From Aneurinibacillus terranovensis DSM 18919 (lineage in GTDB: Bacteria > Bacillota > Bacilli > Aneurinibacillales > Aneurinibacillaceae), in assembly GCF_000430625.1 (NCBI RefSeq), contig NZ_KE387175.1:35769-93009 (forward strand): 57,241 nt of DNA. The letters run 5' to 3'. Under the pieces are notes generated by a model that saw nothing but the letters and a program-made list of their open reading frames with translations, searched no databases and was not told the origin of the DNA. Each line of letters begins with the position of its first letter. Position 1 is the stretch's first letter. Shown piece by piece: positions 1-57,241 of the stretch. The position numbers and the translations under genes were made by a program.

Positions 1-46
1 AACGTTCGGCACACCCCCGTGAGTTTTTCTCAGGTGACCAATGGAA

Positions 47-90
47 GAAAGTATATGTTGCTTTAACACTGTAAAGCAACATATACTTTC
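47..90. repeat. 19-bp perfect inverted repeat
   Basis: Arms 47-65 and 72-90 are perfectly complementary around a 6-base loop. Neither strand has a clear T-run after the hairpin, so it is not a textbook terminator. It lies downstream of the minus-strand DUF2273 gene and its own terminator. It could be a terminator or processing hairpin of a neighbouring unit outside the window. Confidence 0.6.
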
Positions 91-98
91 CTTAACGA

Positions 99-128
99 TA
101 AAAAAAGACCACCCATTGAAGTGGTCTT
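99..128 (-). terminator. Rho-independent terminator after accBC-yqhY-amaP-DUF2273
   Basis: An 8-bp stem (105-112 with 121-128) is followed on the minus strand by a run of T (complement of 99-106). It lies about 40 bases after the DUF2273 stop codon, so it should end the acc/yqhY transcript. Confidence 0.85.
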
Positions 129-164
129 CGTAATCGAAAAAAGTCCGGCGCCATTTTGAGGCCA

Positions 165-383
165 TCATTTTTTCGTAAACTTACCCGGGAGGATCCTGTC
201 GAGCACTTCCCCCAAGTCCTCTTTATTATCAAATTTACTTCCCAAATAAAACCCGGCTGCCACAAACACGGCAAAAATAATCGTTTTAAAAAAGCCTACC
301 AATAAAAATAGAAGGCCAAAAATAAACCCAGCCGTTACTCCTAACGCTTTTCCCCTGTTTTCCTGAATGAACTGCCAGAACAT
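165..383 (-). CDS. DUF2273 small membrane protein
   Basis: A 72-residue protein with two close hydrophobic segments (about residues 12-45), then a charged tail rich in D, E and K. This is the pattern of the DUF2273 family, whose members sit beside AmaP and Asp23 proteins in Firmicutes. The ATG at 381-383 is preferred because a GAGGGG ribosome site lies five bases upstream; an upstream GTG would overlap that site. The gene begins 11 bases after the amaP stop, so the two are probably co-translated. Role by context: a membrane partner of the Asp23/AmaP envelope-stress complex. No catalytic motif is visible. Confidence 0.82.
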   Translation of the reverse strand: MFWQFIQENRGKALGVTAGFIFGLLFLLVGFFKTIIFAVFVAAGFYLGSKFDNKEDLGEVLDRILPGKFTKK

Positions 384-393
384 AGGCACCCCT

Positions 394-963
394 CTATTCT
401 ACCCGGCGCACGCGTCCGCCTGCTCCGGAAGCCACATCGGTTACAGTCACAGTGACTTCAGTAATGGTAATTCCCGCGATTGATTCCACATGTTCTTTAA
501 TCTTTTGCTGTACCTGCGCAATCAGGTCAGGAATCGGTGTTTCACCGTCAACCAGCGTTCGGACATGGACAAACGTTCCACTTTCTTCCGGCCTTATTTT
601 TACTTTCAAGTCGCGCACGCCGCGCACTCGCCGCGCTGCATGCAAAGCAAGGCTTTCCAGTGTTTCTAACGTAATCCGCACGTCGCCGAGTTCGGTAGGC
701 TTGCGCACGGTATGGGAAGCCGCATCCCTCCGCTGTCCGCTTCCCCGCAGGCTGGTAAGCAGGAATTTGACACTGATGATTAAAAAAATCACCGCGGCTA
801 CAAAATAAATGAGGCTCGTTTGAGTTGATGAGTATACATCCTCAATGCCATTAACAATCCATTGATACGAAATAAGATTGAGGCTCATCGCCATAACAAA
901 CAGGGAGATGACGACGAGGGCCAGACTGTAAAGGGTTAAGACAAACCGGTCAAATAGATTCAC
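394..963 (-). CDS. amaP: alkaline shock response membrane anchor protein AmaP
   Basis: A 189-residue protein. Two transmembrane helices lie in the N-terminal third (about residues 8-30 and 48-70), followed by a soluble domain with the beta/alpha character of Asp23-like proteins. In Staphylococcus AmaP anchors Asp23 to the membrane, and the gene order yqhY-amaP-DUF2273 here fits that role. GTG at 961-963 is chosen as start because AAAGGAGG lies six bases upstream; a longer frame exists but has no ribosome site. A hairpin ending in T's lies between yqhY and this gene, so its expression may be attenuated. Confidence 0.85.
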   Translation of the reverse strand: MNLFDRFVLTLYSLALVVISLFVMAMSLNLISYQWIVNGIEDVYSSTQTSLIYFVAAVIFLIISVKFLLTSLRGSGQRRDAASHTVRKPTELGDVRITLETLESLALHAARRVRGVRDLKVKIRPEESGTFVHVRTLVDGETPIPDLIAQVQQKIKEHVESIAGITITEVTVTVTDVASGAGGRVRRVE

Positions 964-982
964 ATATACCCTCCTTTGTAAA

Positions 983-1007
983 AGCAAGACCCCAGAGGGG
1001 TCTTGCT
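983..1007 (-). terminator. hairpin overlapping the yqhY stop, upstream of the amaP SD
   Basis: An 11-bp perfect stem (983-993 with 997-1007) with a three-base loop is followed on the minus strand by TTTT. It starts inside the yqhY stop codon and ends just before the amaP ribosome site. It looks like a weak intrinsic terminator that would reduce amaP and DUF2273 expression relative to yqhY. Confidence 0.65.
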
Positions 1008-1416
1008 AACGAACTCGGTGAACGTCTTCGATAACAGGAACGACTTTCTTTTCCTGCTTAAGCTGAACATCCACAATATGTACATTAACTTGCGTTACAT
1101 TCAATCCAGTCATATTCTGTATAGAATTGCTTACATTCTCCTGCACTTTGTGGGCGACATCCGGAATGGGGTATCCGTATTCCACAATAATATATACATC
1201 GACGGTCGCTTCCTTCTCGGTTATATCAACCTTGACGCCGCGCCCGCTTGATTTACGTCCCAGCCGTTCTACCAGGTCTCCAACCAGTCCGCTTCGCAAA
1301 TCGGTAACCCCATTAATTTCAGAGGTTGCCATATAAGCAATCACTTCTATCACTTCAGGTGCAATTTCAATTTTACCTAAATCCAGTTGCAGTTGTCCGT
1401 TTATACTCGGATCCAA
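1006..1416 (-). CDS. yqhY: Asp23/Gls24 family envelope stress protein YqhY
   Basis: A 136-residue Asp23 (DUF322) protein covering the whole domain, with the typical motif GVTDLRSGLVGDL and C-terminal NVTQVNVHIVDV. The likely start is TTG at 1414-1416, eight bases after the AGAGGAGG ribosome site; the upstream GTG at 1423-1425 overlaps that site. In B. subtilis yqhY is linked to accB-accC, and its loss is reported to select for acetyl-CoA carboxylase mutations, so it is thought to tune fatty-acid synthesis. The same linkage is seen here. An internal promoter and a ribosome-site-masking inverted repeat lie directly upstream. Confidence 0.88.
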   Translation of the reverse strand: MDPSINGQLQLDLGKIEIAPEVIEVIAYMATSEINGVTDLRSGLVGDLVERLGRKSSGRGVKVDITEKEATVDVYIIVEYGYPIPDVAHKVQENVSNSIQNMTGLNVTQVNVHIVDVQLKQEKKVVPVIEDVHRVR

Positions 1417-1420
1417 AAAC

Positions 1421-1504
1421 AACACCTCCTCTAAAGCATATGTATACGCCTATTATAGCAACGCTTACGCTATAAGACAATTTTAATGCTTTAAAGGAGG
1501 TGTT
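1421..1504. repeat. 19-bp inverted repeat flanking the yqhY promoter
   Basis: Arms 1421-1439 and 1486-1504 pair with one mismatch. The arm next to yqhY is its ribosome site; the other arm, just after accC, carries the complementary CACCTCC. In an RNA read through from accC the two arms would pair and hide the yqhY ribosome site. An RNA started at the promoter between the arms would lack the masking arm. Confidence 0.75.
1452..1480 (-). promoter_or_regulatory. sigma-A promoter of yqhY
   Basis: The minus strand reads TTGTCT (complement of 1475-1480), a 17-base spacer, then a perfect TATAAT (complement of 1452-1457). It lies between the accC stop and the yqhY start, so yqhY-amaP-DUF2273 can be transcribed apart from accBC. 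Confidence 0.8.
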
Positions 1505-1507
1505 TTT

Positions 1508-2860
1508 TTATTCCTCTATTGGAAGTGTATGTGTCTCAAGAAACTTCGTATTAAAGTCACCCTCAACAAACTTGTCATGTTCCAGCAGTTTTAAGTGGAA
1601 AGGAATCGTGGTGTGAATTCCTTCGATTACAGTTTCTGACAGGGCCCGCTTCATACGTTGAATGGCATCATTTCTGTCTTTGCCCCAAACGATAATTTTC
1701 GCAATCATCGAGTCATAGAACGGGGAAATTTCATAGCCTTGATAAGCTGCGCTGTCGACACGCACCCCAAACCCGCCCGGCGGAAGATAAATATTAATTT
1801 TACCGGGGGATGGCATAAAGTTTTTCGCCGGATTCTCGGCATTAATACGGCATTCGATCGCCCACCCGTTGATTTTTACATCTTCCTGAGAGAAGGAAAG
1901 CGGGTAATCGGCGGCAACCATAATTTGTTCTTTGATTAAATCGATGCCTGTAATCCACTCGGTAACCGGGTGTTCCACCTGAATCCGCGTATTCATCTCC
2001 ATAAAATAAAATTTTCCGGAAGAATCAAGCAAGAACTCAATCGTTCCGGCACCGTGATAGTTAACGGCTCTGGCCGCGGCCACTGCTGCGGCCCCCATCT
2101 GATGGCGAGTTTCTTCATTCAGGGCCGGGGACGGTGCTTCTTCAACAAGCTTTTGGTGACGGCGCTGAATAGAGCAGTCACGCTCTCCCAAATAACAAAC
2201 GTTTCCATGTTTATCCGCGATAATCTGGATTTCAATGTGGCGTGTATCCTCTAAATACTTTTCGAGGTAGACGCCGGGATTACCAAACGCGGCTTTTGCT
2301 TCCTTCTGCGCCTGGCGGACAGAAGTAACCAGTTCTTCTTCGTTGCGGGCGACCCGCATGCCTTTGCCGCCGCCGCCGGCCGTTGCTTTAATAATAACGG
2401 GATACCCCGCTTCTTCCGCGATTTTCACCGCTTCATCAATATCTTCGATCAAGCCGTCCGTTCCCGGAACGATCGGAACTCCGGCATTTTTCATCGTTTC
2501 GCGGGCAATGTTCTTATCCCCCATTTTTGTAATGGCCTGCGGGTCTGGTCCGATGAAGGTAATGTTGCACGCTGCACAAATCTCCGCAAAATCGGCATTT
2601 TCCGCAAGAAAGCCGTATCCCGGGTGGATGGCATCCGCACCTGTCATCGTTGCTGCGCTCATAATGTTGGTTAAATTTAAATAGCTGTCTTTGGAAGCTG
2701 TAGGGCCTATACAATACGCTTCATCCGCGAGGCGAACATGAAGCGCATTCCGATCGGCTGTGGAAAATACAGCAACTGTTTTAATCCCCAGTTCACGGCA
2801 CGCCCGGATGACCCGGACCGCAATCTCTCCACGATTGGCTATCAATACCTTTTTAAACAT
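1508..2860 (-). CDS. accC: acetyl-CoA carboxylase, biotin carboxylase subunit
   Basis: A 450-residue protein, the usual AccC length. It carboxylates the biotin on AccB using ATP and bicarbonate, the first half-reaction of malonyl-CoA synthesis. Seen: N-terminal domain [19 protein letters not shown], glycine-rich ATP-grasp loop [12 protein letters not shown] (about 157-168), and the metal/biotin motif [14 protein letters not shown] near 285-300. The ATG at 2858-2860 follows a GGGAGGAG ribosome site. It begins 12 bases after accB and is clearly co-transcribed. accA and accD are not in the window. Confidence 0.97.
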
Positions 2861-2872
2861 AGAGGCTCCTCC

Positions 2873-3403
2873 CTACTCTGCCTTCACAAGGAAGAGAGGT
2901 TGTCCATACTCAACAAGCTGTCCGTCTTCGACGAGTATTTTTACGATTTCACCGGTTACCTCGGCTTCAATTTCATTGAAGAGCTTCATCGCTTCCACAA
3001 TGCAAACGACCGTATTATTTTTCACCTTGTCTCCAACCGATACATAATCAGGAGCACCCGGTTCCGGTGACTTATAGAACGTTCCTACCATCGGCGAAGT
3101 GATTTTGTGGAAATTGGCGTCGTCTACATCAGCGCTTGCGCTTGGAGCGGGAGCCGCCGGAGCCGCCTGCGGTACGGGTGCAGGAGCTTGAGGCGCAGCT
3201 GGTGCCGAAACCTGTGGAGCCACCGGAGCCGGAGCCGCCTGCGGAACAGGCGCTGCCTCAACGGTGCGCACGGCGACCGCCGGAACACCTTCAACCCCTT
3301 TTTTTATGCAAATCTTCGTTCCATCTTCTTCGACTTTAAATTCGGTAATAGTGGACTGGTCAATAAGCTTGATGATTTCTCTAATTTCATGAATCTTGAA
3401 CAT
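2873..3403 (-). CDS. accB: acetyl-CoA carboxylase, biotin carboxyl carrier protein
   Basis: A 176-residue protein. It has an N-terminal helix pair (1-40), a linker of proline and alanine (about 45-100) and a C-terminal biotinyl domain. The biotin lysine lies in EAMKLFNEI (about Lys140); the usual motif is EAMKM, here with Leu after the Lys. It carries the carboxyl group between AccC and the AccAD transferase. It is the first gene of the accBC-yqhY unit; a TATAAT-like box on the minus strand at 3464-3469 could be its -10 element, though no good -35 is visible. Confidence 0.96.
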
Positions 3404-3463
3404 TTCGTGGTTCCACTCCTAACTCACTTTTTCTATGTATGGACTTGTTACATAACAACTCAT

Positions 3464-3469
3464 ATTATA
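3464..3469 (-). promoter_or_regulatory. possible accB -10 box
   Basis: The minus strand reads TATAAT about 60 bases before the accB start, in an AT-rich leader. No convincing -35 hexamer sits 16-18 bases upstream, so this is tentative. The rest of 3470-3643 shows no gene. Confidence 0.4.
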
Positions 3470-3643
3470 GCATAAACAGATCGGGTTCGTACTAGTGGGA
3501 ATTTAAATTATTAATATATTGAGAAAAATATCGCCCCTTCAAACTCTTTCTGTAGTACGCTCTCTATTCGAACAATTGACGCGGGATGTGGGGACCGGCC
3601 CGAAACATCACGGGCACATGCACAGTAGGAGGGGATACATCAC

Positions 3644-3678
3644 GAAAAAAAGACAGGCGCAAAAACGCACCTGTCTTT
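3644..3678 (-). terminator. terminator of the spoIIIA operon
   Basis: A 12-bp stem with one G-U pair (3649-3660 with 3667-3678) and a 6-base loop is followed on the minus strand by a run of T. It lies directly after the spoIIIAH stop and separates spoIIIA from accB. Confidence 0.87.
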
Positions 3679-3687
3679 CTCTCGATA

Positions 3688-4248
3688 TTAGGGCTTGTAG
3701 CTAACGATAATATTGTTGCTCGGCACCTTCATCTGCTGGTTCACCAGGCCGATAATATCAACAGCCTTGTTTTTCGGCAGGGATTTCGCCTGGACGATGA
3801 CATGCACCATATCATCTTTTGCAATAACAATCGCGTCTTTATAGTGGCCTGTCGACTTGATTAATTCTTCCACCTGATTTTGCATATCCTGCAGCGCAGC
3901 TAATTCTTCATACTTCTTTTTCGCCTGTGCAATTGCCGTTGGCTGGGCACTGCTGCTCTGCATCACTTGCAGGAATTGATCCATCTCCTGCGACTGTTCG
4001 GCGTCACGATTCATTTTAAAGCTTATAAAATAATCATCCGTTTGCGTCGGTGCCGGCCCCTTGTCGACTGATGTTTGCTTTGTTTTTACGGTCGCACCGA
4101 AATTCATATCCGCCGGAACGCTATCCTGTTTGTCTTTTGAAACGACCGGAACCTGCTTTGTAGGGCCTTGTACCAGATAATAGGCGGATAACACGACAAG
4201 AATGGTCAACATAGACAAAAGCCATACGGTTTGCTTCTTTAGTACCAT
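3688..4248 (-). CDS. spoIIIAH: stage III sporulation protein AH
   Basis: A 186-residue protein with one N-terminal transmembrane helix (about 9-27), a low-complexity linker with coiled-coil character, and a C-terminal domain of the YscJ/FliF-like ring-building-motif fold. In B. subtilis SpoIIIAH in the mother-cell membrane binds SpoIIQ from the forespore, forming the channel that keeps the engulfed forespore active. It is the last gene of the operon and 16 bases after spoIIIAG. B. subtilis SpoIIIAH is slightly longer (218), mostly in the linker. Confidence 0.93.
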   Translation of the reverse strand: MVLKKQTVWLLSMLTILVVLSAYYLVQGPTKQVPVVSKDKQDSVPADMNFGATVKTKQTSVDKGPAPTQTDDYFISFKMNRDAEQSQEMDQFLQVMQSSSAQPTAIAQAKKKYEELAALQDMQNQVEELIKSTGHYKDAIVIAKDDMVHVIVQAKSLPKNKAVDIIGLVNQQMKVPSNNIIVSYKP

Positions 4249-4264
4249 ACAATAACCCCCTCAA

Positions 4265-4870
4265 TCATTTTTTTGGCAAAATTGAAATTTTATAGGATGG
4301 AACCGCCAGAACTTTTTGGACGGCTTCCAAAATCCACGCTTTCACCTGCATGTTTTCAGCACCCTTTGCGACGACAATAACCCCCCGGATTTTTGGGGCG
4401 ATCGTTTTGACAACAACCGGCTCCTCATTATTGTCCTGCTTTTTCATCACTACCTGCTCTTCATTTGATTGGTCGGTAACTTCCCTTGTCGCACCCTTGT
4501 CGGACTCTTTCGTTGTCTGCGTATGCTGCGTCCGGTTTTTTTCCACAACCGTTTCCTCGGTTGAATCGACGTTGACCATAACCGTGACATCGCTGACCCC
4601 TTCTATATTCGTCAGCACAGCTTTGAGCTTTTTTTCGTACATCGCTTCATAGTCAGCCATTGTGTACGATTCGGGCGCTTTTTGCCCGAAAACCGGCGTG
4701 GCCTGGTTAGGCGGTTGGGAAGGCGCTTCGTGCTGTGACGTTAAGAACGTACTTAACAGCATAATACCAACCCCGATTCCGCCGATTACAATCAGCCATT
4801 GAAATCCGTTGATGCGTTTTTCACCCGATTGATTAAACAACTGCCTCCATCCCCGTTTTTCCTGTGACAC
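4265..4870 (-). CDS. spoIIIAG: stage III sporulation protein AG
   Basis: A 201-residue protein with one transmembrane helix near residues 25-45 and a C-terminal ring-forming domain with the segment IRGVIVVAKGAENMQVKAWI. SpoIIIAG forms a large ring in the mother-cell membrane as part of the SpoIIIA-SpoIIQ complex. GTG at 4868-4870 is taken as start: it lies two bases after the spoIIIAF stop and behind a GAGGGGGAA ribosome site; the longer in-frame start has none. A T/Q/E-rich stretch in the middle is probably disordered. Confidence 0.92.
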   Translation of the reverse strand: MSQEKRGWRQLFNQSGEKRINGFQWLIVIGGIGVGIMLLSTFLTSQHEAPSQPPNQATPVFGQKAPESYTMADYEAMYEKKLKAVLTNIEGVSDVTVMVNVDSTEETVVEKNRTQHTQTTKESDKGATREVTDQSNEEQVVMKKQDNNEEPVVVKTIAPKIRGVIVVAKGAENMQVKAWILEAVQKVLAVPSYKISILPKK

Positions 4871-4871
4871 G

Positions 4872-5537
4872 TTATTCCCCCTCCCCTGTCCCCGGCAGAA
4901 GAACACGAACCGGAGCGTTCCAGGATGCGGTTAAACCAGACTCCATTTTTTTAACAAGCAGTGATTTTGTCTGCATAGCCGCTACCGAATTTTGGTGTGT
5001 TTGTCCATTATCCCCTACGTGGATTTCGATTTTAATGGGATCCACCGGTTTCATAAATGCACTCTGGGTGGTGCCTTCACTAGAACGATCATTGCTTTTT
5101 TTTAAAACCACTGTAATGTTTGAAATTGGGGCCTTTTCTTTGTCTGGTCCCTTGTTAACGGTCACCTGAACAGAATCAACCTGAACACGGTATTCCTCCT
5201 CCGCCTGCTTTTTTACCGCCTGCCCGACCTGTTCTTCGACATATCGTTCCGCTGATTCATCCTGGGTGGACATGAGCTGTTTCGTCAGCGCGTCCATTCT
5301 GGCTGAATCGAGAGCAAATGTATTGTTTTTCCCGTAGGAAGAGGCGAGCGATTCAACAGTGACTCCTTTATTAAAAAAATCGAGAATCGGAGTAATCAGG
5401 GTCACCAGGATTAAGAGGCCCATGACAAGCCGGACGTATCGCTGATAGGCGTTATTGGGCAGCAGCATATCCAGAAATGTAGCCATCAGCACAAGCAAAA
5501 TCAGCCGTTTCAGCCAGAGTGTAATCATTGCAATCAA
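4872..5537 (-). CDS. spoIIIAF: stage III sporulation protein AF
   Basis: A 221-residue protein with two N-terminal transmembrane helices (about 7-25 and 34-53) and a soluble C-terminal domain that resembles the ring-building domains of SpoIIIAG/AH. The motif DMLLPNNAYQRYVRLVMGLL is typical. The likely start is TTG at 5535-5537, seven bases after GGGGG; an ATG three codons later is the alternative. It is part of the mother-cell SpoIIIA channel complex. Confidence 0.9.
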   Translation of the reverse strand: MIAMITLWLKRLILLVLMATFLDMLLPNNAYQRYVRLVMGLLILVTLITPILDFFNKGVTVESLASSYGKNNTFALDSARMDALTKQLMSTQDESAERYVEEQVGQAVKKQAEEEYRVQVDSVQVTVNKGPDKEKAPISNITVVLKKSNDRSSEGTTQSAFMKPVDPIKIEIHVGDNGQTHQNSVAAMQTKSLLVKKMESGLTASWNAPVRVLLPGTGEGE

Positions 5538-5549
5538 ATGCCCACCCCC

Positions 5550-6776
5550 TTACCGAACCATAACCGACACATTAGCCGCCGAAATAATAATGGTAATCGC
5601 CAAAAAAAACATGAGACTGACCGTTGCCAGCGCGGCGAAAACAAAAATTAAATTTTTTCCGATGATGGACAGGCACGAAATAATCGGACTGTTTCCCAGC
5701 GGCTGCATGATAGCGGAAGCCACATTATAAATAAAGGCAAGTGTTAAAATTTTTAAGGCGGGAAAAGCGGCGATGAGCAAAAGGAGTACAACACCGGCAA
5801 CACCCACCGTATTTTTTACCAATAAGGATGCTCCGACTACCGTGTCCGCTGCATCGGCAAACATTCGGCCAACAACCGGGATAAAGTTGCCGACCGCATA
5901 CTTGGCGGTTCGAATGGCCAGCCCGTCCGTCACGGCCGAGGTTGCTCCTTCAAGCGAGATGACGCCGAGAAAAACAGTGAAGAAACTGCCAAGCAAGCCC
6001 ATGCTGACGGTTTTCAGCAATTGCGCCATCTTCGTCAGTTGGTATTTCACAGAGAATGTACTGACAATGCTTAACACCGCCGAAAGAAACAGCAACGGAA
6101 AAATAATGGTATAAATGAGCATTGAACTTGTATTGATTAAAAACACAATCATCGGGTGAAACATCGCGACCGACGTGATATTCCCGGTGGAAGCGAGCAA
6201 AGCCAGAACGAGCGGCATCAATGCAAGCATGAACTGGACCATTTCGGAAATCGCATTTTCCGCCAGTTGGGTCGCGATACGGAAACTGTTAATCGCCAAA
6301 ATAATGAGCACCAAATATGAAATAGCGTACGCAACGGTACTGACCGTATTCTTCTCAAAAGCGGTTTGCAGCGTTTGCAGAACCATCGCGAATACCGTGA
6401 TAATAAGAATGGAACCGAGCAGCTTCCCGTTTATCAGGAGTTCATGAAATAAAAAATTCAATAACCCTTTTGTAACGTTAGAAAAACTAAAGGAGTTGCC
6501 CGACAGCATTTCAAACACGCTTTTTGATTGAACTTCGGGCAGGTATCCGTTGTATTTCTGGAGCAGGTTTTTCCAGAAATCTTCAATTTGTGTAGTGTCG
6601 AGCCGATTCAGTTGACTGCCGACCACTTTTTCCTGTACGGATGCTCCCTGCTCCGGTGCCGCCTGTTGGACTGAAGTCTGTTCGGAAGAAATCTGTTCGG
6701 AGGCAGCCTGCGCCGAACCGCCCAGTTCAGCGAATAGAGCGATTGCCAGTAATAAGAACAGCCATTTTTGCCACAT
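5550..6776 (-). CDS. spoIIIAE: stage III sporulation protein AE
   Basis: A 408-residue polytopic membrane protein: an N-terminal signal segment (about 4-24), a polar Gln/Ser-rich stretch, then about seven to eight hydrophobic helices from residue 110 to the end. Length and layout match SpoIIIAE (399 residues in B. subtilis), proposed to be the membrane core of the SpoIIIA transporter. It lies between spoIIIAD and spoIIIAF with gaps under 20 bases, consistent with one operon. Confidence 0.94.
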   Translation of the reverse strand: MWQKWLFLLLAIALFAELGGSAQAASEQISSEQTSVQQAAPEQGASVQEKVVGSQLNRLDTTQIEDFWKNLLQKYNGYLPEVQSKSVFEMLSGNSFSFSNVTKGLLNFLFHELLINGKLLGSILIITVFAMVLQTLQTAFEKNTVSTVAYAISYLVLIILAINSFRIATQLAENAISEMVQFMLALMPLVLALLASTGNITSVAMFHPMIVFLINTSSMLIYTIIFPLLFLSAVLSIVSTFSVKYQLTKMAQLLKTVSMGLLGSFFTVFLGVISLEGATSAVTDGLAIRTAKYAVGNFIPVVGRMFADAADTVVGASLLVKNTVGVAGVVLLLLIAAFPALKILTLAFIYNVASAIMQPLGNSPIISCLSIIGKNLIFVFAALATVSLMFFLAITIIISAANVSVMVR

Positions 6777-6794
6777 ACGGATTCACAACCTTTG

Positions 6795-7184
6795 CTAAGA
6801 AGGAAGCAGTCTAATAATCGTTTCGATAATCACAGAAAGAATCGGGATGGCCATGACCAGGATGAGCACTTTACCCGCCAGTTCAATTTTCGAGGCGATG
6901 GTTCCCTGTCCGGCATCGCGCGTGACCTGTGCGCCGAATTCGGCGATATAAGCGATGCCGATAATTTTAAGGATGGTATCGAGATATACCATATTAAGAT
7001 TGGCCTGCATCGCCATCCGTTCCAGCACACGGATCACATCAGATATCTTACCGATGAGAAAGAGAAAAATAATCACACCGGTAAACGTGGCGAGCATAAA
7101 AGCAAAGATCGGCTTTTGTTCTTTAACAATCAGGGCTAAGATGGTGGCGACAATGCCCAGCCCGACAATCTGGATAATTTCCAT
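6795..7184 (-). CDS. spoIIIAD: stage III sporulation protein AD
   Basis: A 129-residue protein with four hydrophobic helices, the expected size and topology for SpoIIIAD, which is related in sequence to SpoIIIAC. The motif GIAYIAEFGAQVTRDAGQG in the middle is characteristic. ATG at 7182-7184 follows a GGGGGCC site. It is presumed to be a membrane part of the SpoIIIA complex. Confidence 0.94.
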   Translation of the reverse strand: MEIIQIVGLGIVATILALIVKEQKPIFAFMLATFTGVIIFLFLIGKISDVIRVLERMAMQANLNMVYLDTILKIIGIAYIAEFGAQVTRDAGQGTIASKIELAGKVLILVMAIPILSVIIETIIRLLPS

Positions 7185-7198
7185 TGTATGCGGCCCCC

Positions 7199-7402
7199 TT
7201 ATTTAAATAAGAAGACACGTTTAATTTCCTGAAACAAATCATGAATAAACGTTGCAACCATGAACAGTACAACAATGAAGCCGATTAGCGTCACCCACTG
7301 TGCCCAGTCATCCTTTCCCGCCTGCTTTAAAACGGTCTGAATCATGGCGACAATGATGCCGATTCCTGCAATTTGGAAAATGGCGTTCACGTCATATCCC
7401 AT
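7199..7402 (-). CDS. spoIIIAC: stage III sporulation protein AC
   Basis: A 67-residue protein of two transmembrane helices joined by a short polar loop, with FQIAGIGIIVAMIQTVLKQAGKDD as family signature region. Length is nearly identical to B. subtilis SpoIIIAC (68). It starts 15 bases after spoIIIAB and is a membrane part of the channel complex. Confidence 0.94.
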   Translation of the reverse strand: MGYDVNAIFQIAGIGIIVAMIQTVLKQAGKDDWAQWVTLIGFIVVLFMVATFIHDLFQEIKRVFLFK

Positions 7403-7416
7403 GTTTCCTCACCTCT

Positions 7417-7935
7417 TCAAAATAGTAAGATGACAACCAAGAGCCCTCCGAGAAACCCAAGGCTTTTCGCAACTTTTTCATACTTTGCCTGGTTTTCTTT
7501 TGCCTGATTTTCCTCGCTGTGCAGGTTGATGATGGTTAATTCGATATGCTTCTTTTGATCCTCCCTGTCGCTTTGCCCGAGTACAGTTCCCAGGTGCAGC
7601 AGCATCTCTTTTTCGGGAGCTTTCATGGCGGTATGCGGCCATGTTTGCTCAATGGCTTTGCGGAAGCATTCATACGTAGTGAGCTCATCATTGTTATCAA
7701 GAAGCCTGGCAGCCGTTTTAAACAACCGGGACACTTCACCATGGAGCCGGTTTGCAATATGTTCAAGAGCCTGATAAAGAGGCGTAGCCCCGTACACAAT
7801 TTCCGTTTCGAGGATTTTAAGGGCGGTGCGCAGCTGCCTAATCTGCAGGGGGCGTCGGGCAAAATAGCCAGCCACTCTTAGCCCCGCCAGGGTGGTGGAG
7901 AGAAGGATAATCGCAGCACCGATAAGCTTCAACAT
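7417..7935 (-). CDS. spoIIIAB: stage III sporulation protein AB
   Basis: A 172-residue protein with an N-terminal membrane helix, a helical soluble domain and a C-terminal hydrophobic segment. The fold class resembles type II secretion GspF. It overlaps the spoIIIAA stop by seven bases, indicating translational coupling. The likely role is an inner-membrane platform for the SpoIIIAA ATPase. Confidence 0.93.
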   Translation of the reverse strand: MLKLIGAAIILLSTTLAGLRVAGYFARRPLQIRQLRTALKILETEIVYGATPLYQALEHIANRLHGEVSRLFKTAARLLDNNDELTTYECFRKAIEQTWPHTAMKAPEKEMLLHLGTVLGQSDREDQKKHIELTIINLHSEENQAKENQAKYEKVAKSLGFLGGLLVVILLF

Positions 7936-8891
7936 AGCATCCTTTCCTTTCTCCGCTCCGTGAAGTTCTCATCGTACACCGCCTGAATGCTGCCAATTGA
8001 CGGCCGGCGCCCCAGTATCAAATAGCGTTCAAACACCCCGGATTGCGCAATGCGGGATAATGTCGGGCGGCGCATAATATCTTTTAAATCTTTGCCATGG
8101 GCGGTAGTGATGACACTGATGCCTGCGTGAATCGCTTCTTCCAGTGCGTAGCCGTCTTCCGCTCGCCCAATTTCGTCTGTAATGAGCACATCCGGTGACA
8201 TCGAACGAATCATCATCATCATGCCTTCCGCTTTTGGACAGCCATCCAACACATCCGTCCGCGGGCCGACATTTTTTTGCGGGATTCCTCCAACACACCC
8301 GGCAATTTCCGAGCGTTCATCAACAATCGATACCTTCCTGCCGGGCAGGCGGCTGGTCCCCGTGCTCAGGAGGCGGGCCAAGTCCCGCAGCAACGTTGTT
8401 TTCCCGCACTGGGGGGGAGAAATAATCAGGGTACTGCGAATAACCTGTTCGTTAACGAGAAGCGGCAGAACGCGCTCCGCCACACCTGGCTGCTCTCGCG
8501 CAATACGAATATTAAAACTGGTGATATCCCGGATCAACTTTACGCTGCCGCCTTCTAAAACAACCTTTCCGGCGATACCGACCCGGTGACCCCCGGAAAT
8601 GGTAATATAGCCCCGCCTCATTTCTTCTTCCATTGTATAGAGGGAGTGCAGGCTTAAACGGTTCATTAATTGGACGGCCTCTTCCCTCGTGAAGGCTGCG
8701 GTCTGCTCATCCGATGGTACGAGACTTCCCTCCCCTGTTATAAAAAAAGAGCGCCCGCCAACAATACACTCCACCGGCCTGTTTATGCGCAATCGGATTT
8801 CTTCAACTTTGTTCTGTACATCGGACGGAAAATCTCCCACCCACCGGCGTATCCGGTCGGGAAGCACACGTGTTACGTCACCTATCACCAT
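7929..8891 (-). CDS. spoIIIAA: stage III sporulation protein AA, ATPase
   Basis: A 320-residue secretion-type ATPase. Seen: Walker A PPQCGKTTLLRD (about 158-169), Walker B DVLITDEIG and a following E-rich segment, similar to type II/IV secretion ATPases. SpoIIIAA is thought to energise the SpoIIIA channel. ATG at 8889-8891 follows AAAGGGGAG. First gene of the operon, preceded by a sigma-E-like promoter at 8921-8950. B. subtilis SpoIIIAA is 307 residues. Confidence 0.95.
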   Translation of the reverse strand: MVIGDVTRVLPDRIRRWVGDFPSDVQNKVEEIRLRINRPVECIVGGRSFFITGEGSLVPSDEQTAAFTREEAVQLMNRLSLHSLYTMEEEMRRGYITISGGHRVGIAGKVVLEGGSVKLIRDITSFNIRIAREQPGVAERVLPLLVNEQVIRSTLIISPPQCGKTTLLRDLARLLSTGTSRLPGRKVSIVDERSEIAGCVGGIPQKNVGPRTDVLDGCPKAEGMMMMIRSMSPDVLITDEIGRAEDGYALEEAIHAGISVITTAHGKDLKDIMRRPTLSRIAQSGVFERYLILGRRPSIGSIQAVYDENFTERRKERMLC

Positions 8892-8920
8892 TCTTTCTCC
8901 CCTTTAACTAGTCCTATCAC

Positions 8921-8950
8921 ATTCTTATGGGGTGCCTGGCCACTTTATGA
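8921..8950 (-). promoter_or_regulatory. sigma-E-like promoter of spoIIIA
   Basis: The minus strand carries TCATAAA (complement of 8944-8950), which fits the sigma-E -35 consensus, then 14 bases, then CATAAGAAT (complement of 8921-8929), close to the -10 consensus CATACAAT. spoIIIA is a known sigma-E operon in B. subtilis, and the site is 30 bases before the start codon. Confidence 0.7.
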
Positions 8951-8951
8951 C

Positions 8952-8980
8952 ACAAAAAAATGGGCCAGTCCATGGCCCAC
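8952..8980 (-). terminator. terminator just upstream of the spoIIIA promoter
   Basis: A 7-bp GC-rich stem (8961-8967 with 8973-8979) is followed on the minus strand by a T-run (complement of 8954-8960). It would end any minus transcript coming from 9000-9140, before the spoIIIA promoter. Confidence 0.75.
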
Positions 8981-8993
8981 CACTGTTACCGTA

Positions 8994-9086
8994 TTAATTT
9001 CTATTGCTCAGTATATAGATTTGCTCTACATCGTCCTCACAATCATTCATGTCGTCATCAGCCTCATCATATTCTTCCTCATCCAA
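8994..9086 (-). CDS. possible small acidic protein or C-terminal remnant
   Basis: The minus strand is open from about 9142 to a TAA at 8994-8996. From a TTG at 9084-9086 it would encode 30 residues extremely rich in Asp and Glu (segments DEEEYDEADDDMNDCEDD). No ATG start and no ribosome site fit. A terminator follows immediately, so a gene probably ends here. It resembles the acidic tail of small CD1247-type proteins of Bacillales, but most of such a gene would be missing. It may be a degenerate remnant. Confidence 0.3.
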   Translation of the reverse strand: MDEEEYDEADDDMNDCEDDVEQIYILSNRN

Positions 9087-9146
9087 ATCATCGTCAAAGA
9101 GGAATATTTCGACGTTTAATATGCTTGTTGAGGATTTTTTAGATTA

Positions 9147-9173
9147 ACATAGGTAGATGCCCCTGCATACGAT
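9147..9173 (+). promoter_or_regulatory. possible sporulation promoter of comA
   Basis: CATACGAT at 9166-9173 matches a sigma-E -10 box well. The best -35 candidate (9147-9153) is weak and spaced 12 bases, which is short. A sporulation promoter would suit a sulfolactate gene. The rest of 9174-9253 shows nothing else. Confidence 0.3.
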
Positions 9174-9270
9174 GTTTGTAAAGAAACCGGGCGACAGCCT
9201 TGTTGCTCTTAATGCGTACAGGAAAGACATCCTTTCCTAATACCTCAAGAAAGCGAGGGGGGAGACTTCT

Positions 9271-10107
9271 GTGAACATCCTGAACACACCGCTGTGGAAT
9301 TCACTGCTTCTTGATCCGTCACAGACAAGAGAGGCAAAACCAAGAAATACAGGGATGACGATGTTGATTGATAAAGGAATCGGGCCTCTGGTATTCGAGG
9401 AAATCCTTTCTTATGCTACTCCTTATATAGATTTCATCAAGCTGGGATTCGGCACAGCTGTTCTTTATCCGGTTGAAACGTTAAAACAAAAAATAGCGCT
9501 GGCCAAAGCAGCGGGAATTACGCTCTATCCAGGCGGTACTTTTTTTGAAATTGCCTATTTGAATGGCCTCTTCTCAGAATACCTGGTATCCCTTGAGGAA
9601 TTTGGTTTTAGCTGCCTTGAAATATCGGATGGCACGATTTCCCTTTCCGTCGGAGAACGTCGGCGGATAATCAAAGAATGCAGACAAAGAGGGTTTACCG
9701 TGCTTGCCGAATGCGGAAAGAAAGCAAGCGGGTCTCACCTAACGATCGATGAATTGGAGCGTACACTCTATTCGGATATCGATTGTGGAGCCTCCTATGT
9801 CATTGTAGAAGGCAGGGAATCAGGGGCCAATGTCGGAATTTACAACAGCGAGGGAGAGCCGGACTACGAATTTTTAACCGCAATCAGACGAATCATTGGA
9901 CCGGAAGTGAGAGACCGGTTGATCTGGGAAGCACCGCAAAAAAATCAGCAAATCGATTTTATTCACTTTTTCGGACGAAACGTTAACCTGGGAAATATTC
10001 AAACGGATGATATATACCCGCTTGAATGCTTACGGAGAGGGCTTCGCTCTGATACGCTTCTGATGCCGTCCGGCAATTCTACGTCTAAATCAGCACTCTC
10101 ATCGTAG
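9271..10107 (+). CDS. comA: phosphosulfolactate synthase
   Basis: A 278-residue TIM-barrel protein of the ComA/YitD family. It adds sulfite to phosphoenolpyruvate to make (2R)-phospho-3-sulfolactate. Family segments seen: LDPSQTREAKPRNTGMTMLIDKG near the N-terminus, KLGFGTAVLYP, LYPGGTFFE, EISDGTI and VIVEGRESGANVGIY. Bacillus spores accumulate 3-sulfolactate, so a spore role is likely; methanogens use the enzyme for coenzyme M. GTG at 9271 follows GAGGGGGGAG. It is the only plus-strand gene between two minus-strand blocks, and no comB or comC homologue lies beside it. Confidence 0.9.
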   Translation: MNILNTPLWNSLLLDPSQTREAKPRNTGMTMLIDKGIGPLVFEEILSYATPYIDFIKLGFGTAVLYPVETLKQKIALAKAAGITLYPGGTFFEIAYLNGLFSEYLVSLEEFGFSCLEISDGTISLSVGERRRIIKECRQRGFTVLAECGKKASGSHLTIDELERTLYSDIDCGASYVIVEGRESGANVGIYNSEGEPDYEFLTAIRRIIGPEVRDRLIWEAPQKNQQIDFIHFFGRNVNLGNIQTDDIYPLECLRRGLRSDTLLMPSGNSTSKSALSS

Positions 10108-10122
10108 CTGCCACCATACACA

Positions 10123-10156
10123 CGATAACCCCCCACAGCCGTGGGGGGTTATTATC
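10123..10156. terminator. bidirectional terminator between comA and efp
   Basis: A 12-bp stem with six G-C pairs (10125-10136 with 10141-10152) and a four-base loop separates the convergent comA and efp genes. T-rich bases follow only weakly on either side. Confidence 0.8.
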
Positions 10157-10168
10157 CATCGTTTTATA

Positions 10169-10726
10169 TTATGCACGGGAAACGTACGCTTCGTTGCGCG
10201 TATCAATGATAAGTTTATCTCCAACGTTAATAAAGAACGGCACTTGGACAACAAGGCCGGTCTGCAGTGTAGCCGGTTTCGTACCGCCGGAAGCAGTATC
10301 CCCTTTAATGCCTGGCTCTGTTTCCACGACTTCAAGCGTTACGTTATTCGGAACCTGCACCCCAAGAATTTCCCCTTCAAATGTGACAATGCTTACATTC
10401 ATATTCTCAAGAAGAAATTTTAATTCGTGCTCAATCCGGCTCGTTGGCAGTGTAATCTGGTCATATGTAGACGTATCCATAAATACATGCTCATCGCCTG
10501 AAGCGTATAAATATTGCATTTCCTTTGTCTCAATAAGGGCCTTGGAAACTTTTTCACCCGCGCGGAATGTCGTCTCTTTAATGGCACCGCTCCGTAAGTT
10601 ACGAAGCTTTGTCCGTACAAACGCTGCGCCTTTACCCGGCTTAACGTGTTGGAATTCGATAACGGAATAAATATCCCCGTCCGTTTCAATCGTAACACCC
10701 GGACGTAAATCGTTAACTGAAATCAT
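10169..10726 (-). CDS. efp: elongation factor P
   Basis: A 185-residue EF-P, full length with three beta-barrel domains. The tip loop [10 protein letters not shown] places the modifiable lysine at Lys32, the residue that carries 5-aminopentanol in B. subtilis. EF-P rescues ribosomes stalled at polyproline. ATG at 10724-10726 follows a CAGGAGG site. It lies downstream of pepQ, as in other Bacillales. Confidence 0.98.
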
Positions 10727-10791
10727 GAATAAACCTCCTGCGATAATAGGACTAATAACCTTAACTATCAGATTATATCATAAAAAGGGGG

Positions 10792-11868
10792 TTAGAGAAC
10801 AATAAGTTCCTTCGGTGATTTGGTGATGATTTCACAGCCGGTTTCCGTAATAACGATATCATCCTCAATACGTACCCCACCCACGCCTGGAAGATAAATG
10901 CCGGGCTCACATGTGACAACCATGCCCGGGTGGAGAATATTTTCGCCCTTTACGGAAAGCGCAGGGCCTTCATGAATTTCCAGGCCTATTCCATGTCCTG
11001 TACTGTGGCCAAAGTATTCACCATACCCGGCCTCTTTAATCATGTCACGCGTCAGCGCATCGGCCTCAATGCCGCTCATGCCGGGTTTTATATGATTCAC
11101 TCCATGAAGCTGTGCTTTCAGCACAATGCTGTAAATTTCCTTAAGCTTTTCATCAGGTTCGCCTACCGCGATTGTTCGGGTAATGTCCGAACAGTATCCT
11201 TTATAGTATGCGCCAAAATCGAGTGTAATCATGTCTCCCTTCCCGATCACTTTATCGGACGCAACACCGTGCGGCAGGGCGGAACGCGGACCGGATGCAA
11301 CGATCGTGTCAAAGGAGGAGGACACCGCACCGTGCGAGCGCATATAAAACTCCATCTCATTTGCTACCTGCAGTTCCGTCATACCTGGCTGAATGAATGT
11401 GAGAATGTGCATAAATGTTTGGTCGGCAATCAAGGCCGCCTCTTTAATAATCGCAATTTCTTCCGGCGTTTTAATTAGCCGAAGCTTTTCGACGATTCCG
11501 GATGTTGGCACGAGTTTAACACCCTGGGCGAGTTTTTCCAGCCCTTCAAAAAGGGTATACGTTAAATCATTTTTTTCAAACCCGAGTTTTTTCACCCCGT
11601 GGTGCCGGACTCTTTCAACAACGGTGGCCATAATGTCGGCCGGATGGCGGATGATCTCAAACTCGGCTGCCTGTTTGCTTGCCTGCTCAACATACCGGAA
11701 ATCGGTTATAAGTTCCGCACCGTTTACCGTGACAAGGCAATAGCCGGATGAGCCTGTAAACCCTGAAATGTAACGGCGGTTGAAAGGGTCTGTAATCAGC
11801 AGCCCATCAAGCTCACGTTCCGCCAGTTGTTGACGAATTCTATCAATCCTAGTCCTCAATTGAATCAT
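10792..11868 (-). CDS. pepQ: Xaa-Pro peptidase, M24 family (YqhT type)
   Basis: A 358-residue creatinase-fold peptidase with an N-terminal domain (1-125) and a catalytic pita-bread domain. The metal ligands are visible in order: LDFGAYYKGYCSD (two Asp), HSTGHGIGLEIHE (His), CEPGIY (Glu) and RIEDD (Glu). It cleaves bonds next to proline in peptides. It begins eight bases after the aroQ stop and is followed by efp, an order shared with the Bacillus yqhS-yqhT-efp cluster. It may be an aminopeptidase P or a prolidase; the sequence does not decide. Confidence 0.9.
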   Translation of the reverse strand: MIQLRTRIDRIRQQLAERELDGLLITDPFNRRYISGFTGSSGYCLVTVNGAELITDFRYVEQASKQAAEFEIIRHPADIMATVVERVRHHGVKKLGFEKNDLTYTLFEGLEKLAQGVKLVPTSGIVEKLRLIKTPEEIAIIKEAALIADQTFMHILTFIQPGMTELQVANEMEFYMRSHGAVSSSFDTIVASGPRSALPHGVASDKVIGKGDMITLDFGAYYKGYCSDITRTIAVGEPDEKLKEIYSIVLKAQLHGVNHIKPGMSGIEADALTRDMIKEAGYGEYFGHSTGHGIGLEIHEGPALSVKGENILHPGMVVTCEPGIYLPGVGGVRIEDDIVITETGCEIITKSPKELIVL

Positions 11869-11875
11869 CCTTTAC

Positions 11876-12313
11876 TCATTTTTTGGCTGTCTTTACTATA
11901 GCCCGGAGTGCAAGTTCATATCCATATGTACCGAGGCCTGTTATTTGCCCGACAGCGATAGGCGCCAGGACAGACAGATGGCGAAAAGCTTCTCTCGCAT
12001 GAATATTTGAAATATGAACTTCAATAAAGGGTACACTGATAGTGGCCAGCGCATCCCGCAGCGCATAACTGTAATGGGTGAAAGCACCGGGGTTTATCAC
12101 AATTCCGTCACATACACCAAACGCGTCGTGCAACCGATTAATAATCTCTCCTTCTACATTCGATTGAAAAAAATCAATCCGAACGTCTAACTCATCGGCT
12201 GCAATACGCAGCTGCCGTTCAATATCAGCAAGCGTTTCCGTTCCATACACGCTTGGCTCTCTTTTACCAAGCATATTTAAATTCGGTCCGTTTACAACAA
12301 GAATATTTGTCAT
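11876..12313 (-). CDS. aroQ: type II 3-dehydroquinate dehydratase
   Basis: A protein of about 145 residues catalysing the third step of the shikimate pathway. Motifs: [17 protein letters not shown] with the catalytic Arg and Tyr, [28 protein letters not shown], and [15 protein letters not shown] with the catalytic His. Three ATGs stand in a row (12311-12319); the last fits best, seven bases after GAGGAG. It is co-transcribed with pepQ. Confidence 0.94.
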
Positions 12314-12402
12314 CATCATTCTCCTCTTCATCAGCTTTCCATCATTTTTATTGGCTCACCATTTTATATGAAATATTTTACCATAGGAAACCCTTTTGAA
12401 AA

Positions 12403-12442
12403 GGAAAAGCATCTTTTACCCCTTGTTCGGATAAAAGATGCC
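12403..12442 (-). terminator. terminator of the cytochrome c gene
   Basis: A 10-bp stem (12409-12418 with 12432-12441) with a 13-base loop is followed on the minus strand by TTTTCC. It lies 40 bases after the cytochrome stop codon. Confidence 0.7.
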
Positions 12443-12481
12443 CAGCACCACTGTGTAGTGTTATGTATAAATCTTCTCTAT

Positions 12482-12862
12482 TTATTTTTGTTGTGATAAA
12501 TATTTTGCTACCGTTTGAATATCTTTATCATCTTTAATCAGGCCGCCAGGCATGCTGCCGCTGCCATTTTTGATTTGTTTGACGATTTGTTCTTCGGACA
12601 GCTTGCTGCCAACCTTTTGCAGGTTAGGACCTGCCCCGCCTTGAAGATTTTGGCCATGGCAGCTTTCGCATGAACTTTTGGCCATGATGGCTTTTGCATC
12701 GCCACCGCCGGTAGTCGTTGTGCTGCTGCTTAATGAACTGCTTCCAGCGCTCGTACTTTGCGCCTGGTCCGCCGGTTTGCTCGAAGCAGTGTCAGAACTG
12801 CTGCCGCACGCGGTTAATCCAAATACTAATGTTATCATCATACCTGCTGCTAATTTTTTCAT
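12482..12862 (-). CDS. cccB: membrane-bound cytochrome c551 lipoprotein
   Basis: A 126-residue protein. A lipoprotein signal peptide ends in LTAC (Cys19), then a Ser/Thr-rich linker (20-52) leads to a small class I cytochrome c domain. The heme site CESCHG lies near residue 63, with a distal Met in GSMPGG. It carries electrons on the outer face of the membrane, like B. subtilis CccB. It is monocistronic, with its own terminator. Assignment to CccB rather than another small lipocytochrome rests on length and lipobox. Confidence 0.85.
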   Translation of the reverse strand: MKKLAAGMMITLVFGLTACGSSSDTASSKPADQAQSTSAGSSSLSSSTTTTGGGDAKAIMAKSSCESCHGQNLQGGAGPNLQKVGSKLSEEQIVKQIKNGSGSMPGGLIKDDKDIQTVAKYLSQQK

Positions 12863-13004
12863 ATCTTTTACCCCCCTCTCTCCATATTACTCATGCTCTA
12901 CGCCAAATAGCAATACCTAACACATAATCGCCTTCATATTTGCTCTTTTTTGCTAGAAACAGCCTTCGAAATACGGTAAAATACTTGTAAGGAAGGTGTT
13001 AACA

Positions 13005-13946
13005 TTGCCAAAACAAATCCCGCTTGCATATGGCGGTCAGGCTGTTATTGAGGGCGTGATGTTTGGCGGCCGGAAATACAGTGTTACTGCTGTCAGGCGT
13101 AAAGACAATTCTATTGAGTATTATCATGAAGAAAAAACGGAAAGTCCATGGGTAAAAACCCTCAAACGCATTCCTTTTATCCGCGGGATTGTAGGGCTTA
13201 TCTTCGCCAGTGCCAATGGAGCAAAACACTTGAACTTTTCAACCGAGAAGTATGAGGTCGAATCAGGTGAACAGGAATCCGATCCAACACAAAAACCATC
13301 TAAGCTTACTATGATTTTGGGCGTCGCAGCCGTTGGAGTCTTGTCTTTTCTTTTCGGTAAGCTTATGTTTACCGTAGTACCTGCCATCCTCGCAAGCGTG
13401 CTGTTCCAACATCTTGTATCCAATAACATCCTTCAAAATCTGATTGAAGGAGCCATTAAAATCGTATTTCTTTTCGGATACATTTACGCTATCGCCAAAA
13501 CACCGATGATTAAGCGCCTTTTTCAATATCACGGTGCCGAACATAAAGTGATTAACGCGTATGAAGCCGGGGTAGAATTAACTGTACAGAATGTACAGCG
13601 TTTTTCTACTCTGCATTACCGCTGTGGAAGCAGCTTTCTTGTTTTCTCCGTGCTTGTAGGTGTCATTGTTTATTCCTTTTTCCATTACGATACGTTATGG
13701 CAAAGGATTTATCAGCGTATCTTTCTGCTGCCTGTTGTCATTGGCGTTTCCTATGAAACGCTCCAGGCCACCAATAAACTAAGGAACATTCCAGTTTTGC
13801 GCATTCTCGGCTATCCGGGTCTTTGGCTGCAGAAGCTCACGACCCGTGAGCCGGATGATATGCAAGTTGAAGTAGCGATTGCCTCTTTTATGCGCATGCG
13901 CCAGCTTGATGAAGGAAACACTGATTGTATGGTGTCGATTGGCTGA
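13005..13946 (+). CDS. yqhQ: DUF1385 membrane protein YqhQ
   Basis: A 313-residue DUF1385 protein. Seen: N-terminal YGGQAVIEGVMF, four or so membrane helices between about 100 and 165 and again near 220-260, and HGAEHKVINAYEAG followed by HYRCGSSFLVF, both strongly conserved in the family. Molecular function is unknown. TTG at 13005 is taken as start, eight bases after AAGGAAGG; the upstream GTG at 12996 overlaps that site. yqhP follows, as in B. subtilis. Confidence 0.9.
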   Translation: MPKQIPLAYGGQAVIEGVMFGGRKYSVTAVRRKDNSIEYYHEEKTESPWVKTLKRIPFIRGIVGLIFASANGAKHLNFSTEKYEVESGEQESDPTQKPSKLTMILGVAAVGVLSFLFGKLMFTVVPAILASVLFQHLVSNNILQNLIEGAIKIVFLFGYIYAIAKTPMIKRLFQYHGAEHKVINAYEAGVELTVQNVQRFSTLHYRCGSSFLVFSVLVGVIVYSFFHYDTLWQRIYQRIFLLPVVIGVSYETLQATNKLRNIPVLRILGYPGLWLQKLTTREPDDMQVEVAIASFMRMRQLDEGNTDCMVSIG

Positions 13947-13979
13947 AGACAATGATTAACTTAGAAATGGGGTGTTAGG

Positions 13980-14363
13980 GTGTCGTGGAAATCTAAAATC
14001 ACTGCGGCTGTACTGTTCATTCTTGTTGGAATTGGCCTTCTGTCGCAGTTGGCTCACGATCCATGGAGCCTTGTAAAAACCATTGCCGCTGCCGTTATTT
14101 TTGCAGGAGTCTTCTATTTTGTGTTTACACGTTTGTCTCCATCCCGCACACAGGGAACCACCGATTCCGGTTACCAAAAGGCGCTGAGACAGCAAAAAAA
14201 CCGAATCAAAAAACAAGGTACAGAGCAGCCTGCACCCCATGTATCTGCTGCAAAATTTAAAAAGATGAACCGGTTAAAGGCATCGGCCCGGCGCGACCAT
14301 CCTTTCCGGGTCATAGAAGGTAAAAAGAATAAACCGAAAACGAATGAAACAAAAACCTCTTGA
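13980..14363 (+). CDS. yqhP: SA1362/YqhP family membrane protein
   Basis: A 127-residue protein with two N-terminal transmembrane helices (about 6-23 and 34-51), then a strongly basic tail with many Lys and Arg. Size, topology and position after yqhQ match YqhP. Function is unknown. GTG at 13980 follows a GGGGTGTTAGG site. The TGA stop lies inside a terminator stem shared with the convergent patatin gene. Confidence 0.78.
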   Translation: MSWKSKITAAVLFILVGIGLLSQLAHDPWSLVKTIAAAVIFAGVFYFVFTRLSPSRTQGTTDSGYQKALRQQKNRIKKQGTEQPAPHVSAAKFKKMNRLKASARRDHPFRVIEGKKNKPKTNETKTS

Positions 14364-14385
14364 TCGATAACGTCAAGAGGTTTTT
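14351..14385. terminator. bidirectional terminator containing both stop codons
   Basis: A 13-bp perfect stem (14351-14363 with 14373-14385) with a nine-base loop. The flanking A and T runs make it work in both directions. The yqhP stop and the patatin stop lie in opposite arms. Confidence 0.87.
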
Positions 14386-15278
14386 GGTTTACGCAGTGTA
14401 TGAATGCGGGTGAGGAAATGTTTGGCTGCCTGCTCTCCCGATGTATATAATCTTCCGCGGTCGGTTAACGAGAGGTCGAATTTGGAAGACGTAATGCCGT
14501 CCGTCGGAATAAATACGGTACGCGCCGCATTTTGCTTTTCTACATAGCGCTGGTCGTGCGCCATAAGCATCGTTTTAAGCATGGCATGAACATAAGCAGG
14601 AAAATTATGAATGTAATTAACAGATTCCATCTGATAGCCGGCGGATAGCCGGAATCCAATGGTCGGATAAGATGACACATGATTTTCCCCAAAAATCCAG
14701 AGGGGAAAGTTACTAAGAATGCCACCGTCAACAATATAAATTAACTTGCGGTTTTGCTTTAAAATCACCGGCTGCAGATAAAAAGGAAGGCTTGCGCTCA
14801 TCCGCACCGCCAGGGCTATCGAAAGACATCGGGGCGTATAGCCGATTTTCTCTGCGTCGTCAGGCAGTACGAGAAGCCGTCCATTTGTAATATCCGAAGC
14901 GGTTATTTTTAGTTTTCCTTCCCGCATGTCCGCAAACGTCTCAATCCCCTTTTGCCTCAACTGTTTTTTCATCCAGTGAAAAAGATAATCACCGTTATTC
15001 AACCCTTTATGCATCCAGAGGTACAGCCACGGGCCAAGAAGCGGCACATGCGCCACCCCCAACTTTTTTTTCAGGGCTACATAGTGAAAGTCTTTCATTA
15101 ATACAGCAAGCTCTTCCGCAGTATAGCCCGCCGCCAGCAAGCTTGCAATAATCGCCCCCGCAGATGTACCCGCAACGCGATTCCACGAAAAACCCTGTTT
15201 CTCAAACTCACTGATAGCGCCAACGAAAGCAATTCCTTTCACCCCGCCTCCTTCGAATACGGCATCAAGCTGCTTCAC
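14373..15278 (-). CDS. patatin-like phospholipase (YqhO type)
   Basis: A 301-residue patatin-fold hydrolase. The oxyanion glycines GGGVKG lie at 10-15, the nucleophile Ser39 in GTSAG, and the dyad Asp in VDGGILSNFP. These are all catalytic elements of a Ser-Asp lipase acting on phospholipids or related esters. No signal peptide is seen, so it is probably cytoplasmic. The position near mntR matches B. subtilis yqhO. The physiological substrate is unknown. Confidence 0.9.
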   Translation of the reverse strand: MKQLDAVFEGGGVKGIAFVGAISEFEKQGFSWNRVAGTSAGAIIASLLAAGYTAEELAVLMKDFHYVALKKKLGVAHVPLLGPWLYLWMHKGLNNGDYLFHWMKKQLRQKGIETFADMREGKLKITASDITNGRLLVLPDDAEKIGYTPRCLSIALAVRMSASLPFYLQPVILKQNRKLIYIVDGGILSNFPLWIFGENHVSSYPTIGFRLSAGYQMESVNYIHNFPAYVHAMLKTMLMAHDQRYVEKQNAARTVFIPTDGITSSKFDLSLTDRGRLYTSGEQAAKHFLTRIHTLRKPKTS

Positions 15279-15340
15279 TATTCACACCTCCTTTGCTACC
15301 AATGTACTCCCGAATGTATACATTAAGAAGTGTGAATGTA

Positions 15341-15366
15341 AAAAAACTGCCGGATGGCAGTTTTTA
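15341..15366 (-). terminator. terminator of mntR
   Basis: A 10-bp stem (15342-15351 with 15356-15365), GGAT loop, with a T-rich 3' side on the minus strand, directly at the mntR stop. Confidence 0.85.
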
Positions 15367-15795
15367 TTAGACTTCCGTATTATTTTCAAGTTCAAGAATC
15401 CGACGCAAATTTTCTATGCGGCTGCTGTCTTCCTGAAAATACTGGACCACGCAGCTGATACAGGTCAGGGAATCCCAGCTTAAATGATGTTCAATGCCTT
15501 CCACATCATCATAAATAACTTCCTCGGACACCCCGATGATGCGCAAGAAGTCCTCAAGCAGCGCATGCCTATCGACAAGCCGCTTTCCCATCTTTTTCCC
15601 CTTTGTTGTGAGAACAAGACCCCTATATTTTTCATATACAAGATAGTTATTCCGGTCAAGTTTTTGAACCATTTTCGTTACGGAAGATGGATGGACATTT
15701 AGTGCTTCTGCAATATCTGAAACACGGGCATATCCTTTTTCTTGTATTAATGTGTAGATTCTCTCCAAATAATCTTCCATGCTTGGCGTTGCCAC
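15367..15795 (-). CDS. mntR: manganese-responsive transcriptional regulator MntR
   Basis: A 142-residue DtxR-family repressor with an N-terminal winged helix-turn-helix and a dimerisation/metal domain; no C-terminal SH3 domain, as in MntR. All ligands known from B. subtilis MntR are at the same numbers: Asp8, Glu11, His77, Glu99, Glu102 and His103. Asp8 points to Mn(II) rather than Fe(II). It represses manganese uptake genes when Mn is sufficient. No transporter gene is adjacent. Confidence 0.96.
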
Positions 15796-15885
15796 AGCCG
15801 TTCCCCCATCCTAACGAACCTTTTGCACACTTCTTGTTCGCCGTCCCTTAATCATACCGTACTTTCAAAAAGACATGCAAGGCTA

Positions 15886-16947
15886 TCAGGTAAAATACTC
15901 AATTTTCGCTGCGGGAAAGTGCTGATAAATGTACTGCTCAATCGTTTCCTGAAGCTCTGCGGCGTCGGGCTTTTTATAAACATACTTTCCCCGGCCGTAC
16001 CTCCCCCACTTATACTGGCGCTCTTCTTCGTTCATTTCTAATTTCGTATTCGGATAGTGCTTTTGAATGATGTTCTTCGCTGTTTTGGTAAACCGGTGCT
16101 GGATGAGTTCAAAGGTTAAATCGCTTCCGGCTTCGTCGGGCAGGGTGTCACTAAGGCGCTCAAACAGCTCCCGGTAGCCTTGCTGCCAGCCGTCGAAACG
16201 GTACAGCGGCGCTACAATAAAACCGAGCGGATACCCTGCACCCGCCACTTTCCCGGCCGCTTGAATCCGCTCCAGGAAGGGGGATGTGGCAGGTTCAAAG
16301 TTTTTAATTACGTAATCCGCGTTAATGCTGAATCGGAACCTGGTTTTTCCGTTATGAACGGCATCCAGTAAAGGATCCACATGCGCGAATTTCGTTACGA
16401 ACCGAAGACGGCCATATTCCTGCTGTCCCATAAATTCAATGCAGCGTTTTAAATTTCCTGTAATGTGTTCAATTCCGACCGGATCGGATGTACAGGCCGC
16501 CTCAAATCGGGTAATTTGTGGCTTTCTTTTCTCCATGTATTCTTTTGCCTTCGCAAGAATATCATCGATGTTCACATATACGCGGATATACGGTTTATTG
16601 CCCATCGTGGTTTGCAGATAGCAGTAGTGGCAGTGCCCCATGCACCCGGTGGCGATCGGGATTGCGTACTCGGCAGACGGCTTGGAGGTATCAAAGGTTA
16701 GTGTTTTTCGCACCCCGACCACAAGCGTGCGCTTGGCGTTGCGGTATTGCTGAAGGTCGTTCTCCCCGGGGATTCCCCTCACCTGATTGTGAGAAGTAGT
16801 CATGCGAATAGGAATACCAAGCATCTCGAAGCGTTTCATCAATCTTTTTCCGAGCGGGTAATCCAAAGCCCCCGGCTCGAAAAACACAAGGTCAGGTTCG
16901 AACGGCTTGCTCAATTGCTTCACCGGCTTCTCAGTAGTTGTCAGCAT
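15886..16947 (-). CDS. splB: spore photoproduct lyase
   Basis: A 353-residue radical SAM enzyme that reverses the spore thymine dimer during germination. The cluster motif CMGHCHYC puts the three iron-sulfur cysteines at 102, 106 and 109. A further conserved Cys in FEAACTSDP is the likely hydrogen donor. ATG at 16945-16947 follows AAAGGTGG. The usual small partner gene splA is not found upstream. Length is slightly more than the B. subtilis enzyme (342). Confidence 0.95.
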   Translation of the reverse strand: MLTTTEKPVKQLSKPFEPDLVFFEPGALDYPLGKRLMKRFEMLGIPIRMTTSHNQVRGIPGENDLQQYRNAKRTLVVGVRKTLTFDTSKPSAEYAIPIATGCMGHCHYCYLQTTMGNKPYIRVYVNIDDILAKAKEYMEKRKPQITRFEAACTSDPVGIEHITGNLKRCIEFMGQQEYGRLRFVTKFAHVDPLLDAVHNGKTRFRFSINADYVIKNFEPATSPFLERIQAAGKVAGAGYPLGFIVAPLYRFDGWQQGYRELFERLSDTLPDEAGSDLTFELIQHRFTKTAKNIIQKHYPNTKLEMNEEERQYKWGRYGRGKYVYKKPDAAELQETIEQYIYQHFPAAKIEYFT

Positions 16948-17047
16948 GATGGACCACCTTTCCCTTTTTGATTTTCCGCTTCAGCTTAGTGTTCGCTTAA
17001 GCGCCAAGGAAAATAAAGAAGCTTCCTGGTAAATCATGACAATGAAA

Positions 17048-17539
17048 TCAGCGAAAATTAATAAACTGAAGATCAAGTGGCAGATCCGCACCTTTTAACA
17101 GCGCGATGATTTGCTGCAGCTCGTCCCGGCTTTTGCCTGTTACACGAATCTGGTCATCCTGAATCTGGCTTTTTACCTTTACCTTTGAATCTTTAATGAT
17201 TTTATTAATCTTTTTCATATTTTCCGCATCAATTCCCTGCGCGATTTTACCGCGCTGGCGAACCGTGCCACCTGAAGCCGGCTCTACTTTTCCGTATGTG
17301 ACACTCTTTAGCGAAATTCCGCGTTTAATTAATTTTCCGTTTAATACATCCTTCACCTGCTCAAGTTTAAACTCATCGTCAGATACAACGACAAGTTCAT
17401 CCTGCTCAAGCGTAATATCACTTTTGCTTCCTTTAAAATCATAGCGCGTTTCAATTTCCTTCATCGCCTGATTGACGGCGTTCGTTACTTCCGACAAATC
17501 AACTTTGGACACAACATCAAACGAATTCTCTTTGCTCAT
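17048..17539 (-). CDS. YajQ family nucleotide-binding protein
   Basis: A 163-residue UPF0234/YajQ protein of two ferredoxin-like domains. Seen: N-terminal [29 protein letters not shown], and C-terminal [19 protein letters not shown]-like segments. Some YajQ homologues bind cyclic di-GMP; others have been linked to RNA or chaperone roles. The ATG at 17537-17539 is chosen because GAGGAGG lies just upstream; a start five codons earlier has no site. Confidence 0.93.
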
Positions 17540-17617
17540 GTTATTCCTCCTCACATCCCTATGTATATGTTTATCGTAGCAGATTTTCCAGCGGGATGCG
17601 AATTATTCAAACCATAT

Positions 17618-17667
17618 AACAAAAAGCAGCCATGATTGATGTCATACAACATCAATCATGGCTGCTT
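17618..17667 (-). terminator. terminator of the GNAT gene, overlapping its 3' end
   Basis: A 19-bp perfect stem (17624-17642 with 17649-17667) with a six-base loop, then TTTTTG on the minus strand. The upstream arm is the coding sequence for the last residues of the GNAT protein and the stop codon lies in the loop. Confidence 0.85.
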
Positions 17668-18184
17668 GACCTTCTAAATGCATGATATAACTGGATTTTT
17701 GAATAAGATATAAATCGTATTGATTCAAACTTGCATTATCATTCATACATAAATGCTCCGGCTTTTCATTATGTCTTTCGCAGTAAGGCAGCTTCTCCGC
17801 AGCTGTTCGGGAACGCACATTTTCTTTACGGATTCGCATATAAACCGTTTCAATCTGATGTTCATAGAACAGTTCGTTTAAAAAAGCCTCTTTAGCGAAT
17901 TGATTATACCCTTTTCCGAAATATTCCTTGCCAATCCATGTAGCCAGAAATCCCGCCCGGTTCTGAATATCATATAAATTAATAAGTCCAATTGGATGCC
18001 CATACTCATCAAGAATGGTGCGGGATATCAATGCACCCAGCTCTTCCTGTTCCATGATTTGTTTTGTTATAAATAAGAATTCTTCATAGGAATTGGCCCG
18101 ATGACGTACAAAGGGAAAGACGGCGGGGTCACTCATTAATTCAAACAAAACACGACAATCCGATAACTCGCGTTTTTTTAACAC
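17642..18184 (-). CDS. GNAT-family N-acetyltransferase
   Basis: A 180-residue protein of the RimJ/RimL-like GNAT group: an N-terminal beta-alpha unit, the beta4 region LATWIGKEYFGKGYNQFAKEAF with the acetyl-CoA pyrophosphate loop, and the downstream RIRKENVRSRTAAEKL typical of these enzymes. Substrate is unknown. GTG at 18182-18184 lies eight bases after GGAGG. Its last codons form part of the terminator stem, which would constrain the C-terminus. Confidence 0.8.
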   Translation of the reverse strand: MLKKRELSDCRVLFELMSDPAVFPFVRHRANSYEEFLFITKQIMEQEELGALISRTILDEYGHPIGLINLYDIQNRAGFLATWIGKEYFGKGYNQFAKEAFLNELFYEHQIETVYMRIRKENVRSRTAAEKLPYCERHNEKPEHLCMNDNASLNQYDLYLIQKSSYIMHLEGQAAMIDVV

Positions 18185-18315
18185 GATTCATTCCTCCAAA
18201 TACAAATAATGAGTCGGTGTTCCCCTTGTTTATCTACATTTATTGTACTTGTTCATTCCCTTCTAAAGATTGATTTCATGTAAAGGAATTCTAAAGTTTT
18301 AGCCATTTTTTCGTT

Positions 18316-18377
18316 TATAAAAAAACATGGTGATTCAGCAAGCAGGAATACCTGCGATTGAATCACCATGTTTTTAA
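18316..18377. terminator. long two-part hairpin, likely terminator
   Basis: A 17-bp perfect stem (18321-18337 with 18359-18375) encloses a second 5-bp GC stem (18342-18346 with 18351-18355). A- and T-runs flank the outer stem on both sides. It lies 65 bases after the zinc-ribbon gene on the minus strand, so termination is the simplest role; a small structured RNA is possible. Confidence 0.65.
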
Positions 18378-18441
18378 ACTCTTGGTCGGGCGACCGTTTA
18401 GTCTGACCAGACAAAGTTCATATGTCACTTTTCTTTCATAC

Positions 18442-18648
18442 TTACACTTTTACTCTCGCTCTTACGGCTACTGAATCAACATAAACTCTTGTATGCGCTT
18501 TATTTTTGCAGTTAGGACATTCATGAACCGGACTCCCATCCAAAGGATTCGTACAAGAATCGCACCATATCGTATGACATTCAGTGCATTGGTTAGCGGT
18601 ACGTGCATAGTCATCTCTTTTTCCGCAGGTCGGGCATATTACCATCAT
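18442..18648 (-). CDS. small zinc-ribbon protein, function unknown
   Basis: About 68-70 residues with four CxxC-type pairs (CPTC, CTEC, CDSC, CPNC), enough for two zinc sites, and a short basic C-terminus. It has no recognisable partner domain. ATG at 18646-18648 or the next codon is preferred because GAAAGGATG lies just upstream. It stands alone between the GNAT gene and the cobalamin operon, in a more AT-rich stretch. Confidence 0.65.
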   Translation of the reverse strand: MMVICPTCGKRDDYARTANQCTECHTIWCDSCTNPLDGSPVHECPNCKNKAHTRVYVDSVAVRARVKV

Positions 18649-18788
18649 TCTCATCCTTTCCGGTTAATACTTCAATATTATCATATTATTTTTATTCTTT
18701 TCACAAGTTATTATTTGGTAATTTTCAAGATCCAAACCAGTTAGAAAATTTCCTCGATCGTTTCTAAAAAAAGTTGCAATTTTATTTA

Positions 18789-18828
18789 TTAATAAACAAA
18801 AACCAAACATAATGATATGTTTGGTTTT
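18789..18828 (-). terminator. terminator of the cobalamin operon
   Basis: A 12-bp stem (18799-18810 with 18817-18828), six-base loop, then a T-rich tail on the minus strand. It lies eight bases after the cobA-hemD stop. Confidence 0.87.
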
Positions 18829-18836
18829 CGAATTTA

Positions 18837-20303
18837 CTACTTATTTGTAAGATATGCGACCAAATCATCGAGGTTGGGAGATCGCAGGATATGCTCCACA
18901 TGATATCCAGCTTCTTTCGCAGCCTGGGCTGACTTTTCCCCCATACACACGATCTCGGCGGTGGATAGAACATCATCCACACGCATGCCCGAACGGCTGA
19001 GGGAATCGGTAAGCGTCCGAACAGAAGCCGCGCTGGGGAAAATAACCGTGTCCACGTTTTCCTCCTGAAGCAGCCAAAGCATCCTTTTCCCGTATTCTTT
19101 AGACTCTTCTTTTTCATAAACAGCCAGCATTTCACATCCCCCCCACGCCGCACGATACCGCTTTTCATCCGACAGGGAAGAGGTATCTCCTACGATTAGC
19201 AGCTTACCCTCTCCCGCCATGCTTGCCGCGTCTTCTGAAGCAAGTCCGAGCGCGCGCAGTTTCTTCTTCGTCCGACCAGAAAGAGTATACAGCTGTGCCT
19301 GCATAGAGCGGATATCCCTGCCGCTTTCAAAAAAAACTTTGAAAAAGAAAGCGGCGCTGTCAGGGGACGTAAATAAAATTCGTTCAAACATGCCGATTCT
19401 GGCGAATACTTCTTCCGCTTTTTCGCCGCATGTGGGCCGGGTGAAGAAGTAGGGGTACTCGATAACATCCGCTCCCTGGTCCAATAATGCTTCCGCGATC
19501 CGGCCCGCTACACCTCCGGTTCGCACAACGAGTATCTGCCGCCCAAAAAGCGGCTTTTTTTCATACCACTTTATTTTTTCACGCAAGGTTACAATTTCAC
19601 CCACAATAATAATGGCCGGATTCGTAAAGTCAGATTCCGCGACTTTTTTCACGATGGTTTCCAGTGTCCCTTCCAGCGTCTGCTGCCGGCCCATTGTCCC
19701 CCACCGGATAAGGGCGATCGGTGTTTCGGGACTTTTCCCGTGCATAATAAGCTGTTCGCAAATGTATGGCAGGTTGGAAACCCCCATATAGAAAGCAATC
19801 GTATCGATGCCCCTAGCGAGGGAAGGCCAATGGATAGAAGGGCGCCCGTCGATCGACTTATCGTGGCCTGTAACCATCGCAAAAGTTGTCCCGTATTCGC
19901 GGTGCGTGACAGGGATGCCGGCGTACGCTGGAGCTGCTATCCCGGCCGTAATGCCGGGCACGATTTCGTACGCAATCCCGCTGGCGGCAAGTTCCGCAGC
20001 TTCTTCGCCAACACGGCCAAACACCGCAGGATCCCCGCCTTTTAGCCGGACAACGTTTTTTCCTTCCTTTGCTTTTTCAACAAGGAGGGCGTTGATTCCT
20101 TCCTGCCGTAGGGTATGCCGCTTGGGCAGCTTTCCGCAGTAGATAAATTCTGCACCCGGCTTCGCATATGTAAGCAGGCGGGGATTGGCCAAGCGGTCAT
20201 ACACGATCGTGTCAGCCTGCCGCAAACATTCCATTCCACGGACGGTCATTAATTTTTCATCTCCGGGTCCTGCCCCGACTAAGTAAACTTTGCCTGTTTT
20301 CAT
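18837..20303 (-). CDS. cobA-hemD: fused uroporphyrinogen-III methyltransferase / uroporphyrinogen-III synthase
   Basis: A 488-residue fusion. Residues 1-245 are a SUMT: VGAGPGDEKLMTVRG, VRLKGGDPAVFGR and GIPVTHREYG. They make precorrin-2 from uroporphyrinogen III with two SAM. Residues about 255-488 are a HemD domain, which makes uroporphyrinogen III itself, so the protein feeds and commits the substrate to B12 and siroheme. It is the last gene of the cbi operon. Such fusions are common in Clostridia and some Bacillales. The hemD half is divergent, as usual. Confidence 0.93.
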   Translation of the reverse strand: MKTGKVYLVGAGPGDEKLMTVRGMECLRQADTIVYDRLANPRLLTYAKPGAEFIYCGKLPKRHTLRQEGINALLVEKAKEGKNVVRLKGGDPAVFGRVGEEAAELAASGIAYEIVPGITAGIAAPAYAGIPVTHREYGTTFAMVTGHDKSIDGRPSIHWPSLARGIDTIAFYMGVSNLPYICEQLIMHGKSPETPIALIRWGTMGRQQTLEGTLETIVKKVAESDFTNPAIIIVGEIVTLREKIKWYEKKPLFGRQILVVRTGGVAGRIAEALLDQGADVIEYPYFFTRPTCGEKAEEVFARIGMFERILFTSPDSAAFFFKVFFESGRDIRSMQAQLYTLSGRTKKKLRALGLASEDAASMAGEGKLLIVGDTSSLSDEKRYRAAWGGCEMLAVYEKEESKEYGKRMLWLLQEENVDTVIFPSAASVRTLTDSLSRSGMRVDDVLSTAEIVCMGEKSAQAAKEAGYHVEHILRSPNLDDLVAYLTNK

Positions 20304-20315
20304 CTTTTTCCCCTT

Positions 20316-21713
20316 CTACCATGCATTCTGTTGAGGATGCGCTTTTTTAAACGTTAAACATGCTGTAATCCAGCGCGTAACCAGTTCAGGTTGAGAAGCG
20401 AAATGAATGTGCGTGTATCCGGCGACAAGGTTTTCTTTCAGTATTCCCTCCGGCTTGCTGCCAAATCTACCTTTCGTTTCATAGGCCGCCGGCAGCTGCC
20501 CTGCAGGCTCAAACGTAGAATAGTGAAATTCGTGGCCGCGCGCCGTCTGCGCCGGTCCGAGCAAAAAATTTCCTTCCGTCCCCGTAACTTCCCGATACCC
20601 GAGTGCAGCCCGCTTTGCCTGCATGCACGCGCGTCCGGGTATCATACCGACCATCGGGTACGTTTGGCCGTCACTTGTCACAATCTCATCCGTTAAAAAC
20701 ATAAATCCTCCGCACTCGGCGAACGTTGGCGTACCGCGGTCGATGGCCATGCGTATGGAAGCCCGGCTCTCGCTTTTTTCCGCTAACACGGCAGCGAACT
20801 CTTCCGGAAAGCCGCCTCCGATATAAAGTCCGTCCGCATCATCAGGTACGGTGTCCCCGGCCAGCGGGCTAAAATATATAACCTCGGCTCCATGAGCTTC
20901 AAGCATCTCGATATTTTCCGGATAGTAAAAATTGAAGGCGGCATCCTTGGCTACCGCAATCCGGACAACAGGCGATTTTGCTTCCGAAGCCGTATGCCGG
21001 GCGGATTCCGGTACCGGCAAAGGCGGGGTATCCGCTATTTCCAGGAGCCGGTCCAAATCAATTTGTTCGGAAATAATATCGCCGGCCCGGTCGAACAGCG
21101 GCTGCAGTTCCCCGCGTTCCACCGCGGGAAGCAGACCCAGGTGCCGTTCGGGAATTTGAATGTCCGGGTTCCGTACAATAGTGCCCAGTAATGGAATGCC
21201 GCACTCCTGTTCAACCGCCTGTTTAATCAGTTGACCGTGTCCAAGGCTCCCTGCATGATTGGCAATGACACCGGCAATGGAAACGGCAGGATTTAGCAGT
21301 TGAAATCCTTTCACCACGGCGGCCGCACTGCGCGCCATGCTGTGGACATTTATCACAAGCACAACAGGCGTTCGGGTTATGATGCTAATCTCAGCCGTAC
21401 TCCCGGTATCCTCTGTCGGGCTTTTGCCGTCATACAGGCCCATCACGCCTTCAATAATGGAAATATCGGCCTCACTGCTTCCGTTATGGAAAACTCGTCG
21501 AACCACGTCTTCCGACAGCATCCAGCTATCGAGGTTGCGCGAGGGCCGGCCTGTAATTGCAGTATGGTAAGCAGGGTCAATATAATCCGGTCCGCATTTA
21601 AATCCCTGTACGACGAACCCTTTTCTTTTTAACGCTGCCATTAAGCCGAGTGTGATCGTCGTCTTGCCCGCTCCACTTCCTGTCCCTGCAATAATTATAC
21701 GTTTATTACCCAA
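20316..21713 (-). CDS. cbiA: cobyrinate a,c-diamide synthase
   Basis: A 465-residue amidotransferase that uses glutamine and ATP to amidate the a and c side chains. The N-terminal P-loop is GTGSGAGKTT; the C-terminal type 1 glutaminase domain shows YIGGGFPEEF and the Cys in AECGGFMFL. The likely start is TTG at 21711-21713, eight bases after AGGAG; a GTG three codons earlier abuts that site. Fits between cbiG and cobA-hemD. Confidence 0.94.
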   Translation of the reverse strand: MGNKRIIIAGTGSGAGKTTITLGLMAALKRKGFVVQGFKCGPDYIDPAYHTAITGRPSRNLDSWMLSEDVVRRVFHNGSSEADISIIEGVMGLYDGKSPTEDTGSTAEISIITRTPVVLVINVHSMARSAAAVVKGFQLLNPAVSIAGVIANHAGSLGHGQLIKQAVEQECGIPLLGTIVRNPDIQIPERHLGLLPAVERGELQPLFDRAGDIISEQIDLDRLLEIADTPPLPVPESARHTASEAKSPVVRIAVAKDAAFNFYYPENIEMLEAHGAEVIYFSPLAGDTVPDDADGLYIGGGFPEEFAAVLAEKSESRASIRMAIDRGTPTFAECGGFMFLTDEIVTSDGQTYPMVGMIPGRACMQAKRAALGYREVTGTEGNFLLGPAQTARGHEFHYSTFEPAGQLPAAYETKGRFGSKPEGILKENLVAGYTHIHFASQPELVTRWITACLTFKKAHPQQNAW

Positions 21714-21731
21714 AGATTCCACTCCTATATT

Positions 21732-22889
21732 TTAATAAGAAAGAACGCCAACCGATATCGTTACATTCCCGGATTTTCGTTTGATTAGTTCTAGCGGATC
21801 GTTGTTGTTGATATACCTCCTGCAGGCCGGCTCGCTCACCCCAAAGGCACCGGTATACTTGTAAACCGTTTCCGACGGCTGCTCGATATGCATTTCATTC
21901 AGTTGTTCTGGCGTATAATAGACGAATTCCCAGCCATATTTTCTGCAAACTTCCAACAATCCCTCTTCATTCTTTTTGAGATCGATGGTGCAGATAGCCT
22001 TTACGCTCCGAATAGAAAACTGCAAATCATCCAGCGCACGTTGGATAACCCCTTCAATCTCATCCGCTGAAGTCCCCCGGTTGCAGCCGATGCCAAGCAC
22101 AATCACCTTCGGCCGGTACAGCACCCCGTTATGCAAAATTGCTTCTTCGTCATGCGAAAGCAGGCGGTGGGTGACAACGAGCGCCGCATTCGGCTGGGCG
22201 GCGAGGGCATCCTCTATCGAGCCGTATCGTTTTAGTGACGCAGGCATCGGCGTCTCATGCATCCACCAGTTCTTTTCCCCCGATTCCTGCACGATTGCTA
22301 CATGTTCTTCGTTAACGACAGACGCGCTAACAGGCGTTAATTTTTTCTCGGACACGGGGTCCCACTCCCAGCCAAACCGCCGGCCGAACAAATCAACCGG
22401 TATCGTTTTTTGCACATCCGAAGCGGTTGTGATCACCGGTTGCGCACCAAGCATCGCTGCGACTTCCCGCGTTAATTCGTTCGCACCGCCCAGGTGGCCG
22501 GATAACACGCTGATTGCGAATTCGGCGCGGTCATCAACCACGACGACACCGGGGTCGACTTTCTTGTCCTTCAATAAAGGGGCAATCATCCGGACAACCG
22601 CACCGAGAGAGATAAACACAATCAATCCATCGTAAACGGGGAAAAGCGCCGGGAAGAGAAGGCGCACACTGCCGGAAAACAGTTGAATTCCTTTGTCCGC
22701 TTCATCTCCCCGTTCAAATTTGTTCATATAGTATAAGTCCGCATCGGGAAACCTGGAATAAAGCGAACGCGCCATCTCCACCCCGTGGCGCGTAATCGCT
22801 ACGATCGCGTATTTCCCTGTCTGTTTGACGGACGGAATGACGCCTTCCGTTAATGGAATGATTGTGGTTCCGGTTGTGGCTTCTTTCAT
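21732..22889 (-). CDS. cbiG: cobalt-precorrin 5A hydrolase CbiG
   Basis: A 385-residue protein. It opens the delta-lactone of cobalt-precorrin-5A and releases acetaldehyde. An N-terminal domain ends with VVDDRAEFAISVLSGHLGGANELTREVA, the family hallmark, and a C-terminal CobE/CbiG domain has GIGCNRGTSADEIE. ATG overlaps the cbiF stop (ATGA), so the two are translationally coupled. The presence of CbiG marks the oxygen-independent pathway. Confidence 0.94.
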   Translation of the reverse strand: MKEATTGTTIIPLTEGVIPSVKQTGKYAIVAITRHGVEMARSLYSRFPDADLYYMNKFERGDEADKGIQLFSGSVRLLFPALFPVYDGLIVFISLGAVVRMIAPLLKDKKVDPGVVVVDDRAEFAISVLSGHLGGANELTREVAAMLGAQPVITTASDVQKTIPVDLFGRRFGWEWDPVSEKKLTPVSASVVNEEHVAIVQESGEKNWWMHETPMPASLKRYGSIEDALAAQPNAALVVTHRLLSHDEEAILHNGVLYRPKVIVLGIGCNRGTSADEIEGVIQRALDDLQFSIRSVKAICTIDLKKNEEGLLEVCRKYGWEFVYYTPEQLNEMHIEQPSETVYKYTGAFGVSEPACRRYINNNDPLELIKRKSGNVTISVGVLSY

Positions 22890-23662
22890 GATGAAACACC
22901 CCGGCGAAAGCGGTGGGTAAACGCCGCATCATACAATTTCGATCTGAATTGATTTTTGTCCGTAATCTCCGGATCCAGCGCCCAGCCAGCCAGAATCATC
23001 GCATGGGAGCGGATGCCGTTTTCCCGCATATCGTCAGCTAATTGCTCAAGCGTGGAGTGGATAATTTTCTGGTCCGGCCAGCTTGCACGGTACACGACAG
23101 CAACCGGAGTGTCCGGCCTCCACCCGGCTGCAAGGAAGTCTTCCACGACTTTTTTTACAAGGGTCGCGCTGAGGAACAGGGCGATTGTGCAGTGGTGGGA
23201 AGCCAAATCCTTTAATTTTTCCCGCTCGGGCACGGGCGTGCGTCCCTCCGCGCGCGTCAAAATTAATGTCTGCGTTAAATCCGGCACGGTTAATTCGGCC
23301 CCGAGCGCAGCTGCCGCGGCAAATACGGAGCTAACACCGGGGACGATTTCATACTCGATTCCCTGCTGCTTTAAAAGTACCATTTGTTCAAGAATCGCGC
23401 CGTATACGGCAGGATCCCCGGTATGGACACGAACCACGACCTTCCCCTGCTTTACCCGCTCAGCCATAATGTCTACCATTTCCTCAAGTGTCATGCCGGC
23501 GGTCTTCAACACCTCGGCGTCCGGCTTCGCCCGGTTGATCAGCGCTTCATTCACAAGGGAGTCCGTCCAGAGAATGACATCCGCCTGCTGGAGAAGCTTT
23601 AAACCTTTGACCGTAATTAAGTCCGGATCTCCCGGACCTGCCCCGATGATGTACACTTTCAT
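22886..23662 (-). CDS. cbiF: cobalt-precorrin-4 C11-methyltransferase
   Basis: A 258-residue SAM-dependent methyltransferase of the tetrapyrrole methylase fold: YIIGAGPGDPDLITVKG, the sequence VHTGDPAVYGAI and EIVPGVSSVFAAAAALGAELT. It methylates C11 of cobalt-precorrin-4. ATG at 23660-23662 overlaps the cbiL stop (ATGA). A longer reading frame upstream runs inside cbiL and is not used. Confidence 0.95.
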   Translation of the reverse strand: MKVYIIGAGPGDPDLITVKGLKLLQQADVILWTDSLVNEALINRAKPDAEVLKTAGMTLEEMVDIMAERVKQGKVVVRVHTGDPAVYGAILEQMVLLKQQGIEYEIVPGVSSVFAAAAALGAELTVPDLTQTLILTRAEGRTPVPEREKLKDLASHHCTIALFLSATLVKKVVEDFLAAGWRPDTPVAVVYRASWPDQKIIHSTLEQLADDMRENGIRSHAMILAGWALDPEITDKNQFRSKLYDAAFTHRFRRGVSS

Positions 23663-24372
23663 TTTCTCACCACCATTAACGTTAAGTATTCCAGTTCCAG
23701 CCCCTTGAGTTCCGTTACATCCGGCCATATCACTTCTTCGCCGGACGTGACTTTCGTTACGACCGACGCTTTGTCTGCCAGCCCTAATTCCTGCAGCAAG
23801 TCAACCATCATATCGATGACTTTCGCCACCTTGATAAAAACAACACAATCGTGGTTTGTCAGAGCGTCTCTCATCTTCTCTTTATCATCCGTTGCCGGTA
23901 TGATGGCGACATGCTCATCCCCGTCGGCAAGCGGAAGGCCAAGCCGCGAAGCGACCCCATTTACGGACGAAATACCCGGAATCGAAACAACCTTTACGTC
24001 CGGATGCTGCTCCTGCATCAAACGCATCATATGAATAAACGTACTGTAAAGAAGGGGGTCTCCTTCGGTGATAAACGCGACATCCAGACCTTTAGCCAGG
24101 CGCTCGTATACCTCCTGTACCGTATGATTCCACTCGCGATCCAGAGCGGCCTGATCTTTCGTCATCGGAAAAATAAGACCAAGCATTTCTTTTTCATGCT
24201 GATCGATATACTGCTCGGCAATAAGATACGCGTAGCTTTTGCTTCCCTTGCGCTTTCTCGGATACGCGATGACCGGCGATTCCTTCATGATGCGAAACGC
24301 CTTTACGGTAATGAGTTCCGGGTCACCCGGCCCCACACCTACTCCATACAATGTTCCTGTGCCAGTCGCCAC
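23659..24372 (-). CDS. cbiL: cobalt-factor II C20-methyltransferase
   Basis: A 237-residue tetrapyrrole methylase with GVGVGPGDPELITVKA, AFITEGDPLLYST and SIPGISSVNGVASRLG. It adds the methyl group at C20 that is later lost during ring contraction. GTG at 24370-24372 directly follows the cbiET stop TAG, and AAGGAGG lies inside the cbiET 3' end. Confidence 0.94.
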   Translation of the reverse strand: MATGTGTLYGVGVGPGDPELITVKAFRIMKESPVIAYPRKRKGSKSYAYLIAEQYIDQHEKEMLGLIFPMTKDQAALDREWNHTVQEVYERLAKGLDVAFITEGDPLLYSTFIHMMRLMQEQHPDVKVVSIPGISSVNGVASRLGLPLADGDEHVAIIPATDDKEKMRDALTNHDCVVFIKVAKVIDMMVDLLQELGLADKASVVTKVTSGEEVIWPDVTELKGLELEYLTLMVVRK

Positions 24373-25581
24373 CTACATCTCCTCCTTACGGGATGCCGTT
24401 ATGATATAAACAGGATTCAATCCTTCAAATCGGTTCATATGTAAAATCGGTTTGCTCCTTGAGATTTGGGCAAGTGTGACCGACGTTTGATAGCCTTCTT
24501 CCGCAAACGTCTGCATCGCTTCATACAGTGTCTCAATCGCTGCTGCATTCAGCACAATACGCCCGCCAGGTTTCAGGCGCGAACAGCAAACATGGAGCAG
24601 TTCTTTCATTTCGCCGCCGCTGCCACCGATAAAAACCGCGTCCGGGTCGTCAAACGTTTCCAGCCCGGCCGGCGCCTTCCCGTGAACAGCGGTAAAGTCC
24701 GTCCGAAAACGGCGCATATTCTCGTGGCAGTTCTCCAGGTCGGCTTCATTTTTCTCGATCGCAAATACGGAACCCTCCCTGCACAAACGTGCGGCTTCGA
24801 TCGCCATCGACCCCGTACATGTTCCGATATCCCAAACCGTACTGTCGTTTTTCAATTCCAGAGCAGCCAAACTAAGCACCCGGATTTCTTTTTTTGTAAT
24901 GAGTCCTTTGTCCGGCTTTCGCTGGGCAAACGCTTCATCAGGGATACCGAGCGGCCAGTACGGTGACGGGGAGACACGCTTTAACACAACAAGATTCAGG
25001 GGCGAAAACTCCCGTTCGGACATTTCTTCAATGGTCATCCACGAAGTCCGCTCACCCGCCCCGCCCAGGTTCTCGGCAACGAACGCGTTGTATTCGGTCA
25101 TACCAAAAGAAAGCAGGTAGCGTGCGATGGCTCCTGGATTGTTTTCCGCATCCGTAAGCAAACACACTTTATCGAGGCCGTCCACTTTCTGGGCAAGCCC
25201 TCCCATGCTCCGCCCATGCACGCTAAGAAACGTGCAGTCGTGCCAGCTTTCCTTCATCAAGGCGAAAGCTTGCTGGATCGAGCTTATGCCCGGGTAAATT
25301 TCAACAGGCAGCTTTTTCGCGAGATAAGAACCGATGCCATAAAACAGCGGGTCTCCGGAAGCGAGGACGACAGTATTTTTACCGGCTTTCCCGATTCGTT
25401 CCACAATAGCCGTAAGCCCGCCTTTGATCGGAAGAATTTCTCCATGGTAGTCAGGAAAAAAACTTACATGCCTTTCTCCTCCGACAAGCAGTTCGCTTTC
25501 TTCAATCCACTTCTTATATAAAGGAAGCAAACTGTCGCTTCCACTGTCTCCTATTCCTATGACTCTAATGGTCGATCGCAA
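24373..25581 (-). CDS. cbiET: bifunctional cobalt-precorrin-7 C5 / -6B C15 methyltransferase
   Basis: A 402-residue fusion. Residues 1-205 form CbiE, a tetrapyrrole methylase ([30 protein letters not shown]). Residues about 210-402 form CbiT, a Rossmann methyltransferase with SAM loop [18 protein letters not shown]. CbiT methylates C15 and decarboxylates; CbiE methylates C5. The start is TTG at 25579-25581 behind GGGGGAGG, overlapping the cbiD end by 25 bases. Confidence 0.94.
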
Positions 25582-26666
25582 GGGATCCTCCCCCTTCCCA
25601 ACATTTCACTTTTCATGGTAATCACGACGGCTTCCACGTCCACTCCGCCGCCCATTTCCTTCAGGCAGGACTCGCAAATAGAATGGCACAACTTTTCAAA
25701 AAACGACGGGTACCCCAGTTGCTGCATCATGTCCCCTACCTGTGAGGCGGTGTTTGCGTCCCTCACCTGCGCGACGATCTCTTCAGGCACACCGGCCTCT
25801 TCCGCCAGGCGGGCCAAAAAGCCGAAATCGACTGGGGCGCTCTTGGAATGAACCATCATAACCCCCTGTGCGACTTTAGAGAACTTACCCATCATTCCGA
25901 CCAGTGTAATCCGCTTGACCGCGTGCGATTTGCACACTTTTAATGTAAAACCGACAAAGTCTCCCATTTCGATAAAGGCTTCTTCCGGGTATTCCTTATA
26001 CAGTTGCATCGCGAATTTCTCGCTTTTGCCACCGGTTGTTACGATAAGGTGCTCACAGCCGGCAAGTACAGCAACATTTACAGCCTGTTCGATGCTCGCT
26101 TTATAAGCCGCGCTGGAGAAAGGATAAACAATTCCTTTCGTTCCGAGAATCGAAATGCCGCCGATAATGCCAAGGCGCGCATTCATCGTTTTCTTGGCAA
26201 TTTCTTCCCCCTTCGGAACCGAAACAATCACGCGCACACCCCGGCTGATTTCATAGTCCCTCAGTACGGACAGCACCGTTTCCTCTATCATTTTACGCGG
26301 AACAGGATTAATCGCAGCTTCGCCAACCGGTACAGGCACACCGGGTTTTGTAGCGCGGCCAACCCCTACGCCGCCGTCAATCTCAATACCTGGTTCATTC
26401 CGCCAGCTTACCGTCGAAACGATCAGCGCACGATGGGTAGCGTCCGGGTCATCGCCAGCGTCTTTAATGACACCTGCTGATGCGCTTTCCTCTGTAAACT
26501 CGACACTTTCCATATGAAAACCAACAATGTCGTTCGTCGGAAGAATGATTTTTACATCTTTGATTTCTTCCTGATGAAGTAACGACAGGAGGGCGGCCTT
26601 CGCAGCAGCCGTTGCATTCGATCCCGTTGTATAGCCATGCCGCATTTTTGCCGGATCTTTTTCCAT
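25557..26666 (-). CDS. cbiD: cobalt-precorrin-5B C1-methyltransferase
   Basis: A 369-residue CbiD protein. The N-terminal motif [18 protein letters not shown] is diagnostic, with [16 protein letters not shown] in the centre. CbiD methylates C1 and is found only in the anaerobic pathway. ATG lies two bases after the cbiC stop. The C-terminal end overlaps the cbiET start in another frame. Confidence 0.95.
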
Positions 26667-26668
26667 GT

Positions 26669-27319
26669 CTATCCCCGCTTTTCCGCTAAAATCGAGAGGG
26701 CGTTGACAGCGGCGACAGCGACCGGGCTTCCACCTTTGCGGCCGATATTCGTGATATAGGGGATATCGAGCTTGGCAAGTTCTTCTTTCGACTCGGCAGC
26801 CGAGACAAAACCGACCGGCACACCGACGATAAGGCCCGGGCGCGCCTGACCTTCTTTGACTAAACGAATCAATTCAAGCAGGGCTGTTGGCGCATTCCCG
26901 ATGGCAAAGATGCCGCCGTCCGCTTCTTTCACTGCTTTGCGCATCGAGATAATCGCGCGCGTCGTATTCAGGCGCTTCGCTTCTTCCATCACGTCACGAT
27001 CCGAAATGTACACATGGACACTCCCGCCAAACTTTTCAAGGCGCGGCTTGCTGATTCCCACCTGCACCATCTGCACGTCGGCTACTACTTTCCGGCCTTC
27101 GCGAATGGCGCGAATCCCGGCTTCGATCGCCTCGGGGTGAAACACGAGGCTTCTTCCCAGTTCAAAATCGGCGGATGCGTGGATAACCCGCTGTACAACG
27201 GGATACTGCTCTTCGGTGAAAGGATGCGTCCCGAGCTCTTCGGTAATCATTTCAAAACTTTTCCCTTCAATCTCCTGCGGTTGTACGGTTAACGGTGTAA
27301 AGTCTGTATGAAAGTTCAT
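26669..27319 (-). CDS. cbiC: cobalt-precorrin-8 methylmutase
   Basis: A 216-residue CbiC/CobH. It moves a methyl group from C11 to C12, giving cobyrinate. Motifs: VIHASADFELGRSLVFHPEA with a conserved His, and the C-terminal VGVPVGFVSAAESKEEL. ATG at 27317-27319 lies behind a GGGGAGGGG site inside the 3' end of cbiJ, a 53-base overlap. Confidence 0.95.
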   Translation of the reverse strand: MNFHTDFTPLTVQPQEIEGKSFEMITEELGTHPFTEEQYPVVQRVIHASADFELGRSLVFHPEAIEAGIRAIREGRKVVADVQMVQVGISKPRLEKFGGSVHVYISDRDVMEEAKRLNTTRAIISMRKAVKEADGGIFAIGNAPTALLELIRLVKEGQARPGLIVGVPVGFVSAAESKEELAKLDIPYITNIGRKGGSPVAVAAVNALSILAEKRG

Positions 27320-28097
27320 GGTTTTTCCCCTCCCCTATTTTTTCGCGCAAAGCATACAAGATATCGTCAAAGCCGGAAAACACCGTGCCGTAATCGATCT
27401 TTGGCCGGGCAATCATAACAATCGGGATACCCAATTCAACAGCAGCCTCCACCTTTTCATCGACAGAACCTACTTTGCCGCTTTCTTTCGTAATCATAAG
27501 AGTCGTGCCGTACTGCTTATACAACGCCATGTTGAGTTCTTTGGAAAAGGGCCCCTGTAAGGCGATAATGTTTTTCTGCTCGACCCCAAGCTGTTCGCAT
27601 TTCTCCATGTTATCTTTGCGCGGCAGCATACGGGCTACGAGTGTCAAATCAGGAAGCCCAAGCAATTTTTTCGTAAAAATTTGCAGCGTTTTGCTTCCGG
27701 TTGTTAGCATGACAACTCCCTTGTGCCGGGCAGCCAGTTCGGCAGCTGCTTCATAATCCTCCACCACAGTCACAAGCGGGTGAATGCTCCCATCCGCTGA
27801 AGCGCGCTCGTAGCGAATGAAAGGGACTCCTGCTGCATGAGCGCCTTCCAGTGCGTTGCGGGACGCCTCTTCGGCAAACGGGTGACTCGCATCCACCACA
27901 CACGTAAACCCTTTTTCCTGTATCAACTGCCGGATTTCGTCCGCATTCATTCGCCCGACACGCACGGGCAACCCGGCCTCCTGCATGCTCTTTGCCGCAC
28001 TGTCCGTCACCACGGTTGTAAGCAATTCGTAGCCTGCTTGTTGAATCGTGAGCGCCAATTCTCTCGCATCACTTGTTCCCGCAAGAACGAGGACCAT
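27267..28097 (-). CDS. cbiJ: cobalt-precorrin-6A reductase
   Basis: A 276-residue CbiJ/CobK. It reduces cobalt-precorrin-6A with a nicotinamide cofactor. The N-terminal MVLVLAGTSDARELAL is diagnostic, and CVVDASHPFAEEASRNA follows. ATG at 28095-28097 lies one base after the cbiX stop. A much longer frame upstream is only an antisense-free shadow of the cbiX histidine repeats and is rejected. Confidence 0.92.
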   Translation of the reverse strand: MVLVLAGTSDARELALTIQQAGYELLTTVVTDSAAKSMQEAGLPVRVGRMNADEIRQLIQEKGFTCVVDASHPFAEEASRNALEGAHAAGVPFIRYERASADGSIHPLVTVVEDYEAAAELAARHKGVVMLTTGSKTLQIFTKKLLGLPDLTLVARMLPRKDNMEKCEQLGVEQKNIIALQGPFSKELNMALYKQYGTTLMITKESGKVGSVDEKVEAAVELGIPIVMIARPKIDYGTVFSGFDDILYALREKIGEGKNHELSYRLYTVNRTTAGD

Positions 28098-28098
28098 A

Positions 28099-29082
28099 TT
28101 AGACCGTCTCCTTTTCTTTTGCATCACCGGAACGTTCGGGGTCCTGATGGGAGTGGTGGTGGTCGTGTTCATGATGAAGTTCATGGGCATGATCATCATG
28201 GTGATCCCCGTGATGATGGTGGTGACCATGATCATGATGGTAGTGACCATGGTCATGATCATGGTCATGGTGTAAATTCAACTGTTTGACCGCAAATAAA
28301 CGGTACTGGCATGTATCGCAGTTCATTTTCACTTCATCCTGGAGCGCTTCACGGGCCCGTTCAAGAAAAATCTCATGCAGGGCTGGATGGAAGCCCAGGT
28401 ATTCCGTCATCACAAACGCACGGTCAGGATAGGCGGACCGGAACGTTACCAGCTTCTCTTCCATCCGCTTCATCAGGATGCCGGTAAAGAGCAGGTAAGG
28501 AACGAGGACGACCCGCTTGGCCCCAAGTGCCAGGCACCGCTCGATTCCTTCTTCGACGGAAGGAGCCGTGACACCGATAAAACACGTTTCAACCCACCGT
28601 ACGTGCAGGCGTTCCCACAATAAGCGTGAAAGTTTGTATACATCACCGTTTGCATCCGGATCACTGCTTCCCCTGCCAACGATAAGAATCGCTGTATCGC
28701 CTGATTCTTCTTCTGTGTTAAAGCCGGCTTCATTCAGACGCGCCTCCAGAATGGAAAACACTCCATCATGAATGCCAATCGGCCGGCCATACGTAAACGA
28801 AACATGCGGATAGTGTGCGCGTGCATGGTCAATCGCCGCCGGAATATGGATTTTGGAATGGCCGGCGGGGAAAAGCATCATCGGAATCACGACAACCTCA
28901 GCAGCCCCCTGCTTCAAACAGTTGTCAATTCCCTCGTTAATCCCCGGGTGTGCAAATTCAAGAAAACACGTTTCAATGATTGGAACATCCAGTTCACCTT
29001 TGAACTTTTCAACAAACGCAAGAATCTCTGCATTTCCCTGCGGATCCTTACTTCCATGCCCCACAAATAATACAGCTTTCAT
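28099..29082 (-). CDS. cbiX: sirohydrochlorin cobaltochelatase with His-rich tail
   Basis: A 327-residue long-form CbiX that inserts cobalt into sirohydrochlorin. Two homologous chelatase halves are visible: HGSKDPQGNAE near the N-terminus and GRGSSDPDANGDV near residue 140. Then come CDTCQYR, a possible iron-sulfur or metal site, and a tail of about 45 residues made mostly of His, Asp and Glu. The tail probably stores or delivers cobalt; similar tails occur in B. megaterium-type CbiX. ATG at 29080-29082 follows GAGGGGAA. Confidence 0.94.
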   Translation of the reverse strand: MKAVLFVGHGSKDPQGNAEILAFVEKFKGELDVPIIETCFLEFAHPGINEGIDNCLKQGAAEVVVIPMMLFPAGHSKIHIPAAIDHARAHYPHVSFTYGRPIGIHDGVFSILEARLNEAGFNTEEESGDTAILIVGRGSSDPDANGDVYKLSRLLWERLHVRWVETCFIGVTAPSVEEGIERCLALGAKRVVLVPYLLFTGILMKRMEEKLVTFRSAYPDRAFVMTEYLGFHPALHEIFLERAREALQDEVKMNCDTCQYRLFAVKQLNLHHDHDHDHGHYHHDHGHHHHHGDHHDDHAHELHHEHDHHHSHQDPERSGDAKEKETV

Positions 29083-29108
29083 CGGTTCCCCTCGCTTTAT
29101 CAATTTTT

Positions 29109-30731
29109 TTAATCCCCGCACACAGCTTCTACTAAAACCTGAACCGGCGCGTCCTCGTGTCTAAACCCTTCAATTTCTTTTACTCGCTTAAAAAATTTAT
29201 AGAACCGCTCATTCGGATGCCCTTCTGCCTTATATTTCCGCATAATTTTTTCCAACGTTTCAACGATTTCATCCGGTTCAATCCCTTCCGCTACCGGCTG
29301 TGCCACATGGGCATTACGGCCGGTTGTTTTTGCCCCGAGGAACAAATCAAATTTTCCCTTGCGATAAACAAGGCCGATATCCTCCGTGACCGCCCCGTAG
29401 CAGGACATGCCGCAGCCGTTAATTCCAATTTTTAATTCTTTCGGCACACTCATGCCGCCCATAAGTTCCTGCAGCTTTTCAGCATATGGCATCGCATCCG
29501 TTTTTTCACCGTTGCAAAAATCGCACGCTTTAATGCTCACCACGTCTCCCACCGGCAGGACAATCAGCCCCGTTTCCCGCAATTTCCCGGTGATCACCTC
29601 AGGACAATCCGTCGGAACACTGACGTTAATCTGGTGGTGCGGCGTATATTCCATCGTGCCATTTTCCCCAACGATTTCAGCCAGCGCGATCAGTTGGGCG
29701 GACGTTATCTTCTTGTTTGCCACGCCAGGTGACACGGCAAATTCAAAAATCGATTCCTGAACGAAAGCCCGCGGGGCAGCAGGAACAGCCGGGACAGATA
29801 CTGAAGCTCCTTTCGTCCCCTGAAGCCTGCTTAACGCTTCCTCAGCCAGGAAACGGGGGGAACTCTTTTCGTTTTTTTTATCCGCCCCCACTGTATGCAG
29901 TGCCCACGGCTCGTTCTCTTCGCGCAGGCGCTGGTGGGGGGCAAGCGTCTGTTTTTCGGCATCCAGTGTATACTTTCGCTGGTATCCGCGCGGGGTGATT
30001 ATTTTTCCGTCATACACTGAGGTTGAATTGTTCCCGATGATAACAGTGGTCAGCATCCCGATTTCATGGTCAAGCATATGCTCCAGATCAGTAACGATGA
30101 CCGACTGGCGGTCACGGTAGGCGCTTTTCACAAGACCGACAGGCGTCCGGGGCGAACGGTATTGTAAAAGAATTCTCTGCGCTTCCTCAATCTGGCGGGT
30201 CCGCCGTCCGCTCTTCGGGTTATAGAGCGCAATGACGAAGTCAGCCTCCCCTGCCGCTTCGATCCGCCTGGCGATAAGCTCCCACGGTGTTAAATGGTCG
30301 CTTAAGCTAATCGTACAGGCATCGTGCATCACCGGGGCACCCAATAGGGACGCGCAGGAGTTAATCGCAGAAATACCGGGAATCACTTCAACGGTCACGC
30401 CGTCCCTTTCCGACCAGTTTTTTTCCATGAGAACTTCATACACAAGTCCGGCCATTCCATACACCCCGGCGTCCCCGCTGGAAATAACGCCAACGACCTT
30501 TCCAAGCTCCGCCTGGCGGACGGCCTCCTGTGCACGGCTTACCTCTTCCGTCATCCCTGTCTGAACAATCTGCTGATCCTCACGCAGGAGCCCACGCACA
30601 AGATCAACGTACGTGGTATACCCGAGGATCACTTCGCTTTCTTCAATCGCTTTCCGCGCTCGCTCGGTAATGTGGTCAAAACTTCCCGGTCCGAATCCGA
30701 TGATGAGCAGTTTTCCTCTTTTGTTTTCCAT
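29109..30731 (-). CDS. cbiH60: CbiH60-type precorrin-3B C17-methyltransferase with iron-sulfur reductase domain
   Basis: A 540-residue fusion. Residues 1-245 are a CbiH/CobJ methylase (IIGFGPGSFDHIT, VISSGDAGVYGMAGLVYE). Residues about 320-540 are a half nitrite/sulfite-reductase domain with CDFC near 404 and NGCGMSC near 440, typical of a 4Fe-4S cluster. The architecture equals CbiH60 of B. megaterium, which contracts the ring of cobalt-factor III. It is the first gene of the operon, under a cobalamin riboswitch with attenuator. Confidence 0.93.
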   Translation of the reverse strand: MENKRGKLLIIGFGPGSFDHITERARKAIEESEVILGYTTYVDLVRGLLREDQQIVQTGMTEEVSRAQEAVRQAELGKVVGVISSGDAGVYGMAGLVYEVLMEKNWSERDGVTVEVIPGISAINSCASLLGAPVMHDACTISLSDHLTPWELIARRIEAAGEADFVIALYNPKSGRRTRQIEEAQRILLQYRSPRTPVGLVKSAYRDRQSVIVTDLEHMLDHEIGMLTTVIIGNNSTSVYDGKIITPRGYQRKYTLDAEKQTLAPHQRLREENEPWALHTVGADKKNEKSSPRFLAEEALSRLQGTKGASVSVPAVPAAPRAFVQESIFEFAVSPGVANKKITSAQLIALAEIVGENGTMEYTPHHQINVSVPTDCPEVITGKLRETGLIVLPVGDVVSIKACDFCNGEKTDAMPYAEKLQELMGGMSVPKELKIGINGCGMSCYGAVTEDIGLVYRKGKFDLFLGAKTTGRNAHVAQPVAEGIEPDEIVETLEKIMRKYKAEGHPNERFYKFFKRVKEIEGFRHEDAPVQVLVEAVCGD

Positions 30732-30754
30732 TTTCTCACCTCAAGGTTTTTTGG

Positions 30755-30795
30755 AAAAAATAATAAAGGACGCCTCCCGGAAGAGACGTCCTTTT
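30755..30795 (-). terminator. riboswitch-controlled attenuator before cbiH60
   Basis: An 8-bp stem (30765-30772 with 30787-30794) is followed on the minus strand by an A/T-rich T-tract. It lies between the riboswitch and the cbiH60 start, about 85 bases after the aptamer, where a B12-dependent terminator is expected. Confidence 0.8.
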
Positions 30796-30879
30796 TCGTA
30801 TGTTTAAACGTTACAAGCAGTTTATACACAGAAATGTAGCAGAACACCTCTCCTATATCCCCGTAGGATGGGTCCATCC

Positions 30880-31030
30880 AGCAGCAGGCAAGTATCCTGG
30901 CTTAAGACTCAAACGCGATTCATGCCTTCCCGGATTTCTCCAGTGGCCTTATGAATCGCTCGTCTTTTACAGTGGCGGGACCGCGACGGATTTGCACCGT
31001 TCTTCCCTGTGTGAATGTGCATTACATTCC
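30880..31030 (-). promoter_or_regulatory. cobalamin riboswitch of the cbi operon
   Basis: The minus strand shows the B12 box GCGGTCCCGCCACTGTAA (complement of about 30970-30987), the upstream GGTGCAAATCCG element and the 3' segment AGCCAGGATACTTGCC. Together these are the conserved core of the AdoCbl riboswitch class. High B12 should favour the attenuator hairpin and stop transcription of the eleven genes. Confidence 0.93.
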
Positions 31031-31063
31031 TCTACTGCTTATCTATTCATTTTTATGTACTTA

Positions 31064-31093
31064 ATCATAATTCATAATTATTCTATTTGTCTA
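31064..31093 (-). promoter_or_regulatory. promoter of the riboswitch/cbi operon
   Basis: The minus strand has TAGACA (complement of 31088-31093), 18 bases, then TATGAT (complement of 31064-31069). The -35 box overlaps the end of cbiP. An RNA starting near 31057 would include the full riboswitch. Confidence 0.6.
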
Positions 31094-32621
31094 CAGGAGA
31101 TGCTGTTGTCATCGGCCTCTTACTTTTTGTCATGCGCATAATCTCATATACCTTCTCCATATCGAGATGCTGTCGTACGAGGGCTGCAAGCGAAGCATAG
31201 CTGGCCTCCCTGCGGACGGACTCCGCTTCCACTTCATCCTGTACGACAGGCAATCCTTTATCGGTCCGGATGGTATTCAGCCATGCGCGCGTGAACGAAC
31301 GGTTGTGAAAAATCCCGTGCAGGTAAGTTCCCCATACCTTTTCGTTTTCCGTTATCGTTCCATCGGTCCGCTCACCTTCCAACGCAAACATTGGAGAACT
31401 TCCAGCCTCCCTAACCGTTTGCCCAAGATGGATTTCATACCCTTCCACATGGCACCCTTCCGCAAAACCTGTGCACACTTTTCCCTGCACTCTGACGGTT
31501 CGTTTTCCCGCCTGAAAGGTGGTATGGATGGGAAGGAGACCAAGCCCATTCATTTTGGCATGGTTTGATTCGATGCCATCGGGGTCATGTAAAGTAAGTC
31601 CGAGCATTTGGTAACCGCCGCAAATGCCCACGACACACCTCCCTTCATTCGCCGCTTCACGAATGAAGGCCGCAATCCCCGTCGTTTTCAACCAGTGCAA
31701 ATCATCGGTTGTGTTTTTTGTCCCCGGAATAATAATGACGTCCGCGGCTTTCCAATCCGCCAGGGAAGAGACGAGCCGAACGGTAACTCCCGGCTCGTCA
31801 TAGAACGGGTCAAGGTCTGTAAAATTGGAGATGTGCGGCAGCCTGATAATAGCTACCTTTAATGCGTCCGCAGCCTCATCCTGCTTTTTCAGCTGTAAAG
31901 ATGTCAGGGCAAGGGAGTCTTCTGCATCAATCCCGGTCATTGCATACGGGATGACACCCAGTACCGGAATGCCTGTCCGCTCTTCCAACCAGGCGAGTCC
32001 CGGCTCCAAGATAGAGAATTTTCCGCGAAATTTATTAATGATAAACCCTTTTACCCGAGCGCGTTCTTCTTCATCGAGCAATTCCAACGTTCCCACCAGT
32101 GAAGCAAAAACCCCGCCTCTGTCGATATCCGCCACAAGAATGACAGGCGCATCGGCAAGCTTCGCTACCCGCATGTTAGCAATATCGCGGTCCTTTAAGT
32201 TAATTTCAGCAGGGCTGCCCGCTCCTTCAATGACGAGGACTTCGTACTCTTCTGCGAGGCGCCCGAGCGATTCCTGCAGAATCGGAAGAGCTCTTGGTAC
32301 ATAGTCGTTGCGATAGGCACTCGCTTCCATATCCGCATAGTGTTCGCCCCTTACAATCACTTCAGCCACCATATCTTTTTTCGGTTTTAGCAGAATTGGA
32401 TTCATATCCGCTGTCGCTTCCACCCGGCAAGCCTCCGCCTGAACTCCCTGCGCACGCCCAATCTCCTTGCCGTCTCTCGTGATATAAGAATTCAAAGCCA
32501 TATTTTGTGATTTGAACGGAGCCACCCTCCAGCCGTCTTCATAGAAAATCCGGCACAGCGCCGTACATAAAACACTTTTCCCCACATCCGACGAGGTTCC
32601 TTGCAGCATAATTGCTTTCAT
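31083..32621 (-). CDS. cbiP: cobyric acid synthase
   Basis: A 512-residue glutamine amidotransferase that amidates four side chains of adenosylcobyrinic acid diamide. An N-terminal dethiobiotin-synthase-like domain has LQGTSSDVGKSVL; the C-terminal glutaminase has the Cys in GICGGYQMLG and His in WGTYLHGIFHN. ATG at 32619-32621. It lies upstream of the riboswitch on the same strand, so it is outside that riboswitch's control. Its own leader holds a sigma-A promoter and a short palindrome. Confidence 0.95.
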   Translation of the reverse strand: MKAIMLQGTSSDVGKSVLCTALCRIFYEDGWRVAPFKSQNMALNSYITRDGKEIGRAQGVQAEACRVEATADMNPILLKPKKDMVAEVIVRGEHYADMEASAYRNDYVPRALPILQESLGRLAEEYEVLVIEGAGSPAEINLKDRDIANMRVAKLADAPVILVADIDRGGVFASLVGTLELLDEEERARVKGFIINKFRGKFSILEPGLAWLEERTGIPVLGVIPYAMTGIDAEDSLALTSLQLKKQDEAADALKVAIIRLPHISNFTDLDPFYDEPGVTVRLVSSLADWKAADVIIIPGTKNTTDDLHWLKTTGIAAFIREAANEGRCVVGICGGYQMLGLTLHDPDGIESNHAKMNGLGLLPIHTTFQAGKRTVRVQGKVCTGFAEGCHVEGYEIHLGQTVREAGSSPMFALEGERTDGTITENEKVWGTYLHGIFHNRSFTRAWLNTIRTDKGLPVVQDEVEAESVRREASYASLAALVRQHLDMEKVYEIMRMTKSKRPMTTASPVDK

Positions 32622-32661
32622 TCTGACACTTCCCTTCCCCGTTCTTCAAGTATCCGTATCA

Positions 32662-32686
32662 AACCGTATGCCGTTGTAATACGGTT
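32662..32686. promoter_or_regulatory. palindrome at the cbiP start site
   Basis: Perfect 8-bp arms AACCGTAT (32662-32669) and ATACGGTT (32679-32686) lie around the expected cbiP transcription start. There is no T-run, so an operator or leader hairpin is more likely than a terminator. Confidence 0.4.
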
Positions 32687-32687
32687 C

Positions 32688-32717
32688 ATTGTAGGAGAAA
32701 AGCTTTCGTTTTGTCCA
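32688..32717 (-). promoter_or_regulatory. sigma-A promoter of cbiP
   Basis: The minus strand reads TGGACA (complement of 32712-32717), 18 bases, TACAAT (complement of 32688-32693), each one base from consensus. The leader to the cbiP start is about 60 bases, with no riboswitch. Confidence 0.65.
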
Positions 32718-32849
32718 CTGCTAAATTGTCGTCCTAAATTTTCCTAGCAAAATGAAATTTTTTCTGTTATCCTATCCGAGAGAACAGACAAACTAGTTCA
32801 GACAACTTGGCTCACGCCAAAAATCAAATGTAAAAATTAGAAAATGCAG

Positions 32850-33020
32850 GCGGCTAGGTGCCTTTGTAAAAACAAGGCGTAACAGGGAATCGGGTGAAAA
32901 TCCCGAGCGGTCCCGCCACTGTAACCGGGGAGTTCTCTTTTCAACGATGCCACTCGACCACTGGGGAAGGCGATTAGAGTTCGATGATCCGGGAGCCAGG
33001 AGACCTACCTAGATGCCCAC
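32850..33020 (+). promoter_or_regulatory. cobalamin riboswitch of the Ni/Co permease gene
   Basis: The plus strand shows AGGTGCC at the 5' side, GGGTGAAAATCCCGAG, the B12 box GCGGTCCCGCCACTGTAA (about 32908-32925) and the 3' GGGAGCCAGGAGACC. After the aptamer, CCTTCGCGGAAAGG can pair and hide the ribosome site. No T-run hairpin follows, so control is probably at translation. Confidence 0.93.
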
Positions 33021-33060
33021 GCCAAACAACCTTCGCGGAAAGGAAAGGTGTAAGTAGTTT

Positions 33061-33882
33061 ATGGAAAATGTATCGCTGCTTTTTCTCGTATTTGTATTAG
33101 GGCTCAGGCACGGATTGGACGCGGATCATCTGGCCTGCATTGACGGGCTAACCCGCTATAACTGGCGGATAGGGAGTTCCATATCCCGCTGGGTAGGCAC
33201 GCTGTTTTCTTTCGGACACGGTCTCGTTGTTGCAAGCGTATCCATTATTTTGGCGATGTTCAGCCGAAAATTCACGTTTCCGGATTACTTCGACAGTATG
33301 GTCACGTGGATTTCCGTAATTTCCCTGCTTCTTATTGGCACATTAAACGTCTACAATCTTGTAAGCAGAAAATCGGCTCAAACAAACTTTCAACCGAAGG
33401 GAATCAAGGGGAAATTTCTCCCCCGTTTCATTCAGGAGACGTCCAACCCTTTTCTCGTCATTCTCGTTGGGGGCCTGTTCGCGTTAGCCGCTGATACGGT
33501 AAGCCAAACATCGGTATGGGCGCTTGCAGCCGGACATTCAACCAAATATATGCCTTATATTTTAGGGGTTACGTTTATGGTTGGAATGATGATTACGGAT
33601 ACAATCGATTCGATGATTGTCTATCGAATGATGACCCAATCGAATAAACTGGGGCAATCGACCTCACGAATCATGGGATGGGTAATTGTGGCACTCGCCT
33701 ATGGGGTTTCTCTTTATGAAGCGTTTACATACTTCTATCCGAATTCCAAGGTAGATTTTGAAATTGTTGGGGTTATCATCTTTATGTTCCTTGTTCTGTG
33801 GTTCGTAATCGTAAATCTGCGGATGCGTTCCCAAGCAAGCGAAATAGCGAAGCCCGGCAATGCCTCTGGAAAAACATTGTAA
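33061..33882 (+). CDS. nickel/cobalt permease, NiCoT family
   Basis: A 273-residue integral membrane protein with about seven to eight helices. Helix II carries RHGLDADHLACIDG, the NiCoT signature whose His and Asp bind the metal. A second family segment GGLFALAADTVSQTSVWALA follows near residue 140. The B12 riboswitch upstream shows that the substrate is probably cobalt. ATG at 33061; GGAAAGGAAAGG lies about ten bases before. It is monocistronic with its own terminator. Confidence 0.9.
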   Translation: MENVSLLFLVFVLGLRHGLDADHLACIDGLTRYNWRIGSSISRWVGTLFSFGHGLVVASVSIILAMFSRKFTFPDYFDSMVTWISVISLLLIGTLNVYNLVSRKSAQTNFQPKGIKGKFLPRFIQETSNPFLVILVGGLFALAADTVSQTSVWALAAGHSTKYMPYILGVTFMVGMMITDTIDSMIVYRMMTQSNKLGQSTSRIMGWVIVALAYGVSLYEAFTYFYPNSKVDFEIVGVIIFMFLVLWFVIVNLRMRSQASEIAKPGNASGKTL

Positions 33883-33912
33883 GCAAGCCGGATATTTCGG
33901 CTTGCTTTTTTA
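33881..33912 (+). terminator. terminator of the Ni/Co permease gene
   Basis: A 10-bp perfect stem (33881-33890 with 33898-33907), seven-base loop, followed by six T. It begins at the stop codon. Confidence 0.9.
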
Positions 33913-33984
33913 GGTAATTCAAATTTTTGGCCGCTTATAAATAGAGCGTAATTACACTACTACGTTGCTGCTTACCATTAACTG

Positions 33985-34250
33985 TTAAGAATGCCGAACG
34001 GTTTTAAGATAAGCAAGCAGTTCTTCCCATCCGGTTGTATGTTCAGCAATGAACCGGTGGTCATCGTACCCTTCCTCAAGGATGATTCGCAACATGCCGT
34101 TCACGAGTGCTGTGTCTGCTCCCGGCTTTATCTGCAGGTGGAGATCGGCGATTTTGGTTGTCCCTGTCACACGCGGATCAATCGCAATGATAAACGCGCC
34201 GTTTGATTTTGCCTTCCGCAAATAAGGCATCATCGTTGGCTGAGAGCTGT
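33985..34250 (-). pseudogene. fragment of a molybdopterin oxidoreductase
   Basis: An open stretch of about 85 codons matches an internal part of formate dehydrogenase-like catalytic subunits: MMPYLRKAKSNGAFIIAIDPR, then ADLHLQIKPGADTALVNGMLR and EEGYDDHRFIAEHTTGWEE. This is the nucleotide-binding domain between the iron-sulfur and cofactor domains. Similarity begins right after a stop codon and ends at a stop, so both ends are missing; the real protein has 650 or more residues. It lies between the cobalamin block and the AT-richer region that follows, marking a past deletion or insertion. Confidence 0.75.
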
Positions 34251-34272
34251 TTTACAGGCGAGAAACGCATTT

Positions 34273-35094
34273 CTAAATCCATGTACTAAGTAATACCAAA
34301 ATACCTACTACCCAACAATAGTACGCAAACGGGCGCATTGCATTGATTTCATGCGTCTTGAACCATCGCATTAAAATCCAAACACTTAGAAAAGCAAAAA
34401 TCCCGGACATCAAACCGCCAAGCAGAGACATTTGCAGCAAGCCATGCGTACCAGATTTTAAAATTTTAGGAATCTCAACTATGCTAGCTCCTGCAATGAT
34501 TGGAGTGGCTAACAACATAGAAAAACGCGCAGCCGCTTCATGCTTTAATCCCATCCAAAAACCGGCCGTCATACTAGATCCAGAACGAGAAAAGCCTGGG
34601 ATTAGGGCAAGCGATTGAAATAAGCCAATCATAACAGCTTGTCCAACGGTTAAATCCTCAATTTCTTTACTGCCTTTCGAACGAAGCCTCTCTCCGAAAA
34701 AAAGGAGAAAGCCGTTGATAATCAAAAAAATAGATGCACTGGTTACGTTACTGAATATATGTCGTAGCGGTTTTTCAAAGATAAGGCCTATCAAGGCTGC
34801 AGGTATTGTTGCAACAATAACCATGAACAAAACTTTTTTACTGCCGCTAAAAATAGATTTAATGATCTCAACCCACTCTTTCCAAAAAAACAAAAGCAAG
34901 GCAATCGCTGTTCCTAAATGAAGCATAACAACGTATGGCAGGAAATGTTCTTGGAGAAATTGCTGATCCAAATTCCAGTGAAACACATATGGTGTCAGCA
35001 CACCATGGGCTACACTACTAATTGGAAATAATTCGGTTATTCCTTGAATGATTGCAAAAATCAAAGTTTGAATAGTGTTCAAAATAAAATCCAA
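34273..35094 (-). CDS. uppP: undecaprenyl-diphosphatase, UppP/BacA family
   Basis: A 273-residue membrane protein with about eight helices. It has the two family motifs: QGITELFPISSVAHG near residue 18 and LIPGFSRSGSSMTAGF near residue 165 with the catalytic Ser and Arg. It removes a phosphate from undecaprenyl diphosphate to recycle the peptidoglycan lipid carrier. The first motif differs from the common LPVSSTGH, so this is a divergent branch and probably a second copy in the genome. The codon use is more AT-rich than in the cobalamin genes. Confidence 0.88.
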   Translation of the reverse strand: MDFILNTIQTLIFAIIQGITELFPISSVAHGVLTPYVFHWNLDQQFLQEHFLPYVVMLHLGTAIALLLFFWKEWVEIIKSIFSGSKKVLFMVIVATIPAALIGLIFEKPLRHIFSNVTSASIFLIINGFLLFFGERLRSKGSKEIEDLTVGQAVMIGLFQSLALIPGFSRSGSSMTAGFWMGLKHEAAARFSMLLATPIIAGASIVEIPKILKSGTHGLLQMSLLGGLMSGIFAFLSVWILMRWFKTHEINAMRPFAYYCWVVGILVLLSTWI

Positions 35095-35248
35095 CCTTTC
35101 GTTATATATTTAACAATAAAAAAATCTTATCACATTTTATCTTCCTAAAACTTTAAGACATTACTAAATAAATGTTAAGCTAATGCTTCAATCCAGTACA
35201 CCTTTATTAATATACGTTCTGCAAAAAAGAGATTATTGCGGGCAATTT

Positions 35249-35281
35249 AAAAAGCCGTTCCGTGTATGGAACGGCTTTTTA
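35249..35281. terminator. terminator of the secreted helical protein gene
   Basis: A 13-bp perfect stem (35249-35261 with 35268-35280) with a six-base loop and A/T runs on both sides, nine bases after the minus-strand stop. Confidence 0.87.
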
Positions 35282-35289
35282 GTTATCTC

Positions 35290-36210
35290 TTAATTCTGTG
35301 TTGTGGCAGCTGGTTGTACATTGATTGAATCAGCTGTAGTAGGCTGGGGAGCTGGAGTCGGAGCTGGTTCTGTAGTAGCCGAACCACTAATGATTACATT
35401 TAAAGCTGCCGTTACACTTTGCTTGGTTGTTAGAATTTGCTGCTTACTAGTTAAAATTTGTTGTTTTAATTCAACGATTTGGTTAAGCGCGGTGGCAGCT
35501 GCGGCATAGTTTTTTGCTTTCATTGCTTGACGGAACGTATCCCATTGGGATTTCTTTTTAGCTTCTAATGGTTTAATAGAAGCCCATTGATTTTTTTCCT
35601 GTACCCATAAGGTATGTATAGAGGCAAAAGATTGTTTGTTATCGCTAACCCCATCTTTTCGAGAAGCCAAAACTTGTTGATATTGGCTTCTTAAAGCTTT
35701 TAATTGATTGTTGTCATCCTTAATTTTAGCCTGAATGGCAGCAAGTGCAGTTTTATCTTTGCTTTTTTTGGCTGCCTTTGCTAAATCGTATTGAGCTTTT
35801 AGGTCATCACGAATGCTCTTTCCTTGCTGAGCTAAAGATTGAAGCTGAGTTTTTATAGCAGAATGGTCGTCTTTGTGAGCAGCCTTCTGCCCTTTGAGTA
35901 AATCTTCATTTTTTGTTGTTTGAGCCTTCAATTGGGTATCCATTTGTTTGTCTTGCTGGCGAAGTTGAACAATTTGGGCATAAATTTGTTTAATGGCTTG
36001 AACTTGTGGGTTAACTGTTTTACCAGCTTTCGGCAGAGTTACTGTAATTGGGGGGGCAGGAGTGGTTGCACCATCAGCAGTAGATACATCAGAAGTAATG
36101 ATTGTAGTTGCATTATTAACCGCTGTTCCGTTCGTTGAATCAGCAAATACAGAAGAAGATAACACGGATAAAGACGCAAATACAGCAAAAGCCACTACTT
36201 TCTTTTTCAT
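35290..36210 (-). CDS. secreted helical (coiled-coil) protein, function unknown
   Basis: A 306-residue protein. A signal peptide (1-23) ends at SSVFA. Residues 24-65 are Thr/Ala/Pro-rich. Residues about 66-270 are almost pure helix with heptad-like Leu/Ile and many Gln, Lys and Asp, and no Cys. The C-terminus (275-306) is again Pro/Thr-rich. No catalytic or cell-wall-anchoring motif is visible. I do not recognise the family. ATG at 36208-36210 follows a GGGAGGAAAGC site. It is monocistronic with its own terminator. Confidence 0.75.
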   Translation of the reverse strand: MKKKVVAFAVFASLSVLSSSVFADSTNGTAVNNATTIITSDVSTADGATTPAPPITVTLPKAGKTVNPQVQAIKQIYAQIVQLRQQDKQMDTQLKAQTTKNEDLLKGQKAAHKDDHSAIKTQLQSLAQQGKSIRDDLKAQYDLAKAAKKSKDKTALAAIQAKIKDDNNQLKALRSQYQQVLASRKDGVSDNKQSFASIHTLWVQEKNQWASIKPLEAKKKSQWDTFRQAMKAKNYAAAATALNQIVELKQQILTSKQQILTTKQSVTAALNVIISGSATTEPAPTPAPQPTTADSINVQPAATTQN

Positions 36211-36403
36211 TTTGCTTTCCTCCCATATATTTCATTTTTGGTTTAAACCTTTTGATGCCTTTACTTTATATGTATTACGTGTCTACTATAAGTCGAAAAG
36301 ATTAATTTACTATTAGAATTAGATTTATTTATGATTAAAGACCTGCATAGGGGTAGCTGCACTTTCGCCAGGCTGCGGATTTTGTCTCTAAATTGTTTAT
36401 TTG

Positions 36404-36458
36404 TACTTTACAAAAGTAAGTTAATAATTTATTATAATTGTATATAGTAAGTAACTAT
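36404..36458 (+). promoter_or_regulatory. doxX promoter region with two palindromes
   Basis: TATAAT at 36433-36438 is a good -10 box. A TACTTT/AAAGTA palindrome (36404-36418) covers the -35 region and an ATAGT/ACTAT palindrome (36444-36458) covers the expected start site. Related DoxX genes in Bacillus (catD, mhqP) are controlled by quinone-sensing repressors; an analogous repressor is plausible but unproven. Confidence 0.4.
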
Positions 36459-36486
36459 TCAAAAATAGATTTAGGAGGGCAAAAAG

Positions 36487-36873
36487 ATGATCAATCTTGG
36501 ACTTTTACTTATTCGTTTGGTCATAGGGTTAACATTTATGGGGCACGGTGCACAAAAATTGTTTGGTTGGTTTGGCGGATATGGGTTAAAAGGAACCGGA
36601 GGATGGTTGGAATCCATCGGAGTGAAACCAGGTGTATTGATGGCCTTTTTGGCTGGAGCAGGTGAACTGGTCGGAGGGATTTTGTTTGCTGCCGGAGTCT
36701 TGACTCCAGTTGGTGCTTTTCTCATTGTCGTAACGATGTTAGTCGCTATCTTTACGGTTCACGGAAAAAATGGATATTGGGCAACCGAAAACGGTTTTGA
36801 ATATAACCTTATTTTGATTGCCGTTGCCATTGGCGTGGCTCTCATTGGCCCTGGGGCTTATATTCTTTTTTAA
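36487..36873 (+). CDS. DoxX family membrane protein
   Basis: A 128-residue protein with four transmembrane helices; [29 protein letters not shown] is the family start and EFLLEN-like [19 protein letters not shown] ends it. DoxX proteins of the CatD/MhqP type accompany quinone or catechol detoxification. ATG at 36487 follows TAGGAGGG. It is monocistronic and followed by a strong terminator. Confidence 0.88.
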
Positions 36874-36905
36874 TTCATACCCGGTAATGATGGCCAGCAC
36901 ATGAG

Positions 36906-36950
36906 AAAAACCCGGAAGGCGGAGAAATGTAGCCGTCTTCCGGGTTTTTT
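36906..36950. terminator. terminator between doxX and lacI
   Basis: A 13-bp perfect outer stem (36906-36918 with 36937-36949) with A- and T-runs on both sides, between convergent genes. Confidence 0.88.
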
Positions 36951-37027
36951 CCGTATGTTTCGTTATTTCGCACGAACGGCATACATAGCAGCCGCTCCAT
37001 CCACTCTTTGCTCGTTACTCTCTTCAA

Positions 37028-38032
37028 TTAATGGATGACGGGCGGCTTCGTAGAACCTCGATAAATCATTTCCGGTAATAACACAACTCGTCTCTTCATG
37101 TTTGTCGCGCCTTCAATTCTCTGTACTAATAAATCCATGACCTGGCGACCCATTTCTTCAATCGGTTGAGCCACGGACGTTAGCGGGGGATTAACGCTTG
37201 TTGCAAGAATTGTGTTATCGAATCCAATAATCGACAAATCATCTGGAAAAGTAAGGCCGTATTCTCGCGCCGCCTGCATGACGCCCACGGCTAATAAATC
37301 ATTACATGCAAAAATCGCAGTAGGCCGTTCTGTAATCGTAAGCATTTCCCGAGCTTGTTGTTTGCCTCCTTCAATGGTCGAATCACAGACATAGATGAAA
37401 CGTTCGTCCAAGTCCAGACCAGCATCGGTCAACGCCTGTCGATAGCCTCGAATCCGTTCCTTGCTACTTCGCGCATTCTCTGCAAAAACTGCAATTCTTT
37501 TATGGCCTAAGGATATTAAATGTTCAGTGACTTTATATCCCCCCAGATAGTCATCCACGGTTACACTATCGGCGGCAAGCGATGGAATATCCTGCGAAAT
37601 GACAGCAATCGGAAACTTCTCATCGACTAATTGCTTTAAAATCTCATCATTGTTAAAACCGGCTGCCAGAATAATGCCATCCACGCTTTTTTGCCGTAAA
37701 AGAGCAATATACTTCGCTTCCTTATTAGAATCATTATCGGTACTGCATAGGACAATGCTAAAACCTAATTCATGCCCTCGATTCTCCACACTTCTAGCAA
37801 TTTCCGCAAAGAAAGGGTTTGCAAGGTCGGGGATAAGCAAGCCAATTGTATACGTACGTTTTCCCGTGAGTGCAGACGCCACGATACTGGGTCGGTAGCC
37901 AAGTCTGTCCATCACGTCCATCACTTTTTTTCTCGTTTTATCACTGATTCTTCCGGTATTATTAATAACCTTCGAAACCGTAGCAATAGAGACTTCGGCT
38001 TCCCTTGCAACATCATAAATCGTTGGTTTCAT
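37028..38032 (-). CDS. LacI-family transcriptional regulator of the iol island
   Basis: A 334-residue repressor. The HTH TIYDVAREAEVSIATVSKVINN is at 3-24, followed by the hinge helix and a periplasmic-binding-protein-like sensor domain (about 60-330) with TIGLLIPDLANPFFAEIA and IIGFDN. It lies at the downstream end of the inositol island. TAAGCGCTTA-like palindromes stand before four iol units, so it is the likely inositol-responsive regulator. B. subtilis uses a DeoR-type IolR instead. A truncated paralogue lies at 41108-41404. Confidence 0.9.
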   Translation of the reverse strand: MKPTIYDVAREAEVSIATVSKVINNTGRISDKTRKKVMDVMDRLGYRPSIVASALTGKRTYTIGLLIPDLANPFFAEIARSVENRGHELGFSIVLCSTDNDSNKEAKYIALLRQKSVDGIILAAGFNNDEILKQLVDEKFPIAVISQDIPSLAADSVTVDDYLGGYKVTEHLISLGHKRIAVFAENARSSKERIRGYRQALTDAGLDLDERFIYVCDSTIEGGKQQAREMLTITERPTAIFACNDLLAVGVMQAAREYGLTFPDDLSIIGFDNTILATSVNPPLTSVAQPIEEMGRQVMDLLVQRIEGATNMKRRVVLLPEMIYRGSTKPPVIH

Positions 38033-38133
38033 CTCACACCACTTTTTACATTAGGATACGGGGAAAAGCCCCAGATTACCTCTCTATTATAACTGGTTAT
38101 GAGAAGTTCTTCCATGCACCGGCTTTATATAAA

Positions 38134-38286
38134 TTAAGGCGGTTCATTCACATATTCTAAAGCTATAAAGGCACCCCAAATCACTATAACTATAAAAATG
38201 GTAGGGGCTATTTTTTGCCGAATTTCATAGATGAAGATGAACAATCCCTTCACAAACCAAATGATAAAGAAGCTAATGATGTTCAT
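38134..38286 (-). CDS. possible small membrane protein of 50 residues
   Basis: ATG at 38284-38286 opens a frame of 50 codons with two hydrophobic stretches (about 3-19 and 27-43) parted by YEIRQK. It would be a two-helix hairpin membrane peptide. No ribosome site is evident, which lowers confidence. It lies downstream of the chemoreceptor gene on the same strand. The rest of 38033-38344 shows nothing. Confidence 0.35.
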   Translation of the reverse strand: MNIISFFIIWFVKGLFIFIYEIRQKIAPTIFIVIVIWGAFIALEYVNEPP

Positions 38287-38344
38287 CTACATAGACACAG
38301 GGAAAGAACATTCCCGGATCTAAAACAGTTGAATACACAGTCGT

Positions 38345-40033
38345 TTATATTTTGAAATTTCCTACCATCATTTGCAACTCTCCTGCCATTTTAGATAAAG
38401 ACAAGGCAGAGGCAGAGATTTCTGTCATAGAAGATAATTGTTCTTCAGTTGAAGCTGCCACATTTTGCGAATTGGTTGATACTTCTTTTGCAATCTGCGT
38501 CATTTCTGTCACAGAAGATGCCACCTGTTTGGAACCGGCCGATATATGTTGGGCTGTGGCTGAAATCTCTTGAATTTGCTGGGTAATTTGTTTCATGGAA
38601 TCTAAAATAAGATTAAATTTTTCTTCGGATTCATAAGCAACATCCATACCGACTTGGACTTCATTTTTTACATGACTCATCGCTTGAACAGAGCGTTGGG
38701 TATCCCTTTGAATTTCTTGGATGAGTTCGACAATTTGTTTGGCGGAGATATTTGACTCTTCAGCTAATTTACGAACTTCATCGGCAACCACAACAAAACC
38801 CCGCCCATATTCCCCCGCACGAGCTGCTTCAATCGCTGCATTCAAAGCCAATAGATTGGTTTGGCTTGCAATCCCCGTAATGGTATCTACAATCTTCACA
38901 ATTTCCTCGGAACGTTGTTGCAGAGATTGGATAGTCATATCTGTTTCAGAAACCGATTGATGAATAGAATTCATTTGAGCCAAAGTTTTTTCAACGGATT
39001 CCCCACCTTCCTCTGCTTGTTTCATCGTATGAATAGATGCACCTGATATCATAGAGGCATTTTCGGACATATGCTGAACACCTTGCGTAATCTCACTCAA
39101 GGATTTGGAACTTTGTTCTACTCCCTGTGTTTGGCTTTCTGAACCACTGGCGATTTCTTGAATAGAAGCTGCAATTTGTTCTGCTGCCTTGCTCGAATGT
39201 TCGGCACTTGCTGTTAATTCTTTCGATAAGGAAGCCACATGTTCAGCACTAAAACTAATTTCTAAGATAAGCTCACGCAGATTTTTGGCCATTTTATTAA
39301 AAGAACGGGCTAAATTCCCGATTTCATCCCGCTTTTTAATTTGAATGTCTTCAATAGACAAGTCACCCGAAGCAATTCGTTCCGCCTCTTTTGCCATGGA
39401 AACAATGGGCTTAGATATGGATCTTGAGATCAAGTAACCTGTTAAAATAGCTAACATGAACGCAATAACACTGATGAATAGAATGGTCATAGCAATTTTA
39501 TTCACCGTTTCCGTGTTTTTTTTCGAGCCTTCGTCCATTAATTTTTGTTCATCATTTGCAATCATAAAGGATTGTATTGTCATTTCTTGATTAATCGGAT
39601 CAACCTTTGAATTTAGTAACAGGATTGCTTCAACACGATTGGTTTTAAGTGTTCCAACGGCTTGTTGTGCGTTTTTCTGGTATTGACGGTTTAATTCCTC
39701 TATTTTTCTAAATCCCTGCATATTAACATCTTCTTTTGTCAATGTTAATGCTTGACTGACATGTTTATTTAGGTTTTCACTGTTTTCTTGAAAACTTAGC
39801 AAATCAATTTGGCTGGGCATTAAGAGATACTCAGTTAAAGACTTTTCCTCTTGAGCAATATCATATTGAATATCTTTTGCAAGACTTAAAATATGTGCCC
39901 GTCTATCTACTAGATCGGAATAAGAGGCATTTATTTTTTTAATATAGGAATAAGAAATACCATTGATAATCTCGAGAATAATTGTAATGGCGAAAAATCC
40001 ACTGATTAATTTTTTCTTTACAGTTAACTTCAT
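38345..40033 (-). CDS. methyl-accepting chemotaxis protein
   Basis: A 562-residue transducer. TM1 is about 9-30, an extracellular four-helix-bundle ligand domain about 31-185, TM2 about 187-208, HAMP about 209-262, and a cytoplasmic signalling domain of two long helices. The hairpin tip is [24 protein letters not shown], followed by [17 protein letters not shown]. It sits between iolJ and lacI on the same strand. Position suggests a receptor for inositol or a related compound; the ligand is not shown by sequence. Confidence 0.9.
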
Positions 40034-40192
40034 ATAGCTACCTCATTGAACTAATTTTGAAAAAGCTTTAAAGATGATTCGTTTCTTCCTATGAATAATA
40101 CATTGTTTCGTATCTCCCTATCTTCATGAATGACACCCCCCATCTAGTGGATTACCATCGGATGGGGGAGATCGATAAGTATCTAAAATTTT

Positions 40193-41080
40193 CTATAACT
40201 CTAGTGGAATTAAACCGAATGCTTTTTGAGAGCAGCCGAATTCACGCATTTTCCTTTTCACCGTTACTTTTACCGCTTCTCTTGCAGGGCCTAAATATTT
40301 TCGCGGGTCATAATCCGTTGAATTTTCTGATAGGAAACGGCGTATCGTTTCCGTACAAGCCAGTTGGTTTTCTGTATTCACGTTGATTTTGGCGGTACCT
40401 AAAGAAATAGCTCGTTGAATATCCTGGGTAGGAATACCAGTACCGCCATGTAGTACAAGGGGAACACCTGTTAATTTCCCGATTTTCTCCATTTGGGAGA
40501 ATCCCAGCCGTGGCTCCCCTTTATAGGGTCCATGAACCGAACCTAATGCCGGTGCGATGCAGTCTACCCCTGTTTCTTGGACTAATCGAACACACTCTTC
40601 CGGAATGGCATACATTGCGTCCGCTTCATCCACAATTAAATCATCTTCTTGTCCACCGATTCGCCCTAACTCTGCTTCCACGGAAACCCCTAAAACCTTC
40701 GCAATCTCCACCACTTTTTTCGTTGTGGCGATATTCTGTTCCAAAGGGTGGTGTGAAGCATCAATCATCACCGAAGAAAATCCGGCATCCATGGCTTGAA
40801 TACACATTTCCGGCGAGGAACCATGATCCAAATGCAACGCAACAGGAACGCTGACCTTTAATTCTTCGATAAGTGCACGGACCATCAATGACACGACTTT
40901 CAATCCCCCCAAATAGGGAATATACCCCGGACTGACAGCAAGGATCACGGGAGATTCTTCTTCCTGTGCCGCCTGCAAGATCGCTTGGGCAAATTCGAGA
41001 TTATTGACGTTAAAATGACCTATCGCATATTTGTTTTCTAAGGCCTGTTTTAACATCTCTTTCATTGAGACAAAAGGCAT
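40193..41080 (-). CDS. iolJ: 6-phospho-5-dehydro-2-deoxy-D-gluconate aldolase
   Basis: A 295-residue class II aldolase. Zinc ligands and phosphate site are visible: [31 protein letters not shown] and [12 protein letters not shown]. It cleaves the phosphorylated inositol product (DKGP) to dihydroxyacetone phosphate and malonic semialdehyde. Class II fructose-bisphosphate aldolases look alike; the neighbouring iol genes decide for IolJ. ATG follows GGAAGTGAGG. Confidence 0.88.
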
Positions 41081-41107
41081 TTATCCTCACTTCCTTATCA
41101 GTGCAAA

Positions 41108-41404
41108 TTAAACCCACACTCGCTCTTTGGAGACAAACGCTTGGGTTGAACTCCGTAAAACCAATTCCGGCAGTAAGACAACCCGCCTTTTCATCGTGCA
41201 TACTCCTTCAATCCGTTGGATCAATAAATCAACCACCTGATGTCCCATATCCCGGATCGGTTGAGATACGGTGGTTAAAGGAGGTTCGACGCTTTTCGCT
41301 AAATTGGTATTGTCAAATCCAACAAGGGATAAATCATCGGGAATCGTCAGTGTAGCAATAGAGACGCCTGCTTCTCGGGCCACATCGTAAATGGTTGGTT
41401 TCAT
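41108..41404 (-). pseudogene. internally deleted LacI-family paralogue
   Basis: A 98-residue frame that joins the first about 19 residues of a LacI protein (MKPTIYDVAREAGVSIAT) directly to the last about 80 (LTIPDDLSLVGFDN and QRIEGVCTMKRRVVLLPE). Compared with the intact paralogue at 37028-38032, about 245 residues are missing in frame: half of the recognition helix, the hinge and most of the sensor domain. It cannot be a normal repressor. ATG at 41402-41404 still has a GTGGAG site, so a peptide may be made. Confidence 0.85.
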
Positions 41405-41463
41405 TCTCCACATCCTTTAGGTATAGGAATACCAGGGGAAACCCCCGGTTTTAGAAAAGGCGA

Positions 41464-42924
41464 TTACCAACGAGCGGTCACCATTTTCTTTCTAGTGTAG
41501 AATTCGACACCATCCGAACCATTGGTATGAAGATCCCCATAGAAGGAATTTTTCCAACCGGAGAACGGGAAAAACGCCATCGGTGCAGGAACGCCCAAGT
41601 TCACTCCTAACATACCGGCATCGATCGTTTCGCGGAATTGACGAACGTTGCTACCATTCTGGGTAAAAATACAAGCCCCATTCGCAAATTCGGATTGATT
41701 GGTCAACTCAATAGCTTCCTCCAGCGTGTTCACACGAACAACGGATAAGACGGGGGCAAAAATTTCGTCTTTCCAAATTTTCATGTCGGTGGAAACTTGG
41801 TCAAAGATCGTGGGTCCGACAAAATATCCTTTTCCATTTGTCGCTGCATCTTGACGTCCATCGCGTAACAAGATCGCTCCTTCATTTTTACCGATCTCAA
41901 TATATTTCACAGTTCTTTCTTTATTGCTGTCCCGAATCACAGGACCAAGAAAGACTCCTTCTTCCAGTCCGTCCCCGATTTGAAGTTCATCTGCCGCTTG
42001 TACTAGCTTGTCAACAAGCTGATCCCCAATGTCTCCAACCGCCACGACGACGGAGCAAGCCATGCATCGTTCACCGGCGGAACCAAATGCGGCGTTTATG
42101 ATTTGATTTACAGCGTCATCCAAATTGGCATCCGGCATCACAATGGAGTGGTTTTTCGCTCCCGACAAAGCTTGCACACGCTTGCCATAAGCCGCACCAG
42201 TTTTATAGATATATTCCGCAACCGGTTGAGATCCCACAAACGAGATAGCTTTCACATCGCGATGCTCCAACAATCCGTTTACCACATCGTGAGCCCCATG
42301 AACGATATTCAGAACGCCATCCGGCAATCCAGCTTCTTTGAACAGTTCAGCCAGGCGAACCGCCAATAGAGGAGTCCGCTCGGAAGGCTTTAAAACAAAG
42401 GTATTTCCGCAGGCAATGGCTAATGGAAACATCCAGCAAGGAACCATCATCGGAAAGTTAAATGGCGTGATTCCCCCTACGACTCCAATCGGATAGCGAT
42501 ACATCCCGGATTCCACATTCGTTGCAATATCCGGCAATTGTTTCCCCATCATGAGGGTAGGAGCGCCTGCTGCAAACTCCACACACTCAATCCCGCGTAG
42601 CACTTCTCCATAGGCTTCTCCGTAGCTTTTCCCGTTTTCCAGTGTAACCAGGCGAGCAAGTTCTTCCCAATGCTCCACCAATAGCTGTTGATACTTGAAC
42701 AGGATGCGGGCTCTGCGAGGTACAGCAGTCCGGCTCCAGGTTTTAAAAGTTTCCTTGGCTGCTTGAACGGCTTGATTTAAATCGTCCTTCAAAGAAATCG
42801 GAACATATGCAAGGATTTCCTCAGTTGCCGGGTTATAAACTGGATCCAATTTTCCGGAAGTGGATTCTACCCATTGTCCGCCAATAAAGTTTTTCAAGGT
42901 TTGTATTGTAGTTGTAGATGTCAT
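41464..42924 (-). CDS. iolA: methylmalonate-semialdehyde dehydrogenase (CoA acylating)
   Basis: A 486-residue aldehyde dehydrogenase of the MMSDH group. NAD fold [37 protein letters not shown] and the catalytic Cys in [17 protein letters not shown] are visible. It turns malonic or methylmalonic semialdehyde into acetyl- or propionyl-CoA, the last iol step. Length equals B. subtilis IolA (487). Confidence 0.95.
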
Positions 42925-42961
42925 GATCTAAAATCTCCTCTCTGATTTTCATTTTTAATGA

Positions 42962-43972
42962 TTAAATCGTGACAATTTCTCCGTTTTTGCACTTTTCCAT
43001 ATAGCTTTTGATTTGTTCCACTGTCGGCATCGCATCAGAACAGCTGTGGCTAGAAATAACAATCGATGCGGAAGCACTGCCGAATTCCATCGCTTTGTCG
43101 ACACTCCAACCCTGCATTAGGCCATAGATGAGAGCGGATGCATAAGAATCACCTGCTCCAAAGGTTTTCAGGACTTTCGCGGGGAAGATAGTTCCCGGAT
43201 AGATCTTTCCATCCTTCGTATAGCCAGCCGATCCGTCTTTTCCGTGTTTAATTACTACTAGCTTCGCGTGATAATCAAACCATTTCTTCGCAGTAACCGT
43301 ATCATCCCGGTTGGGATTGTGATCAAAGCATTCCATTATATCGAATTCTTCCCGAGTTCCAATAATCACGTCGCATTTTTCTGCCGCTAGATTGTAGTAC
43401 ACCGCCGTTTCCTCCGGAGAAGTCCAGGTATATGGGCGGTAGTCGATATCAAAGAAGACAACGACATCATGCTTTCTCGCATAATCCAAGGCGACAAAAA
43501 TGGCTTCGCGGGATGGGCTTTTCGCCAGGGCGGTTCCGGAAATGAGGAGGGCTTTCGAATTTTTGATATATTCTTCTGAGACATCCTTCGATTCCAACTT
43601 CAAGTCAGCCACATTATCACGGTACATCAAAATGCTGCAATCCGTTGGGCTTTTGATTTCCGTAAAGGCAAGCCCGGTTACCGCGCCCGATTGATCTGTA
43701 ACGACGTTAGAAATATCAATTTGATTCTTATTCAAATAGTTTCGGATGAATCGTCCCATCTGGTCGTCCGCGACTCGACCAATGAATCCGGCCTTTTTCC
43801 CTAATCGAGCCACCCCAATGGCGATATTGGCAGGTGAGCCGCCTACATATTTGGTGAAGGTCATCGTTTCTTCCATTGGACGATTCGTTTCATTGGCATT
43901 CAAGTCGATGCATAATCGTCCAATCGCGATCAAATCAGTTGGTTTTGCTGTATCAAATCGTAAAGGATTCAT
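42962..43972 (-). CDS. iolC: 5-dehydro-2-deoxygluconokinase
   Basis: A 336-residue PfkB-family sugar kinase. The C-terminal signature FGAGDSYASALIYGL with catalytic Asp and the N-terminal YVGGSPANIAIGVARLG are clear. It phosphorylates 5-dehydro-2-deoxygluconate, product of IolB, giving the substrate of IolJ. It starts 24 bases after iolB and precedes iolA with a 37-base gap. Confidence 0.94.
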   Translation of the reverse strand: MNPLRFDTAKPTDLIAIGRLCIDLNANETNRPMEETMTFTKYVGGSPANIAIGVARLGKKAGFIGRVADDQMGRFIRNYLNKNQIDISNVVTDQSGAVTGLAFTEIKSPTDCSILMYRDNVADLKLESKDVSEEYIKNSKALLISGTALAKSPSREAIFVALDYARKHDVVVFFDIDYRPYTWTSPEETAVYYNLAAEKCDVIIGTREEFDIMECFDHNPNRDDTVTAKKWFDYHAKLVVIKHGKDGSAGYTKDGKIYPGTIFPAKVLKTFGAGDSYASALIYGLMQGWSVDKAMEFGSASASIVISSHSCSDAMPTVEQIKSYMEKCKNGEIVTI

Positions 43973-43996
43973 CGTTCTATCTCCCTCTTTTTTAAA

Positions 43997-44818
43997 CTAC
44001 TTGGTCACATGGTTTCGCTTCAGAATCCATTCATGATCGGCATCATTATGGAATTTCCAAGTGCGTACAGGACCCGCCATTACGTTTAAATAGTAAACTT
44101 CATATCCGGGAGGAGCCGATACCGGGTGATAGCCTTTCGGAACCAGAACGGCATCGCCATCTTTCACGATCATCGTCTTATCTAAAGATCGATCATCCGT
44201 GTACACTCGTTGCACCGCAAACCCATTTCCCGGGTTTATTCGATGGTAATAAGTTTCTTCCAGGTAAGATTCATGCGGCAGGTTATCTTCATCATGCTTA
44301 TGCGGGGGATAACTGGACCAATGTCCTTCCGGAGTAAACACTTCCACAACGAGTAAACTGTCCGCTTCTTTTCCTTCCGGCAAAATGTTATGAATTTGCC
44401 GTTCAATATTTCCCGCTCCTCTAGTCTCAACACCCACATGTCCAGGGGCAATCAATCGGGCCGGATAGGTTTCCTTACCGGGAGCTAGGCAAATCGCCAG
44501 TTCCAAATCCGTGACCGCTTCAATTTCGTAATGGTCGTTGGAAGGAACATAGACAGAATAAGGAGGAATTTTTTCAAACACATTCATTCGCTGTCCGATG
44601 TTTTCCCAGGTTTCTTTGGCTGTCTCCACGGTTGCTTTTCCACTTAGAAGAACGAGGCAAGCCTCTTGATTCCCTGTTTCCTTTTTCAATGTTTGACCCT
44701 TCTTCAAAAAGTAAACCTCAAATCCAACATACTTCCATCCTGCCAACTCGGGTGTGATGGTAAGCACATTTCCATCATGATCAGGTTCAAACAGACTAGG
44801 AACAATGAGTTTTGACAT
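43997..44818 (-). CDS. iolB: 5-deoxy-glucuronate isomerase
   Basis: A 273-residue bicupin IolB. Metal-binding His and Glu lie in WSSYPPHKHDEDNLPHESYLEE; VLVPKGYHPVSAPPGYEVYYLNVMAGP is also typical. It isomerises 5-deoxy-glucuronate to 5-dehydro-2-deoxygluconate. ATG at 44816-44818 follows GGGGTGTC; an upstream in-frame start lacks a site and would cross the operator. First gene of an iolB-iolC-iolA unit with an operator-like site upstream. Confidence 0.95.
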   Translation of the reverse strand: MSKLIVPSLFEPDHDGNVLTITPELAGWKYVGFEVYFLKKGQTLKKETGNQEACLVLLSGKATVETAKETWENIGQRMNVFEKIPPYSVYVPSNDHYEIEAVTDLELAICLAPGKETYPARLIAPGHVGVETRGAGNIERQIHNILPEGKEADSLLVVEVFTPEGHWSSYPPHKHDEDNLPHESYLEETYYHRINPGNGFAVQRVYTDDRSLDKTMIVKDGDAVLVPKGYHPVSAPPGYEVYYLNVMAGPVRTWKFHNDADHEWILKRNHVTK

Positions 44819-44871
44819 TATGACACCCCTTTTTTCTATTTTGGTGGGACAACTTAAACTGGCTCTTATGA

Positions 44872-44883
44872 TTAAGCGCTTTA
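44872..44883. promoter_or_regulatory. LacI/cre-like operator before iolB
   Basis: TTAAGCGCTTTA, centred on the palindrome AAGCGCTT, 54 bases before the iolB start. A TATAAA box lies upstream of it on the minus strand. Confidence 0.6.
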
Positions 44884-44940
44884 TCACCATTTGAAAATGT
44901 GTTTATAGTTGAGATAAATATTCCTTATTGGTTACTTATC

Positions 44941-45837
44941 CTAGATACCGGCTGTCTCCCGAATGAATCGGCGAGCCCTTACAGCATATTCAAACGGATT
45001 GGCTTTGGCAGGATCCTGCTCCGCTTCGACAACGAACCAGCCCTCGTATCCCTGTTCGGCAAGAAAGGTAAAGATCGGTGCAAAATGGATCACTCCGTCT
45101 CCAGGCACCGTGAAGACTCCTTCTTTTACCGCTTGCAAAAAGCTTATATTTTCTGCCTTTACACGATCCACGACTTCCTGTCGGATATCTTTTAAATGAA
45201 CGTGCTTAATTCGCGACATATGCTTTTCTAAAATGTGCATAGGATTTTCTCCAGAGAAGACAAGGTGCCCTGTATCGAATAACAGGTAGACGAACTCCGG
45301 ATCAGTCATCTCCATTAATCGATCAATTTCTGCGGTGGTCTGAACACCGGTTCCCATATGATGGTGATAAACGATCCTCATATCCTTTTCTTTCGCTAAC
45401 TCGCCTAGGTAATTTAAGCCGTTGGCAAGACGATTCCATTCTTCTTCTGTAAACACCGGTTTTTCCTGAAATAACGGGACATCTATGAGCCCTTGTATGC
45501 TATGTCCCTGTTCTGAGACCACAATGGCTTTCGCTCCCATCTCATAAAGGAAGTCACGGTGTGGGATAAAAGCATCCACTGTTTCCTGAAGCGGTTTCGT
45601 CGTTACGAAAGAACTGAACCAAGCGCTCGCGATCTCCAAGTGACGCAGTCCTAGCGCTTTCTTTAACACTTGGGTATCCCGGGGATATTTGTTTCCTACT
45701 TCACTTCCCACAAATCCAGCAAGTGCCATTTCGCTGATGCATTGTTCAAATGTATTTTCTTTTCCAAGCTCTGGCATATCATCATTAGTCCAGGCGATGG
45801 GGGAAATCCCAAGTTTTATGGTATCTTTCTTAAACAT
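44941..45837 (-). CDS. iolE: 2-keto-myo-inositol dehydratase (inosose dehydratase)
   Basis: A 298-residue TIM-barrel of the AP endonuclease 2 fold. [17 protein letters not shown] at the N-terminus, [20 protein letters not shown] and HVHLKDIR supply the metal ligands. It dehydrates scyllo-inosose to the diketone used by IolD. Gap to iolD is 80 bases. Confidence 0.95.
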
Positions 45838-45917
45838 GTTTTATCGCTCTACTTCCCTTTATTTTGATCCTCAGTTTTCAAGCACCGAGGGGCCTACATC
45901 TTAGTCTCGTTCGGAAT

Positions 45918-47853
45918 TTAATATTGCCTTGCCTTCTTCAAGTTGTCCTCTTTATTTTGGTACGCTTTTTGAACCTTTACATTGCCTGATACACCCGCAA
46001 TCCCCACATGCCACCAGGATTCATACCCGCTGGTCATCGTTTTGGGCAGTACTTTGATATCAATCAACGTAGACACCGCTTGCTTTTTCGCGTCTTCGAT
46101 AGCTGTCCTCAATTCTTCCAGAGTCTTGACCTTATAGGTTTTCACGCCATAGCCCGCCGCGCTTTTGGCAAAATCGATTGGGATCAATCTTCCATCCAGT
46201 TGGCCGGTATCAGGGTTCCGATATCGGAATTCCGTTCCGAAGCTGCCCATGCCATTCTCCATTTGGAGGTTGTTAATGCACCCGAACGCCGCATTATCAA
46301 ACAAGAGCACATTGATTTTTTTCCCTTCCTGGAGGCTGGTCACCAATTCCGAATGCAGCATCAGGTAGCTTCCGTCCCCGACCATCACATAGACCTCTTT
46401 GTCCGGTTCTGCCATTTTCACCCCCAGGGCTCCAGAAATTTCATAGCCCATGCAGGAATAACCATATTCCATATGGTAGGTGTTAGGCCGGCGAGACTCC
46501 CACATTCTTTGCAAGTCTCCCGGCAAGCTTCCCGATGCTCCAATGATAATCGCGTCGTCGTCAATCAATTGGTTCACGCAGCCGATGACTTCGGTTTGCG
46601 TTAGGCAGGATTGAAGCGCTTCGGCAAATTCGGGCAGCACATCATCGAGATGGCCGGCTACTTCCGGCTTAAACCCCGGACCTGTATAGCGGATTTGCTT
46701 CAGGCGGTTCAACTCGGCCTTCCACGCGTCTTTCGCCGCTTCGATTTCATGCGTGTAGCGAGAGCGGTATCCGATCTTTTCCAGTTCGGATTCGAGGGCT
46801 TCCAGCGCCAATTTGGCGTCCGCCACGATTTTTGCCGCATCGAGCTTATATGCATGGTATTCGGAAACATTGATCGTCAGAAACTGCACTTCAGAGTTTT
46901 GGAACAATTGCTTGGATGACGTCGTAAAGTCGGAATAGCGCGTGCCCACCCCAATTACCAAATCTGCGTCTTTTGCAATCAGGTTGGCAGCCAGATTTCC
47001 GGTGACGCCGATCCCACCCAGGTTGTAGGCATGCGAACTCTCGATTGCGCTTTTTCCGGCTTGAGTTTCGCCATATGGGATATTAAACTTTTCGGTAAAG
47101 CGCTTAAGTGCGTACGCGGCTTCGGAATAACGAACTCCCCCCCCCGCAGATGATGATCGGCTTTTTCTTTGCTTTAATCAATTCCACCGCATCTTTTACA
47201 TCTAAAACGGTCGGAATGCGGCGTTCGATCCGATGCACACGCTTTTTGAAGAAATACTCAGGAAAATCATACACTTCTCCTTGTACATCTTGTGGAAGGG
47301 CAATGGTTACCGCTCCCGTATCAGCTGGGTCCGTGAGAACACGCATAGCCTGGATCATAGCTGTCATCAATTGTTCCGGACGGTTCACACGATCCCAATA
47401 CTTGCTGACTGCTCGGAATGCATCATTTGTCGTGATGGTTAAATCATGGTAGTGTTCCACTTGCTGAAGAACAGGGTCCGGTTGTCTGGTGGCAAATGTA
47501 TCGCCGGGAAGCAGTAAAACCGGAATGTTATTCGCAGAAGCTGTTGCCGCAGCGGTCACCATATTGGCTGCCCCTGGACCAACTGAAGAGGTACAGGCCA
47601 TGATTTGCTTGCGATGCTTTTGCTTCGCGAAAGCGACAGCGGCTTGCGCCATTCCTTGCTCATTTCTTCCTTGGTAAACTTCCAGGTCTCCCGGATTTTC
47701 TTCTAACGCTTGACCAAGGCCGAGTACATTCCCATGGCCAAATATGGTAAAGATTCCTTTTATGAATTTTTCCTCTCTTCCATCAAATTCAACATGCTGC
47801 TGATTTAAAAAGCGAATTAAGGCTTGAGCGGTTGTCAATCGAACCTTTTCCAT
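45918..47853 (-). pseudogene. iolD: iolD, frameshifted at a nine-base G tract
   Basis: Two frames together encode about 644 residues of 3D-(3,5/4)-trihydroxycyclohexane-1,2-dione hydrolase, a thiamine-diphosphate enzyme (637 in B. subtilis). The N-terminal half (47853 to about 47140) has the catalytic Glu in [11 protein letters not shown]. The C-terminal half has the diphosphate motif [13 protein letters not shown]...NN. The break is at minus-strand TGC followed by nine G (47137-47145); with eight G the frame reads [12 protein letters not shown] and joins perfectly. No other lesion was seen. It may be a sequencing error, a new mutation or a phase-variable tract. Confidence 0.92.
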
Positions 47854-47875
47854 AGATTCTCCCCTCCTTAAAGAG

Positions 47876-47895
47876 TAAGCGCTTAACCTATTATA
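47876..47895 (-). promoter_or_regulatory. iolD promoter and operator
   Basis: On the minus strand a perfect TATAAT (complement of 47890-47895) is followed five bases later by the perfect palindrome TAAGCGCTTA (47876-47885), which would cover the transcription start. This is classic repressor placement. The -35 region is weak. Confidence 0.7.
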
Positions 47896-48035
47896 TGATT
47901 AACTTTCTTAAAAATAAAGTTTTTTTTAAAAATTACGGTATCATAAAAGCTGAGAAAGTACATGGAGTACCAATAATATATCTAAAAACTAAGAAGCCTT
48001 TTTCTTCATGACCCTCTGCAAGAAAGTCAAGAAGG

Positions 48036-48076
48036 AAAGAAGTTCCGCTTTGCTTAAAGGAAAGCGGAACTTCTTT
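48036..48076 (-). terminator. terminator after the 48095-49126 dehydrogenase gene
   Basis: A 16-bp perfect stem (48036-48051 with 48061-48076) with a nine-base loop, followed by a pyrimidine-rich stretch on the minus strand. It separates the dehydrogenase unit from iolD. Nothing else is seen in 47896-48035. Confidence 0.7.
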
Positions 48077-48094
48077 GAAGAAATCAAGGGAGCG

Positions 48095-49126
48095 TTAACC
48101 CAAGTTAATTTCCTTCGGGGTCACTTGCGCGATCTTCACCGGACGGCCTTCTACTAACGATTTTTTCGCAGCATGAGCAATCAGTTCCGCCTGTAAACCA
48201 TCATTTCCGTCCACAGGAACATCCTTACCATATAACACGCTGTCAATAAACGCTTTGGTTTCTTCTACATAGGCCTCTCGATATCGTTCCAGGAAGAAAT
48301 ACTTCGGCTTATCCGCAATAACCCCATCAACTGTACTTACTTCGGCAGTGCTGGGCAGATCATTCTTAATGTTAACACAGCCTTTGGAACCAAATACTTC
48401 TACGCGCTGATCATACCCATAAACCGCCTTTCGGCTGTTATCAATGATGCCAAGGGCACCATTTTTAAATTTTAGGCTGATGATCGCCGTATCAACATCT
48501 CCATATTCCGCAAAGACAGGGTCGACCAATACCGCCCCTTGGGCATAGACTTCCTCTACATCACTACCGGATAAAAAGCGAGCGATATCAAAATCATGGA
48601 TGCTCATATCGATAAACATCCCGCCAGACACCTTAATATACTCACTTGGAGGAGTTTCCGGGTCTCTGGAGGTAATCTTGATTACATAAGGTTCCCCTAT
48701 TTTTCCAGCCTCTACGATTTCGCGAACTTGTTTAAAATTATGATCAAATCGGCGATTAAAGCCGGTTTGGAACTTTACCCCGCATTCTTGAACCACTTGA
48801 AGAGCTTGTAGGGTTTGCTCCAAATCAAAGCTGATTGGCTTCTCGCAAAAAATGTGTTTCCCCGCTTTCGCCGCTTCGGTGATTACGGAAACATGCGTAT
48901 GCGTTGGAGAGCAAATAAAAACCGCATCAATTTCAGGGTCATTCAAAATATCCTGATAATCCTTGATCACTTTCGGGATGCCAAAGCTTTCTGCCCAGGA
49001 TTGGATTTGATCGGGAAAAATATCTGAAATCGCTCTAATTTCCACCTGCGGAATCCGCACCAGATTTTCTGCATGTAATTTACCTATTCTTCCTGCTCCA
49101 ATAATTCCGATTTTGACTGTTTCCAT
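48095..49126 (-). CDS. iolG: inositol 2-dehydrogenase, Gfo/Idh/MocA family (copy 1)
   Basis: A 343-residue oxidoreductase. Rossmann motif GIIGAGRIGKLHAENL, catalytic Lys in EKPISFD, and DMSIHDFDIARF with the active-site Asp and His. It oxidises myo-inositol (or a stereoisomer) at C2 with NAD. ATG at 49124-49126 follows GGGGATGGAG; a longer frame starts inside no recognisable site. It has its own operator and promoter upstream and terminator downstream. Confidence 0.88.
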   Translation of the reverse strand: METVKIGIIGAGRIGKLHAENLVRIPQVEIRAISDIFPDQIQSWAESFGIPKVIKDYQDILNDPEIDAVFICSPTHTHVSVITEAAKAGKHIFCEKPISFDLEQTLQALQVVQECGVKFQTGFNRRFDHNFKQVREIVEAGKIGEPYVIKITSRDPETPPSEYIKVSGGMFIDMSIHDFDIARFLSGSDVEEVYAQGAVLVDPVFAEYGDVDTAIISLKFKNGALGIIDNSRKAVYGYDQRVEVFGSKGCVNIKNDLPSTAEVSTVDGVIADKPKYFFLERYREAYVEETKAFIDSVLYGKDVPVDGNDGLQAELIAHAAKKSLVEGRPVKIAQVTPKEINLG

Positions 49127-49184
49127 TCTCCATCCCCTACCTTTATCGTTGTCCAATGTTGAAACCTACTAAAGTATATAGGGC

Positions 49185-49212
49185 TAAACGCTTACCCTAC
49201 ATACCCAGTATA
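49185..49212 (-). promoter_or_regulatory. promoter and operator of iolG copy 1
   Basis: The minus strand carries TATACT (complement of 49207-49212) and, 12 bases downstream, TAAGCGTTTA (49185-49194), an imperfect version of the TAAGCGCTTA palindrome. Confidence 0.55.
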
Positions 49213-49233
49213 CTGGACATGAACGACGATTAA

Positions 49234-50214
49234 TTATTTAGAAATACTTTTCAAAAAGTCCAGTTTCTTTTGAGCATTATCTTTCGTGATCACATCCACA
49301 CCGCTATCGATTCGCTTATCGATCTTTTCACCTTTAATCACTTTTACAGCATCCTCTACGCCTTTATACCCCATATCATAAGGACTTTGAGCAATCGTAC
49401 CTGCTAAACCTCCATCCAAGATAGATTGAACCGCTTCAACGGTACCATCCGTTCCAATGACGGGGATATTCAATCCTTTATCTTTAGTTGCTCGTAAAGC
49501 ACCGATTGCCATATCATCATTACCGGCATAAACCCCCTTGACATCCGGATGGGTTTGCAGAATATTTTCCATGACAGTCATTGCTTTCGCTTTGTCACTG
49601 TCCGCAGGTTGTTGGGCAACAATTACCATCCCAGATTGTTCCAGAGCTTCCTTGGCACCTTTTGCACGGTCATCCATAGCCGGATTACCCAGAGCTCCCC
49701 CAATCAAAGCCACTTTATCTCCCTTTTTCAGCTTAGATGCTAATAATTCACCGGCTTTTTTCCCTGCTGTCAGGTTATCCGTCCCAATAAATGTGGTTTT
49801 ATCATCCCATTTCGCATCGGTATCAACAAGTAAAACCGGAATCCCTTTTTGTTTGTATTGCTGCAACGTCGGTATCGCTGCAGAAGGCTGGCTTGGGGAT
49901 ACCACTAAAGCATTGGGATTTTGGTTAAGCGCATCCTGCATCATATTGACTTGCTCCATAATTTGAGACTCAGCAGCAGGTCCAAGAACCTTACCATCGA
50001 CATTCAGGTCTTTGAAAGCCTTTTCCGCACCAGCCTGTACAAATTTCCAATACTGACTGCTTAACGTTTTCAGCACGACAACTACCTTTGGCTTATTGCT
50101 GCCGCCAGCTCCATTGGAAGGAATGTTGGCTTGAGAAGATTGCGAACTGCTGCAACCAACTAAACCGGAAAGAGATAAAGCTAATACCATCGAAAGAACT
50201 GTAAATTTTTTCAT
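49234..50214 (-). CDS. sugar ABC transporter substrate-binding lipoprotein
   Basis: A 326-residue lipoprotein with lipobox LVGC (Cys21) and a two-lobe ribose-binding-protein fold (Peripla_BP_4): VVVVLKTLSSQYWKFVQAGAEKAF, VSPSQPSAAIPTLQ, GNDDMAIGALRA. By context it captures myo-inositol for the ABC transporter encoded upstream. It is unusual in being separated from the permease gene by a dehydrogenase gene. Confidence 0.9.
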   Translation of the reverse strand: MKKFTVLSMVLALSLSGLVGCSSSQSSQANIPSNGAGGSNKPKVVVVLKTLSSQYWKFVQAGAEKAFKDLNVDGKVLGPAAESQIMEQVNMMQDALNQNPNALVVSPSQPSAAIPTLQQYKQKGIPVLLVDTDAKWDDKTTFIGTDNLTAGKKAGELLASKLKKGDKVALIGGALGNPAMDDRAKGAKEALEQSGMVIVAQQPADSDKAKAMTVMENILQTHPDVKGVYAGNDDMAIGALRATKDKGLNIPVIGTDGTVEAVQSILDGGLAGTIAQSPYDMGYKGVEDAVKVIKGEKIDKRIDSGVDVITKDNAQKKLDFLKSISK

Positions 50215-50242
50215 GATAAACCCCCATTTGTTTTATGTTTCA

Positions 50243-50276
50243 TTTAGTTATTTAACGCTTCTAACAAGCGGTTAAA
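50243..50276. repeat. imperfect inverted repeat between iolG copy 2 and the binding-protein gene
   Basis: TTTAACGCTT and AAGCGGTTAAA pair with one bulge around a five-base gap (about 50250-50275). It resembles two divergent operator half-sites, or an mRNA-stabilising hairpin that could raise expression of the binding-protein gene. Confidence 0.4.
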
Positions 50277-51294
50277 CCATTGACCCGATAGAATGAAGAT
50301 GCACTTTTTGCCCAGTTTCAAAAGACTTTTTGGCGGCCGCGGCAATTTCTAAAGCGATTTTTCCATCGATCGCTGTGACGGCAGGCGCTTCGTTTTTTCT
50401 TAAACAATCGATAAAATGAGCCATTTCCAATTGATAGGCATTGTTAAACCGCTCCGGGAAAGCGGGAACAATATCATGCGTGCTGCCGTTCTTGTTTAAG
50501 ACTTGGACATCATGGTAACGAAGAGATCCGATGACAATCGTGCCTTCCGTTCCCATGATTTCTCCCCGAATATCGTAGCCATAGAATGCATTTCGGCTGG
50601 CTTCCACATCTGCAGCAGCTCCCGAATCAAACGTGATATAGGTAAGCGATTGATCTACATCATGAAATTCTTCCATGAAGGAATTGACTAAAACGTTTCC
50701 ATGGGCGGATACGGTCGTTACTTCCGCTCCTAGCAGGAATCGAGCGACATCATAATCGTGAATGGACATATCAAAGAAAATCCCGCCGCTATTTTTAATA
50801 AATTCTGCTGGAGGCGACCCCGGATCCCTTGAAACCCCTTTAAAGTAAATTGGTGTACCGATATCTCCCGCCAAAACCCTTCTTTTCGCTTCCACATAGG
50901 CCGGATCAAACCTTCTCATGAAACCTACCTGACATAAGACCTGGTTTTCTTGTATGATTCGGATGACTTCATCCGCTTCTTTTACATCATTTGTTAACGG
51001 CTTTTCTACAAAAATATGCTTTCCGTTCTTGGCTGCTTTTTGAATCATATCTGCATGCGTACTGGTCGGCGTGGCGATAATAACCGCATCGATATTAGAA
51101 TTTTCAAATACTTCATTCGGATCTCGTGTCCATTGTTTCGCATCCAGTTCTCTCGCTACTTTTTCCGCTTGTCCTGCAAAAGGATCCGCAACACATTGCA
51201 ATGTGGCTCCTTTGATTTTTGTCGCCAGATTTTCAGCGTGCCAATATCCTAATCGTCCCAATCCAAGTACTGCGCAACGAATTTGTTTTTTCAT
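50272..51294 (-). CDS. inositol 2-dehydrogenase-like, Gfo/Idh/MocA family (copy 2)
   Basis: A 340-residue oxidoreductase with Rossmann motif AVLGLGRLGYWHAENL, EKPLTND and DMSIHDYDVARF, colinear with copy 1. It is encoded within the transporter operon between permease and binding protein. It may act on a different inositol isomer such as scyllo- or D-chiro-inositol. Confidence 0.87.
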   Translation of the reverse strand: MKKQIRCAVLGLGRLGYWHAENLATKIKGATLQCVADPFAGQAEKVARELDAKQWTRDPNEVFENSNIDAVIIATPTSTHADMIQKAAKNGKHIFVEKPLTNDVKEADEVIRIIQENQVLCQVGFMRRFDPAYVEAKRRVLAGDIGTPIYFKGVSRDPGSPPAEFIKNSGGIFFDMSIHDYDVARFLLGAEVTTVSAHGNVLVNSFMEEFHDVDQSLTYITFDSGAAADVEASRNAFYGYDIRGEIMGTEGTIVIGSLRYHDVQVLNKNGSTHDIVPAFPERFNNAYQLEMAHFIDCLRKNEAPAVTAIDGKIALEIAAAAKKSFETGQKVHLHSIGSMV

Positions 51295-51327
51295 GGTTTC
51301 CTCCTAGATAGGTATGTTTTTTCCTAG

Positions 51328-52314
51328 CTACTTCTTCGACGAGCGTTGGCGGAGAACATCCACATATACCGCAGCGATAATCACTAGACCAATAATAGCC
51401 ATTTGTAAATCAGCCGAAACATTTAACAGATTTAATCCGTTTCTTAGTACGGCAATGATCATCGCTCCGATGAGCGTTCCCCAAACCGTTCCCACACCAC
51501 CAAAGAAACTGGCTCCTCCGATGATAACCGCAGCAATCGCATCCAACTCATATCCGAGACCAGCCAGCGGAAACGCGGAGTTCACTCGTCCAACCATGAC
51601 TAAACCTGCCAAACCGGACATCAAACCGCTTAAGCTGTAGACAATCACAAGAATTTTATTCACATTAATCCCCGATAAATGAGCCGCTTCTTTGTTTCCG
51701 CCAATCGCATAGATGTATCGGCCCGTTGCTGTTCGGGTTAAAAAGAGATGAAACACGACATAAGTCACGATAACGAGCAGAAAACTAACAGGTACAGGAC
51801 CAACAAATTGATTTCCCACATATTGAACCGCGAAAGGGAATCCAGCGATCGGTGCCGCTCCCGTAACAATGAGAGCAATTCCACGAGCAACATTCATCGT
51901 TCCCAAAGTCGAGATAAATGGGTGAGGCAGACGAAGTTTCGTTAGCATGATTCCATTCAACCAGCCGCACAACGTCCCCACTGCTAAACAGACAAGAATG
52001 CCAAGGAAGGAATTCATCCCCCAATTGACAACCACAATTCCCATGGTCATGATAGAAATGGCTAAAATGGAGCCGACGGACAAATCAATCCCGGCAGTTA
52101 AAATCGGGAGTAGCATTCCGACACCCAATAAGGCATTGATCGAAGATTGACTAGCAATGTTCATCATGTTGTTGATCGTTAAAAACCGGCTATTCAATAT
52201 TGATAAAATTATGACTAATCCAACTAATCCAATCAAGGCGCCAAATTTGCTCAGCAGTTCCTTGGAAAACTTGTTTGAAAACGGTTTCTTTTTATCCATC
52301 GCTAATTCTGACAT
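51328..52314 (-). CDS. sugar ABC transporter permease, RbsC type
   Basis: A 328-residue membrane protein with about nine to ten helices. The conserved cytoplasmic loop FPLAGLGYELDAIAAVIIGG and the N-terminal GIDLSVGSILAISIM are RbsC/AraH hallmarks. It forms the channel of the inositol importer with the ATPase whose gene ends two bases upstream. Confidence 0.92.
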   Translation of the reverse strand: MSELAMDKKKPFSNKFSKELLSKFGALIGLVGLVIILSILNSRFLTINNMMNIASQSSINALLGVGMLLPILTAGIDLSVGSILAISIMTMGIVVVNWGMNSFLGILVCLAVGTLCGWLNGIMLTKLRLPHPFISTLGTMNVARGIALIVTGAAPIAGFPFAVQYVGNQFVGPVPVSFLLVIVTYVVFHLFLTRTATGRYIYAIGGNKEAAHLSGINVNKILVIVYSLSGLMSGLAGLVMVGRVNSAFPLAGLGYELDAIAAVIIGGASFFGGVGTVWGTLIGAMIIAVLRNGLNLLNVSADLQMAIIGLVIIAAVYVDVLRQRSSKK

Positions 52315-52316
52315 AT

Positions 52317-53810
52317 TTAAACCCCTCCTGTAGCAGCTTTCATGATTTTCTCCTGATTAGCTTCTTCCCTCATGATATCCGCAGTAATTTCCCCTTCACT
52401 CATGACCAGAATCCGATCACAAATTCCTAGAATTTCAGGTAATTCTGAAGATATAATAATGACAACGCATCCATTTTTCACTAAGGAATTAATCAGGCGA
52501 TATACCTCTACCTTGGCCCCCACGTCAATACCTCTAGTCGGCTCATCAAAAATAAAGACCTTGGCTTCGGTACACAACCATTTTGCGATAACAATCTTTT
52601 GCTGGTTTCCACCACTTAATTTTCTGGCATGTTTATGGATGTCTCCAGGGCGAACCTGCAGCTCGCGAATATAACCCTCTGAGCTTTTTTTCATTTGTTC
52701 CCGTTGGAGGAAAAGGCTTTTTCTAAATTTTTTCAAACTAGAGATCGACATGTTGAATTCGAGCGTTTGATCCAAGAACAATCCTTCGCCTTTTCGATCT
52801 TCAGTGATAAAAGCCAGACCCGCTTGAATGGCATCTTTCGGAGATTTAATGTTCACTTCCTGCCCAAAGACAAACACCTTCCCGGTTTCGACGGGATTAA
52901 CCCCAAAAATGCCTCGTGCCAATTCGGTTCGACCCGCCCCAACCAAACCAGATATCCCTAAGATTTGACCCTGATAAGCAGTAAAACTGATTGCTTTTTG
53001 TGATCCTTTCAAACGAAGATTCTCCACTCTCAGCCCTTCCGTGCCCAACTGGAAGATTTCTTTTGGATACTTATCGTCCAATGTTCTTCCCACCATCAGT
53101 TGAATCATTTTATCTGTGCTGGTTTCTTTGACAGGCAGAGTCTCAATGGTTTTTCCATCCCGCAAAATCGTAACGCGGTCACCGATCCGTTTAAGTTCCT
53201 CCAATCGGTGAGAGATATATACAATGGCGATTCCTTGTTTACGCAATTCCATAATCGTTTCTAAAAGCTGTTCAGCTTCGGAAGCGCTTAAACTGGACGT
53301 TGGCTCGTCCATGACAATCAATTTCGCATCTATGGTAAGCGCTTTAGCAATTTCCACTATTTGTTGCTGCCCAATCCCCAACGAAGAAACCTTGGCATCC
53401 GGGGAAATATCTTGACCCAAACGTTGTAAGTATTGAACCGCTTTCTTTTTCATGTCTTTTCGATTCAAGAACGAAAACTTGCTATTTTGTTTAAGTTCTC
53501 TTCCAAGAAAGATGTTTTCATAGACTGTTAGTTCGGGAATTACATTTAATTCTTGATAAATCGTTGCAATTCCAATGTTCATCGCATCGGAAGGATTTTT
53601 AATTTCCACTTTTTTGCCTTCCCAAAACATTTCCCCCTCATCCTTGGTATAGGCTCCTGTCATAATCTTAATCATAGTCGATTTGCCGGCTCCATTTTCA
53701 CCAAGCAACACATGAACCTCGCCCACTTGAATGTCGAGATCAATATTCTTCAAGACAGGAATTCCGGCAAAACCTTTACAAATATTTTTTAGTCTCAGTA
53801 ATTCCGCCAA
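52317..53810 (-). CDS. sugar ABC transporter ATP-binding protein, RbsA type
   Basis: A 497-residue protein of two fused nucleotide-binding domains. Domain 1: Walker A GENGAGKST, signature LGIGQQQIVEIAKAL, Walker B LIVMDEPTSSL. Domain 2: degenerate P-loop GLVGAGRTELARG, signature LSGGNQQKIVIAKWL, Walker B VFIFDEPTRGID. The degenerate second P-loop is normal for RbsA/MglA proteins. First gene of the transporter operon, with two operator-like sites upstream. Confidence 0.94.
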   Translation of the reverse strand: MAELLRLKNICKGFAGIPVLKNIDLDIQVGEVHVLLGENGAGKSTMIKIMTGAYTKDEGEMFWEGKKVEIKNPSDAMNIGIATIYQELNVIPELTVYENIFLGRELKQNSKFSFLNRKDMKKKAVQYLQRLGQDISPDAKVSSLGIGQQQIVEIAKALTIDAKLIVMDEPTSSLSASEAEQLLETIMELRKQGIAIVYISHRLEELKRIGDRVTILRDGKTIETLPVKETSTDKMIQLMVGRTLDDKYPKEIFQLGTEGLRVENLRLKGSQKAISFTAYQGQILGISGLVGAGRTELARGIFGVNPVETGKVFVFGQEVNIKSPKDAIQAGLAFITEDRKGEGLFLDQTLEFNMSISSLKKFRKSLFLQREQMKKSSEGYIRELQVRPGDIHKHARKLSGGNQQKIVIAKWLCTEAKVFIFDEPTRGIDVGAKVEVYRLINSLVKNGCVVIIISSELPEILGICDRILVMSEGEITADIMREEANQEKIMKAATGGV

Positions 53811-53876
53811 AACACAATTCTCCTTCCCGAATCCTTACTTGGATGTATAGCCAGATTCACATTCCATCTCCAAATA

Positions 53877-53919
53877 TAAGCGTTTACCCCAGATCTATAA
53901 ATTTTGGGGAAGCGCTTAA
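53877..53919. promoter_or_regulatory. paired operators before the transporter operon
   Basis: TAAGCGTTTA (53877-53886) and AAGCGCTTAA (53910-53919) lie 33 bases apart centre to centre, about three helix turns, so repressor dimers could bind the same face. A weak minus-strand promoter (TGATTA, 17 bases, TATAGA) overlaps the upstream site. Confidence 0.6.
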
Positions 53920-53970
53920 TCAGTTGCTATGAATTTATCCTACCCGATTATTTTATTTTTTTCAATAAAA

Positions 53971-54014
53971 AAAATGTAAAAAAACTTTTAAAAATTCCAC
54001 TTTAAAAGTTTTTT
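53971..54014 (-). terminator. AT-rich hairpin upstream of the iol island
   Basis: A 14-bp perfect stem (53979-53992 with 54001-54014) with an eight-base loop, followed on the minus strand by a long T-rich run. It would stop read-through from the mobile-element region into the transporter operon. Confidence 0.6.
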
Positions 54015-54089
54015 GAAGCTCAATATATTTGTTATTTGGAGCATGCACATAGAAACATTCCCCGTTGGCTGAAATTCATATATATTAAA

Positions 54090-54121
54090 AAAAACATCCA
54101 ATCATTGGATGAGAGGATGTT
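54090..54121 (-). terminator. terminator after the MFS relic
   Basis: A 7-bp stem (54093-54099 with 54115-54121) followed by eight T on the minus strand, 20 bases after the relic's stop codon. It supports the view that a minus-strand gene once ended here. Confidence 0.65.
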
Positions 54122-54141
54122 TCTGTTCATTAATTCAAGAT

Positions 54142-54285
54142 TTAGCTGCCCTTGTACGTGTAAGAAAATGTATGCTTTCTTATACGCCAAGAAAGTATGG
54201 CTCCAATCAGGCTAATGAAGCCAGAAAACAAAAACCACCAGTCAGGCCTCCCCATTTGCCAATCCAACCCGCAACAAAAGGACCT
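54142..54285 (-). pseudogene. C-terminal relic of an MFS-like transporter
   Basis: The minus strand encodes GGPFVAGWIGKWGG and FCFLASLA in one frame, then after a one-base deletion near 54205 LIGAILSWRIRKHTFSYTYKGS and a stop in the next frame. The combined text reads as the last membrane helix and basic tail of a major-facilitator protein. The upstream part is replaced by the IS3 relic. Confidence 0.5.
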
Positions 54286-54287
54286 CC

Positions 54288-54397
54288 AAAAAAAGACCTT
54301 AAATGAACTATCTTCAGAACATGGGATCCATGTGAATCAGCTACGACAGTGGAAGAAGACGGCCTTAGAACGAATGCCTGGTGTTTTTTGCAAGTGA
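54288..54397 (+). pseudogene. IS3-family OrfA fragment
   Basis: About 36 codons encode KTLNELSSEHGIHVNQLRQWKKTALERMPGVF, the HTH end of a typical IS3-group OrfA transposase subunit, followed by a stop. The start and the whole OrfB are absent. It is joined directly to the MFS relic, probably marking an old insertion and deletion. Confidence 0.75.
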
Positions 54398-54422
54398 AAA
54401 TTCCTCATTTTTGCAAATGTTT

Positions 54423-54450
54423 TTCCCCAGTGTAGGGTGGGGAATTTTTT
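54423..54450 (+). terminator. terminator-like hairpin
   Basis: TTCCCC (54423-54428) pairs with GGGGAA (54439-54444) around ten bases, and six T follow. It lies just after the IS3 OrfA fragment. Confidence 0.45.
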
Positions 54451-54523
54451 ATTCACCATTACAGGGTCACCAATGATTTTTTCAGTATTCAAGTAGTTAT
54501 TTCATATTCCATATTTGTAAGAA

Positions 54524-54596
54524 TTATCTACATTGGAAATTGGATGTTATCCACATGTGTGAAAGTTTATCTCCTGAATATTTACATGTGGATAAC
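54524..54596. repeat. DnaA-box-like inverted repeat
   Basis: A 13-bp perfect inverted repeat (54546-54558 with 54584-54596) contains TTATCCACA (54547-54555) and its complement TGTGGATAA (54587-54595), both exact DnaA boxes. TTATCTACA at 54524-54532 is one base off. They may instead be terminal repeats of the IS21-like element. The rest of 54451-54694 shows nothing. Confidence 0.55.
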
Positions 54597-54694
54597 TTAT
54601 TCCTATCTCTTGCTTTTACTGAGGATTGAGAGGAAAGGAAATATTTCGCTTTCCCGATTTCGCTCCCCTTTCATACGGCAATTCGACCTGTTCA

Positions 54695-55009
54695 TTACTC
54701 TAGCAATTTGAAGAGATGCTTGAATTTTGGATAGGCAGCATAATCATCAAACGCCTCATAAAGGTCGCTGTATGGCTCAGGGAAGGGGATCTTTTGACCG
54801 GAGAGAGCCATCTGCCTATTTACTCGACAACGCAACTCTACAACCTGTATTTCAAGGCTCCTAGCGTATCCTACAAGCGCTGAAATGAGCTTTTCTGTAT
54901 CTTCGTCTTGGATCCATTCCAGTGTGTTTTCATCCATCATAGGTTCTGAATGGTTAGTTAGGGTTGTTTTCTTTGTTTTCTTTGTTTTCTTTGTTTTCTT
55001 TGTTTTCAT
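54695..55009 (-). CDS. small protein with Lys/Thr repeats, linked to the IS21-like element
   Basis: A 104-residue protein. Residues 2-15 are a tandem KTK repeat coded by nearly perfect 9-base DNA repeats (54965-55006). The rest is an acidic and hydrophobic domain (DENTLEWIQDEDTEKLISALVGYARSLEIQVVELRCRVNRQ) with coiled-coil character. ATG follows GAGAGGG and lies 20 bases after istB, so it is probably co-transcribed. I do not recognise the family; it may be a passenger or accessory gene of the element. Confidence 0.6.
   Translation of the reverse strand: MKTKKTKKTKKTKKTTLTNHSEPMMDENTLEWIQDEDTEKLISALVGYARSLEIQVVELRCRVNRQMALSGQKIPFPEPYSDLYEAFDDYAAYPKFKHLFKLLE
54965..55006. repeat. 9-base tandem repeat in coding sequence
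   Basis: The unit TTTGTTTTC is repeated more than four times, coding for Lys-Thr-Lys triplets on the minus strand. A change in unit number would keep the frame and alter the basic tail by three residues. Confidence 0.85.
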
Positions 55010-55029
55010 TGCTTTTCCCTCTCAATTTT

Positions 55030-55755
55030 TTATTGTGCTAATCCCGATTCTCTCATTCGATGACTTGAGCCTGGAAACAAGAGCAGATGGCAATGGTGCA
55101 ATACTCGATCCAATATGGCTCCTGTCATTTGTTCATCGTAAAATACGTTAACCCACCGCGAAAACTGAATATTCGTGTTGATGATCAGCGTCTTCCGCTC
55201 ATAGCATTCGGAGATCACTTCAAACAATAGCTGGGCTCCAACCCTGTCAAGGGGAACGTAACCCCACTCGTCACAGACCACAAGTTCTGCTTTGGCTATT
55301 TGCTTCATGAATGCGGACAAAGTGCCGCTCTTCTTGGCTTCTGAAAGCTTATTAACCAGGGCAGCTGTTCGAAAGAATCGTGTTTCAATGCCTTTTTTAC
55401 AAGCCTCAACCCCTAGCGCAATAGACAGAAAGGTTTTCCCCGTCCCCACATTGCCATACATCACGAGATTGGTTTTGGTATTCAGAAACTCAACGTTTTT
55501 TAAGTATTCAGGTGTCACTCCTGCTGGTAAGGTTACTTCATCAAACCGGAAGTCTTCAAAAACTTTCAGGCTATAAAAACCTGCATTTTTAAGCAGTTTA
55601 TCCTTCCGAGCCTGTTCCCGGTGCTCCAGCTCCGATTTCAACAGTTGCAAGAGGTATTCCTGATGACTCTCTGCTTGCAGTTTTTCAGACATCTCCGCAA
55701 TGTTTTGGCTTAAACGCAACGCCTTACAATAGGCTGCTATTTCATGAGTCAGCAT
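55030..55755 (-). CDS. istB: IS21-family helper ATPase IstB
   Basis: A 241-residue AAA+ protein. Walker A GNVGTGKTFLSIALG (about 100-114), Walker B ELVVCDEWGYVP, and the C-terminal ILDRVLHHCHLLLFPGSSHR typical of IstB. It assists the IstA transposase in target choice. ATG at 55753-55755 lies six bases after the istA stop. Full length, so the protein can still be made. Confidence 0.93.
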   Translation of the reverse strand: MLTHEIAAYCKALRLSQNIAEMSEKLQAESHQEYLLQLLKSELEHREQARKDKLLKNAGFYSLKVFEDFRFDEVTLPAGVTPEYLKNVEFLNTKTNLVMYGNVGTGKTFLSIALGVEACKKGIETRFFRTAALVNKLSEAKKSGTLSAFMKQIAKAELVVCDEWGYVPLDRVGAQLLFEVISECYERKTLIINTNIQFSRWVNVFYDEQMTGAILDRVLHHCHLLLFPGSSHRMRESGLAQ

Positions 55756-55761
55756 AGTTAG

Positions 55762-56504
55762 TTAACGACCTACCTTTCCAAGCTTTGCATCGTAAGCTGC
55801 CAGGTTGGGGATTACCTTGGTCAACTCAGGTATGTTGCCAGCCAAACGGATGGGGGCAAGCTCCACTACATTTCCATAAAGCCGACGATGCAGATTAATC
55901 AGGCTGTCGGTGTCCGTTGCCCCATACTGTAGGGCATGATCCACGGTCTCTACAGCAGACTCAAATCCACTCTTTTCCGTCAGGCTAGCTATGGCTTGTA
56001 AGACTTTGCCCTTATCACTCTTATTGCATCGATCCAGGTAACTCTTCACAGATTCGGGCAGCATTTCGAATATACCGGTATATTTTAACGCTCCGGGATT
56101 GCGAGCCAGTTGGGTAAGGTACGGTAACCATTTCATGCTTTGCTGTTTGGTATTGCCGTAAAATCTCTCGTGCCTAACGATTTCCCGATGACTTTCGTCT
56201 AAAGGGATGACTTCATTGGCTGTAATTTTTACCAGCACTTTGCTATTAGCATATTTAGGCGATACGGAATATTCATGCAAACCATGGTTCAGGTAAAACC
56301 GGCCATATCCATTGGTTTTCATGGTCGTATATTTGCTAACATCTAGCGGTACGGCAGGGAGGCTAAGAAGGGCTGCCTGATCTTGTTTGTAGAGTTGTTC
56401 TATGGTAGCATCCTTGCGGTAATGTTCTCTTTGTGCATCCGCCTCACATTTCTCAAGCAGTTCCTTGTTAAACACTGCTAGATTTTCAAACCTGGGGATC
56501 CCCC
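55762..56504 (-). pseudogene. istA: IS21-family transposase IstA, 3' part
   Basis: About 247 codons of the C-terminal half: GIPRFENLAVFNKELLEKC, then the beta-barrel domain with YGRFYLNHGLHEYSVSPKYANSKVLVKI. The N-terminal HTH and the DDE catalytic domain are absent. The frame is interrupted at 56504/56505, where the IS3-family element begins. A GTG at 56473-56475 could start a 237-residue fragment, but it would be inactive. Confidence 0.87.
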
Positions 56505-56574
56505 TGTGTCACAATAGTTGTCGTACCCCTCATGAATACGTATAGTAAAAAAAGAGAGGTTGAGGTGACGGACG

Positions 56575-57072
56575 ATGGCTAGATACAGTGATGAATTAAA
56601 GCAGAAAATGCAACTTCGAATGATGCCCCCAAATAATGAACCTGTAAGTCAAATCGCTAGAGACAGTGGCCTGTCAGAAGGAACGTTATATAAGTGGCAG
56701 AAGGAAGCCAGAGCCAATGGGTTCGTTGTTCCCGGAGGCGGTTTAGAGCCAGACAGATGGAGTAGTCGGGATAAGTTTTCTATCGTGGTGGAGACCGCTA
56801 CGTTAAGCGAAATCGAGTTGTCCGAGTACTGTCGTGCTAAAGGGTTGTTTGCCGAGCAGATTGAAGCTTGGCGTGATGCATGTATGCAAGCCAATGGCGG
56901 GATTGCCCAGCAGGCGTCTCAACTGCAAAAGGAACTTCGGAATAAAGAGCGGGAAATGAAGACGCTAACCCGTGAGTTGAAGCGGAAGGAAGCCGCATTA
57001 GCGGAGACAGCAGCCCTACTCGTGCTGCGAAAAAAGGCCCAGTCGATTTGGGGGGACCAAGAGGACGCATGA
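56575..57072 (+). CDS. IS3-family transposase OrfA
   Basis: A 165-residue protein. An N-terminal HTH (DELKQKMQLRMMPPNNEPVSQIARDSGLSEGTLYKWQKEAR) is followed by a second helical domain (WSSRDKFSIVVETATLSEIELSEYCRAKGLF) and a leucine-zipper-like C-terminus. This two-part OrfA occurs in one IS3 subgroup, alongside an OrfB made by overlap or frameshift. ATG lies behind GAGGTGACGG. It recognises the element ends. Confidence 0.85.
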   Translation: MARYSDELKQKMQLRMMPPNNEPVSQIARDSGLSEGTLYKWQKEARANGFVVPGGGLEPDRWSSRDKFSIVVETATLSEIELSEYCRAKGLFAEQIEAWRDACMQANGGIAQQASQLQKELRNKEREMKTLTRELKRKEAALAETAALLVLRKKAQSIWGDQEDA

Positions 57073-57241
57073 TCAGTGCCTCAGATCGACAGCATGCCAT
57101 TACACTGATCCAAGAAGCGGTACAAGCTGGTGCCAAGGAACGACTGGCCTGCTTAGAGTTAGGACTGACCCAACGGACCTTGCAGCGGTGGCGAAGAGAC
57201 GGCTCCCCAAAGGAAGACCAGCGTCCGTATGCGACGAGACA
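57069..57241 (+). CDS. IS3-family transposase OrfB, 5' part
   Basis: ATG at 57069 overlaps the orfA stop (ATGA). 57 codons are visible, with an N-terminal helical domain (DRQHAITLIQEAVQAG, CLELGLTQRTLQRWRR). The DDE catalytic core lies beyond the window edge. Confidence 0.8.
   Translation, partial: MISASDRQHAITLIQEAVQAGAKERLACLELGLTQRTLQRWRRDGSPKEDQRPYATR

Follow-up and report, generated by a model that had tools for sequence, protein, structure and literature searches.

The window, by which we mean the whole 57,241-nucleotide stretch of Aneurinibacillus terranovensis DSM 18919 DNA that was analysed, carries on its minus strand the genes accB (2873..3403; biotin carboxyl carrier protein, Pfam Biotin_lipoyl) and accC (1508..2860; biotin carboxylase, Pfam Biotin_carb_N/C), the latter being the upstream gene of an operon that continues into yqhY (1006..1416). 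YqhY belongs to the Asp23 family (Pfam PF03780, E = 9.8e-37), and its gene is followed on the same strand by an amaP-like gene (394..987), for which Pfam places an Asp23 domain in the C-terminal part, and by a gene for a small DUF2273 membrane protein (165..389; Pfam) that is the expected end of the yqhY unit. A terminator-like site was located by sequence scan at 129-104, beyond the DUF2273 gene. The order accB-accC-yqhY is the same as in Bacillus subtilis, where these genes are described as a tricistronic operon and YqhY is linked genetically to acetyl-CoA carboxylase (PMC5437119). Our family sample consists of 11 genomes of Aneurinibacillus and its relatives, which are mutually related and not independent; accC is followed by yqhY in all of them, and an amaP-like gene lies downstream of yqhY in every case.

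The likely start codon of yqhY is a TTG at 1416-1414, located 8 nt downstream of a GGAGG sequence and assigned on the basis of its spacing from the Shine-Dalgarno sequence and a comparison of relatives. Two other in-frame candidates, GTG at 1425 and TTG at 1422, were rejected because they lie within or too near the Shine-Dalgarno sequence. Most yqhY genes of the family (loci L001-L014) likewise seem to start with TTG behind a U-rich spacer, whereas those of the outgroup mostly start with ATG or GTG.

The gap between accC and yqhY is spanned by an inverted repeat of 19 bp. Its first arm (AACACCTCCTTTAAAGCAT, 1486..1504, minus strand), which carries an anti-Shine-Dalgarno sequence, starts 3 nt past the accC stop codon (1510-1508, minus strand), and its second arm (ATGCTTTAGAGGAGGTGTT, 1421..1439, minus strand) includes the yqhY Shine-Dalgarno sequence (GAGGAGGT, 1424..1431, minus strand). 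The sole mismatch places a T opposite a G, which is a U·G wobble in the mRNA, and a longer version of the repeat covers 24 nt with 92% complementarity (1486-1509 and 1416-1439, with 46 nt between). The 46-nt loop (1440..1485, minus strand) contains an entire promoter for yqhY, consisting of a −35 element TTGTCT (1475..1480, minus strand), a 17-nt spacer and a −10 element TATAAT (1452..1457, minus strand) that is preceded immediately by the extended −10 sequence TGC, and thus by the characteristic TG. Judging from promoter spacing, the expected transcription start at approximately 1444-1447 also falls within the loop. An earlier sequence-only reading had described a 19-bp repeat with one mismatch, a pairing of the yqhY ribosome site with its complement (ATGCTTTAGAGGAGGTGTT with AACACCTCCTTTAAAGCAT) and a sigma-A promoter (TTGTCT, 17 bases, TATAAT) between the arms, and our analysis confirms all three, with the refinements that the mismatch can pair in RNA and that the whole promoter is held in the loop. 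The RNA corresponding to 1530-1390 is predicted to fold with −48.6 kcal/mol, compared with −24.2 kcal/mol (sd 3.4) for shuffled sequences (z = −7.15; 0 of 200 shuffles).

Accessibility of the ribosome site was expressed as an opening cost, defined as the energy needed to unpair six Shine-Dalgarno bases; these values apply to isolated RNA at 37 °C and leave transcription kinetics aside. For yqhY in the window, the predicted cost is 16.6-19.0 kcal/mol in the long RNA and 2.0 kcal/mol in the short RNA that would begin at the inner promoter. The same separation is predicted in all 11 family genomes, with 14.3-19.7 kcal/mol for the read-through RNA versus 2.0-8.0 kcal/mol for the inner-promoter RNA. 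These results uphold the earlier proposals that RNA read through from accBC hides the yqhY Shine-Dalgarno sequence, which folding predicts in 11 of 11 genomes, and that RNA from the inner promoter lacks the blocking arm, given that all 11 genomes have the promoter between the arms and the site is predicted to be far more accessible. As a background, we surveyed 1.66 Mb of the host genome, in stretches, with gene starts called by a simple script. Among 844 genes the median opening cost was 3.3 and the 99th percentile 11.0 kcal/mol, and the long form of yqhY (19.0) ranked first, 4.6 above the second. By this measure the long form is an outlier and the short form is unremarkable.

The runner-up in this survey (14.4 kcal/mol; L170:17400-17520) lies upstream of a spoIVA-like gene, where AACCCTCATAAGA faces TCTTTGAGGAGG at a distance of about 59 nt. 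Elsewhere in the host genome, short hairpins (TCCTC...GAGGA) cover the ribosome sites of two small insertion-sequence-like genes (L145:11180, minus-strand offset, and L144:7886) and possibly guard against read-through expression.

Arms flanking a TTGT-17/18-TATAAT promoter in one and the same orientation are present in all 11 family genomes, where the TTGT of the −35 element and the TATAAT of the −10 element are invariant, the arms are 46-60 nt apart, and the YqhY proteins are 68-79% identical to that of the window. The inner fold around the −10 element differs between genera and was left out of the element definition. A covariance model of the element yielded one strong match per family genome (11 copies, each with E below 1e-13) and no strong match in 288 further genomes of the class, where the best E was 0.0016 (299 genomes in total). 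A dispersed element is ruled out by this distribution of single strong matches within the family and weak ones elsewhere.

The sequence-only reading had staked its proposal on pairing being conserved among relatives, and pairing is indeed kept in 11 of 11 genomes, with both compensatory changes and wobbles on the mRNA strand. Of the 132 cells that the 12 pairs of the core stem give across the 11 genomes, Watson-Crick pairs account for 108 and mRNA-sense G·U pairs for 22; A·C does not occur, and the remaining 2 are mismatches of other kinds. Pairing therefore reaches 98.5% of the cells on the mRNA strand versus 81.8% on the complementary strand. G·U and A·C are equally reachable from the Watson-Crick pairs by single transitions (108 to 108), and the 22 G·U cells sit on six pair positions, which implies at least six events. 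The presence of mRNA-strand G·U without A·C points to selection on RNA of the accC-to-yqhY strand and not on a DNA palindrome. Read from the alignment, this polarity is the trace expected of an accC-to-yqhY RNA, and not of a DNA-binding or recombination site.

Double changes that preserve pairing occur at three pairs and in 5 cells, compared with 1.3 in shuffles, none of which reached 5 (0 of 500). One is an A-U to G-C change near the stem base in G005 and G007, another is a U-A to C-G change in the middle of the Shine-Dalgarno sequence of G004 (GGAGG to GGGGG, facing CCTCC to CCCCC), and the third exchanges C-G and U-A at another stem pair. Given that the 11 genomes are related, these may amount to only about three independent events. 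When the partner was slid by 1-3 columns, at most 71% of cells were paired, versus 97.8% in register, and RNAalifold recovered the stem unaided from the same alignment.

On the basis of these characteristics, we judge it likely that the accC-yqhY gap acts as a promoter-gated translation switch that would insulate YqhY from acc transcription. RNA that reads through from accBC would contain both arms, and a stem of about 19 bp would bury the yqhY Shine-Dalgarno sequence, such that this RNA would yield acc proteins and little or no YqhY. RNA initiated at the loop promoter would begin a few bases before the second arm and lack the first, which would leave the ribosome site usable. The gene's own sigma-A promoter would then set the level of YqhY, and probably those of AmaP and the DUF2273 protein, apart from acc transcription; this promoter probably drives yqhY, amaP and the DUF2273 gene jointly, and not yqhY alone. 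What the analysis shows directly is the anatomy of the gap, its conservation and covariation, the polarity of the strands and the predicted accessibility of the site; the existence of both RNAs, the untranslated state of yqhY on the read-through RNA and the purpose of the arrangement are inferred. Two features speak against a tight block. With 46-60 nt between the arms, a ribosome might arrive at the site ahead of stem closure, and in the window species and a congener the stem would, according to the model, be partly opened by a ribosome at the accC stop codon, which would allow leakage. We also entertain, as a rather speculative extension, that strong accBC transcription overruns and weakens the inner promoter, so that YqhY would fall as acc transcription rises; this would be inverse control within one operon, a counterpart of the 'long undecoded transcript' of yeast.

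Among other explanations, the most serious is that the stem works chiefly as a terminator, complete or partial, of accBC and that its 3′ arm happens to coincide with the Shine-Dalgarno sequence of yqhY, such that the read-through RNA is simply ended; we consider this possible, albeit appreciably less probable than not. At least 5 of the 8 nucleotides past the stem are T in all 11 family genomes, a density that is reached in the 8 nucleotides before the start codon by only 42 of 848 host genes (a similar, not identical, position). Moreover, a terminator scan, which takes loops of 3-8 only and hence does not call the hairpin itself, found no other terminator-like site in the accC-yqhY gap. On the other hand, six genomes have an interrupted T run (TTTTGTGTT, TTTTATATT, TTATTTATT, TTATTTTAT), the separation of the arms is far above the loops usual for terminators, and a plain terminator could precede the promoter and would have no need to cover the Shine-Dalgarno sequence exactly. 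A partial terminator role would point the same way as a translational block and is compatible with it. We regard as doubtful the view that the stem serves translational coupling, in which yqhY translation on the operon RNA would depend on ribosomes finishing accC and thereby opening the first arm. The immediate proximity of this arm to the accC stop codon in the window favours such coupling, as does the finding for the window species and G001 that a modelled ribosome at the stop codon halves the opening cost, which drops to about 8 kcal/mol. In the nine other family genomes, however, the stem begins 6-12 nt past the stop codon, and the modelled ribosome alters the cost little in eight of them (15.5-19.0 kcal/mol; 9.7 in G008). 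Given this small effect in eight genomes, coupling to accC is not the conserved property, and its plausibility is confined to the window species and G001, whose stems lie at or beside the stop codon.

Two further readings carry much less weight. A promoter set between inverted repeats of 16-24 bp has the shape of a phase-variable switch, and the repeat could be an invertible promoter segment or the operator of a regulator acting at the DNA level. We consider this very improbable, because all departures in the core except the two mismatches are mRNA-strand G·U, with no A·C, because the promoter has an identical orientation in 11 of 11 genomes and both orientations were not seen among the relatives, and because the repeat covers the Shine-Dalgarno sequence and, in contrast to typical recombinase sites, has imperfect arms in most species. 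That the inverted repeat arose by chance and has no function draws on nothing beyond the general abundance of complementarity between Shine-Dalgarno and anti-Shine-Dalgarno sequences. The probability of this reading is negligible in view of the fold score (z = −7.15), the first rank among 844 genes and the retention of the element in 11 genomes whose YqhY proteins have diverged to 68-79% identity, and conservation together with covariation refutes it.

Comparison with more distant genomes offers some indication of how the proposed switch was assembled. Members of the class outside the family that have a long accC-yqhY gap often have a similar promoter (TTGTAA-17-TATAAT, TTGTCA...TATACT), and the blocking arm is absent in these long-gap loci, where opening costs are 0.1-9.1. 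The outgroup promoters without an arm suggest that the promoter is older and that the arm was added in the family; as judged from these sequences, the blocking arm is probably a family-specific addition. Where downstream sequence was examined, a long gap goes together with amaP, and usually the DUF2273 gene, behind yqhY, whereas in the short-gap loci L030, L032 and L033 no hairpin was found and neither amaP nor the DUF2273 gene was detected behind yqhY. It may therefore be the whole yqhY-amaP-DUF2273 group that the inner promoter serves. In three relatives from the order (G011, G013 and G014; loci L015, L016 and L018), an accB-like sequence immediately precedes yqhY; accC was not found within the examined stretches of these loci and seems to be located elsewhere.

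The working principle of the proposed switch is already known, and the yqhY case would be a new, well-conserved instance of it. In phage T4, the ribosome site of gene e is hidden in a helix of a long RNA, which reduces translation approximately 100-fold, and late promoters located immediately before the site produce RNA that lacks the 5′ strand of the helix and is translated (PMC3014915). Long upstream RNAs likewise hide the ribosome sites of soc, 49 and I-TevI in helices, and for I-TevI, too, the principle is established (PMC3014915). As in gene e, an upstream arm is predicted to pair with the yqhY Shine-Dalgarno sequence (in 11 of 11 genomes) and the promoter lies between the arms. Unlike T4, where early and late timing is set by a phage sigma factor, the yqhY element resides in a chromosomal housekeeping operon and has a sigma-A-type promoter, and its hairpin has no sequence relation to the T4 leaders. 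A bacterial precedent has been proposed for B. subtilis sigG (spoIIIG), which lies behind spoIIGA-sigE; as recounted in PMC5942855, citing Masuda 1988 and Sun 1991, a hairpin of 20 or more bp would block read-through translation and cannot form in RNA from sigG's own promoter. The yqhY element would work like the sigG and T4 cases and is unrelated to them by sequence; sigG differs in that it encodes a sporulation sigma factor and has a sigma-F/sigma-G promoter. The sigG gap of the window genome itself (L090, C2, about 48700-48850) has facing CCCCTCC and GGAGGG arms that resemble the hairpin proposed for B. subtilis sigG, with a predicted opening cost of 7.0 kcal/mol, weaker than at yqhY.

Our literature search returned no earlier report of such a switch at the accC-yqhY locus. 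The setting of this instance is a housekeeping operon, and neither a phage nor a sporulation gene. It offers a caution that belonging to the same operon need not equal having the same expression, as well as a signature that can be searched for, namely Shine-Dalgarno and anti-Shine-Dalgarno arms around a promoter, with G·U on the mRNA strand only. For the biology of YqhY, the element is a conserved indication, open to testing, that selection across an entire bacterial family has favoured separating the output of this protein from accBC read-through.
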